Below, one piece after another: positions 1 through 40,314 of a stretch of DNA of 40,314 nucleotides. Below the pieces are notes generated by a model that saw nothing but the letters and a program-made list of their open reading frames with translations, was not told the DNA's origin and made no database searches. The stretch's first letter is position 1. Each line of letters opens with the position of its first letter. The DNA comes from a virus. The stretch lies in the IMG/VR virus record IMGVR_UViG_3300042882_000060, positions 1 to 40,314 of that record, one strand, 5' to 3'. The translations under genes and the position numbers were made by a program.

Positions 1-2280
1 TCCTACTGAGTTTGACCAGTTGTTTGCACCAACGAAGCCGACATTAGCAGATGTATATGCAGCATTAGCGGCATCATATGCAAAGTGTAATGTGCTTTGT
101 AGATTCTGAGTTCCGACATAGAATGTGTTTGCTGTTACTCTTTCAGCCTGGAACTTAGCAAAAGCAAATGAAGCATCAGTGGTATCGATGTTGACAGCAA
201 CATCCGGCTCAGGAACATATCCCTCAAAGACTTTAAATGTGCCATCGGTTGCATCTCTAAAGAAACCAGCATGATGATATGTACCATCATTATATCCACC
301 AGAGAAACCTAAGTCAGGATTAATGGCAGCCTTGAAGTATGCTGTGCCACCAGACACGTAAGCACCTGTTTGTGTGCCGGCAATACTAAATGATGTTGAG
401 TTTGCAGCAGTAACAGTAACATAACCAGATGTATTATATCCAGAAGGATTCATTCCGGTTACACGGACAACACCACCAACAAACATGTTATTATTAGCAG
501 TATATGTTTGATATGTACCATTACCAGAAGCATTGGTGACAGTATCTATCTGTGCTTCATTTAGATATAATATATTATCTGTAAGGGTTAAGTTTTGTGC
601 TGCAACTGTTGTTGCAGAACCATATACGAATAGGTTACCTTGAACAGTTAGATTTCTACCAACGCTGATATCTGCACCAACGCTAATATTGTTAGCAACG
701 ATATTACCAGAAACAGTACCACCAGTTAACTGTAGGAATGTATTGTTTGCGTAGTTGTTAGCAGAATTGGCAACATATCCTGAATATGTGTTACCCGATG
801 AAGCAAGAGTATTTGACCAACCGTTAGATGAATTGGCTACAGTGTAAGCAGCATTGGCTTTAACAAAAGCAGCAATAGCGTTTACTGCTGGACCTACAGT
901 GTTTTCGTTAACATTTTCAAATCTACTGTTAGCAGCAACATAACGGATCAGATCACCTTCTGATACACCTCCGTTGAATGATACTAATTCGTCGTCAGAG
1001 AGAGATGAACCACGTTGAACAGCAGCAAAGATCAGACCATTTTGTGCTGACTTGCTGATAACAGTACCAATCTGAACCTTGTTATTAGGTGCAGATGGCT
1101 TAGTGTTCTGTAGAGCGCCTAGAGCAGATGAACTTACATAGAGAATGTCACCTTCACTAAACATACTGGTGTCGATCTTACGAATCTTACCGTATGTTGT
1201 AACAAATCCTTCTGATCCGTTTGGAATATCTTCAGTTGCAATACCAAGAATATTCTTAGAGTCGTATGAGTTGTTAGCAATAGCACGACGACCAAGTAGT
1301 TTTCCTGAGTTGCCTACTGTGCCATAATAAGCAACAGAATTGGCATTATAGATTGTTTCGCCAGACTGATTTAGGATTCTTACGTATTGTTCTTGACCAA
1401 CCTGTAGGATTGATTCGCCTGTACCAATATCAAGTGTTTTCTCATCAGGGTTCCATGTTAACTGACCTGCGACTACAGAACCGTTTGCACCAGCAGTCGC
1501 AGTTGTGTTTAGGAAGATACTATTAACAGCGAGGATACTATCATTAACTCTTAGAGAGTTTGAAATGTTTAGTGTACCACCGAATGTGATACCGTCGGTG
1601 TTAGATAGTTTTGTATTAGACCAGTTATTAGCAGAAACAGCAATAGTGTTTGATCGTGCATATGCTTGATACTGCAATGACAAAGCATAACTATTACCCG
1701 ATAGACCGATAGTAGTTGACCAAGAATTGCCGGAAGAAAGACCTGTTATCAATGTTGATTGTGTAGCATATGTGGTATATGCATAAGAGTTTGCGGCAGA
1801 TCCTACAATGTTAGCCCAACCGTTGGTAGAATTTGCGGCATAAAATGCAGCATTGGCTGTTTTGAAAACTGGTGATAGATCGGGTGATAGTGCATCAGCA
1901 TAAGCGTTTGCTGACGCACCAACATAGTTTGTATAACTGTTACCAGCAGCAGCAACAATGTTTGCTCTACCGTTTGCTGGTGTTAGATCAGCACCAATAG
2001 TTAGACTATTGTGTATGACATCGGTTGAGATTGTGATATTCTGACCAGCAGCAATGCTAACGATATCACCAGGAAGTGTTGCTGTTATTATACTTCCGTT
2101 AGAATTGATTGTTCCGAAAAAATTACCACTAGAGATTTGTGCAATCTGTCCAATAACGTTCTTATAGTATATTATACCATCAGCATAGTTAATAGCAAGT
2201 TCGCCGTTGGCTAGATTACCAGCCGCTGGTATCGACCCTGGTGTTGGAGATTTTTTAAGAGCAATTCTTGTGTTGGCCAT
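1..2280 (-). CDS. Repeat-rich tail fibre/structural protein, C-terminus beyond the window
   Basis: The reading frame is open from an ATG at 2280 to the left edge, giving at least 760 residues with no stop inside the window. The N-terminus (MANTRIALKKSPTPGSIPA, then NLANGELAINYADG) is an attachment-type domain also found in the fibre gene at 2795-4180. The middle carries short repeats of the type A-N-x-Y-A-x-x-V-G. A segment around 950-1350 reads KIRKIDTSMFSEGDILYVS and RRAIANNSYDSKNILGIA, a domain common in large phage structural proteins. Near the left edge GFFRDATDGTFKVFEGYVPEP matches a motif family also seen in cyanophage-like tail proteins. Role: a virion fibre or baseplate-attached adhesin, by inference from the repeats and position. 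Its ATG overlaps the upstream stop by one base (TAATG). The receptor-binding tip cannot be identified because the 3' end is missing. Confidence 0.8.
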   Translation of the reverse strand, partial: MANTRIALKKSPTPGSIPAAGNLANGELAINYADGIIYYKNVIGQIAQISSGNFFGTINSNGSIITATLPGDIVSIAAGQNITISTDVIHNSLTIGADLTPANGRANIVAAAGNSYTNYVGASANAYADALSPDLSPVFKTANAAFYAANSTNGWANIVGSAANSYAYTTYATQSTLITGLSSGNSWSTTIGLSGNSYALSLQYQAYARSNTIAVSANNWSNTKLSNTDGITFGGTLNISNSLRVNDSILAVNSIFLNTTATAGANGSVVAGQLTWNPDEKTLDIGTGESILQVGQEQYVRILNQSGETIYNANSVAYYGTVGNSGKLLGRRAIANNSYDSKNILGIATEDIPNGSEGFVTTYGKIRKIDTSMFSEGDILYVSSSALGALQNTKPSAPNNKVQIGTVISKSAQNGLIFAAVQRGSSLSDDELVSFNGGVSEGDLIRYVAANSRFENVNENTVGPAVNAIAAFVKANAAYTVANSSNGWSNTLASSGNTYSGYVANSANNYANNTFLQLTGGTVSGNIVANNISVGADISVGRNLTVQGNLFVYGSATTVAAQNLTLTDNILYLNEAQIDTVTNASGNGTYQTYTANNNMFVGGVVRVTGMNPSGYNTSGYVTVTAANSTSFSIAGTQTGAYVSGGTAYFKAAINPDLGFSGGYNDGTYHHAGFFRDATDGTFKVFEGYVPEPDVAVNIDTTDASFAFAKFQAERVTANTFYVGTQNLQSTLHFAYDAANAAYTSANVGFVGANNWSNSVG

Positions 2281-2780
2281 TAGAAGTCGTCAGTCTCTTT
2301 GGTGACTTCCACGTTCATAACAGGAGATGAATCAACTACAGCGGAAGATTTATTATCTTTGTTATTTATGTCTTTCTTATCCGATGCCGCTTTAGTCTTT
2401 TTGTTCAATTTGACTTCTTCTTTTAGTTTTGCTATTTCAATTTTTAGGGAATCACATTCAGTTTCTTTGCGAATGTATTCTTTTTTCATATCATTGAACT
2501 GTGCCGTGATTGTATCTAGATGTGATACCTTTTGCGACATAGCATTGAATTGTTCTTCCCATCTTCTAGCATTGTTGCGTGTAGAATTTAGTTCGTCTAT
2601 ATCAGTCTCAAAGTTTTTCTTGTTCTGATTAAACTCGTCAATGATCCGATCTTTTTCGGCAATAATATTGTTAGCGATCTTCAACTTAGTTCTTAGTTGA
2701 AGAATCTCGTTTAGATAAGAATGTAAAGTTTCTACAGTCTGTTCAACGAATGTATTGATATATGTTGTTTGATCACTCAT
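2280..2780 (-). CDS. Coiled-coil protein between fibre genes
   Basis: A 166-aa protein of unknown function. Residues about 15-125 are dominated by E, K, I, L and N with heptad-like spacing (for example KLKIANNIIAEKDRIIDEF and CDSLKIEIAKLKEEVKLNKK), which indicates a long coiled coil. The last 40 residues are charged and low in complexity (KDINNKDNKSSAVVDSSP) and probably disordered. There is no signal peptide or membrane segment. An AAGGA ribosome binding site lies 7 nt upstream of the ATG. It sits between two fibre genes and overlaps the next start by one base, so a structural or fibre-assembly (trimerisation or chaperone) role is plausible but only inferred. Confidence 0.75.
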   Translation of the reverse strand: MSDQTTYINTFVEQTVETLHSYLNEILQLRTKLKIANNIIAEKDRIIDEFNQNKKNFETDIDELNSTRNNARRWEEQFNAMSQKVSHLDTITAQFNDMKKEYIRKETECDSLKIEIAKLKEEVKLNKKTKAASDKKDINNKDNKSSAVVDSSPVMNVEVTKETDDF

Positions 2781-2794
2781 TACAAATTCCTTAT

Positions 2795-4180
2795 TTAGAA
2801 TGAACCTCCGTCAAGCATTGCAAATTCTGGTGTGCCTGCTGATGTTGATTGTAGTACCTGTCCTTCAAGTGTAGAAACTGCGACTCTGAGCGAACCTGAT
2901 GAATTGCCGAATAGAACACCGTTGTTGGAGAATGATGTTACACCAGTACCACCATACATGACATCAATAGTATTGGCATTCCATGTACCAGAAGTTAATG
3001 TGCCTACACCAGTAATACCACTATAATCACCTGAAAGTCTTTCTGTTCCTAGTGTTCCAGAAATAATATTTGCTGCATTAGAGAACGTCTGAATCAACAC
3101 AGTGTTGGTTTCATTCATGTATGAGTTAGCAGAGAAACCTACATAACCTGCATAGATGTTTGCACTAGCAGCGACGGCCGTTAATTCGTTGTTGACAGTT
3201 GAGATATAATTGTTACCTGCTGTGGTAACAACATCTATCCAATTGTTGATAGATGATGTGATAGTGTCTGTGTAACTATTTCCAGAAACACCAACGTATG
3301 TGGCATAGTTATTACCAGCAATAGTATATGCTTCAATGAATGTGTTCGTTGATGTTGTCAGAGCATTAGCAACATTTGCCATATCATAAATGGTATTGGT
3401 TACTTGCCAATTCGACCAGTTTGAATCTCTAACAATCTCTAAGTCTGTGTTAGATGCAATGTATGTGTTTAATGCTAGTGAGTTGTTACTTGTGAAGCCC
3501 CACTTATTTGCTGCCTCGACCCAGATGATGGTGGCATTACCTTGACGGTTACCACGGTTAACTTCAATACCAGCATTTTCTGTTGGTGACAGATCACCGG
3601 GTAGATCGGCATTTAGTGTTAGGATATTGTCACCAATTAATAGTGACTGTGTATTAGCATATGTTACTGTACCGCTAACAACTAGACTACCACCAATGTT
3701 TAAGTCGCCGGTGATATTACCACCATCCATTGTTAGATATACTTCAGAAGCGTGAGCATTTGCTGAAGCAGCGACATATTCTGCGTGAGAGTTGCTTGAA
3801 GCACCCACTAAGTCTGCATATGAGTTTCCAGAAGTGCCAACATATTGTGTATAAGAATTAGATGCATTAACAATAGATGCAGTATATGTTGCAGATGCGT
3901 TAACGGCATCATATGCTAAGTTTGCTCTATCAAATGCTACGTTTGCTCTAGCAAATGCAACGTTAGAACCGGTTCCACCATTATTTGCTCTATTGAAAGC
4001 ATTGATAGTATGATCAAGCCAATACTTACCGCCAATTTCTGTAACATACGCATTGTTTGCTGAACCGATGAATAACTTTTCAGAGTTATATGAATACGCA
4101 AGTTCCGCAGTAGCAAGAGATCCGTTGGCAGGTGCTGCTGTCGAACTGGATCTCTTAATTTGGATGATAGTATTAGACAT
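2795..4180 (-). CDS. Tail fibre-like protein
   Basis: A 461-aa virion protein. The N-terminus (MSNTIIQIKRSSSTAAPANG, ELAYSYNSEKLFIG) is an attachment-type domain shared with the gene at 1-2280. Residues 55-140 and 250-370 hold repeats of the form VGxSxNSYxxY and AFxRANxAFDRANLAY. Residues about 150-240 contain GGNITGDLNIGGSLVVSG and ILTLNADLPGDLSPTENAGI, a module frequent in T4-like fibre proteins. The C-terminus (GGTGVTSFSNNGVLFGN and QVLQSTSAGTPEFAML) is a common fibre-tip motif. No chaperone domain is present. The gene is followed by the coiled-coil protein. Which receptor it binds is unknown. Confidence 0.8.
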   Translation of the reverse strand: MSNTIIQIKRSSSTAAPANGSLATAELAYSYNSEKLFIGSANNAYVTEIGGKYWLDHTINAFNRANNGGTGSNVAFARANVAFDRANLAYDAVNASATYTASIVNASNSYTQYVGTSGNSYADLVGASSNSHAEYVAASANAHASEVYLTMDGGNITGDLNIGGSLVVSGTVTYANTQSLLIGDNILTLNADLPGDLSPTENAGIEVNRGNRQGNATIIWVEAANKWGFTSNNSLALNTYIASNTDLEIVRDSNWSNWQVTNTIYDMANVANALTTSTNTFIEAYTIAGNNYATYVGVSGNSYTDTITSSINNWIDVVTTAGNNYISTVNNELTAVAASANIYAGYVGFSANSYMNETNTVLIQTFSNAANIISGTLGTERLSGDYSGITGVGTLTSGTWNANTIDVMYGGTGVTSFSNNGVLFGNSSGSLRVAVSTLEGQVLQSTSAGTPEFAMLDGGSF

Positions 4181-4181
4181 A

Positions 4182-4433
4182 TCAGAAAGTTCCTCCGTTT
4201 ATAATGGGCAATTCTTTAACAATGTATTTTCCACTTGCCTCATCATAAACTAATGTTTCGTTATTACTTGCGTCTGTTGCGTTAACATCTGTCAACTGAC
4301 TTAATGTAGTAATACCACCTGTACCAACAGATGTAGCACCAACAACATTGACAGTTTTAATTTGCTGCTTCTGAGGAGTATTTATAGAAATCCTATTCCC
4401 AGGATTTGTAATGACTGTTATCTTGTTTCCCAT
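4182..4433 (-). CDS. Small fibre-associated structural protein
   Basis: An 83-aa protein of unknown function, starting at an ATG four bases after the upstream stop and ending one base before the start of the 461-aa fibre gene. The sequence is rich in T, N, V and G. It contains GGITTLSQLTDVNATDAS and NETLVYDEASGKYIVKELP; LSQLTDVN...LVYDxxSGKY is a motif found in fibre-type virion proteins. No membrane segment or cysteine is present. It may be a fibre connector or a split-off domain of a fibre protein. Confidence 0.65.
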   Translation of the reverse strand: MGNKITVITNPGNRISINTPQKQQIKTVNVVGATSVGTGGITTLSQLTDVNATDASNNETLVYDEASGKYIVKELPIINGGTF

Positions 4434-4438
4434 TTTTC

Positions 4439-4774
4439 TTACTTTGTTATGGATGGAGTTACAATAACAATACCTTCAATCAATCTTGTATATACACCTG
4501 CTGCCTCTGATCTAACATCAAATAGATAAGTTCCTGATCTGAGATTTGCCGTATTTGCAGCAGTCATTGACATCGTGATTTCACCATTGGCAGAATCAGT
4601 TACGGTGCATACTAAGTTTCCAGATGCATTTTGTGACAGAAGTGACTTTCTCAAAGAACTCGTTACAACATATCCTTGAACGTTCTGATATAGATTCGTA
4701 ACATCGTCCTGTAAGACAACCGTTGAAACAAAGTCTGATCCTTGGTCGATGTATAGTTCTACGTATTCGGTCAT
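4439..4774 (-). CDS. Small beta-sandwich virion protein (BppU/Ig-like type)
   Basis: A 111-aa protein. The pattern YIDQGSDFVSTVVLQDD near the start, YVVTSSLRKS in the middle and LRSGTYLFDVRSEAAG towards the end matches the small Ig-like proteins that accompany fibre genes in many T4-like and other phages. In those the order is a 'dQGsdf' strand, a central 'v.a.iRks' strand and a terminal 'G.y.yDv...' strand. Its ATG overlaps the stop of the S74 fibre gene by one base (TAATG). Likely role: a virion accessory or fibre-adaptor protein. The assignment is from motif layout only. Confidence 0.65.
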   Translation of the reverse strand: MTEYVELYIDQGSDFVSTVVLQDDVTNLYQNVQGYVVTSSLRKSLLSQNASGNLVCTVTDSANGEITMSMTAANTANLRSGTYLFDVRSEAAGVYTRLIEGIVIVTPSITK

Positions 4775-6003
4775 TAGTTGCCCTTCTTGAGTTCTTCAAT
4801 CTCTCTAGAGAGTTCTTTGATTGCTTCAATTAGAAGTGGAACAACACGTTCGTATTTTACTGCTTTGATTCCATCTTCTCTTGTGGCAACTGCTTCGGGT
4901 AATACTTTTTCTAGTTCCTGAGCAATGACACCGACATCGTGCTTACGTGTAAAGTATCCATCTTCACCACCTCTAGTGGTAAGATAGTCATCATTCCAAT
5001 CAAACTCGACACCACTAATAGAGTTAACTTTTGTTAGTGCATTAGGAATTACTGTAACATTATGTTTAAGACTAATATCAGAACTGTAATATCCGGTAAC
5101 GTCACCATACACATATAGTCCTTTATCGCTTCCCTGAAATAGAGCGACCGCTGCATTTTTACCATTGTAGACAGTAACGTTTCTGAATTGAGTTGTACCC
5201 CCATTATATCCATTATAGTTAATTGAAACTTGAGCAACACCGTTATAGTTATAACCACCAACAATACGGTCTGCTTCGAGTTGAAGTGAATTAACTCCAG
5301 AATCAAATCTAAGACTTCCATTAAATATGACACCATCAGTATTAGCAAGGGCACTATTTGCTTTAGCGAAAGCGGGTGTGTTTATTCTCAGAGAATATGC
5401 ATTAGAAGAAACACCGACATAGTTGGCATAGTTATTGGCATTTGATGCTGTTGAGTTTGCCCATGTGTTTGCTCTGGTACCAATAGTATTGGCATAAGTG
5501 TTAGCATACCCCACTATTACATCAGAATAAGAATTTGCATAAGTACCAATGGTATTTGCCCATGTGTTTGCTCTAACACCGATTGTATTTGCATATGAGT
5601 TGGCAGCGGTGCTGCCAGAAAGTGTGCCAATCTGCTGAGATGTGTATGAATTTGCAGAGTCACCGACATATTCAGCGTAAGTATTGGCTGATGTTCCTAT
5701 ACGAACAGACAAAGCATTAGCGGATGTGCCAACAGTATTAGCCCAGTTATTAGATGCACGAGTAGAAGTTATTACTGCATAGTTATTGCCTGCTGTGCCA
5801 ACAGTATTAGCCCAAGTATTAGCACCAATAGATGTATTGTATGCTAGTAGATTAGCGGCGTTTGCTTTTGTAAATCCACCAGAAGAATTAGCAACACTGT
5901 TATATGTTAAAGTATTTGCCTGATCCAACGCAACAATAATCTGATTTGTTCTGACACGCCATGTATCAAATGTGTCTGTTAGTGCTATGTTTGCTAATGC
6001 CAT
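4774..6003 (-). CDS. Tail fibre protein with C-terminal S74 intramolecular chaperone
   Basis: A 409-aa protein. Residues about 55-215 form a stalk of 11-residue repeats of consensus [V/I]-G-x-x-A-N-x-[Y/W]-A-x-x. Residues about 225-305 form a short beta-rich tip. Residues about 310-405 are a peptidase S74 (intramolecular chaperone auto-processing) domain: SSDISLKHNVTVI carries the Ser and Lys that form the catalytic dyad in this family. It is followed by GVEFDWNDD, HDVGVIAQELEKVLPEAV and KYERVVPLLIEAIKEL, ending in a coiled coil. In the family this domain trimerises the fibre and then cleaves itself off in cis, so the mature tip would end just before the SDIS serine. It starts at an ATG right after the 83-aa gene. 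Confidence 0.88.
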   Translation of the reverse strand: MALANIALTDTFDTWRVRTNQIIVALDQANTLTYNSVANSSGGFTKANAANLLAYNTSIGANTWANTVGTAGNNYAVITSTRASNNWANTVGTSANALSVRIGTSANTYAEYVGDSANSYTSQQIGTLSGSTAANSYANTIGVRANTWANTIGTYANSYSDVIVGYANTYANTIGTRANTWANSTASNANNYANYVGVSSNAYSLRINTPAFAKANSALANTDGVIFNGSLRFDSGVNSLQLEADRIVGGYNYNGVAQVSINYNGYNGGTTQFRNVTVYNGKNAAVALFQGSDKGLYVYGDVTGYYSSDISLKHNVTVIPNALTKVNSISGVEFDWNDDYLTTRGGEDGYFTRKHDVGVIAQELEKVLPEAVATREDGIKAVKYERVVPLLIEAIKELSREIEELKKGN

Positions 6004-6004
6004 T

Positions 6005-6256
6005 TTACTTTACCAGTCCTTTGAGCAATTCTTTGATTTCAGCCATGTCATTCTTCAGTTGTGATATATCTTCTTTCATATTATTTAGTTCGATTGATTT
6101 CATCCGTTTTTTCTTATATGCTTTAAGAGAGTCAATATCCTTATTGATGATAGAGCCTTCCGGGGTTTTGTAGAACCCCGAAACCTCTGTTGGTGTGTCG
6201 ATCATCACTTTTTTATCAGGCTCTCTATCAGGATAAAAACATTCTATCAAGTCCAA
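6005..6256 (-). CDS. Small coiled-coil protein, TTG start
   Basis: An 83-aa protein of unknown function, 11 nt downstream of the DUF4815 gene and ending just before the S74 fibre gene. The start codon is TTG, supported by a preceding AAGGGG seven bases upstream. The middle has VSGFYKTPEGSIINKDIDSL and the C-terminal half (KRMKSIELNNMKEDISQLKN) is a coiled coil. It is conserved in placement with virion genes and may be a small structural protein or assembly factor. Confidence 0.6.
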   Translation of the reverse strand: MDLIECFYPDREPDKKVMIDTPTEVSGFYKTPEGSIINKDIDSLKAYKKKRMKSIELNNMKEDISQLKNDMAEIKELLKGLVK

Positions 6257-6267
6257 TTTAACACCCC

Positions 6268-9200
6268 TTATAGTTGTAGAGCGATTGCTCTTAGATCAGC
6301 AATTCTTGGGAAGATTGCACTACTATCAGACTTTAGTCCAATCTTAATCTGGAACTGTTTGAATCCAGAGAATGTTGTACCGACTGAGTTAGTGTATCCA
6401 ACAATAGGATCTCCAAGATCATTTGTACCAGAATACATACTACTTGGTAGTTTGAAGTTATATTCTCTCCAATCTTTTCTGTTTGATAGTGAAGAATAGA
6501 CTGATGAGTTTAATGGTACTTCAATCCATTGTCTCTGCCAGATTGGTTCAAAATCTTCTGCATTTGAAACACGGACATAAACAATGAAATCAGAGTTTGA
6601 TGATGGTGGACGATAAGCAGAGAGAATGATTCTTAGATCCTCTGCATCTTGTCCGTCAGCAAGTGTTACAACTTGAGAGATATACTTATTCTTCAAACCA
6701 CCACCAGATGCATTAGTTTCACCGGCTGTATTGGCATTGATCAAGTTTCTGTGATAGATAGAATATGTCTTGCCAACATCAAGAACTGGTGATAGATAGT
6801 CAGATGTTGTTGATAGTGATACCTTGACTCTGTTTGAAGGTACACTACCATAGGAGCCTATCTCGGTTGATCTTGAATAGATTGCCATCTCATTATCATA
6901 ATCAATATTGGTGCTTGGTGGGACAGCAATGTAGTCCGAAGCGATACCAGTATTGCTTCTAGTTGACATAGCAAAGTCTAGATATGTTCTATTGAAGTCA
7001 ATATATCTTGGTTCAAAACGAGTTGTTGCATACACATACTTAGAAATAGTTCCGACTGAGGATGTGTTTGATGAAAGTATTCCTGTTAGAATATCATTAG
7101 CGGTAAACAATCCATTTGAATCTTTTAGAACTAGTGAAGTTGTGTTCGAAACATTTAGTTTTGACTTAGAACTATAAATCTCACCAGTTGGTGTTGTCTT
7201 TAGTAGAACTGTTGATGTAACTGTTCCATATACAGTACCGTTAGCATTAGCAAAACTTACTGTTTCACCAGCAGTATAACCAGTACCGGATACTTTATAG
7301 TTACCACCACTGATAGATACTACGCTAGTATTAACACCAGAGGTCTGACCAATAACTCTATCACCAACAATGATAACTCTGGATGGTGATGAAAGACCTA
7401 GTGTATCATTACCGTTGATCATTTCACCGAACCAAGATGTGTTAGCAGAACTTCTTCCAGGATCTGGTAGTTCAATAAACTCTCTTGTTTGGTTACCAAG
7501 AACAACTTCACCGATAACGTTTGTATCGAATACTGCACGATTGAACTTAACCTTTAAGTCAACTCTAGGAACAGCATCCCAATCTGTATTGTTATTGGTT
7601 GTGAATAGTGTACCAGTTAGTGGTCTCTCATTTACAGGCTTCTTAGTGATGATATCATTATCACCAAGAACTGAAACATACATGTAATAGTTTGGATTAA
7701 TGCCCTGTGTATGAATAACGAAAGCATATTCGGTATTATTCATCAAGAATACAGGAACTTTAAACTTAACGTTTGTTGCAACTGAACCGTCATCAGATAC
7801 ATTGACTTCAGAAGTAGTCATGAATACTTCTGAATATGGTACTTGAACAGTTGTGATATTACCAGCATTGTTCATGGCACGAATTTCGAACCAGACACCC
7901 TTAACAGGATCTTTGCCAGCAAAATAAACATCAACGCTTGATAGGAACATACCTTCATCACCGTATAGAGATACTAGTTTGAAGGAGTATGCCATACATG
8001 AACCCATCCATGCTAGTGGATAGTTGACTGAAACACCACCACCAGAGTTTTTTGTTACAACTTTAACATTTGCTAGTTGTGTGTTTGATGTATTGGCATA
8101 GTTTAATACTGCTGTTGTTGATGATGGACCATAATCGATACCATTCTTAACTTCGGTAACGATAGTACCGGTTGACATCACAGTATCTTGTTTATACTGT
8201 GTTGTGCCCTGTGAGTAGAAATGTGTCATTGCGGCAGATGTAGCGTCTTTGTCATTTGTAGGACTATCTGTTACAACTACTTCCTTCGTTCCTGTTCTGA
8301 AGGTTTTGCTACCATCAGCAGGTAGTCTTAGAATAGCATATAGGTTACCATCTTCATCAGAATAGAGTTTGTCACCTTCTGTTCCATCTTTCCATAAAAG
8401 TTTGTTCATTGTGATGGCACCAATTGATGATTCAAGTGATGATGGTACTCCAAGAATACCAAGAGCAGGAGCAGCAGGTGTGATATAATCATTCATCAAT
8501 ACACCATCAAAGTAAACAAAATGCTTTGTTGATGCTTTAAGTCCCTTAGCATGAAGGGTAATTGTCTGTGGTCTAATGTCTGCAATAGGAGCAACATTTA
8601 CAACCTTATCACCTAGACTATGTGTTTCTGTCTGAATACTTTGGAAAGTTTCCTGCATCGATCTAGACAACTGAGTAGTTGTATAGGTCTGATAGTTGTA
8701 TGTGTCATTTGTTGTAACATAATTATTGTATGTTGTATCAGTTTTAGTAACAGCAGCATAATTTCTTTCAACAAGTCTCCAACCAACAAAGAAGTCTGGT
8801 TCAATTGACGAGGTAGAATATGCTGGTGAAATGACTGTAGTATTATTACCAACTAGAACCCAACCGTTGTCTACTTTTGTAGAAGAAACCAATACCGGTT
8901 CTGATTTGGTGACACCGGTAACGTTTGATTCGTATGCACCATATACAACGCTATATGGTGTAATATCTTCGTCTGTAGGACCGAAATAAACTTTCTGTGC
9001 ATTTAGACGTTCTGTATTGACCCAATAGTCTGCATCTGGACTTAGGAACAGTTTACCCAAGAACTTATAGACAGTTGTTTCAACGTTTCTGAATGTGGTT
9101 GCATAAGGTTGTTCTGCAATCGTTTCTTCTGTGTGTGGTAGAAGAACTAGATTACCAACTTGAACAGAATTGGTGTTAGAATAAACATCGTAACCGATCT

Positions 9201-12200
9201 GTGCAACGTCACAAATTGGTCTGAGTGATCCTTCCTTAGGATCGTAGCAGATGTGATGATCAGGATTTGCTGCATCAGAGGTTGCGAAACTAGTGAATGT
9301 ATCAACGAAGATACCATTCTTGAATCTATCGTTTCCGTTTTCGTCAAGAATTTTAAGATCAGCAGCAGCCTTCTCTAGTAGAGATAGACTGACATAGTTT
9401 TCTAAATTATCAACACGCTGCTTGATAACACCAATATCTCTCATGGTGTATCTTACATATGATGTTCTTCTAGAATAACATGCCAAGTCTGGTCTGCGAA
9501 GAATACTTGCATAGTTTGGTGATATTGATGGATATGGAGATACATATACTCTAGCACATGACATCAATTCTTCTGGGCAAACAGGAGTTACTGGCTTGGT
9601 TGATGGAGCACCCTTGATTACTCTGAATTGTCCACGAACGTCAACAGCAACAATATCAATTCTTCCTAGATATTTCTGATAATCAAACATCACTGGTTGA
9701 GATTCTGCTGGGATTCTAAGACCATTTGAGTCAGACTGGAAAGTTGTTGGTGCTGCTGTTGGATTTGTTGTTGCACCAGCAACGGTTGTTGCATCAGCAG
9801 CAGTATTTACATATACTGGTCTAAAGTCTAGATAGTTTCTGAGATCGAAACCAATGCCATAACCACTATAATTATAAAGTGGAATCTGGGCAGTTGTAAT
9901 CTGGTCTGCTAGTGTGTTAACATCGTTAATTGGATAAGAGTCAACGGAGAAATAACCAACACCTAGTGTATAGTCTGGTTGGAAATAATCCAACTCAACT
10001 AGTAGATAAGTTCCTGATGCTAGAGCAGCCTTAGGTGTAACATAGCCATGACCATAGAAATCATTTCTCTGACCATCATCGATTTCGAAGTCACTTGTTA
10101 CATTAGTTCCTTCAGAGGATGATGTGGAGAAGTCAGATGCTTTAGACCAAATGTTTTTGACTTTGAATACATCAGAGAAACCTATGTCATAAGGACCGGT
10201 CAAGCCATTAGGATGAGTACCACAATTAATCTTGATATATCTGCTTAACTTTAGGTGTTTAGCAACTTCTCTGGCACTTGATCTAGAAACTGTATATGAT
10301 ACAGTACCACTTCTGGATGAAACTAGTGATTCTTTAAGATCAAATGTTAATGAACTTGATGTGGCCACAACTTCTCTTTCCGCACCAGTGGCATATCCAA
10401 CACCTGATAGATCAATCATGTCACCAGCGGTATAAACCTTAACCATAGTGTCACTTGCTAGTGTCGGAAGATTCTGAGTAACAGTTAGAACAGTATCACT
10501 AGTAATATTATTGATGACATAAACACTACCTGGTGTTCCAGAGAAGCGTAGTTTATCACCAACGTTCAAACGTGTGAATTGTGTTGATGTACCTGTTAGA
10601 GTCTTGGTGCCACCACCAGATACAGTTGTACCTAGGATTGCGATATCAAATGATTCATTGATCGTCAAGAAAATGTCTTGCTTGTCTGCACTTGATAGTG
10701 TAGTAGATCCGTATGGGAAGAACTCTGTATCAACTGTTTCTGAAACAGCAAAGGTACCACCTGAGGTGATGGTAACATCCTTTGTTCTCTTGAATGAGAA
10801 TGATGTATCAACAGTTCCGTCATACGATCTAATGTTCTTAATGTCGGTTGAGCCGACATGATACAATAGAGGTACAGTTGATTCTTTGATAACTGCACTA
10901 CCAGAAGATAGCACAACGTCAGCAACGACGTTTGCCGTTGAAACATTCTTTTTGAATACGCTTCTAACACTAGAGAACGCATTTGTTCCTAGCATGTTAA
11001 CGTCCATTAGATGAACTCTGATTTCACCATTTGCTGTACCAAGTGAACCACTAGTTCCTCTTGAAAGTGATTTTACTTTAGCAGTACCGATTTTGGTACC
11101 AGTAGGACCACCGACTGAACCAACACCGCTAGAAACTCTGGCTTGTGCTGTGTTATAAAGATCGATTGGTGTGCCTAGATTTAGATTCCATGCACCAACT
11201 GCTTCTTTAACTGTAACATAATTACCTAGTTTAGAACTTACAATCTGTCCATTGATATTAGCATATGTTGTCGCTTTTTCTGCAATGACATGAGTTGAAC
11301 CATTGGTGTTAATCTCGTAACCCTTAACATATGCTTTACCCTTTTCGATCTGGTAAGCAAGTAGGTTAGAATCACCACCCTGATCTAGTTTTAGGTAACC
11401 GTCATTTGTTCCATTATTAAGATGTTCTTTAACAACAACGTTAAAACCAGAAACGTAATAGTCACCAGATTCATCACTGGTGCGTCTTGCTAATTCATCA
11501 TTGACAATATTATATGTAGGACGTTCTGCAACCTCAGATACGTTGCTATTTCTAATAATGAATAGATTAACGTAATTTGGTGGTGCAGCAGGATCATCAA
11601 TTTCAAGTCTAGTTAGTGTTGGGATAATCTTAAAGCGATCAGCACCTGGTGCTGCATAATTAGATGATTCTAGTGCAGGATCAAGTAGTGTTGCGTCCTG
11701 TGATGCATCAACAATCTGTTCTGTCAATACGAATCCAACCTTACACGTTGGATTAGTTCCGTATCTATCAATAGCGACTGTCTGCTTTGTATGGTGAATG
11801 AAATGTTGCTTACAGAAACGAACACCTTCATTGATTGTGAAGATTGTTCCTAGACCGGTTGGCGCTGTATTACCAACAACTAGAGTGCCGACGTTTGCAA
11901 TTAGTGGTTCGTTAGCAGCGAAAACAACTTCACCGGTGTTAGCATTACCTGAACTATAGGTAACATATAGTGTCTTTGGCTTGTCTGTACCTTCAGCACC
12001 GTCTAGGACGAGATTGACGGTTGCTTGAATGCCAGTTACCTGACCTGTTACTACTTGATTCTGAAATAGGCTAATATCAACGTCATTACCGTTTGTATCT
12101 TTATCACCGACTTTAATATAATTTGCACCGAAATCAATATTATATTTACCACCAAGAACCATGCTTCCTTCTTTAAACATATGTTGACCAAACTTCTGAA

Positions 12201-12402
12201 TCTGGTCCTGAAGCATAGACTGAATCTGTGTTAGTTCTCTTGATTGAACTGAGAAGCCAGGCTTGAATAGGATTCTGTGATAGTTTTTACCGTCGTCAAA
12301 ATCATCATAATAAGGATTTACATTGAAGTTAGTAGTGATAGGGCTTACGTTTGAGTAGTAAAACTCATTGTTAGCATATACATCGGTGCCGTAATCAGCC
12401 AT
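6268..12402 (-). CDS. Giant DUF4815 virion structural protein
   Basis: A 2044-aa protein. The N-terminal 350 residues (YYDDFDDGKNYHRILFKPG, then SVQSRELTQIQSMLQDQIQK and FGQHMFKEGSMVLGG) are diagnostic of DUF4815, a family of large tail/baseplate structural proteins in T4-like cyanophages and relatives. Later parts are beta-rich, with DYFQPDYTLGVGYFSVDSY and RMDIVAVD-type segments around residues 850-960, and YTMRDIGVIKQRVDNLENYV about residue 1000-1020, a helical segment. The C-terminal part includes jelly-roll-like stretches. It lies directly after gp8, where T4 has genes 9-12, so it probably forms the outer baseplate or fibre-attachment layer. That role is inferred. It is the largest gene in the window. 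Confidence 0.87.
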   Translation of the reverse strand: MADYGTDVYANNEFYYSNVSPITTNFNVNPYYDDFDDGKNYHRILFKPGFSVQSRELTQIQSMLQDQIQKFGQHMFKEGSMVLGGKYNIDFGANYIKVGDKDTNGNDVDISLFQNQVVTGQVTGIQATVNLVLDGAEGTDKPKTLYVTYSSGNANTGEVVFAANEPLIANVGTLVVGNTAPTGLGTIFTINEGVRFCKQHFIHHTKQTVAIDRYGTNPTCKVGFVLTEQIVDASQDATLLDPALESSNYAAPGADRFKIIPTLTRLEIDDPAAPPNYVNLFIIRNSNVSEVAERPTYNIVNDELARRTSDESGDYYVSGFNVVVKEHLNNGTNDGYLKLDQGGDSNLLAYQIEKGKAYVKGYEINTNGSTHVIAEKATTYANINGQIVSSKLGNYVTVKEAVGAWNLNLGTPIDLYNTAQARVSSGVGSVGGPTGTKIGTAKVKSLSRGTSGSLGTANGEIRVHLMDVNMLGTNAFSSVRSVFKKNVSTANVVADVVLSSGSAVIKESTVPLLYHVGSTDIKNIRSYDGTVDTSFSFKRTKDVTITSGGTFAVSETVDTEFFPYGSTTLSSADKQDIFLTINESFDIAILGTTVSGGGTKTLTGTSTQFTRLNVGDKLRFSGTPGSVYVINNITSDTVLTVTQNLPTLASDTMVKVYTAGDMIDLSGVGYATGAEREVVATSSSLTFDLKESLVSSRSGTVSYTVSRSSAREVAKHLKLSRYIKINCGTHPNGLTGPYDIGFSDVFKVKNIWSKASDFSTSSSEGTNVTSDFEIDDGQRNDFYGHGYVTPKAALASGTYLLVELDYFQPDYTLGVGYFSVDSYPINDVNTLADQITTAQIPLYNYSGYGIGFDLRNYLDFRPVYVNTAADATTVAGATTNPTAAPTTFQSDSNGLRIPAESQPVMFDYQKYLGRIDIVAVDVRGQFRVIKGAPSTKPVTPVCPEELMSCARVYVSPYPSISPNYASILRRPDLACYSRRTSYVRYTMRDIGVIKQRVDNLENYVSLSLLEKAAADLKILDENGNDRFKNGIFVDTFTSFATSDAANPDHHICYDPKEGSLRPICDVAQIGYDVYSNTNSVQVGNLVLLPHTEETIAEQPYATTFRNVETTVYKFLGKLFLSPDADYWVNTERLNAQKVYFGPTDEDITPYSVVYGAYESNVTGVTKSEPVLVSSTKVDNGWVLVGNNTTVISPAYSTSSIEPDFFVGWRLVERNYAAVTKTDTTYNNYVTTNDTYNYQTYTTTQLSRSMQETFQSIQTETHSLGDKVVNVAPIADIRPQTITLHAKGLKASTKHFVYFDGVLMNDYITPAAPALGILGVPSSLESSIGAITMNKLLWKDGTEGDKLYSDEDGNLYAILRLPADGSKTFRTGTKEVVVTDSPTNDKDATSAAMTHFYSQGTTQYKQDTVMSTGTIVTEVKNGIDYGPSSTTAVLNYANTSNTQLANVKVVTKNSGGGVSVNYPLAWMGSCMAYSFKLVSLYGDEGMFLSSVDVYFAGKDPVKGVWFEIRAMNNAGNITTVQVPYSEVFMTTSEVNVSDDGSVATNVKFKVPVFLMNNTEYAFVIHTQGINPNYYMYVSVLGDNDIITKKPVNERPLTGTLFTTNNNTDWDAVPRVDLKVKFNRAVFDTNVIGEVVLGNQTREFIELPDPGRSSANTSWFGEMINGNDTLGLSSPSRVIIVGDRVIGQTSGVNTSVVSISGGNYKVSGTGYTAGETVSFANANGTVYGTVTSTVLLKTTPTGEIYSSKSKLNVSNTTSLVLKDSNGLFTANDILTGILSSNTSSVGTISKYVYATTRFEPRYIDFNRTYLDFAMSTRSNTGIASDYIAVPPSTNIDYDNEMAIYSRSTEIGSYGSVPSNRVKVSLSTTSDYLSPVLDVGKTYSIYHRNLINANTAGETNASGGGLKNKYISQVVTLADGQDAEDLRIILSAYRPPSSNSDFIVYVRVSNAEDFEPIWQRQWIEVPLNSSVYSSLSNRKDWREYNFKLPSSMYSGTNDLGDPIVGYTNSVGTTFSGFKQFQIKIGLKSDSSAIFPRIADLRAIALQL

Positions 12403-12415
12403 TTAAATCGTCCTT

Positions 12416-13741
12416 TTAGAATTTCAGAATTATTTTGAAGTCCTCGACTTGATCGGAGGACCTCTGGATTGGTGATATATTGTTTATATATAGTAAGTTT
12501 CCGGTATAACGTTTCATTTCAGATGTTTCGACCGAACTCAAGAAACGTGAAGCGGTACTTGTTACACCATTAACCAATTCAGATGATGGTGTACCTCTTA
12601 TATTTGACAGTTTTAGAATATTATTTGCAGAGTCCCATTCAACAACATTTCCTGAAAAGGTCGATGCTGCTAGTGATAGTCCCTGATATACAACTTCATC
12701 CTCGATATAATCGACAGATGATCCATTCAATGTAATCTTTGTTAACTGACTGACCGCAGTATTAGACATTGTTTCTGTACCATCATAGATCAATGGATCT
12801 TCAAGCAATGTCACTTGTCTATAGTCATTAGTGGTGACAATCTTACCACCTTCAGATGACTTAACTCTAGTATTGATCAATAGATTAGAACCACCAAGTT
12901 CGGTTAGCGGATCAGAACCATGTCCACCTCTAGGACTAATGATTGCTCTAGCAACCGCACCAGAGCCAGTAGCAGATGAAACAGTAACATTTGCGTATGT
13001 ATAATTGATACCAACGTCAGTCATGACGATTGATTCAACGATATTTGATGTTGTGTTGCGAACTGCTATAGCAGCAGCATCAGAACCGTCACCAGAGATT
13101 ATTATTGTGATATCGTTGCTTGTGTATGAAGAACCGTGATCGGTTAAAACGATGCTATGAATGCCACCTCTAACAGCATTATTCTGAACGCTCCACTGTA
13201 GAGAGCCGTCGTTCACTGTTAGTGTCTTAACCGGAATATAATCATCGGTAACGAAACGTAGAATTTCTTCGTTAGATACGGTATACATATACTTCCAGAT
13301 ATAACCATCTTCTGTTTGAAAGTCTGTGGTTGTTAGAATTGAAATAGGCTTTGATGTTGATTGTGCACCATAGTTATTAGCGATACACTTATAAACATTC
13401 CAATCATCAGTGACAACAAAAAATTCATTAGTGTCTGACTTGAGAGTTTTTGAATCGAGCGAGTCATCATAAGCAGCATATACTGTTCCTGATGACCAAT
13501 CAAATCTAGGTACAACATGTCTAATGTCATTACCGCTAATCTTCTTAGCAGCAATCATGTTATCCCACACACTATAATATGAGTCAACACTAGTGTCTGC
13601 CTGAACAGGAGATGCTTCATTTGCCCATGCGGTTGACTTACCAAAAGTCAAATAGACGTTTGATGCTGTGGGTTCTGAAACAGATTCTTTAAACTGTTTA
13701 GCGTTGAATACTTGAAGATATTTTGAAAATACGGATGACAA
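12416..13741 (-). CDS. 8: Baseplate wedge protein gp8
   Basis: A 441-aa counterpart of T4 gp8 (334 aa), a baseplate wedge subunit. Matches to T4 gp8 are visible along its length: VYLTFGKSTAWANE (T4 ITFGRSEPWSS), HVVPRFDW (T4 DAVIPRRDW), DGYIWKYMYTVS (T4 DGYVWEYLFEI) and a C-terminal LLYINNISPIQRSSDQVEDF (T4 MIYMENRPPIIMAMDQTEE). The extra length is an insertion at about residues 195-285 built of GSSYTSNDITIIISGDGSDA-type beta repeats also found in the two upstream genes. The start is TTG at 13741, preceded by GAGAGG; no better ATG lies upstream in frame. A late-promoter-like CATAAATA lies 25 bp upstream. Confidence 0.9.
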   Translation of the reverse strand: MSSVFSKYLQVFNAKQFKESVSEPTASNVYLTFGKSTAWANEASPVQADTSVDSYYSVWDNMIAAKKISGNDIRHVVPRFDWSSGTVYAAYDDSLDSKTLKSDTNEFFVVTDDWNVYKCIANNYGAQSTSKPISILTTTDFQTEDGYIWKYMYTVSNEEILRFVTDDYIPVKTLTVNDGSLQWSVQNNAVRGGIHSIVLTDHGSSYTSNDITIIISGDGSDAAAIAVRNTTSNIVESIVMTDVGINYTYANVTVSSATGSGAVARAIISPRGGHGSDPLTELGGSNLLINTRVKSSEGGKIVTTNDYRQVTLLEDPLIYDGTETMSNTAVSQLTKITLNGSSVDYIEDEVVYQGLSLAASTFSGNVVEWDSANNILKLSNIRGTPSSELVNGVTSTASRFLSSVETSEMKRYTGNLLYINNISPIQRSSDQVEDFKIILKF

Positions 13742-13764
13742 GTCGTTTCCTCTCTATTCTTTTA

Positions 13765-16700
13765 CTATTTATGCAATGACACATAAACGTCACCTGAGTT
13801 GTTCGGTAGCAGATTAGATAGATTGCTACTTACGACTACACCAGTGTGCTTGACATTGTAGGTCGAACTATCAGTTATCTTATTGACAGTATAAACACCA
13901 TTAGCAATGCTCTCAAGATTTCCTGAATCAAATAGCATATTAACTGTATTGCCTACGCTGAATCCATGTGATGATCTAGAAATACCAACATTGACATAAC
14001 CTCTATAGACAGTAACTAGACCATTTGCAGATAGAACATTTGGTGTATTCAATGTCATCGATGATGAACTTGTTACGTTGACTGTATAATATCCATTTGA
14101 TACGTTTGCTGTGTCACCAGTAATGAACCACATATAAACAGAATCATTAGAATTAAAATCATGATCTGTAATGTTTAGGGTAACATCTGATGTCTTATAG
14201 TTTAGACTACCACTAGAAGATACTGGATATCTCGTAGTGATATTGAATGTATTAACTGTGACATCGCTAACTGTGTATAGTGTGTTGGTGACGTTTCCTG
14301 TGTCGCCGCTATATGCATAGATGAATATAGGATCACCATTAGACAATTCATGTGATGTATCGGTGACTACAATCTGATTGAAATAAACATTAGCATTACC
14401 GGATAGAGAAGATGCTGATGCAATGTTTTTATGTTCAACTGTAAATTGTGTAGCGTTTGCTGATGTTACTGTATAGCGAGTATTAATAAGTGTAGTGTCG
14501 CTGGAGTTAAACTTTAGGTATACATTATCACTAGGAATTAGTCCAGTTGAATTGGCAAAGATTGTAACACTGGGATTGTTTATTGTTACATTACCGTTTG
14601 CTGGATATGCCTTCTTGACAATGTTTAACTTCTTACCAGATAGTGAACCAGTTAGAGCGGGATATAGAACGATAGCATCGGTGTTATTTCCCACATACAT
14701 TATCTGTGCATTAGATGAATCGACATATACAGTGTCACCAACAGCAATAGCAACGTTGGAGTTCTGTGTCCATTGTGATAGTATTGCCCAAGAATTTGTA
14801 GCACCTGCACCGGTTGACAGTGTTAGGTTAGATGTGATCTGGCTGGTTGAATATAGTGCTGAATTGCCGTTTGCAATAGGAACGATAATATAATCTAGAT
14901 TAGCACCACTAACAGTATAACTACCATTGACAACGTTTGAATACATCGATGTGTGGAACTTTAGATATACATTATCACCTTTTACATAGCCATGACTGTT
15001 CGATTTAAGAACTAGATTTGAATCATATGAATTAAAGGTACCAGTGGTTGATACTTGCACATTATAAGATGCCGGTACTATTCTAGGTGCATATGTGGCA
15101 CCCTTAGTCGATACATTATATGTTCCCGACATTGTGATATCATTAGTTGCAACCAAATATGTTGATAGTAGCAACTTAGTATTAGGAACAGCGGCCTCGG
15201 CAGAGAATACTGTAGTGACATTATTTGTATCTGTCAATAGATAATGACCAAACAGTTTCATACCAGCAGGATGTGTTAGATCCTTGATTGATTTTCTATA
15301 CTTGTTAATTGGTTCATCAACACGGATAACATAAGAGAAGTTCTGATAATAGTCTCTGTCTTGTAGGAAGTTATATGCACTCAAGAAACCGTCGTCGTTC
15401 AAGAAGCGACCAGGATAACTATATGCACCAGTAACGATTGATGCGGTTGCAATGCCACCAGAACCAGCAGCCATATTGGCTAGATTGATAGTTGGTGTTG
15501 ATGTATAACCAGTACCACCAGAGATTAGTTTTAATTCTAGAATCTGACCATAGGTTACTGCCGATGCTACAAGTGTTTCACCATCACCGATAATAGATGT
15601 GACTTTGATATTAGCACCAGAACCTGATCCTGAACTTACTGTGATATTAGGGAAGTTTGCTTGATCGTATCCTGAACCACCGATAGTGTGACCCTGCATT
15701 TGTTTCCAATATACAGATGTAATAGAACCTGTGGCATTAACTGCGGTTACATTAGCAGCAGCACCGACACCATAACAACCAATAGGATTGGTGAATACCA
15801 ATTCATCACCAACAGAATAATCGATGCCACCGTCATATATTTCCATTCTACCAAGAATACCTAGAGAACGAATAGCAGTATTAGATCGAACGTCTAGTGA
15901 TGGATTTGAAATATAATGATCACCAGTATTGATAACGTGACTAAGTGTTACAGGACCACAGTTAGAGTAAGTCCAATATGACATTGAATTTTGTACCCAT
16001 TGAGAATATGGGTTGACAATACTGCTGTTTAGATTTGAGTAGCGAACATTATTGATTGCTGTACCAGATTCAAGACTGATCAATGATTTCATAACTGAAT
16101 ATGAATTAGGATGATATGTTTCACTTTCATCAACGGTGAATACGTTTGCTGTAGCGTCAACACCACCACCGCCTGTGATTAGAACGGGGTTGCCGACTTT
16201 GAATCCTGCACCACCATATGCAACACCAATAGATGATAGAGAGCCTTTAGTGACAGATGAAATGATTACTTGTGCACCAGTTCCTCCACCACCCTCAACA
16301 GGAACAGATGAACCTTCAGTATAGCCTGATCCGCGTCCTGCTAGAGAGATGGAAGAAACAACACCAGAAAATAGAGTTCCTGATAGAAAGTAAGTTACCG
16401 CTTCTTCTTCATAAAAGCAGTATATCGTTTCACCGTCAATAAATGACTTATACTCATTAGATAGTTTGAGTTCTTTGACCAACTGTCCTTTATCGTAATA
16501 TACATCTACTGCTTCTACGATAGCAGTTGCATCTGATGATTGTCCTTGAATTTTCTTGTTAACAAAGTTAGAATGTGCAGTTGAACTCGATACATTGTTA
16601 ACCTGAACATTACCCAACTTAACTGATTTCTGAATGAACCATTTACCATCTGAGGCTTTTAGAATGTCACGCTTTGGATAATAGAAACTGATTTCCTTGT

Positions 16701-17037
16701 TTAGTAGGATTCTCAATAGAAAGCGAACAGACTTTTCTGAACCTCTAGCACGATAGAAGTCTTTAACATGCTTAGTGATTAGTGTTCTGTCTGCTTGAAT
16801 GCCAGCAGGAAGTAATGAAATGAAATTATCATATAACTTCTCAATGAACTGATCTTCTGCATTGTCAATATCTTTGAACTTAGTAAAGTTCTTCGTTACG
16901 TTTAATGTCTGATTGTTTTGCTCTAGGAACTTATAATAGTCCTCTAGAAAGGCAACGAATGTCGTATGATCGTCTTTGACGAACTGTGGAACCTGTGATG
17001 AAACTAGATGTGATGTTTTGTTGTTTGATACAGACAT
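13765..17037 (-). CDS. Large baseplate protein in the gp7 position
   Basis: A 1090-aa protein lying between gp6 and gp8, the slot occupied by gp7 (1032 aa) in T4. No direct T4 gp7 motif is visible. The N-terminal 150 residues (SQVPQFVKDDHTTFVAFLED and FYRARGSEKSVRFLLRILL) match a family of virion proteins widespread in T4-like cyanophages. Residues about 215-300 and 405-540 contain glycine-rich beta repeats (GRGSGYTEGSSVPVEGGGGT, GTGYTSTPTINL). From about residue 660 to the end there are five tandem modules of about 70 residues with the signature HGxxxGDxVYLxF...GDTxNVxNGxYTV. Its stop is followed by gp8, and its ATG overlaps the gp6 stop by one base. Probably a baseplate wedge component that carries surface-exposed modules. 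Confidence 0.75.
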   Translation of the reverse strand: MSVSNNKTSHLVSSQVPQFVKDDHTTFVAFLEDYYKFLEQNNQTLNVTKNFTKFKDIDNAEDQFIEKLYDNFISLLPAGIQADRTLITKHVKDFYRARGSEKSVRFLLRILLNKEISFYYPKRDILKASDGKWFIQKSVKLGNVQVNNVSSSTAHSNFVNKKIQGQSSDATAIVEAVDVYYDKGQLVKELKLSNEYKSFIDGETIYCFYEEEAVTYFLSGTLFSGVVSSISLAGRGSGYTEGSSVPVEGGGGTGAQVIISSVTKGSLSSIGVAYGGAGFKVGNPVLITGGGGVDATANVFTVDESETYHPNSYSVMKSLISLESGTAINNVRYSNLNSSIVNPYSQWVQNSMSYWTYSNCGPVTLSHVINTGDHYISNPSLDVRSNTAIRSLGILGRMEIYDGGIDYSVGDELVFTNPIGCYGVGAAANVTAVNATGSITSVYWKQMQGHTIGGSGYDQANFPNITVSSGSGSGANIKVTSIIGDGETLVASAVTYGQILELKLISGGTGYTSTPTINLANMAAGSGGIATASIVTGAYSYPGRFLNDDGFLSAYNFLQDRDYYQNFSYVIRVDEPINKYRKSIKDLTHPAGMKLFGHYLLTDTNNVTTVFSAEAAVPNTKLLLSTYLVATNDITMSGTYNVSTKGATYAPRIVPASYNVQVSTTGTFNSYDSNLVLKSNSHGYVKGDNVYLKFHTSMYSNVVNGSYTVSGANLDYIIVPIANGNSALYSTSQITSNLTLSTGAGATNSWAILSQWTQNSNVAIAVGDTVYVDSSNAQIMYVGNNTDAIVLYPALTGSLSGKKLNIVKKAYPANGNVTINNPSVTIFANSTGLIPSDNVYLKFNSSDTTLINTRYTVTSANATQFTVEHKNIASASSLSGNANVYFNQIVVTDTSHELSNGDPIFIYAYSGDTGNVTNTLYTVSDVTVNTFNITTRYPVSSSGSLNYKTSDVTLNITDHDFNSNDSVYMWFITGDTANVSNGYYTVNVTSSSSMTLNTPNVLSANGLVTVYRGYVNVGISRSSHGFSVGNTVNMLFDSGNLESIANGVYTVNKITDSSTYNVKHTGVVVSSNLSNLLPNNSGDVYVSLHK
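13766..13773 (-). promoter_or_regulatory. Putative T4-type late promoter before gp8
   Basis: On the minus strand the octamer CATAAATA differs by one base from the T4 late promoter element TATAAATA. It overlaps the last codons of the upstream gene and lies 25 bp ahead of the TTG start of gp8, so transcription would begin roughly 18 bp before the start. The same octamer occurs before gp25 (19547-19554). No -35 element is expected for this promoter class. Moderate evidence only. Confidence 0.4.
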
Positions 17038-19115
17038 TATTCAGGAATTACTTCTAGTTGGATGCTTTGATAATTGTTTTCATCAATAGCAATGATTCTA
17101 TTTCTTGATGGATTAATAATGTCACTTGCAGGGATAACATTGACCGTCATAATGTCGTTGTCATAGAAGTCATTGATGCCAATTGCTTGTGGTAATAGAG
17201 AAGTGATTACAACTTTACCGGTTGTGTAGTCAATTGTTCCTACATTTTCGTTAACGATAACTTTCTCACCGTTAGACTTATAGTAGAATGTTCTTAGAAC
17301 ACCGTTACGTGCTTCTAGAATTGCTTCAGCAGATGCTTCAGACCCACCACCATCGGTGATTTGAACTGTTGCTCTGGTATAGTTAGTTCCTTTACTTGTC
17401 ACCGTAATGCTGTAAATCTTATTACCAGCGATAGATGCAACTGCTGAGGCACCAGAACCATCACCAATAATGGTTACAGTTGGTGCTGAGTCGAAATTCA
17501 TACCAGGATTAATAATCTTGATTGAATCAATACCGGTGAATGAATCAGGAACTTCTTCGATGAATACGTTTCTATAGACCATAGCATTGTCTAGAACTGT
17601 GATATATGGATAGGTGTATAGTTTTTCAAGATAAGCACCCTTCATAAGTTTTGTATTATAATTGATATAATAGTTCTTAGACTGCAAAGTTGTCAACTGA
17701 ACACGCTTCTGCATATACACAACAATATCTGAGGCTGTGATAGACTTTTCACAGTTCTCAATGTAGTATTGTAGTCTTGACTTTTTATACTTTGCTTTGA
17801 ATGTGTTTAGTTCGTTGTTGCTATAGTTAATAATGGCCTGTCTAACGATTGCCTGGAGTTCTTCTCCGGTCTTAGTTGTTAGAGATGGATTATATGTAAC
17901 CTTACCCTGAATCATTAAGAACACATAATCAGGATCTACGATTTCAGGGATGATAGTTAGAACGTTTCTATTCTCAATTAGTGTATTCTTGATGCGTTCT
18001 TTCTCAAGATTAGAAAGAGCATAGAAGCCACGTGTCTTTAGTGATAGATAGACTTTGCCATAAACAACAGGATCATTATCTTCACCACCCCAAATAGAGA
18101 CTGAATCGATATTATCGTAGTCTTTGGTGATTAGTGATTCATAGTCGTTAACAGTTACGGCTCTGTTCTGTGCTGTGTAGTAATATGGCGCACGGAAACG
18201 AATCTTATCGATGTCTTCCTTGTCAACACCACCATATGATGTTTCTACAGTGGTAACAAGAACACTGTCTCTATAATTAGGACCGCCAATAGGATCAGTA
18301 AACTTAAACTTTGAAATGTTGTTTGAGACTGCACCAACTGTGTCGAGGTAAGTTGCAATAACAATATTACCGTCTTTTGGTCTATGACCTAGAACACCAT
18401 CACCGAAGTAGATGGTATACTTGAGTTGATCATCTTCTTCAACAAAGAATACTTTTGAATCACCAGAAATTTCTGTTAGATCAGCAGCAACCTTATATTC
18501 GATTGTGGTTGTATTAGATGACGATTCTTGAACAGTAACAACAAGACTATCAGTATCAACATTAGCGGATGGAATCTGAAAGCGTCTTGATGTATTAATC
18601 GAGTCAACTAAGAATTGTTGTGTAACAACCTGCCCCTGTTTAATGAATACATTGGCAAAGTTAAATGAGCCAGCCGACTTGTGTGCGGTATTTGAATTAA
18701 TAGTTACGAATGGGAAATTAACACCGTTCTTATCTTGTCCAACTAGTCTTGTGTATTTGTCTAGTGTGATAACGTTTGTATCACGATCTTCTGTGGTAGA
18801 TGGTGTTACGACAATGTTAACCTTAGATAATGAACCGTGTGCTGAACTAGGAACATAATTGATTAGTTTAGCATGTGAAAGGATATTGTTACGAACCTGT
18901 GCAGTATCTAGGAACGATTCATTAGCAGCCATGTTAAGATAGAAAGAGTTATAATATGTATTGTATGCAAGAACGTCCAATAGAACAGACATACCAGAAC
19001 CGTCAAAATCGTAGTCAGTGAATGTGGACTGACTACGAAGAAAGTTTTTTAGATTTTCTTTAATCTTAAAGAAGTCTAGGTCTGCAACTTGGAGTGTGGT
19101 ATTAGAAGTTGCCAT
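17037..19115 (-). CDS. 6: Baseplate wedge protein gp6
   Basis: A 692-aa counterpart of T4 gp6 (660 aa), the core wedge subunit that forms the inner ring of the baseplate. The N-terminus (LDFFKIKENLKNFLRSQ, FTDYDFDGSGMSVLLDVLAY and NTYYNSFYLNMAANESFLDT) is highly characteristic. A baseplate-J-type segment follows with VFFVEEDDQLKYTIYFGDG and RFRAPYYYTAQNRAVTVNDY. Residues about 535-610 form an insertion of two GxNFDSAPTVTIIGDGSGA-type repeats, shared in style with the neighbouring wedge proteins. The gene starts four bases after gp25 and overlaps the next gene by one base. Confidence 0.93.
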   Translation of the reverse strand: MATSNTTLQVADLDFFKIKENLKNFLRSQSTFTDYDFDGSGMSVLLDVLAYNTYYNSFYLNMAANESFLDTAQVRNNILSHAKLINYVPSSAHGSLSKVNIVVTPSTTEDRDTNVITLDKYTRLVGQDKNGVNFPFVTINSNTAHKSAGSFNFANVFIKQGQVVTQQFLVDSINTSRRFQIPSANVDTDSLVVTVQESSSNTTTIEYKVAADLTEISGDSKVFFVEEDDQLKYTIYFGDGVLGHRPKDGNIVIATYLDTVGAVSNNISKFKFTDPIGGPNYRDSVLVTTVETSYGGVDKEDIDKIRFRAPYYYTAQNRAVTVNDYESLITKDYDNIDSVSIWGGEDNDPVVYGKVYLSLKTRGFYALSNLEKERIKNTLIENRNVLTIIPEIVDPDYVFLMIQGKVTYNPSLTTKTGEELQAIVRQAIINYSNNELNTFKAKYKKSRLQYYIENCEKSITASDIVVYMQKRVQLTTLQSKNYYINYNTKLMKGAYLEKLYTYPYITVLDNAMVYRNVFIEEVPDSFTGIDSIKIINPGMNFDSAPTVTIIGDGSGASAVASIAGNKIYSITVTSKGTNYTRATVQITDGGGSEASAEAILEARNGVLRTFYYKSNGEKVIVNENVGTIDYTTGKVVITSLLPQAIGINDFYDNDIMTVNVIPASDIINPSRNRIIAIDENNYQSIQLEVIPE

Positions 19116-19119
19116 ATTA

Positions 19120-19524
19120 TTAACGAACCCTTTCTAGGAATATTGTTGTTAGGACTGGCTGCTCACGGTTCTTAATGACATACATCAGATTAACATTGAA
19201 ACCATTTCTGTCTACATCAAGATCAACTTCAACATTTAAAACAGATACTCTTGGTTCAAAGTTATTTATAACGTCTGTCACAGCAGTCTGTAGTTGATTA
19301 GCCGTAAACTGATCAGCGTTATTAAATAGTGTGTTACGAATATTTGATCCGATATATGATCTGAATGGACGATCATAATAGTTAGTGAAGATCAAGTTTC
19401 TGATTGATCTTTTAATAGCATCATCACCAGATTTAACAACCACATCACTCGTAGTAGGGTGACGCAGGAAGTCTAAATCTAAATCTGTATAGTCGGGCTG
19501 ACGATTGATAAATGACTTTGCCAT
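19120..19524 (-). CDS. 25: Baseplate wedge protein gp25 (GPW/gp25 family)
   Basis: A 134-aa member of the GPW/gp25 family, T4 gp25 being 132 aa. It has the typical pattern: an N-terminal DLDLDFLRHPTTSDVVVKSG, then DAIKRSIRNLIFTNYYDRPF and a C-terminal PRVSVLNVEVDLDVDRNGF, with the RPFRSYIGSNIR segment that includes the family's conserved arginines. In the T4 baseplate it clamps gp6 and contacts the first sheath ring. It lies just before gp6, unlike in T4 where gene 25 is elsewhere in the genome, but like the cyanophage order. A CATAAATA late-promoter-like element precedes it. Confidence 0.93.
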   Translation of the reverse strand: MAKSFINRQPDYTDLDLDFLRHPTTSDVVVKSGDDAIKRSIRNLIFTNYYDRPFRSYIGSNIRNTLFNNADQFTANQLQTAVTDVINNFEPRVSVLNVEVDLDVDRNGFNVNLMYVIKNREQPVLTTIFLERVR

Positions 19525-19546
19525 AGTAGTCCTTTTAGTATTCCTT

Positions 19547-19554
19547 TATTTATG
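19547..19554 (-). promoter_or_regulatory. Putative T4-type late promoter before gp25
   Basis: On the minus strand CATAAATA lies 22 bp upstream of the gp25 ATG, overlapping the stop of the spike gene. It is one base from the T4 late consensus TATAAATA and the same octamer as before gp8. An AAAGGA ribosome binding site lies between it and the ATG. Suggestive rather than proven. Confidence 0.4.
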
Positions 19555-20461
19555 CCAGTTTACCGATAGACGCTGCATCTGACGAAGCCACTTGTGGATT
19601 GGCAGAAGGTGTTGTCGTTGGTGCACCAGGCTTTGCAGCATTGCTAGCCGTCTGGGCTCCTTCTTGCATACGAATCTCTGCTGCTTGTATTTTCTTTTGT
19701 CCGCTGAAATTCATATGACTATCTGTTCCGCTAATCTTAACTGCACCAGATGAATTGATATCTAGACTTGCTGATTTAATTAGAGTGCCTTGACTAGACG
19801 TTACATCAACTGATCCTGCTCTTGCTTCCATCTTAACAGTCTTTGCGCTTTGTGCTAATTGTGAATTGGTGAATAGAGATAGTTGTTTCTCTGAGCCAAG
19901 ATTAAGCGAACCTTTAGAAGAAGCAATAGTGGCATCTTCTCCAGCAGCCATAGCATATGACTTAGCAACCTGTCTTGATTCGCTACCAGCAACCTTGGTT
20001 GTTCTGTTACCACCAATAGCAACGTCCATATTGTTGCGAATAACTGCATTATGACTATCTGCGGTAACATTGTAAGCACCGGTGACTGTCATATTAACAT
20101 CACCATGAACAGTCTTATTATAATCACCATACACCATCATTGACCCATGACCTTTAACTGTAAGATCATGTGCACCAGTGACAGTCATTCTATTTTCACC
20201 AAAGATAATATCATATTTACCATGATGTGCAGTTACTTGAACAGAACCATCTGGTAGAAATTGAAATGCTGATCCGCTTCTATGTTGAATAGTCATACTC
20301 TCTGAACCAGGAGTATCATCGACCATCATAGGTATATTACCAGAGCGTGTCTTGGTGATTAATTGATTGGGGTACTTACCAGCGTTTTTCTTGGTACGAG
20401 GATCTTTCGCTGATGACCACTTTTGTGGTGTTTCTTTTTTAGGGTTATCGTGTTCTGCCAT
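19550..20461 (-). CDS. Spike beta-helix protein (separate gp5 C-terminal domain)
   Basis: A 303-aa protein resembling only the C-terminal needle of T4 gp5. After RSGNIPMMVDDTPGSESMT and IQHRSGSAFQFLPDGSVQVT, residues about 85-235 are eight-residue-type repeats with G at regular spacing (NRMTVTGAHDLTVKGHGSMM, YNKTVHGDVNMTVTGAYNVT). These are expected to form an intertwined trimeric beta-helix. The C-terminal 60 residues are A/S/P-rich and probably disordered. No OB-fold and no lysozyme domain is present; an OB-type segment is in the preceding gene. Role: membrane-piercing central spike under the baseplate hub, by family knowledge. Confidence 0.82.
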   Translation of the reverse strand: MAEHDNPKKETPQKWSSAKDPRTKKNAGKYPNQLITKTRSGNIPMMVDDTPGSESMTIQHRSGSAFQFLPDGSVQVTAHHGKYDIIFGENRMTVTGAHDLTVKGHGSMMVYGDYNKTVHGDVNMTVTGAYNVTADSHNAVIRNNMDVAIGGNRTTKVAGSESRQVAKSYAMAAGEDATIASSKGSLNLGSEKQLSLFTNSQLAQSAKTVKMEARAGSVDVTSSQGTLIKSASLDINSSGAVKISGTDSHMNFSGQKKIQAAEIRMQEGAQTASNAAKPGAPTTTPSANPQVASSDAASIGKLA

Positions 20462-20470
20462 TATATCCTC

Positions 20471-21787
20471 TTACGACATAAACTTAGAAAGTGGATTGCC
20501 ACCTTGAATTGTTTGCATAACTATACTCTTTAAATCAACATCTTTATTCATGCCTTCCATCAACTGTTTCATTTGTCCTTCAGCATTTGGTGGTAGACGC
20601 TTCATCATATCCATTAGATTAGATATCTTATCACCAAACATATTCTGTCCGCTGCCAGAGCCAGGATTAGAAGATGGATTGCTAAGATTGTTACTCATAT
20701 TCTGCTGTGGTGTTGTATTAGAATATTCAGTCTGAATATCACCAGTTGCAGTAATAATAGTATTAGCATTACCCCAGACAGTATTTGATGTAATAACTGT
20801 ATTGGCTAATTTATCTAAGCCAAACAATGTTTCATCATGCTGCAAACGATTAAGAACTTCCATCAAATCTGCTAGACAGGTAACCTGACTGAGTAGTTCC
20901 GCAGCATTATCTAGATATGTTTCATCATGAACACGGAACATTGTGGTAAATGCAGAATGTGTTGAATTTGCATCAAGCCCCTGTGACATTGTAGCAATAC
21001 TAGTCAAGGCATCTTGCATTTGTGGGGATAGGTTTTCTTGGATTTGATCCATTCTGTTATAAGAGAGGCTAGTCTGTAACCCTTGTTGACCCTGGGCACC
21101 ACCTGCTGCACCACCTCCACCCATGTTACCCATGAGACCTTGAAACATACCACCAAGAGACATGACAGACCCTGGCAAGTTATTCATCATATCCCCTGTT
21201 AGGAGATTAGAGAATTGTTGTTTAGCAGTAGGAACGTTAGTGACTTCGGGTAATTTATAACCAGTTGTTTCGAACATAGAGCCGTGAGAAGGAGTTCCCT
21301 TTAGTAGTGAGTGCTTATGCTTCTTACCTTTTTCTTTAATCTTTTTGACCTTGGCACCCTTTTCAACGGTCTCCTCGATATCTGGTGGAATATTAACACC
21401 AGTCTCACGATCAAATAGTTCTTGAAAGTATTGAGCACCTAATAGATTCTTACCACCACCTTGGCTGCCCTTGTCATAATTAACAATATCATTAGCCTGA
21501 CCAAGAATAACACCACCACTCTGTCCAGGATACTTGAGAAAATATACAAGCGCACCAGGATCCATTACACCTTGAAACGATTGCTGACCTAATGCAGTTG
21601 GTGAGTGCATTAATGGTGAGAACGCTAGATGTTCTTGTTTAACACCTTCTGGGTCCATTGTAGAAGGTAGAATAACTTTTTGATTACCTGAATGATCTTT
21701 GGGATGATCACCATCTCCTTGTGGATCACCACCAGAAGCGATGACACCTAATTCGATTAAGCCTAGAGGATTATTACTAATGCCCAT
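20471..21787 (-). CDS. Baseplate hub/spike protein with OB-like N-terminal domain
   Basis: A 438-aa protein. Residues about 35-110 (LPSTMDPEGVKQEHLAFSPL, MDPGALVYFLKYPGQSGGVI and LGQANDIVNY) look like the OB-fold of gp5/VgrG proteins, which joins the hub to the spike. The middle has a lysine-rich stretch (KGAKVKKIKEKGKKHKH) and a glycine-rich linker (GNMGGGGAAGGAQGQQG). The C-terminal half is helical, ending in NLMDMMKRLPPNAEGQMKQL. It lies between the gp27-like hub and the beta-helix gene, which fits a split gp5. The function of the C-terminal half is unknown. The start overlaps the upstream stop by one base. Confidence 0.65.
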   Translation of the reverse strand: MGISNNPLGLIELGVIASGGDPQGDGDHPKDHSGNQKVILPSTMDPEGVKQEHLAFSPLMHSPTALGQQSFQGVMDPGALVYFLKYPGQSGGVILGQANDIVNYDKGSQGGGKNLLGAQYFQELFDRETGVNIPPDIEETVEKGAKVKKIKEKGKKHKHSLLKGTPSHGSMFETTGYKLPEVTNVPTAKQQFSNLLTGDMMNNLPGSVMSLGGMFQGLMGNMGGGGAAGGAQGQQGLQTSLSYNRMDQIQENLSPQMQDALTSIATMSQGLDANSTHSAFTTMFRVHDETYLDNAAELLSQVTCLADLMEVLNRLQHDETLFGLDKLANTVITSNTVWGNANTIITATGDIQTEYSNTTPQQNMSNNLSNPSSNPGSGSGQNMFGDKISNLMDMMKRLPPNAEGQMKQLMEGMNKDVDLKSIVMQTIQGGNPLSKFMS

Positions 21788-22992
21788 TATACTTCACCTC
21801 CACCAGCAGTTTGAGCAACGCATTCCATATTAGTAACAGAGAAGCCGCCGAGTTTAATATCGTGAACAAGAGCAGCAATAAGATATTTACCGCTACCATA
21901 TACAAGTTCACCACTTGTTGATTTAGAATTGATCCATTTTAGTTCTATCATCTTGCCAGCGTGTAAGTCTAGATTGCAGGGAACAGTAATTCTTAGAGCC
22001 ATCTTGTCTTTATCTAATAGACTCATTCTAGCCTGACGCTTTAATAGATGGCTTTCAGTATCTAAGTTACAACTGTTTCTGTCTTCCGCTGTTGACTCAT
22101 TAGAGAAGCCTTGCTTGTAATTATACTGACCGATACCGCAGTCACAATCTTGTGTGCCACCACGTTGTGTAAAGATTTTGTGCACCATATCCATAAAGGC
22201 ACCACTGTTCTGGTCTTTACCTTTATCATCGACACCGTTTAGAATATCTGTTAGATAATCAAAGTCACAGGGGAACGAAAAGTTAATAGCATAGTCATTA
22301 TTGGCATATCCAGTTTCATTTTCAATATCGACTTGCTGATATTTCTTAATCACACTACCCTGAGTCATTTTCTTTAATGAGGTAAAATAATGCTTACCAC
22401 CATCTTCGTATGTCATGAAATGCACAAATGATGGATCATCACCATCTAATGCTACGCTTGCTTGTTGTGCAATTACCTGGTAGGGGTGAATGTTCTCTGC
22501 AATATAATCTCTAGCAGGATCAGCAGAATCAACTTGCTTTTCGTTTGCTTCAACACAATGACCCAATACATGCTCAACAATCTCGGAAGGTCTGGTGCAT
22601 TTCCATGATTTAGATACAAGACACTTGGCATCCAACAATAGTGTTTCATCACAGGCATGAATAACAAATTCTTCAGTCTGACCTACGTTTGTTGGCATGA
22701 ACTTTCTGTCTGCCATTCTATAGACTTTTTGATTAACGCTTAGTGTAGTATTATTAGATTTGAGAGTGAACTTGATGCCACTATTCTTCCACTGATCAAA
22801 GTCTTTACCGGGAGGATTGTATATCAATGATTGCAACTTAACCGCAGTCTGTGGACTTTGTGTCGTAAGACTTTCGATCATTAGAATTTCTTTAATCATA
22901 ACTCCTTCAAGATTTGATGGTGGTCCATCGATATCGAATGCCTCGACGCTGACTATACCATGTTCTTGGAGTATATTAAAATTTTCTGCCAT
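21787..22992 (-). CDS. Baseplate hub protein, gp27-like
   Basis: A 401-aa protein counted from the ATG at 22992, one base after the gp53 stop. A GTG at 23028 would extend it 12 residues into gp53 and is less likely. The pattern of an N-terminal beta domain (VEAFDIDGPPSNLEGVMIKE), IHPYQVIAQQASVALDGDDP with FVHFMTYEDGGKHYFTSLKK, and a C-terminal VPCNLDLHAGKMIELKW with GSGKYLIAALVHDIKLGGF is the gp27/gpD/VgrG-type hub fold. The last segment is the typical closing barrel. In the baseplate this trimer caps the spike and bridges three- and six-fold symmetry. The downstream OB and beta-helix genes support the assignment. Confidence 0.8.
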   Translation of the reverse strand: MAENFNILQEHGIVSVEAFDIDGPPSNLEGVMIKEILMIESLTTQSPQTAVKLQSLIYNPPGKDFDQWKNSGIKFTLKSNNTTLSVNQKVYRMADRKFMPTNVGQTEEFVIHACDETLLLDAKCLVSKSWKCTRPSEIVEHVLGHCVEANEKQVDSADPARDYIAENIHPYQVIAQQASVALDGDDPSFVHFMTYEDGGKHYFTSLKKMTQGSVIKKYQQVDIENETGYANNDYAINFSFPCDFDYLTDILNGVDDKGKDQNSGAFMDMVHKIFTQRGGTQDCDCGIGQYNYKQGFSNESTAEDRNSCNLDTESHLLKRQARMSLLDKDKMALRITVPCNLDLHAGKMIELKWINSKSTSGELVYGSGKYLIAALVHDIKLGGFSVTNMECVAQTAGGGEV

Positions 22993-22993
22993 G

Positions 22994-23716
22994 TTACTTT
23001 GCGAATCTTCTGAATGATGGATATGCACCAGTTAGAATGTTAAACTCGTCCATTATCTTAGAGTGATATTCTTTTTTGATTACCTTAATCAAACGTCTAT
23101 CTTCATTTAGTTGGTGTTCATAGTCATATGCATATACAATCTCACCACTAGTGGTAACTGTTATTGTCTTACCTTCGAAGTCAAATGTTTCCACAGATTG
23201 AACTGCTGCTAAAGAACCAGGGTCACCGAAATGTGGGTTATAATAGTTATAGGGAACATCTAGATTGTTATCAGTAAGTTTAGTACCATTAACTTCGAAT
23301 CTTGTTTCTGTCACTACATTATCTGGCTGCAACTCTCTTGTTACTACCATATTGTAGTGATGCACCAATGTTTCTGCGGCCTCGACTGATCCATACTTAT
23401 CGATCAGATAGGTATTAAATGCGTCATAGTTAAGCGGCCACTCAAACTGCGGATCAATGATCTGATTAGCAATAAGAACCATCCAACCAGCACCCGCATC
23501 ACCATAAACTTTCTCTGCGACAATCTCTGGTGTTTCACCATCTTCTACTTCAACCACATAATATGAATTGATGTTATTCAATACTTCCCGAATAACACGG
23601 ACACGAAAGAAGATATTGGTAACAGTCTCATAATTGGGGTCAAGCAATGAACGTGTAGGATCATACTTGATCTTAGGTAACTTATCGAAATATGAATTGT
23701 ATGTTAATAATGCCAT
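22994..23716 (-). CDS. 53: Baseplate wedge protein gp53
   Basis: A 240-aa counterpart of T4 gp53 (196 aa), the wedge subunit that locks neighbouring wedges together. Typical features are an N-terminal SYFDKLPKIKYD and then YYVVEVEDGETPEIVAEKVY with GDAGAGWMVLIANQIIDPQF, where a LysM-like helix-strand segment is followed by the conserved 'W..LI.N.I.DP..EWPL' motif. The C-terminal part (YAYDYEHQLNEDRRLIKVIK) is also family-typical. It starts five bases after the upstream gene. Confidence 0.9.
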   Translation of the reverse strand: MALLTYNSYFDKLPKIKYDPTRSLLDPNYETVTNIFFRVRVIREVLNNINSYYVVEVEDGETPEIVAEKVYGDAGAGWMVLIANQIIDPQFEWPLNYDAFNTYLIDKYGSVEAAETLVHHYNMVVTRELQPDNVVTETRFEVNGTKLTDNNLDVPYNYYNPHFGDPGSLAAVQSVETFDFEGKTITVTTSGEIVYAYDYEHQLNEDRRLIKVIKKEYHSKIMDEFNILTGAYPSFRRFAK

Positions 23717-23720
23717 TGCT

Positions 23721-24245
23721 TTATTGGTTAAATACCCAATCCTCTACTGGAAGTTGAATTGCCATATTAAATTCGCTGGGATACACCTCAATAAACTTTG
23801 ATCGAACCTGAGTAAACACGTATCTATGCACACAGGGCATTGCTAACTTCTCTAAACTTGAAAATGCTTTAAGCATATCATAATCAATCATAATCTTTGT
23901 TTGATCGTCGATGACCGCTTCACTTTTAAATCGTAGTAGCATCTCTAGCAATGCTGCTCTGCCACCACTGTTTAGATAGTGAAGATTGATTCCTAAGAAC
24001 CCGTTGCTATATCTTTCAATAGGTATACACATTGGGAACTTGTCATACTTAGGCAGATATGATCTACCAATCGGATTATACTTAAAGAAATACATACGAC
24101 CTAGCATTGCAGTAGAACGACCACGCATGTCATTTGACATAACGATCTTTCTAACTGTCTTTGGGTCTTTTGTTTCGGCTGCTTTCTCAAACAACCACTT
24201 CTGCATCTCTGCGGAAGTATATTTCTTTTTGCCTTCGTCTGCCAT
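23721..24245 (-). CDS. Conserved T4-like virion-cluster protein of unknown function
   Basis: A 174-aa protein located between gp4 and gp53. The block MYFFKYNPIGRSYLPKYDKF, PMCIPIERYSNGFLGINLHY and LNSGGRAALLEMLL is a recognisable phage family motif: an aromatic-rich strand pair followed by 'GF.G.N.HYL....R..LL'. It occurs in T4-like genomes next to head-completion and baseplate genes. No catalytic motif, signal or membrane segment is seen. A role in head or tail completion is inferred only from position. It could be a distant counterpart of a T4 neck or head-completion factor. Confidence 0.75.
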   Translation of the reverse strand: MADEGKKKYTSAEMQKWLFEKAAETKDPKTVRKIVMSNDMRGRSTAMLGRMYFFKYNPIGRSYLPKYDKFPMCIPIERYSNGFLGINLHYLNSGGRAALLEMLLRFKSEAVIDDQTKIMIDYDMLKAFSSLEKLAMPCVHRYVFTQVRSKFIEVYPSEFNMAIQLPVEDWVFNQ

Positions 24246-24249
24246 ATGA

Positions 24250-24705
24250 CTATTTATTCTTCTTATTAAACAGTTCTTTTTCGGTTATCAGTTTAAATTC
24301 CCACCCCTTGTGCTGACAATATTTAGATGCAGCATCCCACTTGGCTTGATTCACACCATATGTCATAACCTCATTGAGAAACCTTTTAGTTTGTCTCTGT
24401 GGCTTCTTAGGTACTTGTGTCTGTGCAATAGGCTTAACCTCTAGTAGCATCACCTTAACAGAACCATCTGGTGCTCGTGCTTCAACATAAAAGTCAGGGA
24501 AATATCTATGAACTTTATTATCAACAGGAGACACATAAGGTATAATAATCTCCTCAGATGACCAAGATATAACATTAATATTATCATCTAGTGAATCCAT
24601 TACTCGTTTCTCCCAACCGGAGCGATAGACTATATTGTTTGCATCACCACGATACTTGGAGGGGTTCTTCGGTCTGAAAAAACCCTGTTTGAAATTAGTT
24701 GCCAT
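24250..24705 (-). CDS. 4: Head completion protein gp4
   Basis: A 151-aa counterpart of T4 gp4 (150 aa). Matches to T4 are clear: NPSKYRGDANNIVYRSGWEK (T4 ISKYRGDPKKITYRSNWEK), VISWSSEEIIIPYVSPVDNK (T4 IIAWGSETAVIPYFCNAEGK), HRYFPDFYV, LLEVKP (T4 FIEIKP), TKRFLNEVMTYGVNQAKWDA (T4 KKRFMNEIYTYSVNTDKW) and GWEFKLITEKEL. The D..(x)n..E-x-K layout (PDFYV...LLEVKP) is that of an endonuclease-like fold, consistent with the family. It acts at the portal vertex after DNA packaging. It is divergent from the plus-strand tail operon. Confidence 0.93.
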   Translation of the reverse strand: MATNFKQGFFRPKNPSKYRGDANNIVYRSGWEKRVMDSLDDNINVISWSSEEIIIPYVSPVDNKVHRYFPDFYVEARAPDGSVKVMLLEVKPIAQTQVPKKPQRQTKRFLNEVMTYGVNQAKWDAASKYCQHKGWEFKLITEKELFNKKNK

Positions 24706-24753
24706 TATATACCTCTGCTAAATATATGTAGCATACTTTTATAGAGGAAACAA
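24706..24753. promoter_or_regulatory. Divergent promoter region between gp4 and gp48
   Basis: This 48-bp gap separates the two opposing late operons and must contain or follow the start signals for both. On the minus strand CTATAAAAG at 24736-24744 resembles the TATAAATA late element and is followed by TATGC, the same downstream pentamer context as the tmRNA promoter (CTATAAATAGTATGC). On the plus strand CTAAATAT at 24718-24725 is a weaker candidate for gp48, which has a GAGGAAA ribosome binding site. No -35-like elements stand out. Confidence 0.45.
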
Positions 24754-25587
24754 ATGAAATCAACTTGGGCAGATACGTTTAACACAATGTTTGGTGCGGC
24801 ATCAGATAGTGTATCAGGTGCTATCAATAGGGTTACCGATACAGTATCAGCAGCAGCGAGAGATAAAGCCGTTGCGTTTCTTGAAAGTGCTGGTGGTGAG
24901 AAACAGTATCCATATGATGAAAATAGATTCCCTGAGGATCTTGGTGATGATCAAACGGGACATTATCTAAGAATATCCGTCTATACAGGTGGTGCACAAG
25001 CAACAGGTTCTCTCGGACTTAACCCACCAAACTATAACGCATATACAGCATATCTGTTTATTCCTGGTGCGGCACCGGGTGAACAAATGCCATTGATCTA
25101 TGATATGAACCATAACTTTACTGATATTAGATTGACAAACATTATCAATGACAGTCTGTTAGGTGTCACCGCTTCACTAGCAACCAGAAGGGCAATTAAC
25201 CCAATGGTTCAGGTTCTCTATAGAAGCAGCAATCTAAGACAGTTTGATTTCTCTTTTCTCATGGTACCACGTAACGAGAAAGAGTCACAGTCTATTGAGA
25301 ATATTGTCAAGAATATTAGAGCATATGCAGCACCAGAGTTTTCAGGACCAGCAGTAATCGCACCAGCAGAATTTCATTTCTCAATTTGGAACAAAGACAC
25401 AAGATATCCTAACACACATATACCACTTATTGAAAGATGTGTTATCAGTAAGGTGCAAGCAAACTTTGCACCACCAGGAACATTCTCTACCTTTAGAAAT
25501 GGTTACCCAGTCTCATGCTTACTCACATTCTCTGCCACTGAAGTCAGACTCATTGACAGAAGAATGATTAAGGATCAAGGTTTCTAA
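24754..25587 (+). CDS. 48: Baseplate tail-tube cap/initiator protein gp48
   Basis: A 277-aa protein assigned to the gp48 family, the protein that sits on the hub and starts the tail tube. Motifs of the cyanophage-type family are LVPRNEKESQSIENIVKNIR-like (here MVPRNEKESQSIENIVKNIR), YAAPEF, the PAEFHFSIWN strand and IPLIERCVISKVQANFAPPG with TFRNGYPVSCLLTFSATEV at the C-terminus. T4 gp48 is 364 aa, so this version is shorter. It is first in a plus-strand operon followed directly by gp54-like and gp26 genes, in agreement with T4, where 48 and 54 are adjacent. Confidence 0.85.
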   Translation: MKSTWADTFNTMFGAASDSVSGAINRVTDTVSAAARDKAVAFLESAGGEKQYPYDENRFPEDLGDDQTGHYLRISVYTGGAQATGSLGLNPPNYNAYTAYLFIPGAAPGEQMPLIYDMNHNFTDIRLTNIINDSLLGVTASLATRRAINPMVQVLYRSSNLRQFDFSFLMVPRNEKESQSIENIVKNIRAYAAPEFSGPAVIAPAEFHFSIWNKDTRYPNTHIPLIERCVISKVQANFAPPGTFSTFRNGYPVSCLLTFSATEVRLIDRRMIKDQGF

Positions 25588-25589
25588 TA

Positions 25590-26249
25590 ATGGCATCTTT
25601 TACCATAGAAAATCCACCTACAAATACTACAATGCTGGACTTCAATGCAGCAATTAATGATCTAGGTGCACCTGCTAAGAACTGTCGATTTGCTATTCAG
25701 ATATTACCTTCGGGTTTAGGTCCGAATGGTCACTTCTTATATAAACTTGGCTATACAAGTATGCTCAAGGACCTCACCTATCTATGTGAAGCGGTAGAGT
25801 TTCCTGGTCGTGGCTTCGAGTTCATCGAATCAAGATATTATGGTCCTTCACAGTTTCTACCATACAACTCAAAGTATAACAACGAGTTTTCTGTTTCAAT
25901 CCTAACTAGACAAAAAGCATATGAAAGACAAATGTTTGATGACTGGTTGGAAGTTATTAACCCAACAAACACATTCGACTTTAACTACACAGATGTTTAT
26001 TATGCCACGATTAGAGTATTTCAATTAGCAGAAATATCAAATGGTGAAAAGTCACCAACAAGAGGTAAGGCATCATATCTCTGGGAACTTAAACAAGCAT
26101 GGCCATTTCAGGTTAATCCACAGCAGGTTACCTGGGCTGATAATGACGTTCTAAGATTGAATATCACATTCACATATAGATACTGGAGTAGACCAGGAAG
26201 AGATGCTATACCTGGAGGTTCACCAATACCTTTGAGTCCAGCAACATAA
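25590..26249 (+). CDS. 54: Tail-tube initiator gp54-like (tube-fold) protein
   Basis: A 219-aa protein with the tail-tube-type beta fold: CRFAIQILPSG, then YLCEAVEFPGRGFEFIESRY with YGPSQFLPYNSKYNNEFSVS, and YERQMFDDWLEVINPTNTFD with YYATIRVFQLAE. The last segment, a helix then a strand pair with aromatic residues, is common to gp19 and gp54. Placement next to gp48 favours gp54 (320 aa in T4) over gp19, although it is shorter than T4 gp54. It starts three bases after the gp48 stop. Confidence 0.75.
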   Translation: MASFTIENPPTNTTMLDFNAAINDLGAPAKNCRFAIQILPSGLGPNGHFLYKLGYTSMLKDLTYLCEAVEFPGRGFEFIESRYYGPSQFLPYNSKYNNEFSVSILTRQKAYERQMFDDWLEVINPTNTFDFNYTDVYYATIRVFQLAEISNGEKSPTRGKASYLWELKQAWPFQVNPQQVTWADNDVLRLNITFTYRYWSRPGRDAIPGGSPIPLSPAT

Positions 26250-26260
26250 TGGAGTAAATA

Positions 26261-27019
26261 ATGTCTTTGCCTATTGAAACGAGCAACAAACCGTTGCCCA
26301 AAATTGATGTGCCAGTTTATACAGTAAAGATACCATCGAGTCAGAAAACTATTAAGGTCAGACCATTCAACGTTAAAGAAGAAAAACTTCTACTAATGGC
26401 AGCAGAGTCTAATAGTGGTGAGGAGATTGTTAGCACGGTTAAGCAAGTGATCAATAACTGTATCGTGAGTGGAACTTTTGATGTAGATAAAGCACCATTC
26501 TTTGATATCGATTTTTTGTTTATCTTTCTACGTGCTAAGTCTATCGGTGAGTCAGTTGAGATTAATCTTACCTGCCACAATATATTGAATGATGAAGAAG
26601 GAAGAGTTTGTGGTCATACATTCAAGACCAATATGGACATTTCTAATAACGAGATTATCTATAATGATGAAGTAAAAGATGATGTCAAACTAGATAAGAC
26701 CAGTGGTGTCATGATGAAATATCCAAACTATGCACTGATTAAGCAGTTGGATGACACTCCGGACAATGAGAAGAAAACCAAAATTATCATGAACTCTATT
26801 GAACACATATATGATAAAAAGGGTGTGTATTCTGCTAAAGACTATTCATCTAAGGAACTTAAAGATTTCATTGAGGGGCTAACAGAAGAAAACTATAAGA
26901 AACTGGAATACTATATCGACAACTTCCCTTCTTTCTTAGTTAAGATCGAAGCAGACTGCCCTAAATGTGGCTTTCATCATGTTGTGAGGTATGCAGATTT
27001 CCTAGATTTTTTTCAGTAA
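26261..27019 (+). CDS. 26: Baseplate hub assembly protein gp26
   Basis: A 252-aa protein of the T4 gp26 family (208 aa in T4). Motifs are VYTVKIPSSQKTIKVRPFNV, KEEKLLLMAAES with VKQVINNCIV, PFFDIDFLFIFLRAKSIGE, and two cysteine pairs: one in the loop CHNILNDEEGRVCGH and one near the C-terminus, CPKCGFHH. Together these could bind zinc. The C-terminus ADFLDFFQ is encoded by GAT TTT TTT CAG TAA, which contains an ideal -1 slippery heptamer. The next ORF lies in the -1 frame, so a gp26 extension product is likely. Confidence 0.88.
   Translation: MSLPIETSNKPLPKIDVPVYTVKIPSSQKTIKVRPFNVKEEKLLLMAAESNSGEEIVSTVKQVINNCIVSGTFDVDKAPFFDIDFLFIFLRAKSIGESVEINLTCHNILNDEEGRVCGHTFKTNMDISNNEIIYNDEVKDDVKLDKTSGVMMKYPNYALIKQLDDTPDNEKKTKIIMNSIEHIYDKKGVYSAKDYSSKELKDFIEGLTEENYKKLEYYIDNFPSFLVKIEADCPKCGFHHVVRYADFLDFFQ
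27007..27013 (+). other. Candidate programmed -1 frameshift site, U UUU UUU
   Basis: Seven consecutive T residues are in the correct phase for simultaneous -1 slippage: the gp26 codons are GAT TTT TTT CAG TAA, so the heptamer reads T TTT TTT. After a one-base backward slip the ribosome bypasses the TAA and reads TCA GTA ATA ATG into the ORF at 27022-27249. No Shine-Dalgarno is visible before that ATG, which favours frameshifting. No clear downstream stimulatory hairpin was seen. The arrangement parallels lambda G/G-T. Confidence 0.6.
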
Positions 27020-27021
27020 TA

Positions 27022-27249
27022 ATGGGTCATGACAGACTCGGGAATGTATTTAAAACGAACTTTGCATTGATGCAGCATCATCACTGGAGTTTAACAGAAC
27101 TAGAACAGTTGATGCCGTGGGAAAGATATATCTACCTTGACATGCTAAAACAATTCTTAGATGAACAAGAGAAACTAAGAAAGCAACATGAGCAAGAACA
27201 AAAAGCAAAACTATCGCAACTAGAGCGTCAAGCAAAAATGAGAAGGTAA
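27022..27249 (+). CDS. Small gp26-coupled protein, probably expressed by -1 frameshifting
   Basis: A 75-aa ORF counted from the ATG at 27022. The core HHHWSLTELEQLMPWERYIY followed by LDMLKQFLDEQEKLRKQ is a phage tail-assembly motif family found next to gp26-type genes. The C-terminus is a highly charged coiled coil (KQHEQEQKAKLSQLERQAKM). There is no ribosome binding site before the ATG, and the frame is -1 relative to gp26, entered through the U UUU UUU heptamer. Likely a tail or baseplate assembly chaperone part, either as a fusion with gp26 or by reinitiation after the gp26 stop. Its stop is followed immediately by the ATG of the next gene. Confidence 0.75.
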   Translation: MGHDRLGNVFKTNFALMQHHHWSLTELEQLMPWERYIYLDMLKQFLDEQEKLRKQHEQEQKAKLSQLERQAKMRR

Positions 27250-29517
27250 ATGGCATTATCCTTTAAACTAACAAAAGCAAACTACGATGCTCTAAGAAGC
27301 ATGAGCATGTCACAGAGAATACAAGTAGCCAAGAACGATGAAGTCGGTCAATGGCTCTTGTCTCTAATGTCACCTACTCAATTAGCAGAACTCTTCCCAC
27401 TATACTATCAGAGAATGTTACCTGTAGATATATCAGGTTTCGCTAAAGCAATGCCAACGTCAATGACAATGGCCAAGCAAAGAGCAATCGAAGAACAGTT
27501 ACAGAATACGGCTTCTGGAGCATCTGCCGGTGCCAATATGCAAGCAGGTGGATGGAGAAAGAAGTGGCAAGAGAGTATGACTGCTAAGGTTGGTAAGACA
27601 CCACCTCCACAATTATCAGAAGAACAGAAAAAGACATATGATGCATTGAAGTCTACACCAATGGCTGTCGATGATCCTCGTGCTAAGATGTTTGCAGGAC
27701 TAGATGAAAGTCAATTATCATCTGTTGGTGTTAAAAAGATTACACAAGATGGTAAAGACTTCTTCAAATATACTGCACCAACTGTAAGTGACGAAGAAGT
27801 AAAACGAGCAATCGCAAGTCAAGGCAATTTTGAGCAAAGAGCATCAGCCTTTATGCCAAGATTACAAAAAGATTTGAATATTACAAAAGAACAGGCAGCG
27901 GGTATTATAGGCAGTCTAGGAGGTGAAACTGGTGGGCTAAAAGCAGTTCAAGAATTACATCCAGTAATTCCAGGCAGTAGGGGTGGTTTTGGTTGGGCTC
28001 AATGGACAGGACCAAGACGAGTTGAGTTCGAACAGTTTTCTGCTGCTAGAGGATTAAGTATTACCTCTGATGAAGCAAACTATCAATTTTTGGTGCATGA
28101 ACTCAAAGGTAGTGAATCAAAAGCACTTAATCAATTGAAGCAAACTGGCAGCGTCGATGAAGCAGCAAGAGTATTTACTGGTTCAGCAGCCACAGGCATT
28201 GGCTATCTGAGACCTGGAATTGAACACTACGGCTCAAGTATTTCAAAAGCAAGACAGGCATATGGTGCAATAGGTATTACTAATGACTATTCGGATAAGT
28301 CAATGGAACTTGCTAGAGAAAAACTTATTCGCAATATGGAAGCCAATAGAATTGGTACACTAGCAGAATATACTAATGCAGGACTACCAGCACCAGGCTC
28401 ACCAGAAGCCTCAGCAATCGTTGGTGATACTAAAGGTGCTAATGCAGTTGCATCAAAGATTAAAGATCAGTTTGGTAATCTAAGCAACCCACAGTGCGTT
28501 GCTCTAGCAAAAGCGTATGTTGGTTCTAATAGTTCTGTCACAGAATGGCGCCGTGGTTCTAATGTTATGGACGGTACACTAAAGCCAGGAACACCTATTG
28601 CTACATTCATGGATAGAAAAGGCAACCCATCTTCAATGTATGACGGTGGACAAGGTGTCGGTGCACCAGGTAATCACACAACCCACGCTGCTGTCTTCCT
28701 AGACTATCAGAGAGATGGTGCAGGTAAGATTACAGGCATTCGTGTCATGGAGCAATACAAAGGCTCTGGAGGTGCTCATGAACGCACATATCCTGTCGGT
28801 GGCTTCGGTACTAACAATGCTGCTAACTATCACTCTATTAATGATAAGAGTGGTGCACCATTAGGGTCTACTAATCCTATGGTACAAAACGCAGCAGTTG
28901 ATCCACCTAAGACACCACTTGCCGATTATACTTCTAAAGTTCCTATGCAGGCTAACCCACCACCTAAACCAGTAGAAGCAAAGCCTGCAAACAAAGACAA
29001 TGCACAACCACCTAAACAAGTAAAAGCAAATGCTAAAGGTGGTATTAACAAGATTAACACAGAACAAATCTCAGCATATCCAATCGGTGGTGCTCAAGGT
29101 GATAATGCAGTTGTTGTCAATGCACAGCAGCAACCACTCTTTACAATGAATACTAATGAGAAGATGCTTATTGATCCTAAGAAGGATACGGCACAGGTTA
29201 TCCCTGATCAAAAGCCAGATGTGAGCCAGAAGCCAACACAAGATACAGGTGTTATGGATGAATTTAAAGCAGCCATTCAGGAACTTAAAAACGAGTTCTC
29301 ACAGAATGATCCTGGCAAGTTTAAGCAACCTGATATGCCTAATAGAGAGACATTCGATAAAGATACACAACAGGGTCATATATTAGATGGTATGAATGAT
29401 TTGTCTAAAGAATGGTATTCAACACCTTCAATGAAACGTGCTGCATTTAGAACAGGTGGTGTTGAGACCGGTGAACCAGTAAGTAACTTCCATTATAGTC
29501 ACGGTAACAGATCATAA
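27250..29517 (+). CDS. Tail/baseplate protein with lysozyme and CHAP-like hydrolase domains
   Basis: A 755-aa protein. Residues 1-120 are a helical virion-attachment region (QVAKNDEVGQWLLSLMSPTQ, LAELFPLYYQRMLPVDISGF). Residues about 193-340 match the phage tail lysozyme family: IIGSLGGETGGLKAVQE with the putative catalytic Glu226, then RGGFGWAQWTGPRR and FLVHELKG. Residues about 398-545 match the BPSL0067/CHAP-like cysteine hydrolase family: NPQCVALAKAYVG (Cys416), GTPIATF, then GNHTTHAAVFLDY (His476 or His479) and MEQY. The C-terminal 200 residues are P/K/N-rich with KGGINKINTEQISAYPIG and a closing MKRAAFRTGGVETGEP segment. Role: local cell-wall digestion during DNA injection. It probably replaces the lysozyme that is built into T4 gp5. 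Confidence 0.85.
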   Translation: MALSFKLTKANYDALRSMSMSQRIQVAKNDEVGQWLLSLMSPTQLAELFPLYYQRMLPVDISGFAKAMPTSMTMAKQRAIEEQLQNTASGASAGANMQAGGWRKKWQESMTAKVGKTPPPQLSEEQKKTYDALKSTPMAVDDPRAKMFAGLDESQLSSVGVKKITQDGKDFFKYTAPTVSDEEVKRAIASQGNFEQRASAFMPRLQKDLNITKEQAAGIIGSLGGETGGLKAVQELHPVIPGSRGGFGWAQWTGPRRVEFEQFSAARGLSITSDEANYQFLVHELKGSESKALNQLKQTGSVDEAARVFTGSAATGIGYLRPGIEHYGSSISKARQAYGAIGITNDYSDKSMELAREKLIRNMEANRIGTLAEYTNAGLPAPGSPEASAIVGDTKGANAVASKIKDQFGNLSNPQCVALAKAYVGSNSSVTEWRRGSNVMDGTLKPGTPIATFMDRKGNPSSMYDGGQGVGAPGNHTTHAAVFLDYQRDGAGKITGIRVMEQYKGSGGAHERTYPVGGFGTNNAANYHSINDKSGAPLGSTNPMVQNAAVDPPKTPLADYTSKVPMQANPPPKPVEAKPANKDNAQPPKQVKANAKGGINKINTEQISAYPIGGAQGDNAVVVNAQQQPLFTMNTNEKMLIDPKKDTAQVIPDQKPDVSQKPTQDTGVMDEFKAAIQELKNEFSQNDPGKFKQPDMPNRETFDKDTQQGHILDGMNDLSKEWYSTPSMKRAAFRTGGVETGEPVSNFHYSHGNRS

Positions 29518-29541
29518 AAAAGGGGAGCATTTCTGCTCCCC
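29515..29541 (-). terminator. Hairpin terminator between convergent operons
   Basis: GGGGAGCA and TGCTCCCC form a perfect 8-bp stem with a TTTC loop at 29522-29541. On the minus strand it is followed by a run of T residues (complement of the A run at 29515-29521), giving a classical intrinsic terminator for the gp32 operon. On the plus strand the stem follows directly on the stop codon of the hydrolase gene but lacks a good T run, so termination there would be weaker. Confidence 0.85.
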
Positions 29542-29548
29542 AATTCTA

Positions 29549-30481
29549 TTAGTCCTCAGCAAGTTTTCTAAACATTGCTAGATCCTCATCCTCGTCATCT
29601 TCGACAACGGGAGCCTTCTTAGCAACTGGCTTAGACTGGGTGAATGGAACATCATCATCGTCATCAACAACTGGTGACTTCTTAACAACTGCGGTTGCTA
29701 CAGTCATAGTTGAGGTACCGGTTGATAGCCCCATAACGTCATCAAGACGCTTCTTCAATTCATCATAAGACTTGAAGTTCTTAGAGTCAACAATCTCCTT
29801 GAGAGAATACTCAGACTTCCAAATTGTTTCCAACTCAGAGTCATCTTCACTCAAAGGACCTGGTGTTAAGAATGTTGATTCATCGTAGTTTGGAAAACCA
29901 GACTGACGGGTCATCTTCAACTTGAATGGTGCACCAGCCCATAGATCGAATGGGTTGACCTTGGCTTCTGACTCAAGGTCTGGGTTCATCATCTTTGTAA
30001 TCTTATCAAAGATTTTCTTACCATACTTGAATAGAAATACCTTACCCTCATTCTGTGGGTTCTTAGGATCGTTGATAACCTGAATATTAGAGACATAGTG
30101 CAGACGACGCTTCTGATCACGAGCCTGCTTACGCTCCGGTGAGTTATCATCACCCGAAGCATTCCACAGAGTGGAGTTATACTCAGAAACAGGATCCTTC
30201 TGACCTAGAGTCGTTAGGGACTTCTCAATATACCACTTACCAGTGATCTTATTCTGGAAGCCATGGTCCCAATACTGTACCCATGGTAGAGCATCTTCAC
30301 CGTCTACTGCTGGGCCAGGAAGAAAGCGAATAACTGCTAGAGCATTACCTGACTTATCAGGGGTAGGCTTCCAATAGTTATCGGTTTCTTTGTTTTCGTA
30401 TGTGGGGGTATTGAGTTTGTCCACTTCCTTTAGTAGGTTATCAAAGGACTTAGACTGCTTCTTGAGGTTTGCAAAGTTCAT
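29549..30481 (-). CDS. 32: Single-stranded DNA-binding protein gp32
   Basis: A 310-aa counterpart of T4 gp32 (301 aa), which coats ssDNA in replication, recombination and repair. The N-terminal cooperativity region has KKQSKSF (residues 7-13), like the basic/Ser 'LAST' motif. The DNA-binding core shows HYVSNIQVINDPKNPQNEGK and VFLFKYGKKIFDKI (T4 YWANILVVKDPAAPENEGK and KYRFGKKIWDKI), then QSGFPNYDESTF (T4 VSGFSNYDESKF). The C-terminus is acidic (VVDDDDDVPFTQS, VEDDEDEDLAMF), as needed for protein contacts. The zinc-ribbon cysteines of T4 are absent; the region reads TLGQKDPVSEYNSTLWNASG. It has its own promoter. Confidence 0.94.
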   Translation of the reverse strand: MNFANLKKQSKSFDNLLKEVDKLNTPTYENKETDNYWKPTPDKSGNALAVIRFLPGPAVDGEDALPWVQYWDHGFQNKITGKWYIEKSLTTLGQKDPVSEYNSTLWNASGDDNSPERKQARDQKRRLHYVSNIQVINDPKNPQNEGKVFLFKYGKKIFDKITKMMNPDLESEAKVNPFDLWAGAPFKLKMTRQSGFPNYDESTFLTPGPLSEDDSELETIWKSEYSLKEIVDSKNFKSYDELKKRLDDVMGLSTGTSTMTVATAVVKKSPVVDDDDDVPFTQSKPVAKKAPVVEDDEDEDLAMFRKLAED

Positions 30482-30544
30482 ATATTTTCTCCGTATGTTC
30501 GTTGTATAGTCGTATTATCCACATATTCATAATATAATGTTTGT

Positions 30545-30573
30545 ATTGTAACAGAAGAATCTCCTTCTGTCAA
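30545..30573 (-). promoter_or_regulatory. Sigma70-type promoter for gp32
   Basis: On the minus strand, a perfect -35 hexamer TTGACA (30568-30573) is separated by 17 bp from TACAAT (30545-30550). The expected start is near 30538, giving a leader of about 57 nt with a GGAG ribosome binding site before the gp32 ATG. The spacer contains an imperfect inverted repeat (AGAAGGAGATTCTTCT) that could be an operator. It lies just after the stop of the preceding gene, so gp32 can be expressed early and separately. Confidence 0.75.
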
Positions 30574-30584
30574 GTGATATTTAG

Positions 30585-30902
30585 TCACCATTGCATAGAA
30601 GGATCATTTAGATCCTCCCATTCCCATTTGCTGATGGGATCCTTTCTTTCATCGACAACAGCCTGACACTCAAACTTGACCTCTTGTATTGTCTTTTCTC
30701 CCCATGTGCGACGAGGATTAGCACACATATAGCAACGAGGATTGCCACAGTTCATGGCATGTTTCTTGTGTAACTTGTGCTTATTGTTGTCGTTGTAATA
30801 CCCATGATCGTGGGTCTTAGCGATATCAAACTGTCGTTCGATATGTCTGTCTTTCTGTTGAAATCTCTTTTGTCGTTTAGTCTTGGAGTAACTCATATCC
30901 AT
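30585..30902 (-). CDS. Small basic zinc-knuckle-type phage protein
   Basis: A 105-aa protein counted from the ATG at 30902, which has a GGAG site seven bases upstream; a longer ATG start at 30932 lacks this. The N-terminal half is very basic (SKTKRQKRFQQKDRHIERQF). The core motif CGNPRCYMCANPRRTWGEKT has three cysteines, consistent with a metal-binding knuckle, and is seen in small proteins of many large phages. Function unknown; nucleic-acid binding is plausible. It overlaps the upstream gene by 26 nt and is the last gene before the gp32 promoter. Confidence 0.75.
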   Translation of the reverse strand: MDMSYSKTKRQKRFQQKDRHIERQFDIAKTHDHGYYNDNNKHKLHKKHAMNCGNPRCYMCANPRRTWGEKTIQEVKFECQAVVDERKDPISKWEWEDLNDPSMQW

Positions 30903-31065
30903 AGATAATCTCCATATAATATAGAACTTCATCTGATGGCAGCCAAATAGTTTGTGTATCTTTACATACTAGAACCATTCGACCTTCTTCATTGAATGTT
31001 CTAAAGTAATACCCATCTGCAACTTGCAATAGAATATCTGACGCTTTACCCTGTAGAGTTTCCAT
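30877..31065 (-). CDS. Small hypothetical protein
   Basis: A 62-aa protein of unknown function. It has an excellent AAGGAG ribosome binding site eight bases before the ATG and overlaps gp59 upstream by 20 nt. The sequence alternates hydrophobic and polar residues (ILLQVADGYYFRTFNEEGRM, VLVCKDTQTIWLPSDEVLYY), suggesting a small beta-rich fold. No membrane segment. Confidence 0.65.
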   Translation of the reverse strand: METLQGKASDILLQVADGYYFRTFNEEGRMVLVCKDTQTIWLPSDEVLYYMEIIYGYELLQD

Positions 31066-31654
31066 TTACTTTCTCCTTGAGTATGGCTTTGATTCTATCC
31101 GAGTCATACTTAAGGAAGGGTCTATACTTTCGGACTTTCAAAGCAAGTCTTGACCAAATGATATCATCATCTCCTAAGTATTTATCAAACTTATCAGTAT
31201 AGGGTATGAAATCATTTAGAATGACCGCAGACTCAAAAGCAATAGATTGACGGAGAGTAAGATTGATAATATGAGGATACTCCCCATCGACAATACTAAA
31301 AGCACGTTTACAATCGTGTTCAAATACTCTGTCCATGTCATTCTTGAAGATATATGAGAGTGATTGTTGTCGCTTCTGTAACTCATAAAACGCTCCATGT
31401 GCATCTTCATCAAGCATGTCTGTTATATAATGCCGATCTTCTAAAAAGTTTGCAACGTAGAAGTTCTTTAGTTCCTCGGCATTATATAGTTTAGCAACCT
31501 TTTCAAAGAATGCCTTATCGTTACGCTTTAGATATGACTCCTTAGTTGCACGGAGTTTACCGTTCATCTGAAAGAAGTCATACTTAGCACTAGTGAAATG
31601 AGTTCGCAAGGCTAAGAATAACAGATATGCACCATATCCTGAGAAGTGTTTCAT
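31046..31654 (-). CDS. 59: Helicase loader gp59
   Basis: A 202-aa counterpart of T4 gp59 (217 aa), which loads the replicative helicase gp41 onto gp32-coated forks and recombination intermediates. Shared features with T4 gp59 are AKYDFFQMNGKLRATKESYL (T4 KYDVIKYNWCMRVSDAAYQ), KRNDKAFFEKVAKLYNAEEL (T4 KRRDKYFFQKLSEKYKLKEL), FYVANFLED (T4 FISNLVAN) and a C-terminal helix pair including LNDFIPYTDKFDKYLGDDDI and IWSRLALKVRKYRPFL (T4 LVWNNYSIKLKAYRKIL). It is two small genes upstream of gp32; 59 and 32 are neighbours in T4 as well. Confidence 0.9.
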   Translation of the reverse strand: MKHFSGYGAYLLFLALRTHFTSAKYDFFQMNGKLRATKESYLKRNDKAFFEKVAKLYNAEELKNFYVANFLEDRHYITDMLDEDAHGAFYELQKRQQSLSYIFKNDMDRVFEHDCKRAFSIVDGEYPHIINLTLRQSIAFESAVILNDFIPYTDKFDKYLGDDDIIWSRLALKVRKYRPFLKYDSDRIKAILKEKVNGNSTG

Positions 31655-31662
31655 TTTATCCG

Positions 31663-32502
31663 TTAGATATATGATGAATCGGTACGATAACGCTTCATGG
31701 TATCTTCCATAGTCTGTGCTGTGATACCAGCATCATCTAAGGTCTGCTTATTGATAGTATATTCAGCACCATGAATCAATACTTTGCCGATTGCTTCCTG
31801 TTTCAACTTCTCAAATGATTCACGAATGGCCTCACGGTGAGCATCTAACAAGTTTTTCTTACTGTTATCATCAAGAGTCCAACCTTTGGTAAGAAAGTTG
31901 CTTAGACGATACTGATGGTTCTTACTATTCTGATCATTATTAATCTTGAGGATCTTATTCTGGATACAATCAAACGTCTCACGGTTGATATAGAGTTTTA
32001 CCTCTAGAGGAACATAAGATACCTTGCAATGCTTATAGTCAAAGTGTGCTAGTAGTTCCTCACGAGTCTTATACTTGGTGAGAATATACTGTGCATCTGT
32101 TTTATGATTATTGATGACATCCACAATGTTTGAATTGTGCATATATGCCATCATTTCGGAACGTGACCATTCCGTGTCTGCAAAAGGAACATCATCAAAG
32201 ATTGAATTGATAGGTGTGATAGGATTGTAGGCATCCGCCATTGCCTTTTTCGCCGCTTCTTCTCTTTCACTCTGCTTCTTGAAACCTTCTGTCAGGTGGT
32301 TATAAACACCAACATCATTATTCAATACAAAGATATCAATGTCCTTGAACTTAATATTCTTTAGGACATTTGTAAAGAATCCACCAGCAATCACAACATT
32401 ATTGCCATATAAACCTGATAAGAGATTTCGTGAGTTGATTAGGGACTGGATGTCGGCCTGGGCGTTTTCAATAGATAAGGATTCATTCGCATTAAACATC
32501 AT
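31663..32502 (-). CDS. Nucleotidyltransferase-like protein
   Basis: A 279-aa protein. The N-terminal part carries a pattern typical of the DNA polymerase beta-like nucleotidyltransferase fold: VVIAGGFFTNVLKNIKFKDIDIFVL, given here in pieces as AGGFFTNVL (Gly40-Gly41) and KDIDIF (Asp54, Asp56). Further on, YILTKYKTREELLAHFDYKH and CKVSY are conserved in T4-like phage members, where a third strand would complete the site. The substrate is unknown (RNA, nucleotide or protein modification). Two in-frame ATG codons, 32502 and 32499, are both possible starts. It lies between gp33 and gp59. Confidence 0.7.
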   Translation of the reverse strand: MMFNANESLSIENAQADIQSLINSRNLLSGLYGNNVVIAGGFFTNVLKNIKFKDIDIFVLNNDVGVYNHLTEGFKKQSEREEAAKKAMADAYNPITPINSIFDDVPFADTEWSRSEMMAYMHNSNIVDVINNHKTDAQYILTKYKTREELLAHFDYKHCKVSYVPLEVKLYINRETFDCIQNKILKINNDQNSKNHQYRLSNFLTKGWTLDDNSKKNLLDAHREAIRESFEKLKQEAIGKVLIHGAEYTINKQTLDDAGITAQTMEDTMKRYRTDSSYI

Positions 32503-32511
32503 ATCACCATA

Positions 32512-32736
32512 TTAAAGAGGGAGTTGGGAAGTGTTTGACTTTTTGAGGTAGTGTAGTTCTTCGGCTTCTAGTTTGATCTTTGACTTGAGGACACCAGAAA
32601 CTAATTTCGCTGCTGTCTCTACCTCAAATCCAGTTTCTTCGCAATACATACAGATTGCATCGATGTATGGTATGTCTTTCATATAGACCATCTCCTCGAT
32701 GGCCATTGAAAAGCGGCTGATATCTTCTGCGTTCAT
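32512..32736 (-). CDS. 33: Late transcription coactivator gp33
   Basis: A 74-aa protein from the ATG at 32736, which overlaps the upstream stop as ATGA. It fits the gp33 family: FSMAIEEMVYMKDIPYIDAI, then CMYCEETGFEVETAAKLVSG and the C-terminal LKSKIKLEAEELHYLKKSNT. In T4, gp33 bridges RNA polymerase and the sliding clamp so that late promoters are activated by replication. T4 gp33 is longer (112 aa). Its presence agrees with the TATAAATA-like late elements found in this window. Confidence 0.8.
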   Translation of the reverse strand: MNAEDISRFSMAIEEMVYMKDIPYIDAICMYCEETGFEVETAAKLVSGVLKSKIKLEAEELHYLKKSNTSQLPL

Positions 32737-32927
32737 ACGAACATACCAAATAGGCCAGAGAGAATACAGATTGTGATAGCGGATGCAATAGTGATTTCGA
32801 TTACTCCTGTTGCCCAATAACCAAGAATAGCACCAAGAAACAAACCTGCAAAGGCACAGATATAAACGTTGGCGCTTAGTGCGAAGTTAAACTCACGCAT
32901 ACCAGTGTATTTGTCTTTCTCACTCAT
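32733..32927 (-). CDS. Small membrane protein with two transmembrane segments
   Basis: A 64-aa protein with two hydrophobic helices: VYICAFAGLFLGAILGYWAT (about residues 21-40) and ITIASAITICILSGLFGMFV (about 45-64). The charged N-terminus (MSEKDKYTGMREF) precedes the first helix. It has an AAGGA site before the ATG and ends in an ATGA overlap with gp33. Function unknown. It is too small to assign as a holin, and no endolysin is next to it. Confidence 0.7.
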   Translation of the reverse strand: MSEKDKYTGMREFNFALSANVYICAFAGLFLGAILGYWATGVIEITIASAITICILSGLFGMFV

Positions 32928-32945
32928 AATATAATCCTTTCATGA

Positions 32946-33096
32946 AGCGGGCCCGTTCTGTTTCGAGGTGGAGCCCATACCCAAAGGTTATGCTGCTAGA
33001 GCAAATGCCTCATAGGCGTTGTTGTCGTTTGCCTTTACGATTTGCTTTCGATCTCCTTACGCCTTTACCACGTAGATCGATTCCCGGAACACCCCC
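32946..33096 (-). ncRNA. ssrA: Two-piece tmRNA, coding RNA piece
   Basis: Minus-strand RNA with 5' end at 33096: GGGGGUG, the 5' acceptor strand, pairs base for base with CACCUCC of the acceptor piece, including a G3-U70 wobble, the alanine identity element. It is followed by the D-loop-like UUCCGGGAAUCGAU. CGAUCU (33074-33079) and AGAUCG (33049-33054) can form a pseudoknot-1-type stem. The tag frame at 32988-33032 encodes ANDNNAYEAFALAA followed by UAA, a typical alphaproteobacterial proteolysis tag ending in LAA. A 5-bp hairpin (UGGGC/GCCCG, 32948-32977) follows; the exact 3' end is not determined. Role: rescue of stalled ribosomes and tagging of their products for degradation, together with host SmpB. 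Confidence 0.9.
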
Positions 33097-33097
33097 A

Positions 33098-33568
33098 TCA
33101 TAAAGAAACATATGGATTGGTCTTTCTCATTACAGATTTTAGTCTTCCACGATCCCATCCTTCTGGATGATCATCTAAAGAATACTGACCTTCTTTATCA
33201 CCATTGTTGAACCAGTATCTTTTGTTTCTGACTTTTCTACCATCAACATTTTTAGCATAACCAGATTCTCTCTTATGAAAAGGCAAATAATCTGGATCAT
33301 CCCTAAACTTTATATGCGGACCCCAACGTCTCATATTTGCTATTTTGGCGCCTTGTTTGGCGCCTTCACGAATAGCCAACAATCTACATTCTTCTGTGGA
33401 CATCAACTTTAGAAGGCCTTGCCAAGCAGCGTAGTCTTGCCATAGACCGTGTTGTTCATACAAAACACGGTGCGCCTCAGCATGTTCTTCCACAGATAGT
33501 TCTACTAAGTTTTCAGGATCATCATTCCCACCCATATGTTTAGGAATGATATGGTGTTTATGCTTCAT
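33098..33568 (-). CDS. HNH endonuclease inside the tmRNA intervening segment
   Basis: A 156-aa protein. The N-terminus HKHHIIPKHMGGNDDPENLV followed by ELSVEEHAEAHRVLYEQHG is a classical HNH motif, with its His-His, Asn and His positions. The C-terminal part contains YWFNNGDKEGQYSLDDHPEG and WDRGRL, a DNA-binding repeat type common in phage homing endonucleases. The AAGGA ribosome binding site begins two bases after the acceptor CCA, and the stop codon ends two bases before the first base of the coding RNA, with one base between. The gene therefore occupies virtually all of the segment removed during tmRNA maturation. Likely a homing endonuclease, by inference. Confidence 0.88.
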   Translation of the reverse strand: MKHKHHIIPKHMGGNDDPENLVELSVEEHAEAHRVLYEQHGLWQDYAAWQGLLKLMSTEECRLLAIREGAKQGAKIANMRRWGPHIKFRDDPDYLPFHKRESGYAKNVDGRKVRNKRYWFNNGDKEGQYSLDDHPEGWDRGRLKSVMRKTNPYVSL

Positions 33569-33578
33569 TGTTTCCTTA

Positions 33579-33645
33579 TGGTGGAGGTGGGGGGATTTGA
33601 ACCCCCGTCTCTTCCGCTTATTCTGCGTCTCTCAACGATCTAAGC
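33579..33645 (-). ncRNA. ssrA: Two-piece tmRNA, acceptor RNA piece
   Basis: Minus-strand RNA ending at 33579 with an encoded CCA tail. The T arm is a 5-bp stem GGGGG/CCCCC with a 7-nt loop UUCAAAU (33590-33606). Then comes the 3' acceptor strand CACCUCC, a discriminator A and CCA. The 5' region contains UAGAUCG (33636-33642), which is complementary to CGAUCUA in the coding piece (33073-33079), a 7-bp candidate for the helix holding the two RNAs together. The gene order, acceptor piece first, then intervening segment, then coding piece, is the circular permutation known in Alphaproteobacteria. The 5' end is estimated from the promoter. Confidence 0.9.
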
Positions 33646-33649
33646 ATAC

Positions 33650-33680
33650 TATTTATAGCATAGGTGATTTCAAAAGTCAA
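33650..33680 (-). promoter_or_regulatory. Dual early/late-type promoter for the tmRNA
   Basis: On the minus strand TTGACT (33675-33680) is followed after 17 bp by TATAAA (33652-33657), a near-consensus sigma70 promoter. The same -10 region is the exact T4 late element TATAAATA (33650-33657). The start would fall about at 33645, directly before the acceptor RNA. This would allow expression both by host-type polymerase and by the gp33-dependent late machinery. Confidence 0.7.
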
Positions 33681-33682
33681 GT

Positions 33683-33967
33683 CTAAAGTGGTGCAAAAGT
33701 TTTATTATGTCCGTTTAACGATAAGGTAACGGCACTGACATAGCCACACTCTTTGGTTCCTGGAATAGCGAACCCACCTGAACCATGCCAGTGGAATGAA
33801 GGAGCATTACACTCACCACCATTAATGCTGACCAACGAAACATCTGTCACCTTCTTCGCTTTACAATGAACAATATGGCTATCGCCAGGTTTCTTCTCAC
33901 ATGAAAAATCTTCTGACGCCCAAGCGAATGAAGGTACCATGGCAAACAAAAAGAACAGTTTTCTCAT
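33683..33967 (-). CDS. Small exported protein with four cysteines
   Basis: A 94-aa protein with a clear N-terminal signal peptide: MRKLFFLFAMVPSFAWA, a basic start, hydrophobic core and A-x-A-type cleavage site. The mature part has four cysteines (23, 35, 53, 74), compatible with two disulfide bonds in the periplasm. The motif SFHWHGSGGFAIPG is histidine- and glycine-rich. No known family was recognised. The start overlaps the preceding stop as ATGA. It may act on the host envelope or modify susceptibility to other phages; there is no direct evidence for either. Confidence 0.7.
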   Translation of the reverse strand: MRKLFFLFAMVPSFAWASEDFSCEKKPGDSHIVHCKAKKVTDVSLVSINGGECNAPSFHWHGSGGFAIPGTKECGYVSAVTLSLNGHNKTFAPL

Positions 33968-34137
33968 TCTTTGCCTGCTATGTTTTTCATCAACTCAACC
34001 GGGTAATCAATAAGTCTTGCTAGTGACTGAACAGCATTTTCCTGGCTGATACCACCAGCGACCTTATCTTTACTCCATACAACATACTTAATCACGGATG
34101 CAATATCGATTGCCTTTTCATCATTCAATTCTTTCAT
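33964..34137 (-). CDS. Small hypothetical protein (57 aa)
   Basis: A short gene with a GGAG site five bases before the ATG and an ATGA overlap with the exported-protein gene downstream. The product reads MKELNDEKAIDIASVIKYVV, then a soluble helical stretch ending in LIDYPVELMKNIAGKE. No membrane segment or cysteine. Function unknown. The tight coupling and good ribosome binding site support it as a real gene despite its size. Confidence 0.6.
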   Translation of the reverse strand: MKELNDEKAIDIASVIKYVVWSKDKVAGGISQENAVQSLARLIDYPVELMKNIAGKE

Positions 34138-34197
34138 TGTGTCTCCAATTCATTTTCAAAATCTTCTAATTCCGTTCCTTGCACACCTCCTGGTCCG

Positions 34198-34317
34198 TTA
34201 CTGGCACGGACGGCTAGTTGAGTCCCGTATAATGCACTCACCGACGGTCGCCACGAGGCAACCAGACAAACCCAAACTAAGAAACACCAATGCGATTGCT
34301 AGATAAATTTTCTTCAT
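34198..34317 (-). CDS. Tiny lipoprotein (39 aa)
   Basis: A short gene starting with an ATGA overlap on the upstream stop. The product MKKIYLAIALVFLSLGLSGC has a lipoprotein signal peptide with an LSGC lipobox (Cys20). After lipidation only about 20 residues would remain (CLVATVGECIIRDSTSRPCQ), with three cysteines in total. The size and design resemble small phage outer-membrane lipoproteins such as Rz1-type spanins, but no partner inner-membrane spanin is nearby, so this is not assigned. Confidence 0.6.
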   Translation of the reverse strand: MKKIYLAIALVFLSLGLSGCLVATVGECIIRDSTSRPCQ

Positions 34318-34517
34318 TTAAATACCTCCCAAAATTCTTTCATTGCCAACTCATAGTCCAGGACAAGTTCCTTGGCCTTGGATAAGTCATCGACAATAGA
34401 GATTATTTTCATCCCTGAGGGATCGTTCTCAAGATAAGCATACTGACCATCCTCGGTCATAGCACACGCAACATAGTTGTCATCCGATATATAACAAGTT
34501 TTAGTAGCCTGTTTCAT
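34314..34517 (-). CDS. Small hypothetical protein (67 aa)
   Basis: A 67-aa soluble protein of unknown function. An N-terminal strand-rich part (TCYISDDNYVACAMTEDGQY) is followed by a helical C-terminus (DLSKAKELVLDYELAMKEFW). It overlaps the upstream zinc-type gene by 17 nt and the downstream lipoprotein gene by 4 nt. No motif was recognised. Confidence 0.6.
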   Translation of the reverse strand: MKQATKTCYISDDNYVACAMTEDGQYAYLENDPSGMKIISIVDDLSKAKELVLDYELAMKEFWEVFK

Positions 34518-34659
34518 ATCTAATCTCTTTCTTCATTTCTTTGGACTGTTCTTTACCACGAAGGTCTCTAACAGCACAACACTTACATGACAAAAGTTTA
34601 AACTTCTTACCTTTAAGATTGGCATTACCCGCTTTAGCATGATTGCCAATTGATTTCAT
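34501..34659 (-). CDS. Small zinc-binding-type protein (52 aa)
   Basis: A short gene that begins in an ATGA overlap with the nuclease stop. The product has a basic N-terminus (MKSIGNHAKAGNANLKGKKF) and the motif KLLSCKCCAVRDLRGKEQSK. The KLLSCxCC...D.R segment followed by a basic helix is a recurrent small phage protein motif; the clustered cysteines suggest metal binding. Function unknown. Confidence 0.65.
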   Translation of the reverse strand: MKSIGNHAKAGNANLKGKKFKLLSCKCCAVRDLRGKEQSKEMKKEIRYETGY

Positions 34660-35330
34660 AGGTCAGTCTCCGATCTAAACTGTTTCACCTTTCGTGCTAA
34701 CTCTGGTATATAATCTCTGCGGTTACGAATAAACACCTGAGGTTGTTCATGGTCAACAGATATAAGCACCACAATTTGCTTACATTGCACTCCTGTCATC
34801 TCCTCATACATGAGAGAATAGCAGGTACACTGTTCAAAGTAATTTAGAATCCATTCTTCCTTCTTAGGCTTTAGAGAAGTTTTAAAGTCAATGATAGAAG
34901 GGATGCCATCAAACTCGGCAATACAATCAACTTGACCAGCGAGACCAAGTGTTTCTGAATAGAGCATAGTTTCCAGATAGTGAACATTATCAATCCTATT
35001 AATCTCAGGTCTAATCTCCAGAAATGCATGTTGCATATCTGGCATCACATCTTTTTCAGTGAGGAATCCTTTCTGATTAGAGATATAAGATTCCATAAGA
35101 GAATGGAATTTTGTACCTCGGCGGCTTGCTCGTGCCGAGATTTTGTTCGCTTCTTCTTCCCCGACTTTTTTGCGCCACTTTGCAATAGAGTCGCCTTTGA
35201 AGTGAGATAGGAAAGTCGTAACCGAGGGGAGTTTAGTACCCTTTGGCGAGATATAAAATCGCTTGCCATTATATTCTTCTCTCTTTAGTTCACATAGAGG
35301 GGTTGTGTTTATATGGGTAAATGTTTTCAA
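34656..35330 (-). CDS. PD-(D/E)XK exonuclease (RecB/MGME1-like), TTG start
   Basis: A 224-aa nuclease of the RecB/Cas4-like PD-(D/E)XK superfamily. Visible catalytic signature: RGTKFHSLMESY (His76), a helix with Glu120, GLAGQVDCIAEFDG (Asp135) and SIIDFKTS (Asp148, Lys150), followed by YFEQCTCYSLMYEEM, the usual QL/QC-type helix. Such proteins process DNA ends in replication and recombination in T4-like phages. The start is TTG at 35330, overlapping the stop of a 13-codon ORF (GTTGA). The frame closes just upstream and no alternative ATG exists until residue 79, inside the conserved core. Confidence 0.83.
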   Translation of the reverse strand: MKTFTHINTTPLCELKREEYNGKRFYISPKGTKLPSVTTFLSHFKGDSIAKWRKKVGEEEANKISARASRRGTKFHSLMESYISNQKGFLTEKDVMPDMQHAFLEIRPEINRIDNVHYLETMLYSETLGLAGQVDCIAEFDGIPSIIDFKTSLKPKKEEWILNYFEQCTCYSLMYEEMTGVQCKQIVVLISVDHEQPQVFIRNRRDYIPELARKVKQFRSETDL

Positions 35331-35368
35331 CAGCCCACATCAAAATCGGTATCAGTGATTTCGTCCAT
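35327..35368 (-). CDS. Possible 13-aa leader peptide before the nuclease
   Basis: MDEITDTDFDVGC begins with an ATG that has a GGAG site seven bases upstream and ends in a TGA that overlaps the TTG start of the nuclease gene (GTTGA). The nuclease itself lacks a good ribosome binding site, so translation of this short ORF could deliver ribosomes to the TTG. The size makes it uncertain. Confidence 0.4.
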   Translation of the reverse strand: MDEITDTDFDVGC

Positions 35369-35383
35369 TTTAAAACTCCGTAA

Positions 35384-35412
35384 TAAAGGAGGGAGAATTG
35401 CTCTCCCTCCAA
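35384..35412 (-). terminator. Hairpin terminator after the 61-aa gene
   Basis: GGAGGGAGA and TCTCCCTCC form a perfect 9-bp stem with a 5-nt loop (35388-35410). On the minus strand it is followed by TTTATT, a modest T run. It lies between the stop at 35420 and the nuclease leader, so it probably ends or attenuates transcripts of the PhoH group. Confidence 0.65.
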
Positions 35413-35419
35413 TATATAG

Positions 35420-35605
35420 TCACTGTCCTACGACTGTGATGCCTTCTGTCTGTAGATAGTTTTTAAACTCAACCTCTTTGTCTTGATTAAACTTAACCCA
35501 GAATCTAAGATCATGTCTAGTGCCATCGGCTTGAACATTAGCCATCTGTGTATTGATAAACTCTTTCAATCGCTTCACATATTCATCTTTTGTAATTTGT
35601 GTCAT
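35420..35605 (-). CDS. Small hypothetical protein (61 aa)
   Basis: A 61-aa soluble protein of unknown function, coupled to the PhoH gene by an ATGA overlap. A helical N-terminus (ITKDEYVKRLKEFINTQMAN) is followed by HDLRFWVKFNQDKEVEFKNY. No cysteine or membrane segment is present. A hairpin terminator follows. Confidence 0.6.
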   Translation of the reverse strand: MTQITKDEYVKRLKEFINTQMANVQADGTRHDLRFWVKFNQDKEVEFKNYLQTEGITVVGQ

Positions 35606-36321
35606 AGTCCCATCTCCGTTTTCTGAATAATATATTCTTTCACAACACCACTTCTTACAATATCTTCAATACCAAATTCAATGTGATCAAAAGATGGCAT
35701 ACGTCTCGTGATGTTCATCAACTCTTTAATACCAGTTTTCTCGTGTGGCTTATGTAGATCAGTCTGACGATAATCACCACAGAAGATGATACGAGAATTG
35801 TTTCCGATACGTGTCATAACGGTATCAATTTCCTGGAATGTCATATTGTTACATTCGTCCACTATGATAATACTATCATTAAATGTCGTTCCACGCAAGA
35901 AGGAAGTTGTGGTAAACTCAACTAATTTTTTCATTTTCAAAATCTTCCATCCGTCACCACGACCGAAAAGATCGTCACAGATTTCCTGATAAGGTTGTTC
36001 ATATACTTCCGCTTTTTGCTTTTCAGATCCAGGAAGAAAACCCATATCTCTGGATGGTACAACGGAGCGGATGATAACGACCCTCTTATATGTCTCGTCT
36101 ATTAACACCTCCTTTAGTGCTAGGTATGAGGATAGAAAAGTTTTACCGGTGCCGGCATAACCGTGTAGCATTAGATTAGAACCGTCTTGATATGCGTCCC
36201 ACACTCTCTGTTGGTTTACTGTTAGTGGTTTAATGTGACGTAGTTCAAAATGGTTTCTTTCTGCAATGTTCTCATTATTTTGTTGCTGATTACGGTTATT
36301 TCTTCTCTGCTTTCGTGACAT
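35602..36321 (-). CDS. phoH: PhoH-like ATPase
   Basis: A 239-aa P-loop ATPase counted from the ATG at 36321 (MSRKQRRNNRNQQQ). Walker A is GYAGTGKT (residues 54-61), Walker B is SIIIVDECNNM with the PhoH-typical 'DE.NN' motif, and a sensor-like RIIFCGDYRQTD follows, then GIEDIVRSGVVKEYI. The family is common in T4-like phages; its exact role (RNA- or DNA-linked ATPase) is not settled. The open frame extends upstream to 36549, but that part overlaps the previous gene and contains a strong hairpin, while the ATG has its own AAAGG site. The stop overlaps the next gene as ATGA. Confidence 0.88.
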   Translation of the reverse strand: MSRKQRRNNRNQQQNNENIAERNHFELRHIKPLTVNQQRVWDAYQDGSNLMLHGYAGTGKTFLSSYLALKEVLIDETYKRVVIIRSVVPSRDMGFLPGSEKQKAEVYEQPYQEICDDLFGRGDGWKILKMKKLVEFTTTSFLRGTTFNDSIIIVDECNNMTFQEIDTVMTRIGNNSRIIFCGDYRQTDLHKPHEKTGIKELMNITRRMPSFDHIEFGIEDIVRSGVVKEYIIQKTEMGL

Positions 36322-36363
36322 ATATTTACCTTTATTGCTATTGTTAGTCACATCATCATAACC

Positions 36364-36399
36364 AAAAGAGGTCGAAGCCTTCTTACGGGCTCGACCTCT
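36364..36399 (-). terminator. Strong hairpin with T run in the PhoH leader
   Basis: AGAGGTCGA (36367-36375) pairs perfectly with TCGACCTCT (36391-36399), with further pairing of the inner GCC/GGC bases. On the minus strand the stem is followed by TTTT. It lies between the 87-aa gene and the PhoH ATG, so it may act as an intrinsic terminator or attenuator, or as a processed mRNA end. The same stretch could be read as coding in a longer PhoH frame, which I consider less likely. Confidence 0.55.
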
Positions 36400-36430
36400 A
36401 AACTTTTTGGAAGGTGTCTGGTCTGTCAGA

Positions 36431-36694
36431 TTAAATCTCCTTAGGAATATCCCAACGCTTATTAGCCACGGCATCTGCACCAGGTACAGCGGACTTAACA
36501 CGACCAAGAATATACTTTTGAAAATCTGCTGGAGGTTTAGTGACGCCAATTGAGACTGGGTCTACAAAGTTTGCTGCTAGGATCATCTGCTCCCAGTCAG
36601 GCTTATCGTCTAGGTAGGTATCATGTTCAGCCATTGTCATGGTAACAGTAACTTCTTCACCAGTCACTTTGTTTTTATATGTGTAATTAGGCAT
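36431..36694 (-). CDS. Conserved phage protein, tandem paralogue A
   Basis: An 87-aa protein from the ATG at 36694; a TTG three bases upstream is less likely. The pattern MPNYTYKNKVTGEEVTVTM, AEHDTYLDDKPDWEQMI and FVDPVSIGVTKPPADFQKYI with LGRVKSAV...KRWDIPKEI is a small family frequent in T4-like phages. The N-terminal 45 residues are clearly related to the upstream gene. Function unknown. The start overlaps the paralogue's stop by one base (TGATG). Confidence 0.78.
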   Translation of the reverse strand: MPNYTYKNKVTGEEVTVTMTMAEHDTYLDDKPDWEQMILAANFVDPVSIGVTKPPADFQKYILGRVKSAVPGADAVANKRWDIPKEI

Positions 36695-36888
36695 CAATCA
36701 CGTCCTTTTGGGTCATAGAATGTATTATTGTTTAGACCACCATTCATATTAGTACCGAGAAACATTGGTGCTGATAATAGTTTCTCAAGTTCTGGATGAT
36801 TGTCCAGAAAGGTATCTAGTTCGGAGACGGACATGAATACGTCGAACACCTCTCCTGTTTGTTTATCACGAAACGAATATGTTGGCAT
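36694..36888 (-). CDS. Conserved phage protein, tandem paralogue B
   Basis: A 64-aa protein from the ATG at 36888, in a TAATG overlap with the upstream stop. MPTYSFRDKQTGEVFDVFMS, VSELDTFLDNHPELEKLLS and APMFLGTNMNGGL match the N-terminal half of the downstream gene; the C-terminal KPPADFQ...RW part is replaced by a short tail. It looks like a partial duplication. Function unknown. Confidence 0.75.
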   Translation of the reverse strand: MPTYSFRDKQTGEVFDVFMSVSELDTFLDNHPELEKLLSAPMFLGTNMNGGLNNNTFYDPKGRD

Positions 36889-37433
36889 TAGTTCTCCATT
36901 ATCCATGAAGGTGGCAATGCAGGTGCTTTCCACTTGTGAAGGTGTGCTTTGCCTACCTTGTAATAGTTTCGATAGTTTGTAATCGAATTTTCTGATATGA
37001 TGTATTTAGCATCCATCGCACTAGGTGGCTGAAAGAAATGTTTGATAGGAATGTTATGCGGAGGAGTCTGCAACACTTTTAGAAGGCCGCTCTGTTCAAT
37101 CTTATGGACTTTGCCATAGCGACGGGTATATTCTTTACAATGTTCATACAGATAGCACCACAGCCAGTTGTAGTTGTTATTAGACTCACGAGCCCAGATA
37201 GCAGACGGGTGATTGACATGCGTGGCAGAATATAGAATATTTTCACGGTCATCATCGATGCTCCAACGCTTGATCTTGCGACCAGAAGAAGCGTCAATAT
37301 ACTCGATGCCGTCAAGCACACGATGGGCAGTAGATAGCAACTGGGCAGCCTCAAGGATCATCTTGACACAATGCGAGTCAACAGCCCACTCGGCACACAC
37401 TTTAGGATCAGAGTGTAGATAAAAGATATTCAT
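36888..37433 (-). CDS. Conserved phage protein of unknown function
   Basis: A 181-aa protein. MNIFYLHSDPKVCAEWAVDS, then HCVKMILEAAQLLSTAHRVL and a C-terminal ITNYRNYYKVGKAHLHKW with PALPPSWI form a distinctive family pattern found in many large phages. Conserved His, Lys, Trp and Asn residues (HCVKM, NHPSAIWARESNNNYNWLW) suggest an enzyme, but no activity can be named from sequence alone. It overlaps the ligase stop as ATGA. Confidence 0.78.
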   Translation of the reverse strand: MNIFYLHSDPKVCAEWAVDSHCVKMILEAAQLLSTAHRVLDGIEYIDASSGRKIKRWSIDDDRENILYSATHVNHPSAIWARESNNNYNWLWCYLYEHCKEYTRRYGKVHKIEQSGLLKVLQTPPHNIPIKHFFQPPSAMDAKYIISENSITNYRNYYKVGKAHLHKWKAPALPPSWIMEN

Positions 37434-38569
37434 AGGTCACGCTTGCCTTTCCAGAAAGCAACAACAACAGGGAAACGAAGTTTGTCATCTTCGGTTTTGT
37501 TCTGATATCTTACGGTAACGTCCGTACCGATATATTCATCAGCATTATACAGCAGATCCTTGAGCATGTCAAATGAGCCACGCACTCCGGAAAACTGTGT
37601 CGTTCCGTCTTTCAAACGGATTTCGATACGCTTGGCAGCACCTGCCCAGTTACCTTTACCTTCTTCGATAGAGACGATTTCAAATTCATCGTCCTCAAAT
37701 TCCTTATGCTTGATAAGGTTCTTGGAACGCTTACCTTCATATAGTGAGTTAGGAACACGAAGCATCTGTCCTTCATATCCACTTTCGAGATAATGAAGGA
37801 GCATTGTTTCAATGTCATGTTCATCATTGACGTTTGTAGTCTTTACAGTTTGCACGATTGGATGATAACGATTACCAAATGAATTGTATGATCCAATATG
37901 CAGATTGATAAAGGAAAGCCGATCAATGAACGGACCATCCATAATCACATCATAGACATGATACTGAACCAATTTTGAGGCTTCGATATAGTCTTTGGTT
38001 TCAGGCTTAGTCTTACGAACAAGCGAGATAATCTTTTCGAAGTTGTCTCTTAGTTCATGGTTATAAAGTTCACCATCTAACACGGCATCAGGAAATGCCT
38101 GAAAGAACGGATCAAGCGCCTCAAGAATATGAGGACAAGAAACAATGGGCTTGCCGTTGCGTGACTGCATACCATCTTTAGAGATAAGGCAGCGAACACC
38201 ATCCAGTTTAGGCTGTGAGTAATATGGGAACTTGTTATGCTTCTTGGCATCATACTTGTCGGCCAACATGCACTCAAAGAACTTAGCACCAAAGTAAATA
38301 GACTCACCAACAGAGGTGTGATATTTACCCTGGTTCTGTTTCTTTGTATATTCAGACTCAATCTCGGTTAGAACCTGTTCTTCTACCGTCGTAGCATTAG
38401 AACGACCAACATTCTTAGCCTCGGGATATATCCAACCCGAAATTACAATCTTACCACCATCGATACCAGAATGTGTGCGATATCCATCCATACCAACATT
38501 ATGTTCCATCCACCAAACACGAGTCTGGCCTTTGGTGTCAATCTTGTAAAGTTTCGGGAAGGTAACCAT
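37430..38569 (-). CDS. ATP-dependent DNA ligase
   Basis: A 379-aa ligase from the ATG at 38569; a TTG six bases upstream is possible but less likely. Motif I is YSQPKLDGVRCL with the adenylated Lys121. Motif III is DAVLDGELYNH, IV is EGQMLRVPN and V is KNLIKHKEFEDDEF, followed by an OB-fold C-terminus (IEIRLKDGTTQFSGV, VTVRYQNKTEDDKLRFP). The N-terminal 100 residues (TRVWWMEHNVGMDGYRTHSG) form an extra domain that is typical of ligases from this phage group. Role: joining of nicks in replication and repair. It is smaller than T4 gp30 (487 aa). Confidence 0.92.
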   Translation of the reverse strand: MVTFPKLYKIDTKGQTRVWWMEHNVGMDGYRTHSGIDGGKIVISGWIYPEAKNVGRSNATTVEEQVLTEIESEYTKKQNQGKYHTSVGESIYFGAKFFECMLADKYDAKKHNKFPYYSQPKLDGVRCLISKDGMQSRNGKPIVSCPHILEALDPFFQAFPDAVLDGELYNHELRDNFEKIISLVRKTKPETKDYIEASKLVQYHVYDVIMDGPFIDRLSFINLHIGSYNSFGNRYHPIVQTVKTTNVNDEHDIETMLLHYLESGYEGQMLRVPNSLYEGKRSKNLIKHKEFEDDEFEIVSIEEGKGNWAGAAKRIEIRLKDGTTQFSGVRGSFDMLKDLLYNADEYIGTDVTVRYQNKTEDDKLRFPVVVAFWKGKRDL

Positions 38570-38940
38570 TAGCAATCCTCTGATAAGATTTCACGACCAA
38601 CATCAGGACCCCAATTCACTTCTTTATGAATTTGATCCGAACGAGCCTTAGCACTGTCAAAGATAAACTTAAACTTCTCCATCGGCTCCCAGTCACTTAG
38701 ATAACTGTTATCACGGTCAAAGATTTGTAGATACTCGGTTTCAGTAATGACACGGTGATTATAGATATCTTCTGCGATATGGTGCTGTGTTAGTTCTTCC
38801 ATTTTACCTTGATATGGACCACCAGTAATGCTATCAATAACATCATCAACCGCATATTCATTTGGTTCATGGTCGGGCAGTCGCACTACATAAGCATGAC
38901 GGAATGTGGAAACAGTTTCGACTAGGACAAGTTTAGACAT
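38569..38940 (-). CDS. Hypothetical protein before the ligase
   Basis: A 123-aa soluble protein. It begins with a beta strand pair (KLVLVETVSTFRHAYVVRLP) and contains EPNEYAVDDVIDS, QHHIAEDIYNHRVITETEYL and a C-terminal helical stretch. The 'v.T.S.FRhrYVV' start is found in small phage proteins of unknown role. It is coupled to the ligase by a TAATG overlap. Its acidic, helix-rich end could suit protein contacts. Confidence 0.7.
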   Translation of the reverse strand: MSKLVLVETVSTFRHAYVVRLPDHEPNEYAVDDVIDSITGGPYQGKMEELTQHHIAEDIYNHRVITETEYLQIFDRDNSYLSDWEPMEKFKFIFDSAKARSDQIHKEVNWGPDVGREILSEDC

Positions 38941-38944
38941 TATA

Positions 38945-39151
38945 TCAACTCCGTTCGATCAAGTCAAGCAGTTGGGTGAGGAAACGTTCCTCTTGACCAC
39001 ACTGGCCGACAATACCTTCCCAAACTGGATCAATCTTTGCCGTTTGAGCAAAGTCATGTTTGATACGGCGCAGGTCTGCCAGTCGGTTATACAGTTTTTC
39101 TTTAATCTCTACCAGAGCAACGTCTGGGCTTTTAGTTAGTGTATCAGTCAT
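38945..39151 (-). CDS. Small helical hypothetical protein
   Basis: A 68-aa protein made up almost entirely of helices (VALVEIKEKLYNRLADLRRI, EERFLTQLLDLIERS), probably a small helical bundle or coiled coil. It starts in a TAATG overlap with the phosphoesterase stop and ends four bases before the next gene. No motif was recognised. Confidence 0.65.
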   Translation of the reverse strand: MTDTLTKSPDVALVEIKEKLYNRLADLRRIKHDFAQTAKIDPVWEGIVGQCGQEERFLTQLLDLIERS

Positions 39152-39936
39152 TAAATCTCCACGATAAAGTTAGTGTTAGGGTTCTCACGTTCACCAGGAT
39201 ATCCATGCGGGTTACAGACCACACGGGTACCAAATACCTCATAGTCAAAGTCATTGTGCATATGACCATGACACCACAGTTTAACATTAGGTGCCATCAT
39301 ATATTCCAAGTCGGATGCATAGCCGCCATTCATATAATGATCTCCCTTATACATTTCATGAATACTTTGATATGACGGAGCATGGTGTGTGACGATTACC
39401 GTTGGAGTTTCTCCATCAAGTTCACCCTCAATAAACATACGAGAAATCAAATGTTCTCTATATGCCGTCCTTGGGGTAAACTTGAAATAACTATCTATCA
39501 TATCACGATACTTGATGACATGAAAATCGCTCATACTACGCCACAGATGATCCATCGTCAGAGGACAATTATCGTTCATATCGGTCCATAACGTGGTACC
39601 CAGAAACTTTACACCATCGATCATCACACTTTCATTATCCAGAAAGTGGAAGTTAGGGAGACCTGCTACAGTCTCACGAATAACCGAAGCCGTATCATTA
39701 AACAGATGCTTATAATGTTCATGATTGCCCATGACATAAACAACGTGTTTAAACTTTTGGGCACACTCCCGAAGAAACTTACCCTCACGAGGTAGCGGCA
39801 TAAATTCATCTTCGGTTTTAAGAAACTCAGCCATACAGATATCACCGGCCAGGACCAGAACATCTGCACCAGCATTTTCAACGACTGGGTTATGATTAAA
39901 CTCCAGATGCAGGTCACTGACTAGTTGGATTTTCAT
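39151..39936 (-). CDS. Calcineurin-like metallophosphoesterase
   Basis: A 261-aa protein from the ATG at 39936, which has an AAGGAG site; the open frame continues upstream to 40086 but overlaps the previous gene. Metal-binding motifs in order are DLHLEF (Asp8, His10), AGDICMA (Asp32), MGNHEHY (Asn71, His72), VTHHAPSYQS and CHGHMHNDFDY. The fold covers nucleotide and protein phosphatases and nucleases, and the substrate cannot be named. It is soluble. The stop is joined to the next gene in a TAATG overlap. Confidence 0.87.
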   Translation of the reverse strand: MKIQLVSDLHLEFNHNPVVENAGADVLVLAGDICMAEFLKTEDEFMPLPREGKFLRECAQKFKHVVYVMGNHEHYKHLFNDTASVIRETVAGLPNFHFLDNESVMIDGVKFLGTTLWTDMNDNCPLTMDHLWRSMSDFHVIKYRDMIDSYFKFTPRTAYREHLISRMFIEGELDGETPTVIVTHHAPSYQSIHEMYKGDHYMNGGYASDLEYMMAPNVKLWCHGHMHNDFDYEVFGTRVVCNPHGYPGERENPNTNFIVEI

Positions 39937-39946
39937 ATCTATCTCC

Positions 39947-40314
39947 TTACCACGATGCCTGATAATATACAGAACGATATTCACCATCTTTTGTGTCATT
40001 GTGTTTGAGCCAGTTAAGGGCTCTTGTAAAGATATGAATATCACGATCCTTCTGTTCTTTATAAGAACCGTATTCGTCTTTTTCACCAGGGAAATAAGAA
40101 CGACCGAAGAAGAAACCGGTTACAGGTTCATTATAAAGAGCATCATTCTCTAATGCTGTGATAAGGTTATGCAGATCATCAGCACTAAGATGAATACGCT
40201 GGCACTCATCTTTACCATCAGCGAAAGTATCGACAATAAACCCATGGAGATTAGCATGTTTACGCCAATACCCCATGTCAAGCACGGTGCTCGAAACGGG
40301 GAAGCCATCAACAG
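39947..40314 (-). CDS. Conserved phage protein, N-terminus beyond the window
   Basis: At least 121 residues, ending at 39947, with the frame open to the right edge. MGYWRKHANLHGFIVDTFAD, then GKDECQRIHLSADDLHNLIT and PVTGFFFGRSYF with RDIHIFTRALNWL match a widespread phage family whose core reads 'YWRKANAIH.WFV...d..Dd....v....L..L...SGFFFGs'. The function of the family is unknown. A GTG at 40285 could act as a start, but homologous proteins have residues before this point, so the gene is treated as truncated. Confidence 0.75.
   Translation of the reverse strand, partial: VDGFPVSSTVLDMGYWRKHANLHGFIVDTFADGKDECQRIHLSADDLHNLITALENDALYNEPVTGFFFGRSYFPGEKDEYGSYKEQKDRDIHIFTRALNWLKHNDTKDGEYRSVYYQASW

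Follow-up and report, generated by a model that had tools for sequence, protein, structure and literature searches.

The intervening segment (IVS) of a permuted tmRNA gene in a 40,314-nt stretch of viral DNA (hereafter the window) is occupied by the gene for an HNH homing-type endonuclease, and the boundaries of this nesting are exact. On the sequence comparisons described below we consider it likely that the IVS of this permuted tmRNA carries a tmRNA-specific HNH homing element and that the segment is removed by ordinary tRNA processing. RNA processing thereby appears to give mobile genes a safe house that does not depend on a self-splicing intron. The arrangement would be a homing-type element in an RNA segment that is processed out, in a niche that we did not find described in the literature searched.

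All features described here lie on the minus strand. The Rfam model of permuted tmRNA (RF04321, tmRNA_permuted) matches from 33640 to 32988 with 62.2 bits, against a gathering score of 47, and the alignment spans the full model (1-213), with the insert placed between the acceptor piece and the coding piece. The acceptor piece, which is the 5' half of the gene (33579..33640, as delimited by RF04321 and our detector), holds the T arm, the acceptor 3' strand CACCTCC, an A and the CCA (33581-33579). It is followed by the IVS of 482 nt (33097..33578), predicted to be absent from the mature tmRNA, and by the coding piece (32988..33096), which extends from the acceptor 5' strand GGGGGTG through the stop of the tag (33032-32988); the 3' tail of the tmRNA probably continues to about 32940. 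The two acceptor halves pair at 7/7 positions, G3-U70 included, and the tag reads ANDNNAYEAFALAA with an intact ALAA ending, so that the characteristics of a permuted tmRNA (acceptor pairing across the pieces, G3-U70, encoded CCA and ALAA tag) are all present. A promoter-like stretch for the precursor is found at 33650..33680, with TTGACT at 33680-33675, a 17-nt spacer and TATAAA at 33657-33652. The sequence TATAAATA (33657-33650) is also what we take to be the core of a T4-type late promoter, both promoter names being putative and based on matches to consensus sequences. The TTGAC box and TATAAATA are conserved in six aligned relatives, and T4-type genes, encoding gp32 and PhoH, are located near the tmRNA in the window.

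The IVS starts with the left arm of a closing stem (TAAGGAAACA, 33569..33578), which includes the Shine-Dalgarno-like AAGGA of the endonuclease ORF. This ORF of 156 codons (33098..33568) runs from the ATG at 33568 to the TGA stop at 33100-33098. Its last codons form the right arm of the closing stem (33101..33110), and its stop is the UGA of a UGAU motif (33097..33100) that precedes the coding piece and can pair with ACCA at three of the four positions. A single base (U, 33097) separates the stop from the first base of the coding piece (G, 33096). An earlier note on this DNA had placed the ORF and its stop at these positions relative to the tmRNA ends, and had proposed that the endonuclease fills the segment expected to be removed in tmRNA maturation and needs no ribozyme to do so. 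All of this was borne out: the IVS runs from 33578 to 33097, the arrangement recurs in 15 tmRNA backgrounds (see below), and no group I intron family reached its gathering score in the window, RF04321 being the sole Rfam family that did. The possibility that the ORF is an endonuclease gene of a group I intron was rejected on this result and on the insertion site, which lies between the pieces and not in the T loop.

The window ORF matches the family phrog_655, annotated as homing endonuclease, with an E-value of 6.7e-15, and scores 20.6 bits against the Pfam HNH family, just below the cut-off of 21.4. A profile search against solved structures matched the protein to the HNH part of a maturase (E 2.3e-5). 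The predicted model (mean pLDDT 80) has strands at residues 3-6 and 21-24 and a helix at 26-40, the strand-strand-helix order of an HNH part. A Foldseek search with this model gave no match at E <= 0.001; in it, the HNH parts of Cas8f-HNH superposed to about 1 Å over 39-41 columns (prob 0.75-0.82). All 26 aligned family members match phrog_655 and, at E <= 0.01, Pfam HNH, and all of them share H5, H6, N20, H29 and H33, in line with the conserved His/Asn/His of HNH enzymes. Comparison of HNH gene pairs gave dN/dS ratios of 0.07-0.23 in seven of eight cases, several dS values being near saturation and the remaining pair having an infinite dS; these ratios indicate that the HNH ORF is under purifying selection.

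Viral contigs were scanned with the window protein (the best 80 of 186 loci were taken) and with two C-terminal profiles (20 and 10 loci). A protein 100% identical to that of the window was found in the same placement in four IMG/VR contigs, so the arrangement is not an artefact of a single assembly. Fifteen distinct tmRNA backgrounds on viral contigs were found to have an HNH gene between the CCA and the coding piece and to show the IVS from end to end (the window, L006, L009, L106, L116, L117, L118, L119, L121, L122, L123, L124, L125, L126 and L128), the IVS measuring 464-531 nt; in a further case, L120, the left end is cut off at the end of the contig. Recurrence of this nesting in 15 tmRNA backgrounds excludes chance. 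At the Rfam gathering score, the HNH genes of L001-L008 and L029 are enclosed by a permuted tmRNA, those of some other loci have a tmRNA gene next to them or in the vicinity, and no tmRNA match was obtained for L061-L080; the other lineages with an HNH gene in the IVS were assigned by a purpose-made detector, and L117 by reading.

Relatives of the gene also occur outside the IVS. In L017 and L108 sister HNH genes are located directly upstream of a short-IVS tmRNA, outside it. At eight further loci (L012-L016, L019, L024 and L030) the HNH gene stands head-to-head with a permuted tmRNA; here an upstream repeat overlaps the likely tmRNA promoter, so that binding to it could affect both genes. Beside an HNH gene of the same family in L033, a 6-kb stretch of the viral contig contains 22 tRNA matches. 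Among at least 120 loci that were surveyed without selection for HNH, and which are not a census, 98 contain a permuted tmRNA according to the detector, and one of these (L137) holds an HNH gene. A tblastn search of named phages with the window protein returned 13 Synechococcus-phage records, 0 of which cover 80% of the protein; in S-SRM01, S-SKS1, RB11-B and S-H34 the HNH gene is located between other genes, and ARAGORN detected no tmRNA within about 2.5 kb. The scans of bacterial genome contigs with C-terminal profiles of type A and type B gave no confirmed relative, a weak negative because each scan used two short patterns only.

The ends of the inserted gene take part in the fold of the tmRNA precursor. 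In all 15 lineages the stretch that follows the CCA forms base pairs with the final codons of the ORF. Pairs form in 164 of the 180 cells covered by the first 12 positions of the closing stem; swapping partners between lineages lowered this to 114 ± 6.9 (0/5000 as high), and sliding the arms to 84-105. For the acceptor and closing stem together 95.2% of the cells are paired. The figures given here for pairing and covariation are not probabilities, since they come from related rows that also served to derive the structure. For the combined stem the covariation score is 0.592 against 0.161 for shuffled rows (0/500; slid versions at most 0.161), 70 cells are changed on both sides against 25.0 (0/500), and two of the five measures are weak, i.e. 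the pairs changed on both sides (12/22 against 9.9, with 19/500 shuffles as high) and the further pair types (28 against 24.9, with 64/500 as high). The acceptor itself is paired in 105 of 105 cells and G3-U70 is present in each of the 15 HNH-bearing lineages. In folds of the whole precursor the mean probability of the closing stem is 0.86-1.00 in all 15. On these comparisons the endonuclease gene itself rebuilds the closing stem of the IVS, with many compensatory changes. The earlier note had called the IVS a neutral insertion niche. The niche recurs and is found both occupied and empty; it is not merely neutral, as the closing stem is made from the ends of the ORF. The Shine-Dalgarno sequence of the window ORF is inside the left arm of the stem, with a mean unpaired probability of 0.11 (0.00-0.78 in the other lineages). 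A competition between processing and translation for the same precursor, as had been suggested earlier, is therefore plausible in the window, but most relatives have an upstream hairpin of their own instead.

The exact fit at the 3' end is explained by a general feature of these tmRNAs, because the ORF uses the UGAU of the tmRNA itself as its stop. In the survey of at least 120 loci, 71 of the 98 IVS end in TGAT, most of them without a long ORF, and all but one position of the motif can pair with ACCA. In 10 of the 15 HNH-bearing lineages a single base separates the end of the HNH ORF from the coding piece; in the other five the ORF extends 12-27 nt into that piece. The fit as first proposed was thus correct with respect to the stop, which is one base before the coding piece, but is not specific to the endonuclease.

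Indeed, genes that are unrelated to endonucleases end in the same way. In the same survey, 15 of the 40 IVS of at least 90 nt are covered to 60% or more by an ORF that has a Shine-Dalgarno sequence before it, whereas 0.88 would be expected from shuffles; the IVS of 1372 nt in L353/L354 and several surveyed IVS under 30 nt are probably misplacements by the detector. A family of small proteins of 38-44 aa (L253-L332; the best 80 of 220 loci) is encoded inside the IVS of a permuted tmRNA in 73 of the 80 loci, and in each of these 73 the stop is one base before the coding piece; two further loci are cut at the contig end and have the same gene end, and five are elsewhere. By reading, a hydrophobic stretch suggests that this is a membrane protein, and the ORF is under purifying selection (mean pS 0.441 and pN 0.060, from 22 of all 80 loci). 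L190 and L206 have, in addition, a further small ORF that overlaps it. Another family of small ORFs (MFK...PKYLGGK) was considered as a candidate that is specific to the IVS and rejected, since a 3-row profile placed only three of its 17 viral-contig loci in an IVS and 14 outside the tmRNA. As judged from these sequences, phage permuted tmRNAs repeatedly house protein-coding genes in their IVS. The presence of ORFs other than endonucleases in this niche implies that occupation alone is no proof of targeting.

A cultured example may be provided by the Methylophilales phage Melnitz (L333, tmRNA 358-810), in which an IVS of 142 nt contains a Shine-Dalgarno-like GGAG and an ATG that opens a frame of 54 codons running into the coding piece. 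This candidate ORF is unannotated: the stretch is annotated as SsrA only, and four Melnitz records contain the frame unchanged. The 17 loci matched by the 3-row profile, three of them in an IVS, have small ORFs similar to it. In the 469-kb Sinorhizobium phage Phosso (L081, around 2500-3300) there is an apparent permuted tmRNA with an IVS of several hundred nt, which ARAGORN missed and where no RNA gene is annotated. A different acceptor end was observed in L351, L352, L355, L356 and L357, whose permuted tmRNAs are related to that of L015: the acceptor piece apparently ends in CCTCCA-CCT, so that the CCA may not be encoded.

The distribution of occupied and empty alleles points to mobility of the HNH gene. 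Of 15 stretches with the coding-piece sequence of the window, seven have the ORF, seven have an IVS of 80-110 nt, and one is cut; the search of related phages for the same segment with and without the ORF, as proposed in the earlier note, thus yielded both. Three stretches of the same locus (L085, L089 and L097) have the same neighbouring genes as the window. In the empty IVS the stem directly follows the CCA, and the UGAU end precedes the coding piece. Compared with the empty L089/L085, the window has a foreign-looking patch on each side of the ORF. The left patch (33579..33625), i.e. the T-arm half of 47 nt, shows an identity of 0.62, with 0.95-1.00 for the preceding 19 nt; the right patch (33061..33096), i.e. 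the first 36 nt of the coding piece, shows an identity of 0.47, with 0.92-0.93 for the rest of that piece. With 0.73-0.86 for the surrounding genes and the promoter, no neighbouring region has an identity as low as that of the patch. Between the two empty loci, L089 and L085, the same regions are 0.98 and 1.00 identical. A patch of the tRNA-like domain around the window ORF is what would be expected of co-conversion. No donor of the window patch was present among 11 matches to a degenerate pattern, four of which are of the window type and the other seven all variants like L015.

The flanks differ between carriers. The HNH-bearing L088 differs from L089 at 5/47 and 3/36 positions of the patch, three and three of which are acceptor-stem bases; around the L006/L088 ORF the changes thus concern mainly the acceptor stem, and the acceptor halves of L088 are those of L009 and L116. 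Outside the patch the coding pieces of the window and L088 are 0.94 identical, but their endonucleases have an identity of 66% and do not stand next to each other in the tree, so the two genes were probably acquired separately. Occupied and empty alleles at one locus, together with flanks of the co-converted kind, would be in keeping with transfer of the gene.

A tree of 74 HNH rows contains a group of 32 (SH-aLRT 91, not starred) with all 16 genes inside an IVS, ten adjacent to a tmRNA, three near one and three for which no tmRNA was found. Among the remaining 42 rows no tmRNA was found for 39, two are near one and one is adjacent, where the absence of a tmRNA means that none was found in the available flank, some contigs ending early. 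The label linked or unlinked requires at least six changes on the tree, against 24.1 with shuffled labels. The tree is based on few columns and has 35 open forks; before counting, 18 rows were removed as near-identical, and the homologues from Synechococcus phages are not among its rows. For L009, L012, L019, L023 and L108, and for others that lack an Rfam match at the gathering score, the tmRNA label was assigned by the detector or by inspection.

Directly before the start codon, most of the HNH genes that are linked to a tmRNA carry an inverted repeat whose core is of the TAAATA type. The core is present in 28 of 29 tmRNA-linked genes and also in 21 of 44 others, and the hairpin is absent from the window and from L005/L117. 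The 60 nt upstream of the gene resemble the start of the tmRNA coding piece: over 23 loci (25 without the window and L117) the summed match is 173, against 130 ± 4.4 and a maximum of 141 in shuffled sequences, with no clear separation between a locus's own tmRNA and those of others (911/10000). For L015, L020 and L024 the detector pairing scored low, and the coding start of L024 was set by eye. A promoter-side motif, whose pattern was picked after inspection, is found in 27 of 29 genes of the tmRNA group (the window, L120 and L053 excluded) and in two of 44 others; the match in L005 is the T arm of the tmRNA itself. The repeat may thus be a lead to the recognition site, but not a proof of it.

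In the explanation that we favour, the permuted tmRNA precursor would be transcribed as one RNA, endonuclease gene included, in which the acceptor stem is extended by a closing stem of the bases after the CCA and the last endonuclease codons. Since this closing stem continues the acceptor stem, the RNA would still fold like an ordinary permuted pre-tmRNA, and RNase P and 3' maturation at the CCA would remove the endonuclease gene. The element would spread by cutting tmRNA genes that lack it, and repair from a carrier would copy the gene along with the adjoining tRNA-like sequence, i.e. homing with co-conversion, as the mosaic flanks suggest. In most relatives expression would be set by the upstream hairpin with its late-promoter-like core, as for I-TevI or SegB; in the window it may be set by the closing stem, which would hide the Shine-Dalgarno sequence.

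The main rival is a passive niche, because other genes also live in the IVS: the HNH gene would have landed there by ordinary recombination and been kept as the segment is transcribed and tolerant, with no targeting of the tmRNA. We regard this as rather unlikely. The unrelated ORFs in the same place, i.e. the 73 of 80 loci of the 38-44 aa family and the 15 of 40 longer IVS where 0.88 would be expected in the survey of at least 120 loci, are what it would predict, but it does not account for the fact that most tmRNA-linked HNH genes, whether inside, adjacent head-to-head or upstream, belong to one tree group, with 39 of the 42 rows outside it having no tmRNA nearby, nor for the foreign-looking patches on both sides of the gene. 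That the endonuclease gene is instead a domesticated resident, vertically inherited and regulating tmRNA maturation rather than homing, seems very unlikely. Purifying selection on the ORF, the Shine-Dalgarno sequence in the closing stem of the window and, in 10 of 15 lineages, a stop codon that adjoins the predicted RNase P site could all be read in this way; against it are the patchy presence at one locus, the sister genes outside the tmRNA in L017 and L108, and the comparison of the window with L006/L088, where neighbouring genes are shared and the coding pieces are 94% identical outside the patch while the HNH proteins are only 66% identical.

An insertion that destroyed the tmRNA, leaving a relic in which the match of the boundaries is coincidental, is most improbable. 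It would agree with the lack of an ARAGORN call on the window tmRNA, but ARAGORN also missed the three other HNH-insert tmRNAs that were tried (L006, L009 and L122), yet called four tmRNAs with an IVS of 80-177 nt (L085, L089, L133 and L190). Complete acceptor pairing, the constant G3-U70, the compensatory changes, the intact ALAA tag and an Rfam score above gathering all argue against decay, and gross decay of the tmRNA is already excluded by these sequence features. A last and more speculative reading, which we consider quite unlikely, is that the IVS is a general gene niche tied to tmRNA maturation, that IVS translation gates tmRNA production and that the D-arm is both homing site and operator. 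It would start from the unrelated ORFs that end on the UGA of UGAU, one base before the expected RNase P site, with last codons that form the closing stem. While translating such an ORF or terminating on it, a ribosome would keep the stem from closing and shield the cleavage site, and the HNH element would have taken over a switch that reads the availability of ribosomes; the D-arm of the tmRNA (GGATCGAC-like) would serve as the homing site and, copied beside the HNH promoter, as the operator.

The homing reading that we favour can be compared with several known systems. Permuted two-piece tmRNA genes are known from Alphaproteobacteria, Betaproteobacteria, Cyanobacteria and marine phages (RF04321; PMC11915505, PMC9004378), and phage-borne ones have been published, e.g. 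that of Melnitz, with 53 of 133 unique phage tmRNA structures being two-piece according to ARAGORN (PMC9004378). The window gene resembles these in the order of acceptor piece, IVS and coding piece, in G3-U70 and in the ALAA tag, but differs in its IVS, which in the HNH-bearing lineages measures 464-531 nt and is filled by an endonuclease gene. The parts consulted of a tmRNA survey from 2025 mention, as contents of an IVS, one tRNA-Ala and one repeat, and a protein-coding IVS was not found there (PMC11915505). The same source describes homing endonuclease genes of the LAGLIDADG type that lie within group I introns of the tmRNA T loop, 36 of 883 intron forms carrying one (PMC11915505). As in those introns, a homing endonuclease gene is located inside a tmRNA gene and is, here by prediction, removed from the RNA; in contrast to the self-splicing LAGLIDADG cases, the endonuclease is of the HNH type, no intron was found, and the two pieces stay separate.

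In phage T4 and its relatives, late promoters combined with hairpins that hide the ribosome-binding site time the expression of I-TevI, I-TevII, I-TevIII, SegB and Aeh1 MobE, and autorepression of I-TevI acts through a copy of its homing site on the promoter side (PMC2988022). The HNH domain followed by a separate C-terminal region and the putative co-conversion tracts are shared with T4 endonuclease genes such as MobA-E (HNH), SegB (at a tRNA cluster) and I-TevI, as are, in most relatives of the window gene, a putative late promoter with a hairpin over the ribosome-binding site; the promoter-side repeat may have its counterpart in the homing-site copy of I-TevI (PMC2988022). Unlike these T4 genes, which are found in introns or between genes, the present gene lies inside a single RNA gene and supplies part of the RNA fold. 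A protein gene in a segment that is removed without a ribozyme is found in archaeal rRNA introns with homing endonuclease genes and in 23S rRNA intervening sequences with ORFs; the present case differs from both in the RNA concerned, in the processing enzymes and in the pieces of the tmRNA, which stay separate. In the open literature searched, no description of a protein gene inside a tmRNA IVS, whether HNH or other, came to light, in agreement with the earlier statement that no tmRNA with such an arrangement was known.

Our results suggest that phage tmRNA precursors are protein-coding more often than annotated; in all four cases examined (the window, L006, L009 and L122), the long insert made ARAGORN miss the tmRNA. 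The cultured phage Melnitz, with its unannotated candidate ORF in the IVS, offers a laboratory system. For mobile endonucleases, the arrangement would add a niche that is harmless to the host gene, namely a segment that is cut out by ordinary tRNA processing and never re-ligated. Because the last codons of the element impose a constraint on it as RNA, the co-evolution of the element and its host RNA becomes directly testable.
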